Assembly (NCBI RefSeq): GCF_003096415.1
Contig: NZ_QEKH01000043.1
Span: 1 to 33,948 of the forward strand
DNA length: 33,948 bases
From: Victivallis vadensis
GTDB lineage: Bacteria; Verrucomicrobiota; Lentisphaeria; Victivallales; Victivallaceae
Direction of reading: 5' to 3'
Of the stretch, positions 1 through 33,948 are shown piece after piece. The stretch's first letter is position 1. Every line of letters begins with the position of its first letter. The translations under genes and the position numbers were made by a program. The notes below the pieces were generated by a model. The model was not told the origin of the DNA and ran no database searches. It saw nothing but the letters and a program-made list of their open reading frames with translations.

Positions 1-21
1 AAAACTAAATGGCAACTCTGA

Positions 22-42
22 AAAATCTCATTCGGAGATTTT
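22..42. terminator. A/T-flanked hairpin at window start
   Basis: AAAATCTC (22-29) and GAGATTTT (35-42) form an 8-bp perfect stem with a 5-nt loop. The A-stem/T-stem design resembles a bidirectional intrinsic terminator, but no clean T-run follows the stem. It probably closes a gene that lies before the window. Confidence 0.35.
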
Positions 43-126
43 CAGACATGAATAAACGGAATTCCTTTCAAAAAACTATTGATAGAGGTTCCCTTAAGCA
101 TTACGGAAAGAGACAAGACTGCAATC

Positions 127-816
127 ATGATGACGCTTACGAAATTTGGAATTCGCGAATGGGGCCTCGGCGGAGTGGTGACGCTGGCGGTTCTGGCCGG
201 CTGCTGGTGGCTGATCTGCCGCGGAGGATTCCCGGCGACCGGCTGGATCGTCGCGGTGATTGCCGTGATCCTGTTTGCCGGGTTCGCCGCCTTTTTCCGC
301 AATCCCTCCCGGAAGATTCCGGCTGATCCGGCGCTGCTGGTCAGTCCCGCCGATGGCGTGGTGCGTGACATCGGCGTGGTCGAGGATTTCAATTTCCCGC
401 CGTTCACCGGCAGGGCGCAGCGGATCGGCGTCTTTCTGTCGGTGCTCAATGTGCATGTGAACCGCGCTCCCGCCGAGCTTGCGGTGGAGAGCAAATATTA
501 CCGCGAGGGCGAATACCTCGACGCGCGCAACTCCGAATGCGCCAGGCGCAATGAGGCGATGACCATTGCCGGGACCGCCTCCGCCGCCGGGAAGAAGTTT
601 CCGATGGCGGTGCGCCAGATTTCGGGGGCGATCGCCCGCCGCATCGTCTGTCCGGTCGAACCCGGCCGCCAGTTGAAGAAGGGCGAAGTCTACGGTATGA
701 TCAAATTCGGTTCGCGCACGGAGCTTTATCTGCCGCTTGACGGTGTCGAAATCAATGTGAAAGTCGGCGACCGGGTCTATGGCGGCGAAACCGTGATGGC
801 AACAGTGAAAGAATAA
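127..816 (+). CDS. psd: Phosphatidylserine decarboxylase proenzyme (short, PSD-B/archaeal-like type)
   Basis: Decarboxylates phosphatidylserine to phosphatidylethanolamine at the inner membrane, using a pyruvoyl group made by self-cleavage. The 229-residue product has two N-terminal hydrophobic segments (about 15-32 and 40-56), then SPADG, the FLSVLNVHVNRAP signature and, near the C-terminus, FGSRTE, where Ser196 is the expected cleavage and pyruvoyl residue. The length fits the short proenzyme class. I chose the ATG at 127 (an ATG-ATG pair) because the only upstream in-frame option is a TTG at 79; the GGAAAGAGA at 105-113 is a rather distant Shine-Dalgarno. pssA, which makes the substrate, starts 6 nt downstream, so the two form one pathway operon. 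Confidence 0.92.
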   Translation: MMTLTKFGIREWGLGGVVTLAVLAGCWWLICRGGFPATGWIVAVIAVILFAGFAAFFRNPSRKIPADPALLVSPADGVVRDIGVVEDFNFPPFTGRAQRIGVFLSVLNVHVNRAPAELAVESKYYREGEYLDARNSECARRNEAMTIAGTASAAGKKFPMAVRQISGAIARRIVCPVEPGRQLKKGEVYGMIKFGSRTELYLPLDGVEINVKVGDRVYGGETVMATVKE

Positions 817-822
817 GTCATT

Positions 823-1653
823 ATGAAACAGCGTTTCCGCGAACTGATCAAGACGAACCGGTGGCTCAAATGTGTGCCGAACTCCCTGACTCTCTGCAAC
901 TCGCTGTGCGGTTTCGCGGCGATCCTTTATACGCTCCGCGCGTATGAAAGATTTTACAATTCGAGCAATGCGCTGTCGGTGTTCGCAACCAGCGCGGTAC
1001 TGATCTGCTGCGCGATGATTTTCGACGCGTTCGACGGCTTCGCGGCGCGGCTGTTCAACGCGGCGAGCATGCACGGCATCCAGATGGATTCGCTGGCGGA
1101 CATGGTGACCTTCGGTGTGGCTCCGGCGACACTGGTCGCGATCATGACCCACAGTCTGCGCGACTGGGACCTGAACCGGACGCAGGAGATCATGGTCTAT
1201 ATCCTCTGCTCCGTCTATCTCGGCTGCGCGGCGCTCCGGCTGGCGACCTATAATGTACATGCGATTCTGGAGAAAAAGAGCGGCGACAAATTTTCCGGCC
1301 TGCCCTCTCCCGGCGCCGCTGCCGCGATCTGCGTAGTGGTGGTCTTTGCTTCCACGACCAACATCGGCCTGAAGCAGCTGGCGGTGATTCTGCCTTATTA
1401 TGCGGCGGTGCTGGGGCTGCTGATGGTCAGTCCGATTCCGTATACCCACGCCGCGAAGTGGCTGCTCTCGGTGCGCCGCAACCGGAAGCGGGCTCTGCTG
1501 CTGGTCGTCATGCTGGTGGCGGTCGCCGTCTTCCGGATTCAGGCGCTGACGGCCATCATCACTCTTTACATTCTCTCCGGGCCTGCCGGCTGGGTCTGGC
1601 ATAAACTGCGCGGCGAAGCCGAAACACCGGCTCCGGCGGAAAGCCGCAACTGA
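823..1653 (+). CDS. pssA: CDP-diacylglycerol--serine O-phosphatidyltransferase
   Basis: Makes phosphatidylserine from CDP-diacylglycerol and serine in the membrane. The CDP-alcohol phosphatidyltransferase signature DGx2ARx8Gx3Dx3D is complete, reading from DGFAAR through HGIQMD to SLAD at about residues 69-91. Several hydrophobic segments follow, as expected for this polytopic family. It starts 6 nt after the psd stop without a clear Shine-Dalgarno, so translation is probably coupled. The basic, Pro/Glu-rich C-terminus is unremarkable. Substrate and product match psd, which makes the serine-specific assignment safer than the sequence motif alone would. Confidence 0.93.
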   Translation: MKQRFRELIKTNRWLKCVPNSLTLCNSLCGFAAILYTLRAYERFYNSSNALSVFATSAVLICCAMIFDAFDGFAARLFNAASMHGIQMDSLADMVTFGVAPATLVAIMTHSLRDWDLNRTQEIMVYILCSVYLGCAALRLATYNVHAILEKKSGDKFSGLPSPGAAAAICVVVVFASTTNIGLKQLAVILPYYAAVLGLLMVSPIPYTHAAKWLLSVRRNRKRALLLVVMLVAVAVFRIQALTAIITLYILSGPAGWVWHKLRGEAETPAPAESRN

Positions 1654-1664
1654 AGGAGGCAGTC

Positions 1665-2639
1665 ATGCACTATCTGATCACCGGCGGTTCCGGTTTCATC
1701 GGCGGCCACCTGACGGAGTCTCTGCTGGCCGACGGCCGGCGGGTGACGGTCGTCGATAACTACTCGACCGGCTCCAGAGAGAATCTGCGGGCCGTGGAGA
1801 ACCATCCGGCGCTGCGGATCATCGAGGACGACATCGTCACGCATCCGGAAATTCTCGAATCCCTGATCCGTGAGGCGGATGTGGTGATTCACCTCGCCGC
1901 CGCTGTCGGCGTGGAGCTGGTGGTGAAGGACCCGGTCCGCACTATTCTGACCAACGTGCACGGCACCGAAAACGTGCTGCGGCACACCGCGCATTATCAC
2001 AAGCGCGTGATCGTCGCTTCGACCAGCGAGGTGTACGGCAAGTCCACCCAGAAGCTGTTCACCGAAACCGACGACCTGATCATCGGTTCGCCGGACCACT
2101 GCCGCTGGAGTTATGCGTGCAGCAAGCTGCTCGATGAATTTTATCTGAAAGCGTTTCATCAGGCGTCCGGGATGCCGGGGACGGTGGTGCGCTTTTTCAA
2201 CACGGTCGGCCCGCGCCAGACCGGACGCTACGGCATGGTGATTCCGCGCTTCGTGTCTCGCGCGCTGAACGGCGAACCGATTCAGGTCTACGGCGACGGC
2301 ACCCAGTCGCGCTGCTTCTGCCATGTGTTCGACGTGATCCGGGCGCTGAAGCTGCTGATCGGCAACGAGGCGAGCCACGGCGAAACCTACAACATCGGCA
2401 GCCAGGATTCGATCACCATCGGCGATCTGGCGCGTGAAGTGATCCGCCTGACCGGCAGCAGCTCCGCGATTGAGCTTGTGCCGTATGAGAAGGCGTATGC
2501 CAAGGGCTTCGAGGACATGAAGCGCCGGATGCCGAATACCGCGAAGATCACCGCCCTGACCGGATGGAAGCCGGAACTGTCGCTGGAGCGGATCATCGCC
2601 GACGTCAGCCGGGAAATCCGGGAGCGGAACCGGGCCTGA
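1665..2639 (+). CDS. NAD-dependent epimerase/dehydratase (UDP-sugar, extended SDR)
   Basis: An extended short-chain dehydrogenase of 324 residues. The Rossmann motif GGSGFIG lies at residues 7-13, the catalytic Ser/Thr in STSEVYG, and the YxxxK pair in YACSK. VRFFNTVGPRQTGRYGMVIPRF and the VYGDGTQSR region are typical of UDP-glucose 4-epimerase, UDP-glucuronate decarboxylase and GDP-mannose-type enzymes, which cannot be separated by eye; a nucleotide-sugar role for envelope glycans is likely. A strong AAGGAGG (1653-1659) overlaps the pssA stop codon, so the gene is the third in the phospholipid operon. A terminator follows at 2664. Confidence 0.8.
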   Translation: MHYLITGGSGFIGGHLTESLLADGRRVTVVDNYSTGSRENLRAVENHPALRIIEDDIVTHPEILESLIREADVVIHLAAAVGVELVVKDPVRTILTNVHGTENVLRHTAHYHKRVIVASTSEVYGKSTQKLFTETDDLIIGSPDHCRWSYACSKLLDEFYLKAFHQASGMPGTVVRFFNTVGPRQTGRYGMVIPRFVSRALNGEPIQVYGDGTQSRCFCHVFDVIRALKLLIGNEASHGETYNIGSQDSITIGDLAREVIRLTGSSSAIELVPYEKAYAKGFEDMKRRMPNTAKITALTGWKPELSLERIIADVSREIRERNRA

Positions 2640-2663
2640 ACCCTCCCCGAATCCTCCGAACAG

Positions 2664-2694
2664 ACGCTTTCGCCCGGCGCGGAAGCGTTTTTTT
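2664..2694 (+). terminator. Rho-independent terminator of the psd-pssA-epimerase operon
   Basis: ACGCTTTC (2664-2671) pairs with GGAAGCGT (2681-2688), one pair being G-U, around a 9-nt loop. A run of seven T begins at the last stem base. Confidence 0.85.
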
Positions 2695-2773
2695 ATTCCC
2701 GCGGGTATTGCAAAAAACGGCAAGTTGCGGCATGTTATAGAAAAGACAACATCATTACATTCAGGAGAGTTCC

Positions 2774-3268
2774 ATGGAATTTCAGGAAAAACACACCATA
2801 TCCGTGCTGGTGGAGAATAAGTTCGGCGTGCTGGCCCGCGTGGCGGGGCTTTTCAGCGGCCGCGGCTACAACATCTCCTCGCTGACCGTCCACGAAACCG
2901 AGGACCCCCGTTTCTCGAAGATGACCATCGTGACCACCGGCGACGCCGCGATCCTCGAACAGATCGACAAGCAGCTCAGCAAGCTGATCGACGTGATCCG
3001 GGTCGAAAACCTGACCGGCAGCCACTTCATCGAACGCGAAATGGCGCTGATCAAGATCAAGACCCCCACCCGCGAGGACCGTTCCCAGCTGATGCAGCTC
3101 GTCGAAATCTTCGCCGGAACCATCGTCTCGGTCAGCCGCGAGGAGATCGGCGTTGAGATCGCGGGCAAATCCGACCGGATCGACAACTTCATCGAGCTGG
3201 TCCGCGACTTCGGCATCGTCGAGATGGCGCGCTCGGGCCGCGTCGCGATCGCCCGCTGCGCGAAGTAA
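2774..3268 (+). CDS. ilvN: Acetolactate synthase small (regulatory) subunit
   Basis: Regulatory subunit of acetohydroxyacid synthase, conferring valine feedback on the first common step of branched-chain amino acid synthesis. The 164-residue product has an N-terminal ACT domain (about residues 5-80; TISVLVENKFGVLARVAGLF and the RGYNISSLTV element) and the conserved C-terminal half (EREMALIKIKT, DNFIELVRDFGIVEMARSG). The length is normal. AGGAGAG precedes the ATG. Unusually the catalytic subunit gene ilvB is not adjacent: a terminator lies upstream and repeats follow, so the gene appears monocistronic. A TATAGA-like -10 sits at 2736-2741, but I see no well-spaced -35. Confidence 0.93.
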   Translation: MEFQEKHTISVLVENKFGVLARVAGLFSGRGYNISSLTVHETEDPRFSKMTIVTTGDAAILEQIDKQLSKLIDVIRVENLTGSHFIEREMALIKIKTPTREDRSQLMQLVEIFAGTIVSVSREEIGVEIAGKSDRIDNFIELVRDFGIVEMARSGRVAIARCAK

Positions 3269-3272
3269 TTGC

Positions 3273-3400
3273 CTCCGGCGGCCCGGGGCGCTGCCCCGGG
3301 GCCCCGCCGGGGGCACTTCGTCCCCCGGCCCCCCGACCGGCAAGGTGCCGGCGCCGGGTACGGTTTCGAGTTTTTTGCTGCGCAAAAATCTCAAAACCGG
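3273..3400. repeat. Cluster of four GC-rich hairpins after ilvN
   Basis: Four hairpins stand in series. CCCGGGGC/GCCCCGGG (3282-3300) has a 3-nt loop. GCCGGGGG/CCCCCGGC (3306-3329) has an 8-nt loop. CCGGCA/TGCCGG (3337-3351) has a 3-nt loop. The last, 3361-3399, pairs CGGTTT with AAACCG outside, GAG with CTC next, and TTTTTGC with GCAAAAA inside. No coding signal is seen. The first two look like the pseudo-palindromic GC spacers common after genes in high-GC bacteria and may help end ilvN transcription. Confidence 0.7.
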
Positions 3401-3411
3401 AGGTATTAATC

Positions 3412-3650
3412 ATGGGTTGTGGGAAGTCTATATGCGTTTTACCGCACCGGCACGTTGCCGGTCGGGTTGCAAGGGCGAAGCGCCTTGCCCGTCGGAGACA
3501 GTCACGGCAGCGGCACCTTGCCGCCGCTATGCGCCCAGCTACCGGAGCCTGATTACAAATCAGGCCGCGTAGCGCACAAGGTCTGGAGACCGTTAGGTCG
3601 TAAGACCCGCCTGCCGCGAATGCGGCATGGCTTCCCCGGGAATATTACGA
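3412..3650. repeat. Structured tandem repeat, unit 1 (239 bp)
   Basis: The first of two near-identical tandem units. It begins ATGGGTTGTGGGAAGTCT and ends in a TATTAC motif just before the next unit. Predicted hairpins in order are CCGGCA/TGCCGG (3447-3461), GCAAGG/CCTTGC with an inner GC-GAA-GC, GCGGCA/TGCCGC, CCTGAT/ATCAGG (3548-3564), a two-tier hairpin GGTCT...AGACC with inner GACC/GGTC (3580-3607), and TGCCGC/TGCGGCA. Open frames across it are not conserved, because the unit length is not a multiple of three. It probably encodes a structured RNA or is a non-autonomous repeat; its function is unknown. Confidence 0.85.
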
Positions 3651-3895
3651 ATGGGTTGTGGGAAGTCTATATGCGTTTTACCGCACCGGCACGTTGCCGG
3701 TCGGGTTGCAAGGGCGAAGCGCCTTTGCCCGGCGGAGACAGTCACGGCAGCGGCACCTTGCCGCCGCTATGTGCCCAGCTACCGGAGGTGCGATTGAAAA
3801 TCAGGCCGCGTGGCGCACAAGGTCTGGAGGCCGTCAGGCCGTAAGACCCGCCTGCCGCGAATGCGGCATGGCTTTCCGTGGGGGAAATATTACCA
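3651..3895. repeat. Structured tandem repeat, unit 2 (245 bp)
   Basis: Roughly 92 percent identical to unit 1 by hand alignment. The first 70 or so bases are identical; the differences cluster around 3786-3840 and at the end of the unit. In the two-tier hairpin (3821-3848) the inner stem reads GGCC/GGCC where unit 1 has GACC/GGTC, so an A-T pair (3589/3598) is replaced by a G-C pair (3830/3839). Another difference, one extra T in the CCTTTGC arm, adds a bulge. The unit ends with ATATTACC. Confidence 0.85.
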
Positions 3896-3932
3896 ATGGC
3901 TGCGCGGAGTCTATCGGCGGTATGCGCTGCCG
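3896..3932. repeat. Truncated third repeat unit
   Basis: ATGGCTGCGCGGAGTCTAT resembles the start of units 1 and 2 (ATGGGTTGTGGGAAGTCTAT) and follows the same TATTAC-type junction, but similarity fades within about 40 bases. The rest of the gap to 4074 shows no gene; a short AGCGGAA/TTCCGCT hairpin lies at 4009-4025. Confidence 0.55.
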
Positions 3933-4074
3933 GGGATAACCTGTTCCCGTTGGCGGCCTGGGGTGCTACGTGGTTTTTCCCGATTGCGGTTGCCGATTCG
4001 GAGAAAACAGCGGAAGATTTCCGCTTGAGCCTGAGTTTGAAGTGACACAATAACCCAAAGAGGAGGGATGTGAT

Positions 4075-5541
4075 ATGAAAATATTGAAATTTCCGGCGGT
4101 GATCGTCGCCGCGCTGTTCGGCTTCCTGACGCTGTTCGCGGGGGAGGAGTGGACCGGAGTCGTGAAGATTTTCGCGGTCTCCAGCCCGCCGAACTACTTC
4201 CTGCCGTGGCAGAATTTCAGCCAGCAGTCCGGTTCCGGCACCGGCTTCGTGATCGACGGCAACCGGATCATCACCAACGCCCATGTGGTCGCCTATCCGA
4301 CCTTCATCACGGTCCGCAAGCCCGGCGACCAGACCCGCTATCCGGCGAAGGTGGTCGCGGTCAACCATGAGTGCGACCTCGCGATCCTGACCGTCGAGGA
4401 CCCGAAATTCTTCGACGGCATCAAGCCGCTGGAGCTGGCCGACCTGCCGCCGATGCAGAGCTCGGTCGCGGCGGTCGGCTATCCGGTCGGCGGCGACAAC
4501 GTTTCGATCACCGTCGGCGTGCTGTCGCGCGTCGAACCACTGGAATACTCCCACAGCGGCAAGGAGCTGCTCGGCGCCCAGATCGACGCGGCGATCAATC
4601 CCGGCAACAGCGGCGGCCCCGTGCTGCACGAGGGCAAGGTGGTCGGCATCGCGTTCCAGGGGCTCGGGGAGTCGCAGAACATCGGTTATATGATCCCGTG
4701 TTCCGTGCTGAAGCATTTTCTGGAGGACCTGAAAAGCGGCAAGGTGGACGGTTTCCCGGATGTCCCGTTCGATTATGAGAAGCTGGAAAATCCCGACCTG
4801 CGCGAATATTGCAGGATGAAGCCGGGGCAGTCCGGCATTCTGGTCACCTCCGTTCCGGAAATTCTGGCGGAGCAGGTGCCGCTGAAGGCCGGCGACGTGG
4901 TGATGAAGGTCGAGAATTTCAACATCGCCAACGACGCCACCATCGATCAGGGGCAGGGCAAGGTGCTCTATTTCGGCTGTGTTTTCTGGGAGAAGCAGTT
5001 GAACACCCCCTGCAGACTGACCATCCTGCGCGACGGCAAAGAGATGACGGTCGAAACGAAAACCGTGAAGATTCCGTACCGGATTCCGAATCAGGTCTAC
5101 GACCGCGAACCCGAATATTACATTGCGGGCGGGCTGGTTTTTACCCCGCTGACCGCGAATTTCATCTATTCCGCATGGCGGAACCCCGGCAACATGCCCG
5201 CCGACCTTGCAATCAACCTCGGCAAGCCCCGCAGCCGGCCGGATGAGGAGATCGTGATCGTGTCGATGGTGCTGGCCGATGAGGTCAATCTCGGCTATCA
5301 GAACATCCGGGCGATCCGGGTGGTTTCCGTCAATGGCGAAAAGATCGTGTCGCTGCGTCAGCTCGCGGATCTGATCGACCGGCAGAAGGACGGCTTCCTG
5401 ACCCTTGTGCTCCAGAATGACAACAAGATCGTGATGAATGCCGCCAAAGTCAAGGAGGCGACTCCCCGCGTGATGTTCCGTTACCGGATCGCCAGCGACC
5501 GCAGCACCAATCTCACCAAACCTCTTGTTTTCAAGAAGTGA
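4075..5541 (+). CDS. Secreted HtrA/Deg-family serine protease
   Basis: A 488-residue trypsin-like protease, probably a periplasmic quality-control enzyme. An N-terminal signal peptide (about 1-23, hydrophobic AVIVAALFGFLTLFA) precedes the catalytic domain. The triad is visible: His70 in TNAHVV, Asp101 in HECDLAIL and Ser179 in NPGNSGGP. Two PDZ-like regions follow, one containing PLKAGDVVMKVENFNI (about 267-283) and a second near 410-450 containing IRAIRVVSVNGEKI. The long segment between them (PYRIPNQVYDREPEYYIAGG) is reminiscent of plant and bacterial Deg9/DegP2-type proteins more than of E. coli DegP. AGGAGGG (4061-4067) sits 7 nt before the ATG. It appears monocistronic, with repeats before it and a hairpin after it. 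Confidence 0.85.
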   Translation: MKILKFPAVIVAALFGFLTLFAGEEWTGVVKIFAVSSPPNYFLPWQNFSQQSGSGTGFVIDGNRIITNAHVVAYPTFITVRKPGDQTRYPAKVVAVNHECDLAILTVEDPKFFDGIKPLELADLPPMQSSVAAVGYPVGGDNVSITVGVLSRVEPLEYSHSGKELLGAQIDAAINPGNSGGPVLHEGKVVGIAFQGLGESQNIGYMIPCSVLKHFLEDLKSGKVDGFPDVPFDYEKLENPDLREYCRMKPGQSGILVTSVPEILAEQVPLKAGDVVMKVENFNIANDATIDQGQGKVLYFGCVFWEKQLNTPCRLTILRDGKEMTVETKTVKIPYRIPNQVYDREPEYYIAGGLVFTPLTANFIYSAWRNPGNMPADLAINLGKPRSRPDEEIVIVSMVLADEVNLGYQNIRAIRVVSVNGEKIVSLRQLADLIDRQKDGFLTLVLQNDNKIVMNAAKVKEATPRVMFRYRIASDRSTNLTKPLVFKK

Positions 5542-5562
5542 CCGGAGGCGTGCATCCTCCGG
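5542..5562 (+). terminator. Hairpin after the Deg protease gene
   Basis: CCGGAGG (5542-5548) and CCTCCGG (5556-5562) form a perfect 7-bp stem starting right after the stop codon. No T-run follows, so it may stabilise the mRNA end rather than terminate on its own. Confidence 0.45.
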
Positions 5563-5599
5563 GAAAAGCGGTTATGGCGCAGAATTTTCTGCGGGGCGC

Positions 5600-5628
5600 T
5601 TGACATTTCCGTATCAACACTTTATCTT
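5600..5628 (+). promoter_or_regulatory. Sigma-70-type promoter of the moxR operon
   Basis: A consensus -35 TTGACA (5600-5605) and a -10 TATCTT (5623-5628) are separated by 17 nt. The predicted start, near 5635, leaves a leader of about 45 nt before moxR. This is one of the best promoter matches in the window. Confidence 0.75.
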
Positions 5629-5679
5629 AATATTCTCATAGAGGAATCCATTTTGAATACACATTGAGGAGGTGTTATC

Positions 5680-6702
<1,023 letters not shown>

Positions 6703-6759
6703 GGCGGACACTGACGGTTTTGAGGAGTTGCAAATTCAGCCGCGGAGAGGAGGTCACTT

Positions 6760-7641
6760 ATGCTGCCGCCTGAAATAGCCAAGCAGATACGCCTTCTGGA
6801 AATCCGCACCAACCGGGTGGTCGACGAGATCACCGGCGGCGCGTACCGGAGCGTATTCAAAGGGCGCGGCATCGAATTCGACGAGGTGCGTGAATACACC
6901 CCCGAGGACGATGTCCGCGACATCGACTGGAACGTATCGGCCCGCATGGGGTCGCCTTACGTCAAAAAATACATGGAAGAGCGCGAGTTGACTGTGCTGC
7001 TGCTGGTCGACGTCTCCGCTTCGGGGGCGTTCGGTTCTGCCGAAAAGACCAAGCGGCGGACGGCGGCGGAGCTCGCCGCGCTGCTCGCTTTCAGCGCCGG
7101 CCACAACGGAGACAAAGTCGGATTGCTGATGTTCAGCGACCGGATCGAACTTTTCGTGCCGCCCCGGTCGGGCCGCCGCCACACGCTGCGGCTGATCCGG
7201 GAGATGCTCGCGTTTGAACCGCAGAGCAAGGGAACCGACATCGACCTTGCGCTGCGCGAAACGCTGCAGGTGCTGAAAAAGAAGAGCGTGGTGTTCCTGC
7301 TGAGCGACCTGATCACGGACCGCCCGTTTGAAAACAGCCTGAAAATCCTGAACCGCAAGCACGACTGTGTGGCGCTGCAGATTTTCGACCCGATCGAACA
7401 CCGCTGGCCCTCCGGGCTGCCGGTGGTGGTCGAGGATGCCGAAACCGGCGAACTGCTGACCTTTCCGGGCGGCAGCCGGAGCCTCGCGCGGCTGGACGCC
7501 GAGCTGGAAGCCGAACGTCGGGAACGCCGCGAACTCTGCCGCCGTTCCCGGGTGGATCTCGTCGAAATCGAGAGTGGCAAGGATGTGCTGCCGCCGGTGA
7601 TCGATTTTTTCGCCCGCCGCCGCAACCGGCAGGGAAGGTAG
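6760..7641 (+). CDS. DUF58 domain protein
   Basis: A 293-residue DUF58 protein. The family signature FKGRGIEFDEVREYTPEDD, then VRDIDWNVSARMG, lies at about residues 30-65; a VWA-like fold follows with the degenerate metal site VDVSASG (about 84-90). DUF58 proteins are routinely encoded next to MoxR and are assumed to be its partners, but the biochemical role is not established. It lies 57 nt after moxR, with GGAGAGGAGG upstream of the ATG. No membrane segment is evident, whereas the next two products are membrane proteins. Confidence 0.9.
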   Translation: MLPPEIAKQIRLLEIRTNRVVDEITGGAYRSVFKGRGIEFDEVREYTPEDDVRDIDWNVSARMGSPYVKKYMEERELTVLLLVDVSASGAFGSAEKTKRRTAAELAALLAFSAGHNGDKVGLLMFSDRIELFVPPRSGRRHTLRLIREMLAFEPQSKGTDIDLALRETLQVLKKKSVVFLLSDLITDRPFENSLKILNRKHDCVALQIFDPIEHRWPSGLPVVVEDAETGELLTFPGGSRSLARLDAELEAERRERRELCRRSRVDLVEIESGKDVLPPVIDFFARRRNRQGR

Positions 7642-7645
7642 GTGA

Positions 7646-8623
7646 ATGATGAAAAATTTCCTGAAATACGGTTTTATCACCCTCGGGGGGTTGCTGTTGC
7701 TGGCCGGTCTGGTCTGGGGGAGCGGCTATCTGTGGTCGTACCGCCTGACTGAGCTTGCCGAAATTCCGGGAGCGGCAACGCTGGTTCCGGAGGGGGAAGT
7801 GGAGCTGGGCAGGACGGTTCAGGCGCAAGCGGAACTCGTACTGCCGGTGCGCGCCTCAATTGAGAAGGCCGTTGCCGAAGCGGGCAAGGGCAGTGTGCTG
7901 GTGGGAACGCCGCAGGTGCGGCGCGGCGCGTGGCGCTGGTCCACGCAGGTGTGGCATGTGACCGCCGAAGTGCGACCGTTCCGTCCCGGAGCGGTGGAGC
8001 CGGGTGCGCTCACTGTGGAGCTTGACGAGACTTCCAAAAACAAAGGCGCATTGCTCGATGTGATCGTGCTGCCCGGATTCACCGCGGCTCCGGTCAAGGT
8101 GGAACCGGGGACGGAGCTGCAGCTGGCCGGGGCGGCGGAGCTGGGCGGCAAGCTGGATGCTTCCGGCTGGTACTGGCTGCTGCTGTTGATTCCGGCGGCG
8201 GCGGTGATCTGGTTCGTGTGGTTCCGCAGGGGCAGGGCGGCCGGAGAGCTGCCGCCGTGGGAGCGGGCGCTTCAGGCGCTGCACTCATTGCGCAGCGGGC
8301 TGGCGAGTCACGAGATCCCGGTGGAGGCCGGTTTCGCCCGGCTGACCGACTTGGTCCGGGGATATCTGGAGCAGCGGTTCGAGATTCCCGCCTCCACCCG
8401 GACCACGCCGGAATTTCTGGCGGATATGGACCGGAGCGCAAGCCCGCTGCCGAAGGAGCAGCGGCCGTTCCTGCGGGAGTTCATGACCGCCGCAGATCAG
8501 GTGAAATTCGCGAAGGCTCCGCCGGACGACCGGGCGCTGAACGATGCGCTCGCCAAAGCTGAGCAGCTGGTGGAGAGCACCCGCATTCGCCCCGAGGATG
8601 AGGCGGAAGGGAGGTCGAAATGA
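7646..8623 (+). CDS. DUF4381-like membrane protein of the moxR operon
   Basis: A 325-residue product with an N-terminal hydrophobic segment (about 9-30), an extracytoplasmic region to about residue 165, a second hydrophobic segment (YWLLLLIPAAAVIWFVWF, about 173-190) and a cytoplasmic C-terminus. The tail, with PPWERALQALHSL, YLEQRF, TTPEFL and ADQVKFAKAPPDD, matches my recollection of DUF4381 proteins found in moxR operons. ATG at 7646 or 7649 is equally possible after GGAAGGTAGG. Its end overlaps the VWA gene by 4 nt, showing tight coupling. The N-terminal half is not recognised. Confidence 0.7.
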   Translation: MMKNFLKYGFITLGGLLLLAGLVWGSGYLWSYRLTELAEIPGAATLVPEGEVELGRTVQAQAELVLPVRASIEKAVAEAGKGSVLVGTPQVRRGAWRWSTQVWHVTAEVRPFRPGAVEPGALTVELDETSKNKGALLDVIVLPGFTAAPVKVEPGTELQLAGAAELGGKLDASGWYWLLLLIPAAAVIWFVWFRRGRAAGELPPWERALQALHSLRSGLASHEIPVEAGFARLTDLVRGYLEQRFEIPASTRTTPEFLADMDRSASPLPKEQRPFLREFMTAADQVKFAKAPPDDRALNDALAKAEQLVESTRIRPEDEAEGRSK

Positions 8624-9648
8624 TGGAATTTGCTTATCCGTGGGTACTGTTGCTGCTGCTTCTGGTGCCGCTGCTTTTCGCGTATGAGCTGTTTTGGAAG
8701 AAACGGCCGTCGCTGGTGGTGTCCACCGTGCGCCCGTTCGGCGCGGTGGTCGCGAAGCACCGCCCGACTTTCCGGCTGGTCGCGATGATGCTGGGGCTGG
8801 CGGTGCTGATCGTGGCGCTGGCGAGGCCGCGTTACGGCGATGAAAAGGTGCTGATCCGTTCGCAGGGCATCGATATCGTGCTGGCGCTGGATATGTCCGG
8901 CAGCATGGAGGCATACGATGTGCCGCGCAACATCAACGACGCGCGCACTTTGATCGCCGCGGTGAAAAACAAAGAGGTCGAGAACCGGATCGAGGTTGCG
9001 AAAAAGGAGATCCGCCGCTTTATCGAGCAGCGGCCGAACGACCGGATCGGGCTGATCGGTTTTGCGGATCAGGCTTACAGCTTCGCGCCGCCGACGCTGG
9101 ACCATGCGTGGCTGCTGGCTCATCTGGAGCAGCTGGAGCCGGGCATGATCGGCCAGCAGACCGGTATCGCCGCTCCGCTGGCGTCGGGAGTGAACCGCCT
9201 GAAGAAATCCGACGCGCCCCGCCGGGTGCTGGTGCTCTTCACGGACGGCCGGAACAATGTGGACAACCGGCTCACGCCCGAGCAGGCCGCAGCGCTCGGC
9301 AAGGAGTTCGACGTGGTGATTCACACGGTCGGAATCGGCAGCCGGAACGCATTCGTGCTGGTCACCGATCCGTTCGGGCGGCAGCAGTTTCAGGGGATCG
9401 AGGATGAGTTCGACGAGAAGCTGCTCCGTTCGCTGGCCGAGATCACCGGCGGCACCTACTTCCACGCCGCCGACGCCGACGGCATGAAGCAGGTGATGGA
9501 CGAGATCAACCAGCTGGAAAAGACGACGATCGAACAGCCGAAATACATCGAATTCCGGGAGTACGGTCCGACGCTGGCGCTGCTGGCGCTGGCGCTGCTG
9601 ATGCTGGGCTTCATCGCCGAATGCACGTGGAATCTGCGGCTGCCGTAG
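8620..9648 (+). CDS. VWA-domain membrane protein (BatA-like)
   Basis: A 342-residue protein with N-terminal membrane segments (about 6-24 and 52-69), a von Willebrand A domain and a C-terminal membrane helix (about 312-335). The metal-ion site is intact: D91-M-S93-G-S95, a Thr in GQQTG and the Asp of LFTDGRNN. This is the BatA/BatB topology. The predicted function is a membrane-anchored partner of the MoxR ATPase acting on envelope protein folding or stress tolerance, but the substrate is unknown. GGGAGG precedes the ATG and the start overlaps the preceding stop. A terminator follows at 9676. No second VWA gene or TPR-type BatC is present in the cluster. Confidence 0.88.
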   Translation: MMEFAYPWVLLLLLLVPLLFAYELFWKKRPSLVVSTVRPFGAVVAKHRPTFRLVAMMLGLAVLIVALARPRYGDEKVLIRSQGIDIVLALDMSGSMEAYDVPRNINDARTLIAAVKNKEVENRIEVAKKEIRRFIEQRPNDRIGLIGFADQAYSFAPPTLDHAWLLAHLEQLEPGMIGQQTGIAAPLASGVNRLKKSDAPRRVLVLFTDGRNNVDNRLTPEQAAALGKEFDVVIHTVGIGSRNAFVLVTDPFGRQQFQGIEDEFDEKLLRSLAEITGGTYFHAADADGMKQVMDEINQLEKTTIEQPKYIEFREYGPTLALLALALLMLGFIAECTWNLRLP

Positions 9649-9675
9649 TCCGGGGGGGAGCCGCGTATGCAAGGT

Positions 9676-9708
9676 CTGCAATCCGTCAGGGGTTGCAGGC
9701 CCGTTTTT
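9676..9708 (+). terminator. Rho-independent terminator of the moxR operon
   Basis: CTGCAATCC (9676-9684) pairs with GGGTTGCAG (9690-9698), one pair being G-U, around a 5-nt loop. The tail GCCCGTTTTT follows. Confidence 0.8.
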
Positions 9709-9755
9709 CGTGAAGAACGGAACAAGAGATTTTTTAGAGTCAAAGGGGGGAAGGA

Positions 9756-11213
9756 ATGGAGGAACGGCTCGCGGTCCGGCTGCGGCGGCAACTGGTCTGG
9801 TGGATCATTCTGGCGGTGCTTTTCTGGGGATTCTGGTTCCTGCTGCCGATCTGGACCTACCGGCTGGCGCGCGCGACCGGCTCCGGGATGGGGAGTGCGG
9901 TGGCGTATGCGGTATTTTCGCTGCTTTTCCCGGTCAACCTGATCCTGTGGGGAATCCTGTTCGTGCGGGCCGGAAAGCCCGGTTGTAAGCCGGGGGCTGT
10001 CGAACCGCCGGAAACCGCTTGGAAAATCGCCGCAGTCCTCAGCATGACCGGATGTTTCGGCGTATTGGCGGTCGCGGGCGGAGTGGTCGCCGGAACGCTG
10101 CTGTTCCACGAGGAACTCACTGACGGCTTCCGCAATTTCCTGTTGCAAAACCGGGTCCGGCTGGCGGAACGAGGCGGGGCGGCGCGATGTTACAAGCTCG
10201 GCATCAATTATTTATATGGAGAATACCCCTGCCCGGAAGATTATGATGAGGCGCTGCGTTGGTTCCGGAAAGCGGCGGCGGAGGGGGATGCGGCGGCTGA
10301 GTATATGGTCGGTGAGTGCCACTATTACGGCCACGGGACCGATGAGGATATTTCGGAAGCGTTGAACTGGTATCGGAAGGCGGCGGAGCATGGTTATGTC
10401 TACGGGCAGCTGGATGTGGCGGATATTCTCAGCAACGGCGACGACGGCGTGAAAGTCGATCCGGTTGAGGCGTTCTTCTGGTACGGCAAGGCGGCGGAGC
10501 AGAAGAATCCGCGCGCGACGGCCCGGCTCGGAATCTGTTACGAGGAGGGCGAAGGCGTAAAGGCCGATCCGGCAAAGGCATTTGAATATTACCGGAAGGC
10601 GGCGGAACTGGAGAGTCCGCTCGGGTGCTACCGGCTCGCCCTGGCCCATGCGGAGGGGATCGGTACGGAGGTTTCTTCCGCCGAGGCGGTCCGCTGGATG
10701 GAACGGGCGGTCAACCTGAACTATTCCCGTGCGATCAATACGTTGGGGATCTGGTACCGGCAGGGGCGCCATGTGCCGCATGATCCGATCCGCGCCTTCG
10801 AGCTTTTCGGGCAGGCGGCGGAAGCCGGATTCAGCTTCGGGAAAATCAATCTGGCCTTGTGTTATCTGCATGGCCGAGGGACGGAGCAGGACCAAGAAAA
10901 AGGGGTGAAAATTCTGCGGAAGCTGGATCGGGACGGAAATACGGCCGGCACCGCGCTGCTGGCGGATTGTTACCAGTGGGGATGGGGCATTCCGGAACCC
11001 GACCTCGCCGGAGCGTTGAAACTTTACCGCAGAGCCGCCGAACAGGAGGACGCTACCGCCCTCTATCAGCTTGCGATTCTCTACCGCGACGGGATCGGGG
11101 TGGAGCCGGACCCGGCGCTGGCGCGCTCCTATCTGAAACGGGCCGCCGAGACCGGAGATGATGACGCCGATGAACTGCTCGACATGGTGAACCGGATCGC
11201 CGTCACGCCTTGA
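9756..11213 (+). CDS. Membrane-anchored Sel1-repeat protein
   Basis: A 485-residue protein with about three N-terminal hydrophobic segments (near 13-33, 47-71 and 88-112) followed by about nine Sel1-like repeats of roughly 36 residues from residue 145 to the end. Each repeat has the pattern A-x-x-LG-x-x-Y-x-x-G-x-G...A-x-x-W-x-x-KAAE-x-G. Sel1 repeats are alpha-alpha superhelical protein-binding scaffolds, so an adaptor role at the membrane is likely; the partner is unknown. A terminator separates it from the moxR operon, so it is probably transcribed separately. Its 3' end overlaps the convergent radical SAM fusion gene by 11 nt. Confidence 0.88.
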   Translation: MEERLAVRLRRQLVWWIILAVLFWGFWFLLPIWTYRLARATGSGMGSAVAYAVFSLLFPVNLILWGILFVRAGKPGCKPGAVEPPETAWKIAAVLSMTGCFGVLAVAGGVVAGTLLFHEELTDGFRNFLLQNRVRLAERGGAARCYKLGINYLYGEYPCPEDYDEALRWFRKAAAEGDAAAEYMVGECHYYGHGTDEDISEALNWYRKAAEHGYVYGQLDVADILSNGDDGVKVDPVEAFFWYGKAAEQKNPRATARLGICYEEGEGVKADPAKAFEYYRKAAELESPLGCYRLALAHAEGIGTEVSSAEAVRWMERAVNLNYSRAINTLGIWYRQGRHVPHDPIRAFELFGQAAEAGFSFGKINLALCYLHGRGTEQDQEKGVKILRKLDRDGNTAGTALLADCYQWGWGIPEPDLAGALKLYRRAAEQEDATALYQLAILYRDGIGVEPDPALARSYLKRAAETGDDDADELLDMVNRIAVTP

Positions 11214-12915
11214 ACCACTTGGGAACTCCGCGGTTCCGCAGCCGGCGGACCAGCCGCTCCCGCCGGGCGAAAAGCGTTTCGCGGGTGCCGGTGAGCGACG
11301 GATCGCGGTAACATACTCCGGCAGTGGAGCGGCAGATGATGCCGCGCTCCTTTTCCGGCAACGGCACCGGCAGCAGCGCCGGATCGAAGGCGGCGACCGT
11401 GCCGCCGCGCTTCCGCCCGAACGGGACCGATTCGCCGACCTGCAGACCGCTCCGCAACAGCGCCCCCCGGAACGGGAATGCGCTGCAATAACTGGTCAGC
11501 ACTCCGCCGGGCGCAAGGCGGCGGGCCAGCTCGCGCACGAAATCGTAACTCCACAGTTCCGGGTTGCAGTCGGGGGAAAAGCCGTCCTGAAAGATCACGT
11601 CGAACGGGCCATCGAGCTGTCGCACGCTCTGCCGGGCGTCGCCGGTCAGCAGCGTGACCCGGATTCCGTTTTCGGCATAATATCCATCGCGGCGCAGCGC
11701 CCCGATCAGCCGCGCCTCCACGGAGCCGGCCGCATAGAGTTTCGCACTTGCCTCCAGCACCCGCGGATCCAATTCCAGCGTGAGGATTTCAAGCTCGCCG
11801 CGACTCTCCTGCGCGCAGCGCACCGCCGCCGCCGCATTGGCGCCGAGGCCGAAGCCGACGTCCAGCAGCCGGACCGGGCCGCGTTTCAGCCGTTCCGCCA
11901 GCGCGGCGGGTTCCGTGAATTTGCGGAGCGATTCGGTGGCGGCTCCGGCCAGCGAGTGAAAGTGCTGCCGGAAGCCGGGGTGGTAGAGCGTCGGCGAGCC
12001 GTCGGCGGTGGCGACGCCGGTGAACATCCCGCCGCCGCCGGAGTTGAACTTCTCCCGGAAGAGTTCGAGGAACTGCCCCTTGCTCATCCACCAGCGCGGC
12101 GCGAGAATCGTTTCCGGGTCAGCTTCGGCGATCAGGCGCATCACCAGCCAGTCGTCGGGAAGCCGGTGCAGGAATTCCGCCGCCTGTTCCATATACTCGT
12201 ATTCGTTGAGCGGCTGCGGTTTGACCGGGAATTCCGGCGACGCGAGCGGCGTTTTCTTCAACGTCAATAGTTGATGCAGCTTCACCGCCCGGAACGGCAG
12301 CGCCGCGATCCGTTCGGCGGTTCGGAAGAAATCTTCGGCGCTCTCCCCAGGCAGCCCCGCGATCACGTGGCAGGCGGCGTTGATGCCGCGTTCCGCCAGC
12401 TGGTTGGCCGCTTTCACCGTCGCGGCGAAGTCGTGCCCGCGCCGGATCAGCTCCAGCGTCCGGTCATGGCTGCTCTGCACGCCGAGTTCGATCCACAGTT
12501 CATACTCCCGGGCCAGTTCGGAAAGCAGATCGAGCACCGGTTCCGGCAGCGCATCGGGGCGGGTGCCGATGATCACCACCTTGAAATCGGCGGCGGCGAG
12601 CGCCTCGCGGTAGAGCCTTCTCAGCTTCTCCGCCGGAGCGAAGGTGGAAGTGAACGCCTGGAAATAGGCGATGTAAGGCGGTTCGGCCCCGTAACGGTTG
12701 CGGGCGAATTCGACTCCGGCCGCGACCTGTCCCGTCAGATCGAGGTGACGGGAGAGATGGCGCGCCCGGCTGCCGTCCTCCGCGCAGAATGCGCACCCCG
12801 CTCCGAAACCACCCTCCCGGTTCGGGCACCCCAGCGCGAGGTCGAGCGGAATCCGGTAGAGCTTCCGTCCGTATCGTTTTGCAAGGTAATCGCTGAAAAA
12901 ATTCAACTCTTTCAT
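11203..12915 (-). CDS. Radical SAM (YtqA/MnmL-type, TIGR01212-like) fused to an MnmC/MnmD-type tRNA methyltransferase
   Basis: A 570-residue fusion. Residues 1-300 are a radical SAM domain of the TIGR01212/YhcC/YtqA group, with the unusual iron-sulfur motif C30-x10-C41-x2-C44 plus IPLDLALGCPNR, ELGVQSSHD and CHVIAGLPGE. Residues about 305-570 are an SAM-dependent methyltransferase with LLDVGFGLGANA (about 347-358) and FQDGFSPDCNPELW (about 441-454), the MnmC(m)/MnmD signature. YtqA (MnmL) is reported to act in conversion of cmnm5s2U34 to nm5s2U34, and MnmD/MnmM to methylate that to mnm5s2U34, so one polypeptide plausibly does both steps. This is inference. No FAD-dependent MnmC(o) domain is present. 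The start is ATG 12915, 69 nt from the divergent oxidoreductase gene. Confidence 0.85.
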   Translation of the reverse strand: MKELNFFSDYLAKRYGRKLYRIPLDLALGCPNREGGFGAGCAFCAEDGSRARHLSRHLDLTGQVAAGVEFARNRYGAEPPYIAYFQAFTSTFAPAEKLRRLYREALAAADFKVVIIGTRPDALPEPVLDLLSELAREYELWIELGVQSSHDRTLELIRRGHDFAATVKAANQLAERGINAACHVIAGLPGESAEDFFRTAERIAALPFRAVKLHQLLTLKKTPLASPEFPVKPQPLNEYEYMEQAAEFLHRLPDDWLVMRLIAEADPETILAPRWWMSKGQFLELFREKFNSGGGGMFTGVATADGSPTLYHPGFRQHFHSLAGAATESLRKFTEPAALAERLKRGPVRLLDVGFGLGANAAAAVRCAQESRGELEILTLELDPRVLEASAKLYAAGSVEARLIGALRRDGYYAENGIRVTLLTGDARQSVRQLDGPFDVIFQDGFSPDCNPELWSYDFVRELARRLAPGGVLTSYCSAFPFRGALLRSGLQVGESVPFGRKRGGTVAAFDPALLPVPLPEKERGIICRSTAGVCYRDPSLTGTRETLFARRERLVRRLRNRGVPKWFKA

Positions 12916-12946
12916 TTGACTCTCTCTCTTTCGCGGTTAATGTAAT
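12916..12946 (+). promoter_or_regulatory. Possible promoter of the flavin oxidoreductase gene
   Basis: TTGACT (12916-12921) and TGTAAT (12941-12946) are 19 nt apart, which is long, so the match is marginal. The -35 abuts the start codon of the divergent radical SAM gene. Confidence 0.3.
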
Positions 12947-12984
12947 GGAAAGTATTCCGTTTGCAACCCTGAGGAGGATTTTTT

Positions 12985-14115
12985 ATGATGAAAACAGCAA
13001 TCATCGGTTCCGGCGTGGCCGCATTGGAGGCCGCCATACAGATCAAAGCCCTGAAACCGGAATCGGAAGTCGTGATGTATTCGCGCGAGAAGGTACGCCC
13101 CTACCGCCGTCCCGCCCTCTCCGGCATGATCGCCGAACCGATGAATGAAGCGCAGTTTTACATCAAACCCGAAACCTTCTATCAGGACAAGGGAATCCGG
13201 CTTGAGCTCGACCACACCGTGACCGTGATTCAACCGTCGGAGAAATTCCTGACCTTCGCCGACGGCACGGCCGCCGCTTTCGACAAGCTGCTGATCGCGA
13301 CCGGCAGCCGCTGCTTTCTGCCGCCGGTGCCGGGGATCGAAGGGGAAAATGTGCTGTCGCTGCGGGAGTTCGCCGATTTCGAGCGGATCGAAAAACGCCT
13401 TGAGGCGGGCGTCCGCAAAATCGTGGTGATCGGCGGCGGATTGCTCGGCCTCGAACTGGCCGAAAGCCTGCTTGAACGCGGCTGCGAGGTCGTCGTCACT
13501 GAAGGCTGTCCGGCGCTGCTGCCGCGCAACCTCGACGCCGAAGCCGCCGCGATCGTGGAAAAGAAACTGGCGGAAGTTCCGAATCTGACCCTCAGATTCG
13601 GGGTCAAAGTCCAGGCGGTCGAGCCGGACGGCGTAGTGCTGGAATCCGGGAAAATCCCGGCGGAACTGGTGATGGTTTCCGCCGGCGCCCGCGCCAATAC
13701 CGCCCTTGCGGCCGCCGCCGGAATCCGCTGCAACCGGGGAATCGCGGTCGACGACAGGATGCGTACTTCCGCCCCGGACATCTTCGCCGCCGGCGACTGC
13801 GCCGAAGTGGACGGCGTCTGCTACGGATTGTTCAATGCCGCTAAAATGATGGGACAGGCCGCCGGCAGGAACATCGCCGGCGAAGAAGCCTGTTTCCGCC
13901 CCGAATCCTATCCGGCCCGGCTCGCGGTGTTCGGCCTGAAACTCTTTTCGGCAGGATGTTTCGATACTCCGCAAGCCGAAACCAGTTACGATCCTGAAAC
14001 CGGCAATTTCCGCAAGCTCTTCCGGGATGATTCCGGCCGTCTGGCCGGCTGCATCCTGATGGGAGACCTGCGCGAATCCCTGAAACTTCAGGCCGAGATC
14101 GATTCCTCCCGGTAA
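12985..14115 (+). CDS. FAD/NAD(P)-dependent pyridine nucleotide-disulphide oxidoreductase family protein
   Basis: A 376-residue two-dinucleotide-binding flavoprotein. FAD-binding GSGVAALEA is at about residues 8-16, the ATG motif in LLIATGSR, NAD(P)-binding GGGLLGLE at about 150-157, and the second FAD site is IFAAGDCAEVDG. There is no redox-active CxxxxC disulphide, so it belongs to the NirB/rubredoxin reductase/ferredoxin reductase group rather than the disulphide reductases. The electron acceptor is unknown; no rubredoxin gene is adjacent. GAGGAGG (12971-12977) marks the start, with ATG possible at 12985 or 12988. It is convergent with the response regulator, 5 nt apart. Confidence 0.82.
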   Translation: MMKTAIIGSGVAALEAAIQIKALKPESEVVMYSREKVRPYRRPALSGMIAEPMNEAQFYIKPETFYQDKGIRLELDHTVTVIQPSEKFLTFADGTAAAFDKLLIATGSRCFLPPVPGIEGENVLSLREFADFERIEKRLEAGVRKIVVIGGGLLGLELAESLLERGCEVVVTEGCPALLPRNLDAEAAAIVEKKLAEVPNLTLRFGVKVQAVEPDGVVLESGKIPAELVMVSAGARANTALAAAAGIRCNRGIAVDDRMRTSAPDIFAAGDCAEVDGVCYGLFNAAKMMGQAAGRNIAGEEACFRPESYPARLAVFGLKLFSAGCFDTPQAETSYDPETGNFRKLFRDDSGRLAGCILMGDLRESLKLQAEIDSSR

Positions 14116-14120
14116 AATCC

Positions 14121-15509
14121 CTATTGTTCGGCGAGACGGCGGTGGAGGGTGCGGCGGCTGATGCCGAGCAGTTTGGCGGCCTGCGTGCGGTTGCCGTTGC
14201 ACTCGGCGAGGGCTTTTTCGATCAGCTTGCGTTCGGAATTTTCAAAGGTTTCTATTTCCGGTTCGGGAGCGGTGGCGGCAGAACCGGGCGGAACCGGATT
14301 TTCATGGTTGCGGACCGCTTCGGGAATGTCGGATTTGCGCAGGATTTTTTCCCGGGCCAGCACGACCATGCACTCGATGCAGTTGCGCAGTTCGCGGATA
14401 TTGCCGGGCCACGGATAGGCGACCAGTTCGGCGAGGGCGTCCGGGGCGATGCCGGTCACGTCGCGTTCGTTTTCGCGGGCGAATTCGGCGATGAAGCTAT
14501 GGATCAGGCCGGGAATGTCACTTTTGCGGTCGCGCAGCGGCGGCAGTTCGAGGTTGACCACGCTCAGGCGGTAAAAGAGGTCTTCGCGGAAAGTCCCCTC
14601 GCTGACCATTTTGCGCAGGTCGCGGTTGGTGGCGGCGACGAGACGGACGTCGACCTTGATGGTTTCGGTGCCGCCGACCCGTTCGAAGGAACGGGTTTCC
14701 AGCACGCGCAGCAGCTTGACCTGGGTAGCAGGATCGATTTCACCGATTTCGTCGAGGAACAGCGTGCCGTGGTCGGCGACCTCGAACCGCCCCTTGTGGC
14801 GTTCGGCGGCGCCGGTGAACGCTCCTTTTTCGTAACCGAAGAGTTCGCTTTCAAGCAGCGTCGCGGTCAGCGCGGCGCAGTGGACCGGCACGAAATAGCC
14901 GGTGCGGCCGCTCCAGTCGTGGATCATCCGGGCGAACACCTCCTTGCCGGTGCCGCTTTCGCCGGTCAGCAGCACGGTCGACCGGGTCGGGGCGACGGTT
15001 TTGACCAGAGACATCACTTTGGTCATCGGGTTGGCGGGATCGTCGGTCGGAAGCACGATCCCGGGAGGCGGCGCGGCCACGGCGGGAGCGGTCGCCGCAA
15101 CGGTGGCTTCGGCCTGGGCCGCCTTGTCCTCGGCCGCCTTGCGCCGGGCGGCCAGCGCGGCGTCGATCACGGCTTCGAGCTTGTCCAGCTTGACCGGCTT
15201 GGCGACGAAATCGAATGCGCCTTTCTTGACGGCGGCGACGGCGTCGCCAATGGAACCGTAAGCGGTCAGGAGAATGCAGGCGGGCCGGTTCGCCTTGCTG
15301 GCGGTCGCCTCCAATACGCTCATGCCGTCGGCCTTCGGCATACGCAGGTCGGTCAGCACCAGGTCGAAATCTTCGTGTTTCAGCAACTCGATCGCTTCGC
15401 CGCCGTCGGCGGCGGTGGCGACATTGAACCGGAGCCGCAGATAGCGCGCCATCGCTTCGCGGGTGTTGTGCTCGTCGTCGACAATCAGAATTCTTGCACT
15501 GTCTTTCAT
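14121..15509 (-). CDS. NtrC-family sigma-54-dependent response regulator
   Basis: A 462-residue regulator with the classic three parts. The receiver domain (1-120) has the acidic pocket DDE near 11-13, phospho-acceptor Asp54 in LTDLRMP and the Lys of AKPVK. An Ala-rich linker (about 125-150) follows, then the sigma-54 AAA+ domain with Walker A GESGTGKE (about 183-190) and the GAFTGA loop (about 229-234) that contacts sigma-54. The C-terminus carries a Fis-type helix-turn-helix ([21 protein letters not shown]). No histidine kinase is adjacent, so the stimulus is unknown. GGGGAG precedes the ATG. It is the last gene of the fmt-rng-regulator run, 47 nt after the RNase gene. Confidence 0.93.
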
Positions 15510-15556
15510 GTGTTACTCCCCGTTTGACGGCGCGCTCCTCATTCGCGCCGGAACCC

Positions 15557-17191
15557 TCACTTCAACTCGTCGCCGGTGTCGGGATCGACCAGCTTGAACT
15601 CCTCGGAGTGCAGCATCGGATCCGCCCGGAAACTCAGGTCGTGCTTGTATTTTTCTTCCAGCTCGCGCAGCAGTAGCGCGTCTTCGTTGCGCAGCCGCTG
15701 CAGGATGTCCGGGTGCATGATCACCCGCACCGGGCGGTTGCGGTAACGGCTTTCGCGCAGTACGGTATTGAGGCGGCGCTGGATTTCGACGCTCATCGAA
15801 ACCACCGATTTCACGCGGCCGGAACCGTGGCAGTAGGGACAGGGCATGAATACCTGATCCTTGATGCTCTCGTGCTCGCGCTGGCGGGTCATCTCCATCA
15901 GGCCGAGGCGGCTGAGCGGCAGCACCTTGGTTTTGGCGCGGTCGTCCTTGACCAGCCGCTTCATGGTGCGGTATACCTCCTCGCGGTCGCGGGCGCTGCG
16001 CATGTCGATGAAGTCGAGCACGACAAGGCCGCCGATGTTGCGCAGCCGGAGCTGGCGGGCGATCTCCTCGGCGGCTTCGAGGTTGGTTTTCAGGATGAAT
16101 TCCGGCTGGTCGGCGCCTTTGCGCCCCCGCCCGGAGTTTACGTCGATCGCGATCAGCGCTTCGGTTTCGTCGACCACGATCGCGCCGCCGCCGGGCAGCC
16201 GGACTTCGCGCTGGAACACTTCGCGCAGCTGGTCGTTGATCCGGTACGCTTCAAAGACCGGCTTGCCGGAGTTGTACAACGTGACCTTTTCGGCCATCTT
16301 GCGGCCTCCGAACCGGTTCAGGGTCTCGATGATCTGGCAACTGGCGTCGGCGTCGTCCACGACGATCCCCTGGAACTCCTCGGTCATGAAATCGCGGATG
16401 GTGCGCTCGACGAGGTTCGGCTCGGTGTAGAGCAGCGCGGGGGCGTTGCGCGTATCCATTCCCTTTTCGATCTTGCGCCAGTTGTCGAGCAGCAGGTCGA
16501 GGTCGCGCTTGAAGAAGGTCGAACGCCGCCCTTCGCCGACGGTGCGGCAGATCAGCCCCATGCCTTCCGGCAGTTCCAGCGCGGCGAGAATTTTGCGCAG
16601 CCGGTCGCGCTCCTGTCCGCCTTCGATGCGCGTGGAAAGCCCGATGTGCTCGCTGTATGGCATCAGCACGAGATAACGCCCGGCGATGGAGATGTCGGTG
16701 GTGACCCGCGCACCTTTGGTGCTGATCGGGGATTTCACGACCTGCACGAGGATTTCCATGCCCGGTTTGAAGATATTCGGGATATCCGCGACGGTCAGCT
16801 TCTTCTTGCGGCGCAGCGCCTCCTGGTTCACCTTGGAGTTGGGTTTGGCCTCCTGCCGTTTCTGACGTTTGGCCTGGATCGGCTGTTCGTTGCCGGAAAC
16901 GGTTTTCTCATCGTCGTCGTCATCCGAATCGCGGCGGCCGAGCAGCTCGTCGCAGCCGGGAAGCATTTCGTGATAGTGAAGGAAAGCGTTCTTTTCGGCG
17001 CCGATGTCGACGAAGGCCGCCTGCAGCGAGGGTTCGAGGTTGATGATTTTGCCGAGGTAGATGTCGCCGACCTTGGGTTCGTTGCCGTCGCGCTCGATCT
17101 GGTACTCTTCGAGCCGCCCGTTGTTCAGGAGCGCGAAACGGCGCTCGAGTTTTTCGCAGTTCAGGATGATCTGCTTGCCTGTTTTGTCCAT
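15557..17191 (-). CDS. rng: Ribonuclease E/G family endoribonuclease
   Basis: A single-strand-specific, 5'-end-sensing endoribonuclease for rRNA maturation and mRNA decay. The product has 544 residues, the RNase G size class, without the long RNase E scaffold tail. The S1 domain begins GDIYLGKI and QAAFVDIG. The catalytic Mg-binding acids are visible as IDVNSG (about Asp350) and VVLDFIDM (about Asp393), and the zinc-link CPYC is near 451-454. Between S1 strands there is a roughly 50-residue charged insertion: an acidic DSDDDDDE run, then a Lys/Arg-rich stretch. I chose ATG 17191 (GGGAAA upstream) over ATG 17203, which has no Shine-Dalgarno. It lies 78 nt after fmt. Confidence 0.92.
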   Translation of the reverse strand: MDKTGKQIILNCEKLERRFALLNNGRLEEYQIERDGNEPKVGDIYLGKIINLEPSLQAAFVDIGAEKNAFLHYHEMLPGCDELLGRRDSDDDDDEKTVSGNEQPIQAKRQKRQEAKPNSKVNQEALRRKKKLTVADIPNIFKPGMEILVQVVKSPISTKGARVTTDISIAGRYLVLMPYSEHIGLSTRIEGGQERDRLRKILAALELPEGMGLICRTVGEGRRSTFFKRDLDLLLDNWRKIEKGMDTRNAPALLYTEPNLVERTIRDFMTEEFQGIVVDDADASCQIIETLNRFGGRKMAEKVTLYNSGKPVFEAYRINDQLREVFQREVRLPGGGAIVVDETEALIAIDVNSGRGRKGADQPEFILKTNLEAAEEIARQLRLRNIGGLVVLDFIDMRSARDREEVYRTMKRLVKDDRAKTKVLPLSRLGLMEMTRQREHESIKDQVFMPCPYCHGSGRVKSVVSMSVEIQRRLNTVLRESRYRNRPVRVIMHPDILQRLRNEDALLLRELEEKYKHDLSFRADPMLHSEEFKLVDPDTGDELK

Positions 17192-17269
17192 TGATTTTCC
17201 CATACACACATAAATTGTTGAATCTGTGCCGGCGGCGGAACCTGCTCCGTTTCGGGAGGGCCGGTTCCG

Positions 17270-18223
17270 TTACGGCAGAATTACCGGTTTTTCACCGCGC
17301 AGGCCGTTCAGGAAGGCCACCGCGGACATCGCCCGCCGTCCCGGCGGGGCAAGTTCGACCACTTCGATGGCGCCGGAGCCGCAGGCGATGATCAGCGCGT
17401 ATTTGTCCGCCTGCAGCACGGAGCCGGGAGTTCCGCCGAGGTCGCGGCGGCAGATCACCCGGGTCAGGGTGATTGTGCTTTCGCCGCGCGTGGTCAGCAT
17501 CGTGCAGAAGGCGCCGGGCCACGGATAGTAGGCGCGCACCATCGCTTCGATGTCGTAGGAACTCTTGGTCCAGTTGATTTTCCCGTCCGCCTTTTTGATC
17601 TTGGTGCAGACGGTCGCCTCGGTATCGTCCTGCGGCACGGGCTGGAGGTCGCCGGAGGCGATGGCCCAGAGCGTGCCGGGGGCGACCTTGGCCGCGATCA
17701 GCCCGAGTTTCACCTCAAGCGCGTCGCAATATTCCCGGTGGTCCAGCGGAACCCGGAGCGAGGAGTAGACGCCGCCGGTATCCAGACCGCGCTCCATCGC
17801 CATGAAGCAGACGCCGGTTTCGGCGTCGCGGTTCAGGATGCACTGAGTGACCGGCGAAGCACCGCGGTAACGCGGCAGCAAAGAGGCGTGGATGTTCACG
17901 CAGGCCACCCGGGGCAGCGCCAGCAGTTCCGCGCGCAGGATCTGGCCGAAAGAGACCACCAGCACGATCGCCGGGTTTCTGGCACGCAGAGAAGCGAGGA
18001 AGGCCGGATCGTTCACGTTGGGAACCTTGTCCGGGTTGAGGCCCAGCTCCTGCGCTGCCGCGCCCACCGGGGTCGGGGTGGGCTTGCGGTTCCGCCCTGC
18101 CGGACGGTCGAGCTGGGTGCCGACGCCGACGAGCCGCAGCCCGGGGGCGGCGGCGACGGCTTTCAGGATCGGGACCGCGATCGGCCCGGATCCGAGAAAA
18201 TAAATTTCCGGCTGATTCGTCAT
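17270..18223 (-). CDS. fmt: Methionyl-tRNA formyltransferase
   Basis: Formylates initiator Met-tRNA from 10-formyl-tetrahydrofolate. The 317-residue product has the formyltransferase core with N109-x-H111 in VNIHASLLPRYRGASP and catalytic Asp148 in RGLDTGG, matching the E. coli Asn106/His108/Asp144 spacing closely. A C-terminal OB-like domain follows. AGAGAAG lies just upstream of ATG 18223; in-frame sequence further upstream is A/T rich promoter DNA. It heads a minus-strand run with the RNase and the response regulator and diverges from folK. The more usual def partner is absent. Confidence 0.94.
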   Translation of the reverse strand: MTNQPEIYFLGSGPIAVPILKAVAAAPGLRLVGVGTQLDRPAGRNRKPTPTPVGAAAQELGLNPDKVPNVNDPAFLASLRARNPAIVLVVSFGQILRAELLALPRVACVNIHASLLPRYRGASPVTQCILNRDAETGVCFMAMERGLDTGGVYSSLRVPLDHREYCDALEVKLGLIAAKVAPGTLWAIASGDLQPVPQDDTEATVCTKIKKADGKINWTKSSYDIEAMVRAYYPWPGAFCTMLTTRGESTITLTRVICRRDLGGTPGSVLQADKYALIIACGSGAIEVVELAPPGRRAMSAVAFLNGLRGEKPVILP

Positions 18224-18239
18224 CTTCTCTTTGCAAAAG

Positions 18240-18268
18240 TTGATTTTTCGTGTAATTATAAATATAAA
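18240..18268 (+). promoter_or_regulatory. Promoter of folK in the fmt/folK divergent gap
   Basis: TTGATT (18240-18245) and TATAAA (18263-18268) are spaced 17 nt apart, giving a short folK leader. On the other strand the complement of 18255-18260 reads TATAAT, a perfect -10 for fmt without an obvious -35. The two promoters overlap in 73 bp. Confidence 0.65.
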
Positions 18269-18296
18269 GCATCTTTGCGGAAAAAACGAGCAGATT

Positions 18297-18782
18297 ATGT
18301 TAAAAACCACGAAATTTGCGATAATGTTGGGGGGGAATCAGGGAAATTCCCCGGAAATTTTCCGGAATGCCGTTGAAAAGCTGGCGGCGGCGGGGGTTGT
18401 GCGCCCGGTTCAGAGCCGCCTTTTCCGGACGGCGGCGGTGGACTGCGTGCCGGGAACGCCGGATTTCTGCAATGCCGCGCTGATCGGGGAGTGGGCGGGG
18501 AGCGCGGAAGAACTGTTGGCGGTCTGCCAGCGCCTGGAGCGGGAAGCGGGGCGGCCGGAGAAGCATTCGAGCCGGGAATCCCGCCCGCTGGACCTCGACC
18601 TGATCCTGTTCGGCGACGAGCGGCGGGAGACGGCGTTTCTGCGGTTGCCGCACCCGCGGGCGCAGGAGCGGGGATTCGTGTTGATGCCGCTGGCGGAGGT
18701 CGCGGGCAAGTGGAGATTTCCGGATTCCGGGCGGACGGTCCGGGAATGTTTGGAGAATTTGCCGCCGGAAAAGTTGAATTAG
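18297..18782 (+). CDS. folK: 2-amino-4-hydroxy-6-hydroxymethyldihydropteridine pyrophosphokinase
   Basis: Transfers pyrophosphate from ATP to hydroxymethyl-dihydropterin, the step before dihydropteroate synthase. The 161-residue product has the N-terminal strand AIMLGGNQGN (usually LGSNxGD), VPGTPDFCNAAL and the signature RPLDLDLILFGD with metal-binding aspartates, then LPHPRAQERGFVLMPLAEV. The length is normal. ATG 18297 is chosen because it keeps the full first beta strand; a second ATG at 18324 would remove it. folP lies elsewhere in the window (26050), so the folate genes are dispersed. Confidence 0.92.
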   Translation: MLKTTKFAIMLGGNQGNSPEIFRNAVEKLAAAGVVRPVQSRLFRTAAVDCVPGTPDFCNAALIGEWAGSAEELLAVCQRLEREAGRPEKHSSRESRPLDLDLILFGDERRETAFLRLPHPRAQERGFVLMPLAEVAGKWRFPDSGRTVRECLENLPPEKLN

Positions 18783-18802
18783 TCCGGGAAACGCTATATA
18801 TT
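18774..18802 (+). promoter_or_regulatory. Promoter of the small coiled-coil membrane protein gene
   Basis: TTGAAT (18774-18779) and TATATT (18797-18802) are 17 nt apart. The -35 overlaps the folK stop codon region. The leader is about 55 nt. Confidence 0.6.
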
Positions 18803-18864
18803 ACAGCATAATTACGTTTCAGTCGATCCGAAATTCGAATTTAACGAGTCGGGGTATCTGCGTT

Positions 18865-19281
18865 ATGGGAAATGAAGACGAAATGGGATTTTCAATGGTT
18901 TGGATTTGGGTGGTTGCCGGGTTGACCTGGGTGATCGTGATGATGGGGATCGCGCAGTTGTCGCGTTTTTATTCGAAATTTCAGGAAGGCCGGCGCGAAC
19001 TTGACGCGAATCTGCTGAATATGGCCGGGCAGTTCAAGAAGATGCAGTCGACGTTGACGGAACTGCTGGCGGAGCAGCGCCGCATCACCCGCCTCACGCT
19101 GGAACAGCTTGACCTGAAGCGCGCGGAAATGACCGGCGACTTCGAAATCGTGGAAGAACCGATTCCGCCGGCTCCGCCTTCAGCCGGGCCGACCGAGCCG
19201 GCAGTGGAGCCGCCGCCGCCGATGCCGGACAAGCGCCCGCCGTCGAAATTCCCGGAGATCAAATTCCCGGATGCGAAATAG
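18865..19281 (+). CDS. Small membrane-anchored coiled-coil protein of unknown function
   Basis: Not recognised. The 138-residue product has a single N-terminal membrane helix (about 11-32, VWIWVVAGLTWVIVMMGIAQ), a charged amphipathic stretch (about 36-90, with EQRR, LEQLDLKR) likely to form a coiled coil, and a Pro-rich tail (about 95-125) ending FPEIKFPDAK. The layout resembles small division or envelope scaffold proteins, but no family can be named. A promoter immediately upstream suggests its own transcription. A T-run (TTTTTTT) follows the stop without a convincing stem. Confidence 0.75.
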   Translation: MGNEDEMGFSMVWIWVVAGLTWVIVMMGIAQLSRFYSKFQEGRRELDANLLNMAGQFKKMQSTLTELLAEQRRITRLTLEQLDLKRAEMTGDFEIVEEPIPPAPPSAGPTEPAVEPPPPMPDKRPPSKFPEIKFPDAK

Positions 19282-19393
19282 TTTTTTTGATGATTTCGGG
19301 GCAATGCCGCTTGTAAAGATTTGAAAAACGTTTAGGTTAAAAACAGTACGGAAATCAATCATTTATCAACCAGTTCAATCAGAGGCCATATTC

Positions 19394-19981
19394 ATGAAAA
19401 AAGTTTTGCTGACGCTCGGTCTTGCGATTTTGTTGTTCACCGGCAGTGCCGCGATGGCGGCTCCGGCCGCCTACCGTTCCAGCCCGGAGGTGAATATCGG
19501 CGAGAAGCTGGCGCTTTACATCCCGAACCGGCTGATCGATGCGCTTGACCTCTTTTCCGTGAATCTCGGCGTCGGTCCGATCGTCGAAATTCAGATGATG
19601 GGGACGCGTGCGGTATGGGGCGGCGCCGGTATCGGCATGGCGTGGAAGGCTTACAAGGGCTATAACCGCCAGTACGGCTTCGGGACGGAGCAGGGCTGGT
19701 ACTGGTCGTTCGTGGTGGTCAGCGGCGAAGAGTACGGCGTGGTCAACAACACCTCGCTGGTGAAGAAGTATTTCGAGCATCGGGAGGGGTTCCCGACTCC
19801 GGACCGCTGGCCCTACAATTACTTCGACGGCGCGCGCGACTACTGGCAGATTGGCGGTTCGCTGGGCTGTCTTGTGACCGGCGATCTCTATATTCACCCG
19901 GTGGAATGGTTTGATTTCGCGCTGGGCTTTTTGCTGATCGACGTCAAGGGGGACGATCTGACGTTTGATGATTTCCGGTAA
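19394..19981 (+). CDS. Secreted protein of unknown function
   Basis: Not recognised. The 195-residue product begins with a clear Sec signal peptide (KKVLLTLGLAILLFTG..., cleavage likely after AMA at about residue 22). The mature part is rich in Tyr, Trp and Gly (KAYKGYNRQYGFG, EQGWYWSF, NYFDGARDYWQIGG), has no lipobox cysteine and ends in an alternating, amphipathic segment (DLYIHPVEWFDFALGFLLIDVKGDDL). That pattern suggests a periplasmic or outer-membrane beta-rich protein. AGAGG precedes the ATG by about 9 nt. Confidence 0.75.
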   Translation: MKKVLLTLGLAILLFTGSAAMAAPAAYRSSPEVNIGEKLALYIPNRLIDALDLFSVNLGVGPIVEIQMMGTRAVWGGAGIGMAWKAYKGYNRQYGFGTEQGWYWSFVVVSGEEYGVVNNTSLVKKYFEHREGFPTPDRWPYNYFDGARDYWQIGGSLGCLVTGDLYIHPVEWFDFALGFLLIDVKGDDLTFDDFR

Positions 19982-20061
19982 CGGCGGAAGACAGTGAGGA
20001 TGCGTGACGGGTGTTTCCGGGGCAGAGATGCCGGGGAGATGCCCGTTTTGCTTTTGAAAAT

Positions 20062-20388
20062 ATGAGTGATTTTGTCTGTGTGCGCTGCGGAAACTGCTGC
20101 CGCTGGAGCGGCTGCGTGAAGGTGACCGATGCGGAGATCGATGTGATCGCGGCGTTTCTGGGGATGCCGCCGGAGGCGTTTCTGGAACGGTGGACGGAGC
20201 TGATGCCGGACCGGCAGGGGCTGACGCTGATTGAGAAGGCGGACGGCAGCTGTGTATTTCTGGAGGAGGGGGAACCGGCGGGGTGCCGGATTGACCCGGT
20301 GAAGCCGGAACAGTGCAGGCGGTTCCCGGAGAGATGGAATTTCCCGGGCTGGGAGAAAGAGTGCGGAGCAAAACTCTCCCGAAAATAA
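20062..20388 (+). CDS. YkgJ-like Cys-cluster protein
   Basis: A 108-residue protein with the YkgJ (putative zinc- or iron-binding) pattern: CVRCGNCCRWSGC at residues 6-18, a conserved CVF, then GCRIDPVKPEQCRRFPERW and a final EC. These proteins are thought to bind a metal through the cysteine cluster, but the role is unknown. I chose ATG 20062 because the Cys motif starts within six residues. The stop codon lies inside the A-rich end of repeat element A (20375 onward), so the last few residues are encoded by the repeat terminus. Confidence 0.82.
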   Translation: MSDFVCVRCGNCCRWSGCVKVTDAEIDVIAAFLGMPPEAFLERWTELMPDRQGLTLIEKADGSCVFLEEGEPAGCRIDPVKPEQCRRFPERWNFPGWEKECGAKLSRK

Positions 20389-20604
20389 AAAACATAAAAG
20401 AACAGCCGCTTCAGCGGCGTCGCCACCGGCAGCTTGCCGGGCGCAGTCCAGCGCGCGAACAGCGCTGGTCGAAAGCGGAGGGAGCGCGCGCTTCTCAAAA
20501 AGCGAAGCAATTTTGAGACGCGGTTCAAAGCGCGGAGCCGTTGCGAGGGTCGGCGGCAACAGATGGTAATTGCAGACGCGGCCATGCGGGAGCGCTTGAT
20601 GACG
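20375..20604 (+). repeat. Interspersed structured repeat, copy A
   Basis: Terminus TCTCCCGAAAATAAAAAAC, then hairpin GCCGC/GCGGC, hairpin CCGGCA/TGCCGG (20426-20440), a GTCCAGC...GCTGG stretch, hairpin TCTCAAAA/TTTTGAGA (20493-20518), stem GTTG/CAAC and a GGTAATTGCAGACGCGG block ending near TGATGAC. Relative to copy B it lacks exactly one segment lying between two 9-bp direct repeats (GGAGCGCGC). No coding function. Confidence 0.85.
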
Positions 20605-20614
20605 CGAAGCGTCT

Positions 20615-20771
20615 TTGGAGTGCGGAGATTCATCTCCGCTGTCAAGTCGCACCCGGCCTTTACCGTGCCGGTTGTTTGATTTCGTGTGCGGTAAAAGTCA
20701 TGTCCGACTGGAAAGCGGAACTGAAGCTTATCCGGCAAAGCCGGACAAGCCCTGCGGGTTCCGCACTCCAA
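20615..20771. mobile_element. 157-bp element with 12-bp terminal inverted repeats
   Basis: TTGGAGTGCGGA (20615-20626) and its exact reverse complement TCCGCACTCCAA (20760-20771) bound the element. Inside are hairpins GCGGAGA/TCTCCGC next to the left end and TCCGGC/GCCGGA near the right. The left end translates to ECGDSSPL, a string I recall as recurrent in annotated PVC-group proteins, consistent with a dispersed non-coding repeat. No target-site duplication is obvious and there is no transposase. Confidence 0.6.
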
Positions 20772-20880
20772 GGTGGCCGGGCGATATTCTGGCGTGATGC
20801 TGGAGAGTAAGGAAAAACAGGCGGGCTGATTGAGCTTTGCTGCGGTTTTCGGTGGCCGTAAAGGTGATGGTGGCGGCAAC

Positions 20881-20945
20881 GCGCTTACTGCCTGAAATAA
20901 AATGCGCGTTGCTTATTTTTATTTCAGGCAAGCGCTTTTGCGCGA
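20881..20945. repeat. Long imperfect palindrome
   Basis: GCGCTT, then GCCTGAAATAAAA (20890-20902), is mirrored by TTTTATTTCAGGC (20927-20939), then AAGCGC. That gives 19 paired positions with a 3-nt bulge and a 24-nt loop. It lies between the terminal-inverted-repeat element and repeat copy C. The flanking 20772-20880 shows no gene or clear motif. Confidence 0.7.
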
Positions 20946-20958
20946 GAGGTACTGTTGC

Positions 20959-21122
20959 GGTTGCGGTCCGCATTCGCGGACCTTACATTTCGTCTGCTTC
21001 TGAGCTGCGCCTGCGCAGCTCGACAGCAGCCGACCAGCGTTCCGCCGCTGGACCGCGTCCGGCAAGCTGCCGGTGGCGACGCCGCTGAAGCGGCTATTCT
21101 TTATTTATTATTTTTTGGGAGA
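20959..21122 (-). repeat. Interspersed structured repeat, copy C (inverted)
   Basis: Reverse-orientation copy: 21059-21095 is the exact reverse complement of 20404-20440 in copy A (37 of 37). It contains the GGTCCGC/GCGGACC stem (20975-20992) that copy A lacks but copy B has. It ends at 21117-21122 as GGGAGA, the reverse complement of the TCTCCC terminus, which is also the Shine-Dalgarno of gmk. Confidence 0.82.
21117..21122 (+). promoter_or_regulatory. gmk ribosome-binding site located in the repeat terminus
   Basis: GGGAGA lies 6 nt before ATG 21129. It is the terminal hexamer of inverted repeat copy C. Its position decides the gmk start among longer in-frame options. Confidence 0.7.
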
Positions 21123-21128
21123 TTTTTT

Positions 21129-21746
21129 ATGAGCAAATATGGTACTGTGATCGTTCTCTCCGGCCCCAGCGGCGTCGGTAAATCCACCCTCGTCAGTCGT
21201 GTCCGCGCCGCCATGCCCGGCCTCGAATTTTCCATCTCCTGCACCACCCGCAATCCCCGCGTCGGCGAACAGCACGGCGTTCACTACTATTTTCTCTCCC
21301 GTGAAGAGTTTGAGCGCCGCATCGGCAATGATGAATTCATTGAGCATGCCCAGGTGTTTGCGAACCGGTACGGCACCCTGAAATCCGAAGTGCTCGAACG
21401 CATCCGGCGCGGCAGATCCGTCGTGCTGGATATCGACGTTCAGGGAGCGATGAAAATCCGCGATGCCGCCGCCCGCGATCCCGAGCTTGCCGCTCATACG
21501 GTCTGGGTTTTCATCGGCCCCCCGTCGGTTGAAGCGTTGGAAAAACGGCTGAGGGGACGCGCCACCGACTCCGAAGAACAGATCGCGCTGCGGCTCGGCA
21601 CCGCGAAGCACGAGCTTTCGTTCTGGAAGAAGTATGACTATCTGGTGATCAACGATGACCTTGATATTGCCGCTGCGGAAATGACCGGGCTGTTCCGCTC
21701 GTTTGAGCTGCGGACGGCCAACCAGCCGGAGGAACTGTTTTCATGA
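21129..21746 (+). CDS. gmk: Guanylate kinase
   Basis: Phosphorylates GMP to GDP. The 205-residue product has the P-loop GPSGVGKST (about 10-18), the GMP-binding SCTTRNPRVGEQHGVHYYF and the EFIEHAQVFANRYGT segment, and the LDIDVQGA motif. All are typical. The real start is ATG 21129 with GGGAGA upstream; the in-frame sequence before it belongs to repeat copy C. The stop overlaps the coaC start by 4 nt (ATGA). gmk and coaBC are often neighbours; rpoZ, which frequently lies between them, is absent. Confidence 0.95.
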   Translation: MSKYGTVIVLSGPSGVGKSTLVSRVRAAMPGLEFSISCTTRNPRVGEQHGVHYYFLSREEFERRIGNDEFIEHAQVFANRYGTLKSEVLERIRRGRSVVLDIDVQGAMKIRDAAARDPELAAHTVWVFIGPPSVEALEKRLRGRATDSEEQIALRLGTAKHELSFWKKYDYLVINDDLDIAAAEMTGLFRSFELRTANQPEELFS

Positions 21747-22273
21747 GTGAAAAAAGAGTGATCGCGCTCGGCGTGACCGGCGGAATCGCGGCTTATAAGG
21801 CCGCCGGGCTGTGCAGCAGACTGGTCAAGGCGGGATTCGAGGTGCAGGTGCTGATGACGGAAAACGCGGAGAAATTCGTGACGCCGTTGACGTTCCGGAC
21901 GCTTTCGCGGCGGCCGGTGGTGCGGTCGTTGTGGGAGGTGCCGGACTGGCGGCCGGAGCATGTGGCGCTGGCGAATGAGGCGGAGCTGCTGGTGGTGGCT
22001 CCGGCGACGGCGAACTTCATCGCGAAACTGGCGCACGGGATTGCAGACGACGCGTTGACGACGTTTGCGGCGACGTTCAACGGACGGGTGGTTCTGGCTC
22101 CGGCGATGAATCCGGAGATGTGGCGGCACGCGGCCTGTGCGGATAATGTGGAACTGCTGAAAAAGCGGGGGGTGGAGTTTGTCGGGCCTGAGTGCGGACA
22201 CGTGGCGTGCGGGGCGGACGGGCCGGGACGCATGGCGGAACCGGAGAAAATTCTCCAGAAAATAAAAAACTAA
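21743..22273 (+). CDS. coaC: Phosphopantothenoylcysteine decarboxylase (stand-alone CoaC flavoprotein)
   Basis: FMN-dependent decarboxylation of 4'-phosphopantothenoyl-L-cysteine in coenzyme A synthesis. Only the CoaC half is present: 176 residues with GVTGGIAAYKA, catalytic His73 in EHVALA, VVAPATANFIAKLAHG, Asn123 in PAMNPEMW and Cys156 in the CGADGPGRMAEP flap, aligning with E. coli His75, Asn125 and Cys158. The CoaB synthetase domain that normally follows residue ~190 is missing, and the last codons and stop lie in repeat copy B. CoaB must be encoded elsewhere, or the gene was cut by the repeat. Confidence 0.9.
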   Translation: MSEKRVIALGVTGGIAAYKAAGLCSRLVKAGFEVQVLMTENAEKFVTPLTFRTLSRRPVVRSLWEVPDWRPEHVALANEAELLVVAPATANFIAKLAHGIADDALTTFAATFNGRVVLAPAMNPEMWRHAACADNVELLKKRGVEFVGPECGHVACGADGPGRMAEPEKILQKIKN

Positions 22274-22567
22274 AGTAAAGCCGCATAGCGGCGTCGCCAC
22301 CGGCAGTTTGCCGGGCGCAGTCCAGCGCGCGAACAGCGCTGGTCGAAGGCGGAGGGAGCGCGCAGGCGCGGCTCCCGGAGCTTTCGAAATGTAAGGTCGG
22401 CGAATGCCGACCGCAATGCGGCAGTACCGCCCGGCGGAGCGCGCGTTTCTCAAAAAAGCGAAGCGATTTTGAGAAACGGTTCAGAGCGCGGAGCCGCTGC
22501 GAGGGTCGGCGACAGCGGATGGTAATTGCAGACGCGGCCCTGCAGGAGCGTGAGCTTCCGGTGATGA
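22252..22567 (+). repeat. Interspersed structured repeat, copy B (longest copy)
   Basis: Terminus TCTCCAGAAAATAAAAAAC, GCCGC/GCGGC (22280-22292), CCGGCA/TGCCGG (22300-22314), the stem GGTCGGC/GCCGACC (22395-22412), an 11-bp perfect stem GTTTCTCAAAA/TTTTGAGAAAC (22445-22477), CCGCTG/CAGCGG, then GGTAATTGCAGACGCGG and a TGATGAC end. The 9-bp direct repeats GGAGCGCGC stand at 22355-22363 and 22436-22444. It starts inside the end of coaC. Confidence 0.87.
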
Positions 22568-22683
22568 CAACATACAAAAGAACAGCCGCATAGGTTCAGA
22601 GCGCGGAGCCGCTGCGAGGGTCGGCGACAACAGATGGTAATTGCAGACACGGCCCTGCGGGTGCGTGAGCTTCCGGCGGCGAC
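22568..22683 (+). repeat. Interspersed structured repeat, copy D (internally deleted)
   Basis: Has the start of the element (ACAAAAGAACAGCCGCATAG) joined directly to its 3' block (GGTTCAGAGCGCGG..., 22593 on), so the middle is deleted. The 3' block repeats 22478-22567 of copy B with few changes, giving direct repeats spaced 115 bp. The stretch 22684-22771 up to the next gene shows only its Shine-Dalgarno. Confidence 0.8.
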
Positions 22684-22771
22684 ATGAAAACAGCAATGCC
22701 GCCATCGAAAACCGCAAACAAACTTCGCAGTTTTGCCTGTTTCCCATTTTCTCAGAACAAGGAGCACAGCC

Positions 22772-23116
22772 ATGAAAAAAGTAAAGATCACGGTACTCAA
22801 AACGACACTGGACAAGGAACTGGCCGCGGAGTATGGCGCGGAGGGATTGAAAGCCTGCCCGATGCTGAAGGCCGGGCAGGTCTTTTATGCGGACTACGCC
22901 AAACCGGAAGGGTTCTGCGATGAGGCGTGGAAGGCAATCTACCAGTATGCGTTCGCCTTGGCGCACGGCGCCGGAAACGGACTCTTTTACTACGGAGACT
23001 GGATCAGGAAGCCCGGTGTGGCGATCTGCAGCTGCAACGACGGCTTGCGCCCGGTGATTTTCAAGCTGGAAGCAACCGGCGAAGAGTCGGAGATAGATTA
23101 TCAGCCGGTTCGGTAA
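22772..23116 (+). CDS. TIGR04076-like small protein
   Basis: A 114-residue cytoplasmic protein resembling the TIGR04076 family of unknown function: an N-terminal KVKITVLKTTL strand, ACPMLKAGQVFYADYAKPEGFCDEAWKAIYQYAFALAHG, then WIRKPGVAICSCNDGLRPVIFKLEA. Conserved cysteines at CPM, FCDEAW and CSCNDGLRPV could bind a metal, but no activity is established. AAGGAGC (22759-22765) sets the start. A terminator follows, so it is transcribed alone unless transcription runs through the repeats from coaC. Confidence 0.8.
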   Translation: MKKVKITVLKTTLDKELAAEYGAEGLKACPMLKAGQVFYADYAKPEGFCDEAWKAIYQYAFALAHGAGNGLFYYGDWIRKPGVAICSCNDGLRPVIFKLEATGEESEIDYQPVR

Positions 23117-23160
23117 AGCGTAGAAAAGCAAGGGGATTCCGGCGGTTCCGGAGCCTGGCG

Positions 23161-23191
23161 GCGGCGTGGATGGTTTCGCCGCTGTTTTTTT
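23161..23191 (+). terminator. Rho-independent terminator after the TIGR04076-like gene
   Basis: GCGGCG (23161-23166) and CGCCGC (23177-23182) form a 6-bp GC stem with a 10-nt loop. TGTTTTTTT follows. Confidence 0.75.
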
Positions 23192-23224
23192 GGTTTTTGT
23201 TTCCGTTTTTTACCTCGCGGCGGC

Positions 23225-23253
23225 TTGTTAAACCCCTCTTCAAGTGATATATT
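23225..23253 (+). promoter_or_regulatory. Promoter of gyrA
   Basis: TTGTTA (23225-23230) and TATATT (23248-23253) are spaced 17 nt. A second perfect -10 TATAAT (23324-23329) lies 18 nt before the start codon but has a poor -35 (CTGGAT), so it would give a very short leader if used. Confidence 0.6.
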
Positions 23254-23347
23254 ACGCTATTTTAGGGCTGATTGTGCCCTGATGCGGCGGGGCGTCGCAA
23301 CTGGATAGCGAACGAATAATTTATATAATGGAACGGGAACGATTGAT

Positions 23348-26005
23348 ATGAGCGATTTGGGAACCAGGGATTTTCAGGTAAATATTGAAGATATCATGCA
23401 TACTGCATATTTGCAGTATTCGCTCAGCGTCAACGTCGGCCGTGCCATCCCGGATGTGCGTGACGGTCTCAAGCCGGTGAACCGCCGCATCCTGTACGCG
23501 ATGCGCCAGCTCGGGCTCGGCAAATCGCACGCCACCGTCAAGTGCGCCCGCGTCGTCGGCGAAGTGATGGGTAAATACCACCCGCACGGCGATGCCGCGA
23601 TCTATGATGCGCTGGTGCGTCTCGCGCAGGACTTTTCCATGCGCAATCCGCTGATCGAGGGGCAGGGCAACTTCGGCAACATCGACGGCGACCCCGCCGC
23701 GGCGAGCCGGTATACCGAGTGCCGTATGGAGCGCCTCGCGGAAGAGCTGCTGGCCGATATCGAAAAAGATACGGTCAACATGATCCCGAACTTCGACGAA
23801 TCCGAAACCGAGCCGGAAGTGCTTCCGGCCCGTTATCCGCAACTCCTGGTCAACGGGACCACCGGCATCGGCGTCGGCATGGCGACCAGCATTCCGCCGC
23901 ATAACCTCGGTGAAGTGATCGACGCGACCATCTGCCTTCTGGACAATCCCAAAGCGACCGTCGACGAGCTGATGGAGTATCTGCCCGGCCCGGACTTCCC
24001 GACCGGAGCGATCATCCGCGGCCGCTATTCGATGCGCCAGTTCTACCAGACCGGCCACGGCAGCATCAAAATCCGCGCCAAGGCGGACATCATCGAAAAG
24101 GACGGCCGCGAACAGATCATCGTCTCCGAAATCCCGTACGCAATCTGCAAGGAACAACTGGTCAAGAAGATCGCCGAGCTGGTCAACGACAAGCGCATTA
24201 CCGGCATTTCCGGGCTGCGCGACGAGTCCAGCAAACGCACCGGCATGCGCATCGTGATCGAAATCAAGCGCGGCGCGATGGGGTCGGTGGTGCTGAACCA
24301 GCTTTTCGCGCACACCATGCTCGAAACCACCATCGGCTGCACGATGCTGGTCGTCGACCACAACCGGCCGCGCACGATGAATCTGGTGCAGGTGCTGCAG
24401 GCCTATATCGACCACCGCCTCGAAGTGATCGTGCGCCGCACTCTCTTTGAGCTGAAGAAGGCGCAGGCGCGGGCCCACATCTTGGAAGGTTTGATGAAAG
24501 CGCTGGCCAACATCAACGACGTGGTGCAGATCATCCGCGAATCCCGCAGCCGTCAGGATGCGGCCGCGAACCTGATCGCCCGTTTTGAATTCACCCAGAT
24601 TCAGGTTGACGCGATCCTCGATATGCGGCTGCACCAGCTGACCGGACTGGCCATCGAAACGCTGACCGCCGAATACGAGGAACTCAAGAAGCGGATCGAA
24701 TACCTGACCGCTCTCGCCGCCAGCCGTGAAATGCAGCTCGGCGTGATCAAGGACGAGCTCAAGGAGATCCGCGAAAAGTATGCCGATCCGCGCCGCACCG
24801 AAATCACCATCGACGACACCGATCTCAACATCGCCGACCTGATTCCGCGTCACAGCTGCGTGATCACCGTTTCCAACACCGGCTACATCAAGCGTGTACC
24901 CGCCGACACCTACCGCACCCAGCACCGCGGCGGCAAGGGCATTATCGGCATGGAGACCAAGGAGGAGGATCACGTCGAACACCTGTTCAATGCGGACAGT
25001 CACGACATCATCTTCTTCTTTACCGACCGCGGCTTCATGTACTGGCTGAACGTCTACGAGATTCCGGAAGGGTCGCGCACCGGCAAGGGCCGCGCGATCA
25101 CCAATATGATCAAGGTCGAACCCGGCGAGAAGATCTGCGCGATGCTGACAGTCCGCCAGGAGGAGTTCGACGATCCGAATAAGTATATCGTGATGGCTTC
25201 GCGCCGCGGCTTCATCAAGAAGTCCGAGCTGGCGCTCTTCAAGAACCTGCGCCGCGTCGGACTGCGCGCGCTGGTGATCGAGGAGGATGACGACCTGATC
25301 GGCGCCGGCATCAGCGAAAACGGCAATGAAATCCTGTTGTCGACCAAGTTCGGCATGGCCTGTCTGTTCGATCAGGACGACGACCAGATCCGGCCGATGG
25401 GCCGTACCGCCCGCGGCGTGACCGGCATGCGCTTCAAGATCGAAGGCGACAGCGTGGTCAGCCTTGAAATCATCCGTGAGCATCTCTATGAGGAGCCCGC
25501 CGAGGATGAGGAAGGCGAGGAGGTCGAAGTCGAGGTCGATGTGGATGAGGAGATGCCGGTGGTCGGCTCCGGCCCCGAAGTGCTGGTCGTCACCGACGGC
25601 GGCATGGGCAAGCGCTCCTACGTCAGCACCTACCGCAAAACCAAGCGCGGCGCCAAGGGTGTGGTCAACATCAAGCTGCGCGAAGGCGAAACCGTGCTCA
25701 GCGTGGTGCAGATCACCGAAGAGGATGAAATTCTGCTGACCACCGAACGCGGCCAGCTGGTCCGGATTCCGGCGCACGAAATCCGCCGGGTTGGCCGCGC
25801 CAGTTACGGCGTGCGAATCATGAACCTCAATTCCGGCGACCGGATCACCGGCGTCGCGAAGCTGGTCGAGGTCGACGTTCCGAAGAGCCCGGCGACGGAG
25901 GAAGGGGGCGCGGAAAGTTCCGAAACTCCGGCGGAAGTTCCTGTCGCCGAGATTCCGGCGACGGAACCGGCGGAAGACGGCGCGAATCCCCCGGCCGGAG
26001 AATAA
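23348..26005 (+). CDS. gyrA: DNA gyrase subunit A
   Basis: The breakage-reunion subunit of gyrase, introducing negative supercoils with GyrB. The 885-residue product has the winged-helix core with [14 protein letters not shown] and the active-site Tyr122 in SRYTECRM. The GyrA box QHRGGKG at 525-531 separates it from ParC. In the quinolone pocket, [17 protein letters not shown] has Ala at the usual Ser83-equivalent position. An acidic insertion (about 715-738) interrupts the C-terminal beta-pinwheel, and a 40-residue Pro/Glu/Ala-rich tail ends the protein. gyrB is not in the window. folP follows after 44 nt. Confidence 0.95.
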
Positions 26006-26014
26006 ACGGTAATA

Positions 26015-26033
26015 CGGGGCCTTCGCGGCCCCG
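26015..26033 (+). other. GC hairpin between gyrA and folP
   Basis: CGGGGCC (26015-26021) and GGCCCCG (26027-26033) with loop TTCGC. No T-run follows and the folP Shine-Dalgarno is directly adjacent, so it may be a weak attenuator or simply an mRNA-stabilising hairpin. Confidence 0.5.
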
Positions 26034-26049
26034 GAAAGTGTGATGCCAA

Positions 26050-26883
26050 GTGTTCGAGCTGGAAACATATCTGGCCGGGGTTCACCGGCCGTTGGTGATG
26101 GGCATTGTCAACGCGACGGGCGACTCCTTCAGCGAGGGAAGCGCTTCGTCGCCGGAGACCGCGCTCGATCGCGCCCTGCGGCTGCTGGACGAGGGGGCCG
26201 ACCTGCTCGACATCGGCGGCGAATCCACCCGCCCCGGTTCGGCGGTGATTCCGCCGGCGGAGGAGATCGGCCGCGTCGTGCCGCTGGTCCGGGAACTGCG
26301 CAGGGTGCGGCCGTCGGCGGTGCTCAGCATCGACACCCGCAAAAGCGAAGTCGCCGCCGCCGCGCTGGAATACCGCGTTGAAATCATCAATGACGTTGCG
26401 ATGCTCCGCTATGATCCGCGTTTGGCGGAGGTGACCGCGGCGGGCGGGGCGGCGCTGGTGTTGAGCCATTCGCGCGGGACCCCGCAGACGATGCGTGACC
26501 CGGTGTGGTGCGATTACGGGGATGATGTGGCCGGTTCTGTCGTGGCTGAGCTGAAAGAGGCGGCACGAGTTGCGATTGCCGCTGGAGTCCCGGAGAATAA
26601 TCTGCTCTACGACCCCGGTTTCGGCTTCGCGAAGCGGCCGGAGCAGGATTGGGAGCTGTTGAAACGGGTGGATGAGTTGCATGAGCTCGGGCCGGTGCTC
26701 GCCGGGCTTTCGCGCAAGTCGATGCTCGGCTGGCTGCTCGGCCAGCCGGACCCGGCGGAACGGCTGGCGGGCACGGTCGCGGCGTCGCTGTTCCTGGCTG
26801 ACCGGAGCGTCGAGATCATCCGCGTTCACGATGTGCGGCAGGTCTGCGATGCGCTTAAAGTGAGGGAGAAACTGCTCTCATGA
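26050..26883 (+). CDS. folP: Dihydropteroate synthase
   Basis: Condenses hydroxymethyl-dihydropterin pyrophosphate with p-aminobenzoate. The 277-residue TIM barrel shows GIVNATGDSF (residues ~18-27), DIGGESTRPGS, SIDTRKSEVAAAAL, INDVAM, YDPGFGFAK, GLSRKSMLG and the final RVHDV. In the first loop the usual TPDSF is TGDSF: the Pro is Gly. The start is GTG 26050, preceded by GGAAAGTG; an ATG at 26043 is in another frame. It overlaps cdaA by 4 nt (ATGA). Confidence 0.93.
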   Translation: MFELETYLAGVHRPLVMGIVNATGDSFSEGSASSPETALDRALRLLDEGADLLDIGGESTRPGSAVIPPAEEIGRVVPLVRELRRVRPSAVLSIDTRKSEVAAAALEYRVEIINDVAMLRYDPRLAEVTAAGGAALVLSHSRGTPQTMRDPVWCDYGDDVAGSVVAELKEAARVAIAAGVPENNLLYDPGFGFAKRPEQDWELLKRVDELHELGPVLAGLSRKSMLGWLLGQPDPAERLAGTVAASLFLADRSVEIIRVHDVRQVCDALKVREKLLS

Positions 26884-27719
26884 ACGGGTTTGAGATTCCG
26901 CTGGCCACGATCTGGAGCATCGCCAGGATGCTGCTGGAGATTCTGATCATCACTTTTGTGATCTATAAAACATTGTATTATCTGCGCAGCGCGCGCGGCT
27001 CCTATGTGCTGGCGGGAATCATTATCCTGCTGGGAGTGATGAGCCTGTTGTCGCGCCAGCTTCACCTTGAAGTGATCACGTTCCTGCTGAACTGGATTCT
27101 GACCTGGCTGCCGATCGGGCTTTTCATCATCTTCCAGCCGGAGATCCGGCGCGCGTTCGCGCAGCTGGGCAGCTTTGCGATCTGGAAGGGAAAGCGGCGG
27201 CGCGAGGTGATCGGCGAACTGGTCGCCGCGACCGGCAACATGGCGCGCCGCAAGTGCGGCGCACTGATCGTGGTCGAGCGCCGCATCGGGATGCAGACCC
27301 TGATCGACGATTCGGTGAAGCTGGACATCAAGGTCAATGCGATGGTGCTTGAATCGATCTTCTTTCCGAATTCTCCGCTGCACGACGGTGCGGTGATCAT
27401 CCGCGACGACCGGATCGTGGCGGCGCGGGCGATCCTGCCTCTGACCCGGGTGGAGAATATTTCACGGCGGCTGGGCACCCGCCACCGTGCGGCGCTGGGC
27501 ATTTCGGAGGATACCGATGCGGTCACGATCGTGGTTTCCGAGGAGACCGGCACGATCAGCATCGCCTGTCGCGGCGTTCTGCACCGTGACCTGGCGATCA
27601 GCGAGCTGGAGAGCTATCTGGAAAAGCTGATCATCCAGGAGCAGGACGACGCCGATCTCGCCGAGACCGTGCAGATGCTCGAAGAACAGTCCGAACGGCA
27701 AAGCGGGGAGCATTTGTAA
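26880..27719 (+). CDS. cdaA: Membrane diadenylate cyclase (CdaA)
   Basis: Makes cyclic di-AMP from two ATP. The 279-residue product has three N-terminal transmembrane helices (about 10-34, 42-60 and 66-84) followed by the DAC domain with both signature motifs: DGA in PLHDGAVII (about 169-171) and RHR in GTRHRAALG (about 201-203). This is the CdaA class, not DisA. Placed between folP and cdaR, it follows the folP-cdaA-ybbR order known in several phyla; glmM, the common third partner, is not here. Translation is coupled to folP. Confidence 0.95.
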   Translation: MNGFEIPLATIWSIARMLLEILIITFVIYKTLYYLRSARGSYVLAGIIILLGVMSLLSRQLHLEVITFLLNWILTWLPIGLFIIFQPEIRRAFAQLGSFAIWKGKRRREVIGELVAATGNMARRKCGALIVVERRIGMQTLIDDSVKLDIKVNAMVLESIFFPNSPLHDGAVIIRDDRIVAARAILPLTRVENISRRLGTRHRAALGISEDTDAVTIVVSEETGTISIACRGVLHRDLAISELESYLEKLIIQEQDDADLAETVQMLEEQSERQSGEHL

Positions 27720-27720
27720 T

Positions 27721-28701
27721 ATGGCGGGAGTCTTCCGAAAAGTTTATTCTTTCATCCGCAAGGACTTCTGGCGGAAAATGATCGCGTTGTTCTTCGCATT
27801 GATGATTTATGCGGTGGTACAGGACCTGCAGCAGGATGGGCGCACGGTCACCGATGTCCCGGTCGAGGTGGTGCTGCCGCCCGAACTGGTCAGTATCGGC
27901 GCGCCGGAATTCCGGGTGACGGTGCGGGCGAAAGGGCCGTCGCGGGGGCTTGCGCAGATCAATCCGAACGACCTGCGGGCGCGGGTACGGGTGCGCTATC
28001 AGGATTTCATCGCCGGCCAGCCGTGCAAGGTGCGGCTGACGCCGGATGATTTCCGCTCCTTCAACGGCGTCCGGGTCACGGAGATTCCTTCTTCGGAGAG
28101 TACGCTGGTGCTGAACCTGCAGCGCCGGGTGACCCGCAACGTGCGGATTCAGCCGAAATTCGATAAGACCAGGAGTCTGTCGCGCGACTACGAGCGCCGC
28201 GAAGTCCGCTGTATTCCCGCCGAAGTTCAGGTGACCGGCCCGGAGCAGATCCTGCGCTCCTTGAAAGAGGTCTCCACGCAGCCGATTCCGCTGGACGAAT
28301 CCGTGGTCGAATCCTTTGAAACCCGTGTGGAGCTTGAGGCGCCGGAGGGAACTGTGATTTCGCCGGAGAATGTGACCGTGCAGGTCGATATCGCGAAAAA
28401 TTATATCAGCCGCCGCTTTGAGTCGCTGCCGCTGCTGTTTCTGGCCCAGCCGGGCAGCGAACAGCGCCGGAACTTCGAGCTGGTTGATCCGAATAAGCGC
28501 GTGACGGTGACGATCTACGGGCAGCAGAGTTCCACGCTCGCGCTGCAGCCGGAGGAGGTCAAGCCGTACATCGATGTGTCGAAGCTGACCGAACCCGGCA
28601 TCTATACGGTGTCGATCAGCTGTTACGTCAAGGGCGACCGGCTCGACGTAAAGGATATCGTCCCGGATAAGATCAGAGTCAAAATCACAGACAGAAAATA
28701 A
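27721..28701 (+). CDS. cdaR: YbbR-domain regulator of diadenylate cyclase (CdaR)
   Basis: A 326-residue protein with one N-terminal transmembrane segment (about 20-36, MIALFFALMIYAVVQD) and a large extracytoplasmic part made of about three to four YbbR-like beta-domains (regions near 40-120, 125-215 and 225-320, each with a VxVxxxG strand pair). CdaR binds CdaA in the membrane and modulates cyclic di-AMP output in Firmicutes; the same role is inferred here from adjacency. It starts 1 nt after the cdaA stop, with GGGGAG upstream. Confidence 0.9.
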   Translation: MAGVFRKVYSFIRKDFWRKMIALFFALMIYAVVQDLQQDGRTVTDVPVEVVLPPELVSIGAPEFRVTVRAKGPSRGLAQINPNDLRARVRVRYQDFIAGQPCKVRLTPDDFRSFNGVRVTEIPSSESTLVLNLQRRVTRNVRIQPKFDKTRSLSRDYERREVRCIPAEVQVTGPEQILRSLKEVSTQPIPLDESVVESFETRVELEAPEGTVISPENVTVQVDIAKNYISRRFESLPLLFLAQPGSEQRRNFELVDPNKRVTVTIYGQQSSTLALQPEEVKPYIDVSKLTEPGIYTVSISCYVKGDRLDVKDIVPDKIRVKITDRK

Positions 28702-28734
28702 GAAAGCAAAAGGTAACACGAAAGGCGCCGTTCC

Positions 28735-30357
28735 ATGATCATCAAGAAACTCAATGGATTGTTCCACAAACACAGCCGCTGGCTTTTCGGCGGGTTTACC
28801 ATCGTGATCATCGTTTCCTTCCTGGGGTTCCTGACACCGGGGCAGTTCGGCTGCGATTTCTCCGATCCGGAGTCGCACGAGTTCGGCGTGGCGTTCGGCA
28901 AGCCGGTGACCTACCGGGATTTGCGGGAGATGGGACGCAACGTCCAGATCATCAACCATGTGATGTCCGGCGTCTCGAACCGCGAGATTGACGTGCAGAA
29001 TCTGTTCGGTCCGTACTGCCTCCTGCAGGCGGCGGAGCGCATGGGAATCGTCGCCAGCGACAAGGAGGTCGCGGAGATGCTCCGGCAGATGCCGACGCTT
29101 CAGAAGGACGGCAAGTTCAGTATGGAACTCTACAATGAAATGTTGGCGGGGTATCAGAAAGCCGGCATTTCGGCGGAGGAGTTCAACAACGCGATCCGGA
29201 TGATGGTGATGCTCAACAAGCTGGATCGTGAAATCGCCGCCGGTGTGGTGGTGACTCCGGGGGAGGTGGAGAGCTTCTACCGGCGTCTCTACGGCAAATA
29301 CCGGATCAAGGGGGCGCTGTTCAATGCGGATACCTTCAAGGATAAAGTGCCCAGGGACGCCAGGAAGATGCAGGAGTTCTTTGAAAAGAACCGCAGCGAA
29401 TACGTGATCCAGGCCAAGCTGTCCGCTCTGGTCGTGGCGTTCCCGTATGCGGGGTTCAAGGCGGAGGCCGCCAAAGCGGCGACCGCCGCGGAGCTGGAAA
29501 AATTCTATAAGGCGAATACTGCTCTTTTCGACGACAAGGATGGAAAGACGCAGGAGTACGCGAAGGTCGCCGGGGAAGTGAAAAAGAAGTTCATCGAAGC
29601 GCGGAGCCGCGACCTGGCGACCCGGCGCGCCTATGATTTCGCTTCGGCTGCCTATGAGGCGGTCGGGGAAGCGGAAAACAAAGTCGAGGTTTTCCGGGAG
29701 CTGGCGCGCAAGGGCAAGCTCGATATCATCGAAACCGGCCGGTTCGATATCGATGCAACCGTGGTCGGCAAGATCAATTCTCCCGTGCTGATCCGCCAGC
29801 TCGGAGCGGCGTTGAATGCGGGTAACCCGGTAACCAACGCGGTTCCCGGCGATGACGCCGCCTATGTCGGTTTCACGCTCGAGCAGATCGCCGCCCGTCC
29901 GGCCATGCTGAACGAAGTTGCCAAGCAGCTTAACGACGATTATGTCGCCGCTGAATCGCTCAAGCTGGCCCGTGAAGCGGCGAAGGCGGAGCTCGACAGG
30001 ATCAAGGCGCTGAAGCCCGCGGAGCGCGCCAAGGCGTTTGCGGCGCTGAAGAACTGCAAGGTCGAGGAATTTGAGGCTTCGGTCAGCCAGATGCCTCCGG
30101 CGGGATTCGAATATGCGATGCAGGCGGCGGTCCGCCTCCACCCCGGCGAGTTGACCCCGGTGGTCGATACGCCGAATGGCGCGGCGATCGCGGAGCTGCT
30201 TGAGCGCATCCCGGCGGATATGAAGGAGTTTGAAGCGAAAAAGGCGCTGTATACCGGCATTTTCCGGCAGCGCAAGGAGCAGATGGCGCGGCTGGCGTTT
30301 GAAGAAGAACTCGGTTCCCAGTGTTATTTGCTGGAGCAACAGCAGCCGCAGCAGTAA
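28735..30357 (+). CDS. PpiD/SurA-N-like membrane-anchored protein
   Basis: A 540-residue protein with a cytoplasmic N-terminus, one membrane helix (about 18-36, WLFGGFTIVIIVSFLGFL) and a long periplasmic region. Residues about 48-170 match the SurA N-terminal chaperone fold as in PpiD (FGKPVTYRDL; LLQAAERMGIVASDKEVAEMLRQMP; EFNNAIRMMVMLNKL). The remainder is helical and Ala/Lys/Glu-rich, and I could not find the parvulin PPIase signature, so prolyl isomerase activity is doubtful. It is likely a periplasmic chaperone. It ends in a Gln/Pro tail. It lies 33 nt after cdaR and is probably co-transcribed. Confidence 0.7.
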   Translation: MIIKKLNGLFHKHSRWLFGGFTIVIIVSFLGFLTPGQFGCDFSDPESHEFGVAFGKPVTYRDLREMGRNVQIINHVMSGVSNREIDVQNLFGPYCLLQAAERMGIVASDKEVAEMLRQMPTLQKDGKFSMELYNEMLAGYQKAGISAEEFNNAIRMMVMLNKLDREIAAGVVVTPGEVESFYRRLYGKYRIKGALFNADTFKDKVPRDARKMQEFFEKNRSEYVIQAKLSALVVAFPYAGFKAEAAKAATAAELEKFYKANTALFDDKDGKTQEYAKVAGEVKKKFIEARSRDLATRRAYDFASAAYEAVGEAENKVEVFRELARKGKLDIIETGRFDIDATVVGKINSPVLIRQLGAALNAGNPVTNAVPGDDAAYVGFTLEQIAARPAMLNEVAKQLNDDYVAAESLKLAREAAKAELDRIKALKPAERAKAFAALKNCKVEEFEASVSQMPPAGFEYAMQAAVRLHPGELTPVVDTPNGAAIAELLERIPADMKEFEAKKALYTGIFRQRKEQMARLAFEEELGSQCYLLEQQQPQQ

Positions 30358-30386
30358 TTCACCATCACGAAACGATTGGAAAGCGG

Positions 30387-30417
30387 CCGCGGCGGTGCCT
30401 GGAGAGCAGCGCCGCGG
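30387..30417 (+). terminator. GC hairpin after the PpiD-like gene
   Basis: CCGCGGCG (30387-30394) and CGCCGCGG (30410-30417) form a perfect 8-bp stem with a 15-nt loop. The tail is CGGGCTTTACGG, so the T-run is short. It may be a weak terminator or a processing barrier before speD. Confidence 0.5.
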
Positions 30418-30441
30418 CGGGCTTTACGGACGACGGAGAAA

Positions 30442-31257
30442 ATGGACAGCAGTAAACGAGAGAAAAACGCCGGTGAGACCGGATTCGCGCTCGGCCGCCA
30501 TATGACGGTGGAATTCTACGATTGCGACGCGCGCATCCTGGCCGACGCCGGCAAGGTAGAGCAAATTTTTCTGGATGCGGCCCGGGAATCGGGCGCGACG
30601 GTGATCGGTTCCAATTTCCATGAGTTTCAGCCGCAGGGGGTCAGCGGGGTGGTGGTGATTTCCGAATCCCACTTCGCGGTCCATGCCTGGCCGGAGCATG
30701 ATTTCGCGGCGGTGGATTTGTTCACCTGCGGGGACAAGGTGGATTTCGACATCGCGATCAGGGTGATCGCCGGCGGCCTGAAGTCCGGGCAATGGATCAT
30801 CTCAAGTTTGATGAACCGCGGCATCGTCGGCACCAACGGCGTGGAACGCCGCGTGCCGGTGATCGAAGGCGGAGACGCCCGCTACGAACTTTCGTGGGAG
30901 AGCAAATTCGAGCAGAGCCGCGCCCATGCGATCTCCGCCGCGATCGACGTGTACAACTGCGAAGTCCCGCAGTTCGCCTCGCCGGAGTGGCAGCGGGAGT
31001 TTGCGCTGCGGTTCGTGTCGCGCCTGTGGCTGACTCCTGTCGGAGAGGTCCGGTGCGATACCGGCAACCCCGGCGTGCCGGCCTTCGAGCAGCAGCTCAA
31101 GTCCGGTCTGCTGTCTTGGCGGCTCGATCTGGAGCACAAGACCGTCTACATCGATTTGTTCGCCGCCCACTATTTCGACCCGCGCGAGGCGGCGGAGTTC
31201 GCGATCGGCGAATTCCGCGGCCGCTACTACCGGCTGCAGCCGTTCGTGCGCCAGTAA
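30442..31257 (+). CDS. S-adenosylmethionine decarboxylase proenzyme with a second degenerate AdoMetDC-like domain
   Basis: Makes decarboxylated AdoMet for spermidine synthesis, using a pyruvoyl group from self-cleavage. Residues 20-120 are a complete class-1B enzyme: cleavage between Glu75 and Ser76 in ISESH, plus Ser68, His81 and Cys96 (FTCGD), with the same spacing as T. maritima Ser55/Ser63/His68/Cys83. Residues about 163-268 repeat the fold: IDVYNCE aligns with VEFYDCD, and VYIDLF...FDPREAAEFAI with AAVDLF...FDIAIRVIA, but the cleavage loop is gone. ATG 30442 is preceded by CGGAG. No spermidine synthase gene is adjacent. An ornithine or arginine decarboxylase activity, known in some SpeD homologues, cannot be excluded. 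Confidence 0.82.
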   Translation: MDSSKREKNAGETGFALGRHMTVEFYDCDARILADAGKVEQIFLDAARESGATVIGSNFHEFQPQGVSGVVVISESHFAVHAWPEHDFAAVDLFTCGDKVDFDIAIRVIAGGLKSGQWIISSLMNRGIVGTNGVERRVPVIEGGDARYELSWESKFEQSRAHAISAAIDVYNCEVPQFASPEWQREFALRFVSRLWLTPVGEVRCDTGNPGVPAFEQQLKSGLLSWRLDLEHKTVYIDLFAAHYFDPREAAEFAIGEFRGRYYRLQPFVRQ

Positions 31258-31293
31258 CCGTATTGTCAACCTCTCAACTTTCAGGATTTCACC

Positions 31294-32385
31294 ATGCCCT
31301 TTGATCGCGGATCTTTTACGTTCGCCATGTTCGACATTCCGGCGGAGCTGCCGGAGAATCTTCTCGATCTGTTCGCCGCCAAAAAAGCCGGCCCGCTCGA
31401 CGCGGTGACCGACGAACCCCAGCTCGGCTGGGTGACCGGCCATCACCTGCTGGACACCACCATCAACGAGGAATCCGCGCAGATGGGCGGCAGCTATTAC
31501 CTGACTTTGCGGCAGGCGGTCCGCAAAATGCCCGCTTCGCTGCTGAACGCGGTGTGCAAGCGCGAGGAACAGGCCTATATGCGGGCCAATGAGTTGGAAT
31601 ATGTTTCCAGCAAGATGAAAAAGCAGATCCGCGAGGAGGCGATCGAGAAGCATATCCAGAAAATGCCCCCGGCGCTCTCCGGGATTCCGATGGTGCTCGA
31701 ACCGCATGAGCGGCTGCTTTATGTCGGAGCCTCCAGCCGCAGCCAGATCGACCTGTTTCTGGATATGTTCTACCAGACGGTGAAGGTCGAACCGCTGCAG
31801 CTCTCCCCCGCACTGCTGCTGGAACGGCTCTGCAATGCGACGATGGCGAGCTTCCCGACCCTGACCATCAGCGGCCGCCCGGATGCGGAGCCGGTGACCG
31901 GGCGCGATTTCCTGATGTGGCTCTGGTTCTACAGTGAAACCACCGGCAAGCTCGAAGTGCCGGATTACGGCGAATTCGACCTGATGATCGAAGCTCCGCT
32001 GGTTTTCGCGGTCGCCGACGACGCGCAGGGCGCGGAAGAGGTCACGATCAAAAAGGGAGACAGTCCGCTGCGCAGCTCGGAGGCCAAGGCGGCGATCCTG
32101 AACGGCAAGAAGCTCAAGAAAGCCAAACTGACCATGACCCGCGCCAACCAGATCTGGACCGGTACTTTCGATGCCGACCAGTTCGCGTTCGGTTCCTTCA
32201 AGACGCCGGAGCCGGAGGAGATGAATGCGGATGAGGTGTTTGCGGAGCGGGTGCTGAACCTGTCGATTTTCCGGGCCGGCATCATCGCCTACTTCAAGAA
32301 GTTCAGCGAAGCGATGACCGGCATGGATTTCCCGCAGTTCGAGAAAGAGATCCGCGCCTGGGCGCAGGAACGCGACGCGGTATAG
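31294..32385 (+). CDS. RdgC-like protein (putative recombination-associated)
   Basis: A 363-residue soluble protein. The pattern resembles RdgC: an N-terminal strand region (GSFTFAMFDIP), QLGWVTGHHLLD, LTLRQAVRKMPASLL, KKQIREEAIEKHIQKMPPALSGIPMV, then LLYVGASSRSQIDLFLDMFYQTV and a WLWFYSE region. E. coli RdgC forms a ring on double-stranded DNA and restrains RecA. Similarity here is by motif order only, so the call is tentative, and RdgC is best known from proteobacteria. It lies 36 nt after the AdoMetDC gene and 11 nt before trmB. A missing promoter suggests co-transcription with its neighbours. Confidence 0.5.
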   Translation: MPFDRGSFTFAMFDIPAELPENLLDLFAAKKAGPLDAVTDEPQLGWVTGHHLLDTTINEESAQMGGSYYLTLRQAVRKMPASLLNAVCKREEQAYMRANELEYVSSKMKKQIREEAIEKHIQKMPPALSGIPMVLEPHERLLYVGASSRSQIDLFLDMFYQTVKVEPLQLSPALLLERLCNATMASFPTLTISGRPDAEPVTGRDFLMWLWFYSETTGKLEVPDYGEFDLMIEAPLVFAVADDAQGAEEVTIKKGDSPLRSSEAKAAILNGKKLKKAKLTMTRANQIWTGTFDADQFAFGSFKTPEPEEMNADEVFAERVLNLSIFRAGIIAYFKKFSEAMTGMDFPQFEKEIRAWAQERDAV

Positions 32386-32396
32386 GGAGGCCCTTG

Positions 32397-33023
32397 ATGA
32401 CCGGTCATCCCGAAGATGCAAAAATCCGGTTCTTCACCGGAACCTATCAGCTGTTTCCGGCTAAACTGCTGGCTGCCCGCCCGGTGGTCGAACTTGACCT
32501 CGGCTGCGGCGCCGGCAGCTTCACCGCGGAGCTGGCGCGCCGTTATCCGGAGCGCACCGTTCTGGCCGCCGACGTGATGGTCGGCCGGCTGCGCAAGCTG
32601 GTCAAGCGTTGCGACCGTCTCAAGCTTGGCAACCTCGAAGTCTGCCGCACCGAAGCGCGCCATCTGGTGGCGCTGATGCTGCCGGACGGCGCGCTGGACC
32701 GGCTGCATCTGCTCTGTCCCGATCCGTGGCCGAAGGGACGTCACCGCAGCCACCGGCTGCTGGCAAGCGATTTCACCGCCCAGCTGCACCGGGTATTGAA
32801 GCAGGATGGCGTCTTTCACTTTTCCAGTGACGATGAGTACTATTGCGATGCGGTGCGCCGGGTGATCGCCGCCTCGAACCTGTTCGCCGAATGTCCGGAA
32901 GCCATCGCCGACCTGGCCGATATCAGGAGCGATTTCGAGCTGCGTTGGAATGCCGAAGGCAAGCCGGTACACCATGTGGCCTACCGCCGGATTCCGGCGC
33001 CGCCGCATACCATCGGACACTGA
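32397..33023 (+). CDS. trmB: tRNA (guanine-N7-)-methyltransferase
   Basis: Methylates G46 in the variable loop of tRNAs. The 208-residue product has SAM motif I ELDLGCGAGSFTAELA, a DVMVGRLRKLVKR acidic-loop segment, and the TrmB signature LLCPDPWPKGRHRSHRLL (about 104-121), followed by LKQDGVFHFSSDDEYY. GGGAGG (32385-32390) sits 6 nt from ATG 32397; a TTG one codon earlier is less likely. It is convergent with the cupin gene, with 15 nt between stops. Confidence 0.93.
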   Translation: MTGHPEDAKIRFFTGTYQLFPAKLLAARPVVELDLGCGAGSFTAELARRYPERTVLAADVMVGRLRKLVKRCDRLKLGNLEVCRTEARHLVALMLPDGALDRLHLLCPDPWPKGRHRSHRLLASDFTAQLHRVLKQDGVFHFSSDDEYYCDAVRRVIAASNLFAECPEAIADLADIRSDFELRWNAEGKPVHHVAYRRIPAPPHTIGH

Positions 33024-33038
33024 CGCCGGAATTTTCCG

Positions 33039-33386
33039 TCATGCCTTGATCATCACCAGCATCATTTTGAAGGCGGTGACGGCGGAAAGCGCATGCGGGA
33101 TGTCGGCCGGCATGATGATGCTTTCGCCGCTTTTCAGATGGTGCGGTTTGCCGCCGACAGTGATTCTGACCTCGCCGTCGAGCACGTTGACCAGCGCATC
33201 GAACGGGGCGGCGTGTTCGCTCAGCCCTTCGCCCTTGTCGAAGGCGAAGAGCGTGACGGTGCCGCCGCCGTTTTCGACGATGGTGCGGCTCACGACCGCC
33301 CCTTCCGCATAATTGACCAGTCCCGCGGGGGCGAACACCTCGCTTTTGCACTGCCTGGCCGCGCCTGAACCTGAACAATGTTCCAT
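33039..33386 (-). CDS. Small cupin-domain protein
   Basis: A 115-residue single-domain cupin. A beta-barrel pattern is seen with motif 1 around EHAAPFDALVNVLDGEV and motif 2 GESIIMPADIPHAL; the usual second His of motif 1 is absent, so metal binding may be reduced. Such small cupins (QdoI-like or anti-sigma ChrR-like) have varied roles and none can be assigned. AGGAGG (complement of 33395-33400) lies 8 nt upstream of ATG 33386; longer in-frame starts would run through the promoter. It has its own promoter and is transcribed alone. Confidence 0.85.
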   Translation of the reverse strand: MEHCSGSGAARQCKSEVFAPAGLVNYAEGAVVSRTIVENGGGTVTLFAFDKGEGLSEHAAPFDALVNVLDGEVRITVGGKPHHLKSGESIIMPADIPHALSAVTAFKMMLVMIKA

Positions 33387-33428
33387 TTTGATTTCCTCCT
33401 CTGTGTTACGGTTTCCCGATATAGATAC

Positions 33429-33456
33429 AGTATACCGTTTTTTGCCGGAATTGCAA
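33429..33456 (-). promoter_or_regulatory. Promoter of the cupin gene
   Basis: On the minus strand the -35 TTGCAA (33456-33451) and -10 TATACT (33434-33429) are 16 nt apart, with a leader of about 35 nt. Confidence 0.7.
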
Positions 33457-33702
33457 ATTTCACGGCGCAACGGGAGGGGTTGCAACAGTCTTTTCCTCAT
33501 GGGTTATCCTGCCTGAAGGTTCATTTAGGGAAAAAAGGTCAATTTGCTTTACTGATTGCTCTGTTTTTTAGCGCAACCGGTTTTACTGCGACAGACAGCG
33601 CGCTCTCCTTGTCGGACGCTGAACTTGCCTGACGGAATTGAGTTCCGGGCTATATGGAGTCAAACAGGCCATTGCGAATTTTTCAGAAGCCTCTGTTCGC
33701 CA

Positions 33703-33728
33703 GGCATCATGCGTTTTTGCGTGATGCC
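33703..33728. other. Hairpin in the terminal non-coding region
   Basis: GGCATCATGC (33703-33712) pairs with GCGTGATGCC (33719-33728), one pair being T-G, around a T-rich loop. There is no upstream plus-strand gene to terminate. 33457-33702 shows no convincing gene; short frames there lack Shine-Dalgarno and family resemblance. Confidence 0.6.
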
Positions 33729-33740
33729 GCAATTTTCATC

Positions 33741-33769
33741 TTGAAATCCGTTGATTTTTTATATATATT
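33741..33769 (+). promoter_or_regulatory. Promoter reading out of the window's right end
   Basis: TTGAAA (33741-33746) and TATATT (33764-33769) are spaced 17 nt. It would give a 5' leader of about 175 nt or more before the next gene. The leader holds a hairpin AGGAAAT/ATTTCCT (33779-33800) and a weaker ACAGG/CCTGT hairpin (33846-33862). Confidence 0.65.
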
Positions 33770-33906
33770 CCATACAAGAGGAAATGTTAACGGATTTCCT
33801 GTTTGCAAAGCATTGCGGATCATGTTGTTTTACGGAGAAAATAACACAGGGATCACACCTGTCCTAACAAACTTTTGAAGGGGTGAAAAAAGTGGAGCCA
33901 ACTTGT

Positions 33907-33925
33907 CCGTAATAGTATATTACGG
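33907..33925. promoter_or_regulatory. Perfect operator-like palindrome
   Basis: CCGTAATA-GTA-TATTACGG is an 8-bp perfect inverted repeat with a 3-nt centre. It lies 13 nt upstream of a Shine-Dalgarno, AAGGAGG (33939-33945), for a gene that begins just outside the window. It also contains TATATT, a possible -10. It is probably a repressor site; the regulator is not in view. Confidence 0.6.
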
Positions 33926-33938
33926 TTGCCTAAACCAC

Positions 33939-33945
33939 AAGGAGG
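33939..33945 (+). promoter_or_regulatory. Shine-Dalgarno for a gene beyond the window
   Basis: AAGGAGG is followed by three bases to the window end, so the start codon should lie within a few bases outside. Confidence 0.7.
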
Positions 33946-33948
33946 CTC

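Follow-up and report, generated by a model that had tools for sequence, protein, structure and literature searches.

The REPs described in enteric bacteria and Pseudomonas are extragenic palindromes, dispersed through the genome, whose stems carry alternative complementary residues; most lie in unidirectional or convergent gaps near the 3' ends of open reading frames (PMC3733652). Within BIMEs they alternate in orientation, and they are tied to RAYT transposases (PMC2817692), while inverted doublets, the REPINs, act as units of spread (PMC3116915). Known insertion sequences interrupt REPs (PMC8450116; PMC2817692). Sequences of the MITE/RU type from enterobacteria (RU: PMC2759123) are likewise non-autonomous, dispersed, intergenic and palindromic. 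The tandem units described here represent a single insertion of a dispersed bacterial hairpin-cassette repeat that had not been catalogued before and that occupies dozens of sites per genome; we found no published description of it in this lineage among open-licence papers.

The window that we analyzed is a 33,948-nucleotide stretch of Victivallis vadensis DNA (NZ_QEKH01000043.1). A preliminary description had marked two tandem units of 239 and 245 bp plus a fragment, sharing high identity and folding into several hairpins each. All of these features are present: the spacings are 239-241, and the units are 93%, 97%, and 92% identical in three blocks. They are housed in the 806-bp gap between ilvN (2774-3268, plus strand; acetolactate synthase small subunit; Pfam PF10369, PF22629) and a downstream gene for a trypsin-like protease with a PDZ domain (4075-5541, plus strand; PF13365, PF17815). 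The element is longer than originally marked, since it starts at about 3270, directly after the ilvN stop codon.

Reading from this stop codon, the first component, 1-2 nt past it, is an inverted E-F-G module with hairpins G', F', and E' (3270-3356, minus strand). This module is the reverse complement of GGCGCCGGCACCTTGCCGG..GGGGGGCGAAGCGCCCCC..GCCGGAGGC, is present at many copies, and scores 39.4 bits (3292-3356, minus strand) with a covariance model of E-F-G alone (R2; 16 pairs). An A+T-rich palindrome, C (GGTTTCGAGTTTTTTGCTGCGCAAAAATCTCAAAACC; 3357-3398), follows; it precedes most copies in the genome. Unit 1 (3412-3650, plus strand, 239 bp) comprises a leader, hairpins E, F, and G, an extra hairpin H, the two-tier hairpins I and J, and hairpin K. 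It scores 147.7 bits (3440-3631) with a covariance model of the full repeat built from 24 copies and 56 pairs (R1), and its E-F-G part scores 77.7 bits (3442-3504). Unit 2 (3651-3895, plus strand, 245 bp), identified by alignment to unit 1 as its tandem copy with some pairs broken, reaches 114 bits with R1 (3679-3872) and 65.9 bits for E-F-G (3681-3744). Last comes the 5' fragment of a third unit (3896-3950, plus strand), whose leader (...GGAGTCTATCGGCGGTATGCGC) resembles the leader TCTATCGGCGGTA of other copies.

What the preliminary description had missed is that the units belong to a dispersed mosaic repeat and are not a single-locus RNA. A DNA search of the organism's own genome (G000) returned 59 matches. 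With R1, about 71 copies scoring at least 84 bits and about 75 weaker or partial ones were found in this 5.2-Mb genome among the best 150 scored candidates, on which the copy numbers rest. Copies of this first family follow a common order: inverted E-F-G, A+T palindrome C, leader, E, F, G, in some cases H, and then I, J, and K. Most of the weaker R1 matches mark the two ends of giant palindromes of about 700-900 bp, a second family, and occur as inverted pairs separated by 630-860 bp. Loci L150-L166 of the own genome are imperfect palindromes of this size with arms of about 300 bp, without an internal ORF, and are located mostly between convergent genes.

The smallest recurrent unit is the three-hairpin module E-F-G of about 63 nt, which is found alone, as inverted pairs, or within longer arrays that include I, J, K, and the A+T palindrome. 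A search of related genomes with R2 detected E-F-G in 38 of 137 genomes of the order, spread over 16 of 48 genera. The module was absent from the sampled genomes of other orders (phylum-wide sample of 289), which served as the negative control for R2. A congener, G005, keeps the full order E-F-G-I-J-K with differing stem sequences. No Rfam family matched at the gathering score and nothing credible appeared up to E = 1.

Other repeats were encountered alongside this family. The window itself contains a large palindromic element of a third family (20391-21110) that starts a few bases past a stop codon, has the outer hairpin GCCGCTTCAGCGGC, and carries an E-F module at each end (20421-20484, plus strand; 21017-21078, minus strand). 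A further intergenic region (22280-22770) holds another E-F-G module (22295-22358), after which come different repeated words that also occur in the element at 20391-21110 (GGTTCA(A/G)AGCGCGGAGCCG(C/T)TGCGAGGGTCGGCG). In G005 (loci L071-L075), several copies of another long repeat (CGCGGCGTTCGCCGCGTCGCTCACACC...GAACCCGGTCGC) lie behind the hairpin repeats. Three near-identical tandem copies with a spacing of 332 bp (L055:2829-3756) represent the most recent amplification seen.

A compensatory base-pair change between units 1 and 2 had been taken initially as a sign of selection on a structure, either an RNA or a DNA cruciform, rather than on a protein. The change itself is real, as read from the sequence and the alignment: the pair A3589-T3598 of hairpin J in GGTCTGGAGACCGTTAGGTCGTAAGACC (3580-3607, plus strand) is replaced by G3830-C3839 in hairpin J of unit 2 (3821-3848, plus strand). 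However, other differences between these two units impair pairing: the largest hairpin has GCCTGATT replaced by GTGCGATT, hairpin F an additional T, and hairpin G a T to G substitution. Two units alone are therefore insufficient to infer selection.

Among 86 full units aligned by fitting to the covariance model, both-side changes occur at 49 of the 56 pairs, 92.8% of the cells are paired, and covariation is scored at 0.313, compared with 0.114 after shuffling and no more than 0.066 when partners are slid. The corresponding alignment of 113 E-F-G copies shows both-side changes at 15 of 16 pairs and a score of 0.422 (shuffled, 0.133; slid, at most 0.062). A preceding MAFFT alignment agrees in direction (13 of 56 pairs; 0.180 versus 0.076). 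When judged against a tree-simulated null, 5 of the 16 E-F-G pairs are significant (E <0.05) versus 1 of 1754 other column pairs; for the full unit, the figures are 5 of 56 structure pairs, all of them in E and F, versus 7 of 14822 others. Covariation is established for E, F, and, in the E-F-G alignment, G, while that for I, J, and K rests on between-lineage changes that are singly not significant under the tree-simulated null. Loop words are kept while the stems change (GCGAA in F, CCAGCT beside hairpin I). A protein-coding origin was rejected: any given frame is open throughout in at most 7 of 39 units, unit lengths fall into all three classes modulo 3, and overlapping ORFs had no Pfam match. 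The both-side changes, the covariation, and the lack of a conserved frame support the part of the original claim that a base-paired structure, and not a protein, is maintained.

Hairpins E, F, G, J, and K each occur as a few discrete alleles, and 39 complete units carry 32 different allele combinations, with linkage only between J and K. Hairpins lying 20-40 nt apart hence recombine almost freely. Because the repeat is a dispersed mosaic, many of the both-side changes are swaps of whole-hairpin alleles and for this reason cannot be counted as independent compensations.

The position of the copies relative to genes is strongly biased. Gene contexts were derived from about 50 genome stretches with a codon-based gene caller made for this analysis. 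Among 46 copies of the own genome for which both contexts were known, none of which lies within a gene, 27 were tandem-sense, 5 tandem-antisense, 14 convergent (gaps that are uninformative on orientation), and 0 divergent; divergent gaps make up 14% of the gene pairs in the same stretches. Counting each tandem locus once leaves 23 sense versus 3 antisense (two-sided binomial, about 9e-5), and the copies sit just behind stop codons. Of 16 palindromic sister elements, 11 are placed between convergent genes, usually at a distance of 15-50 bp from each stop codon. For 35 of 47 copies in other genera, a 3' end is the closest gene boundary, and among the tandem copies there 22 are sense and 7 antisense (a few loci are counted twice in these figures); in G005, the tandem loci are split 3 to 3 and the sense bias is not seen. 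Tolerance of insertions alone does not explain the strong sense bias, which is suggestive of a function. Since the copies lie behind stop codons and are mostly in the sense orientation, transcription as a structured 3' untranslated end is to be expected, and the repeats are probably transcribed as 3'-end hairpins. In their location directly behind stop codons they resemble intrinsic terminators, from which they differ by lacking a U-tract. Canonical U-tract terminators were found at 7 of 88 element-bearing gene ends versus 9 of 65 others; as there is no enrichment at element-bearing ends and no such terminator in the sense strand of the element, this reading was discarded.

The positions occupied are specific to individual lineages, and copies are missing in most close relatives. 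None of the genes flanking copies in G005 is orthologous to those flanking copies in G000 (best identity about 30%), while ilvN is 85% identical between the two. In the relative G006, which is without repeats, the ilvN stop codon overlaps the start of the protease gene, leaving no gap. From the non-orthologous flanks and the gapless arrangement in G006 it follows that the copies arrived at these sites after the lineages had split.

One rival reading is that selection maintains these repeats as a structured RNA, a 3'-UTR element used throughout the genome to end or protect transcripts, whose hairpin sequences drift as long as pairing is kept. The sense orientation behind stop codons, the significant covariation, and the conservation of the loop words amid changing stems would all fit such an element. 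The kinds of mismatch found within alleles point slightly the same way (23 G-T versus 13 A-C), yet this excess is not significant (p 0.13). One inherited G-T variant in hairpin E dominates the corresponding raw cell count, and across the whole alignments the G-T and A-C cells number 101 versus 74 and 20 versus 23. Folding of the sense strand is better than that of the antisense strand in only 15 of 39 units. The mismatch and folding tests favor neither partner of the earlier RNA or DNA alternative. An antisense E-F-G module heads most long copies, and this, together with the lack of copies in most close relatives, argues against a selected RNA, an explanation that we regard as unlikely.

Paired stems could also persist without selection if quasipalindrome correction, by template switching or by conversion among arms and copies, restored them in otherwise inert repeats. 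The free assortment of whole-hairpin alleles agrees with this proposal, as does the finding that 1240 of 1342 stem cells in alignment A2 are Watson-Crick. Against it speak the strongly non-random placement and the survival of the loop words and of the order E-F-G-I-J-K between species whose stems differ; we consider it very improbable.

Several candidates for a mobilizing system were evaluated. The Y1/RAYT transposase (PF01797) is absent from the 99.5% complete own genome, which rules against RAYT mobilization; in relatives, the presence of Y1_Tnp does not track the repeats, and no E-F-G match lies alongside the Y1_Tnp genes at loci L080 and L081. A GTAG/CGTC tag has no fixed position in 171 copies (best position at most 9%). 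No autonomous partner was present in the loci read, and no clear target-site duplication was found; inverted E-F-G modules stand at the ends of the elements. Spread by a group II intron or retron was rejected, as the carriers G000 and G007 possess a reverse transcriptase gene and the carrier G005 does not; there was no Rfam intron match (domain V or intron RNA). A phage or plasmid origin was dismissed as well, with no DNA match and no occurrence by pattern in viral contigs. An association with IS110 was likewise rejected because IS110 genes are found in members of the genus with and without the repeats. On contig C20 of the own genome, a retron-like reverse transcriptase of 321 amino acids with a YADD motif lies beside a 427-bp non-coding stretch (L245:1366-2331); this locus is a possible retron.

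Orientation-specific placement behind genes is also a trait of cassette systems. Under another proposal, an IS110-like or integron-like recombinase would use the hairpins as its ends, target, or guide RNA. The similarity to cassette systems and an IS110-family transposase remnant interrupting hairpin F of one copy (L243:1372-1960; contig C47 of the own genome) can be cited in its favor, yet the proposal is scarcely credible given that this IS110 case is single, that the distributions of IS110 and reverse transcriptase genes described above do not match that of the repeats, and that the modules flank no gene in the loci read.

Compared with the described systems, the repeats come closest to REP/BIME sequences: they are numerous, dispersed, extragenic palindromes with subfamilies carrying alternative complementary stem residues; they form inverted or clustered arrangements, tandem arrays, and mosaics; they prefer unidirectional and convergent gene pairs near ORF 3' ends; and they are targeted by an insertion sequence. 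They differ in having a three-hairpin unit of about 63 nt, extended to about 190-330 nt, instead of one palindrome of 20-40 bp, in lacking both the GTAG/CGTC tag and a RAYT gene in the genome, and in their freely shuffled hairpin alleles. E, F, and G stay together as a unit in 16 genera, at variance with the single-hairpin unit of REP/BIME sequences. Because the tag and the RAYT gene are missing and the unit is not a single hairpin, we do not file the repeats as a RAYT-REP family. REPINs are matched in that inverted doublets around a spacer, here the palindromes of about 700-900 bp, are the apparent unit of spread (PMC3116915), but the elements are much longer and are without an associated RAYT gene. 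With MITE/RU-type sequences they share the non-autonomous, dispersed, intergenic, and palindromic character, and they are set apart by a multi-hairpin array inside, by the lack of terminal repeats matched to a transposon, and by the absence of an identified target-site duplication (RU: PMC2759123).

We therefore consider it probable that the element behind ilvN is a tandem-duplicated copy of a dispersed, non-autonomous, REP/BIME-like mosaic DNA repeat. Points against this reading are the missing RAYT gene, tag, target-site duplication, and autonomous partner, as well as the strong sense bias and its absence in G005. Copies of such a repeat would spread as DNA into intergenic spaces, presumably through an enzyme acting in trans, and would persist mainly behind gene ends, where harm is least. 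Recombination between repeats would then generate tandem units, and the exchange of whole hairpins among copies would turn each copy into a mosaic of a few alleles. Once transcribed, the structured 3' untranslated ends could stall 3' exonucleases or promote termination. A more far-reaching version of this REP/BIME-like reading, in which hairpin arrays spread throughout the order by a RAYT-independent enzyme, settle in the sense orientation behind stop codons, are swapped hairpin by hairpin, and constitute a shared movable transcript-end module, is one that we offer tentatively and hold to be rather doubtful.

With these findings, the range of REP/BIME-like repeats comes to include a lineage in which the unit is much larger, consists of several hairpins, and, in the genome studied, occurs without a RAYT gene. 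The question of the mobilizer thereby becomes accessible to tests that compare presence and absence across close relatives. The family also offers a clear-cut natural example of copies exchanging whole hairpins; such exchange can look like compensatory evolution and can thereby mislead covariation tests for structured RNA.
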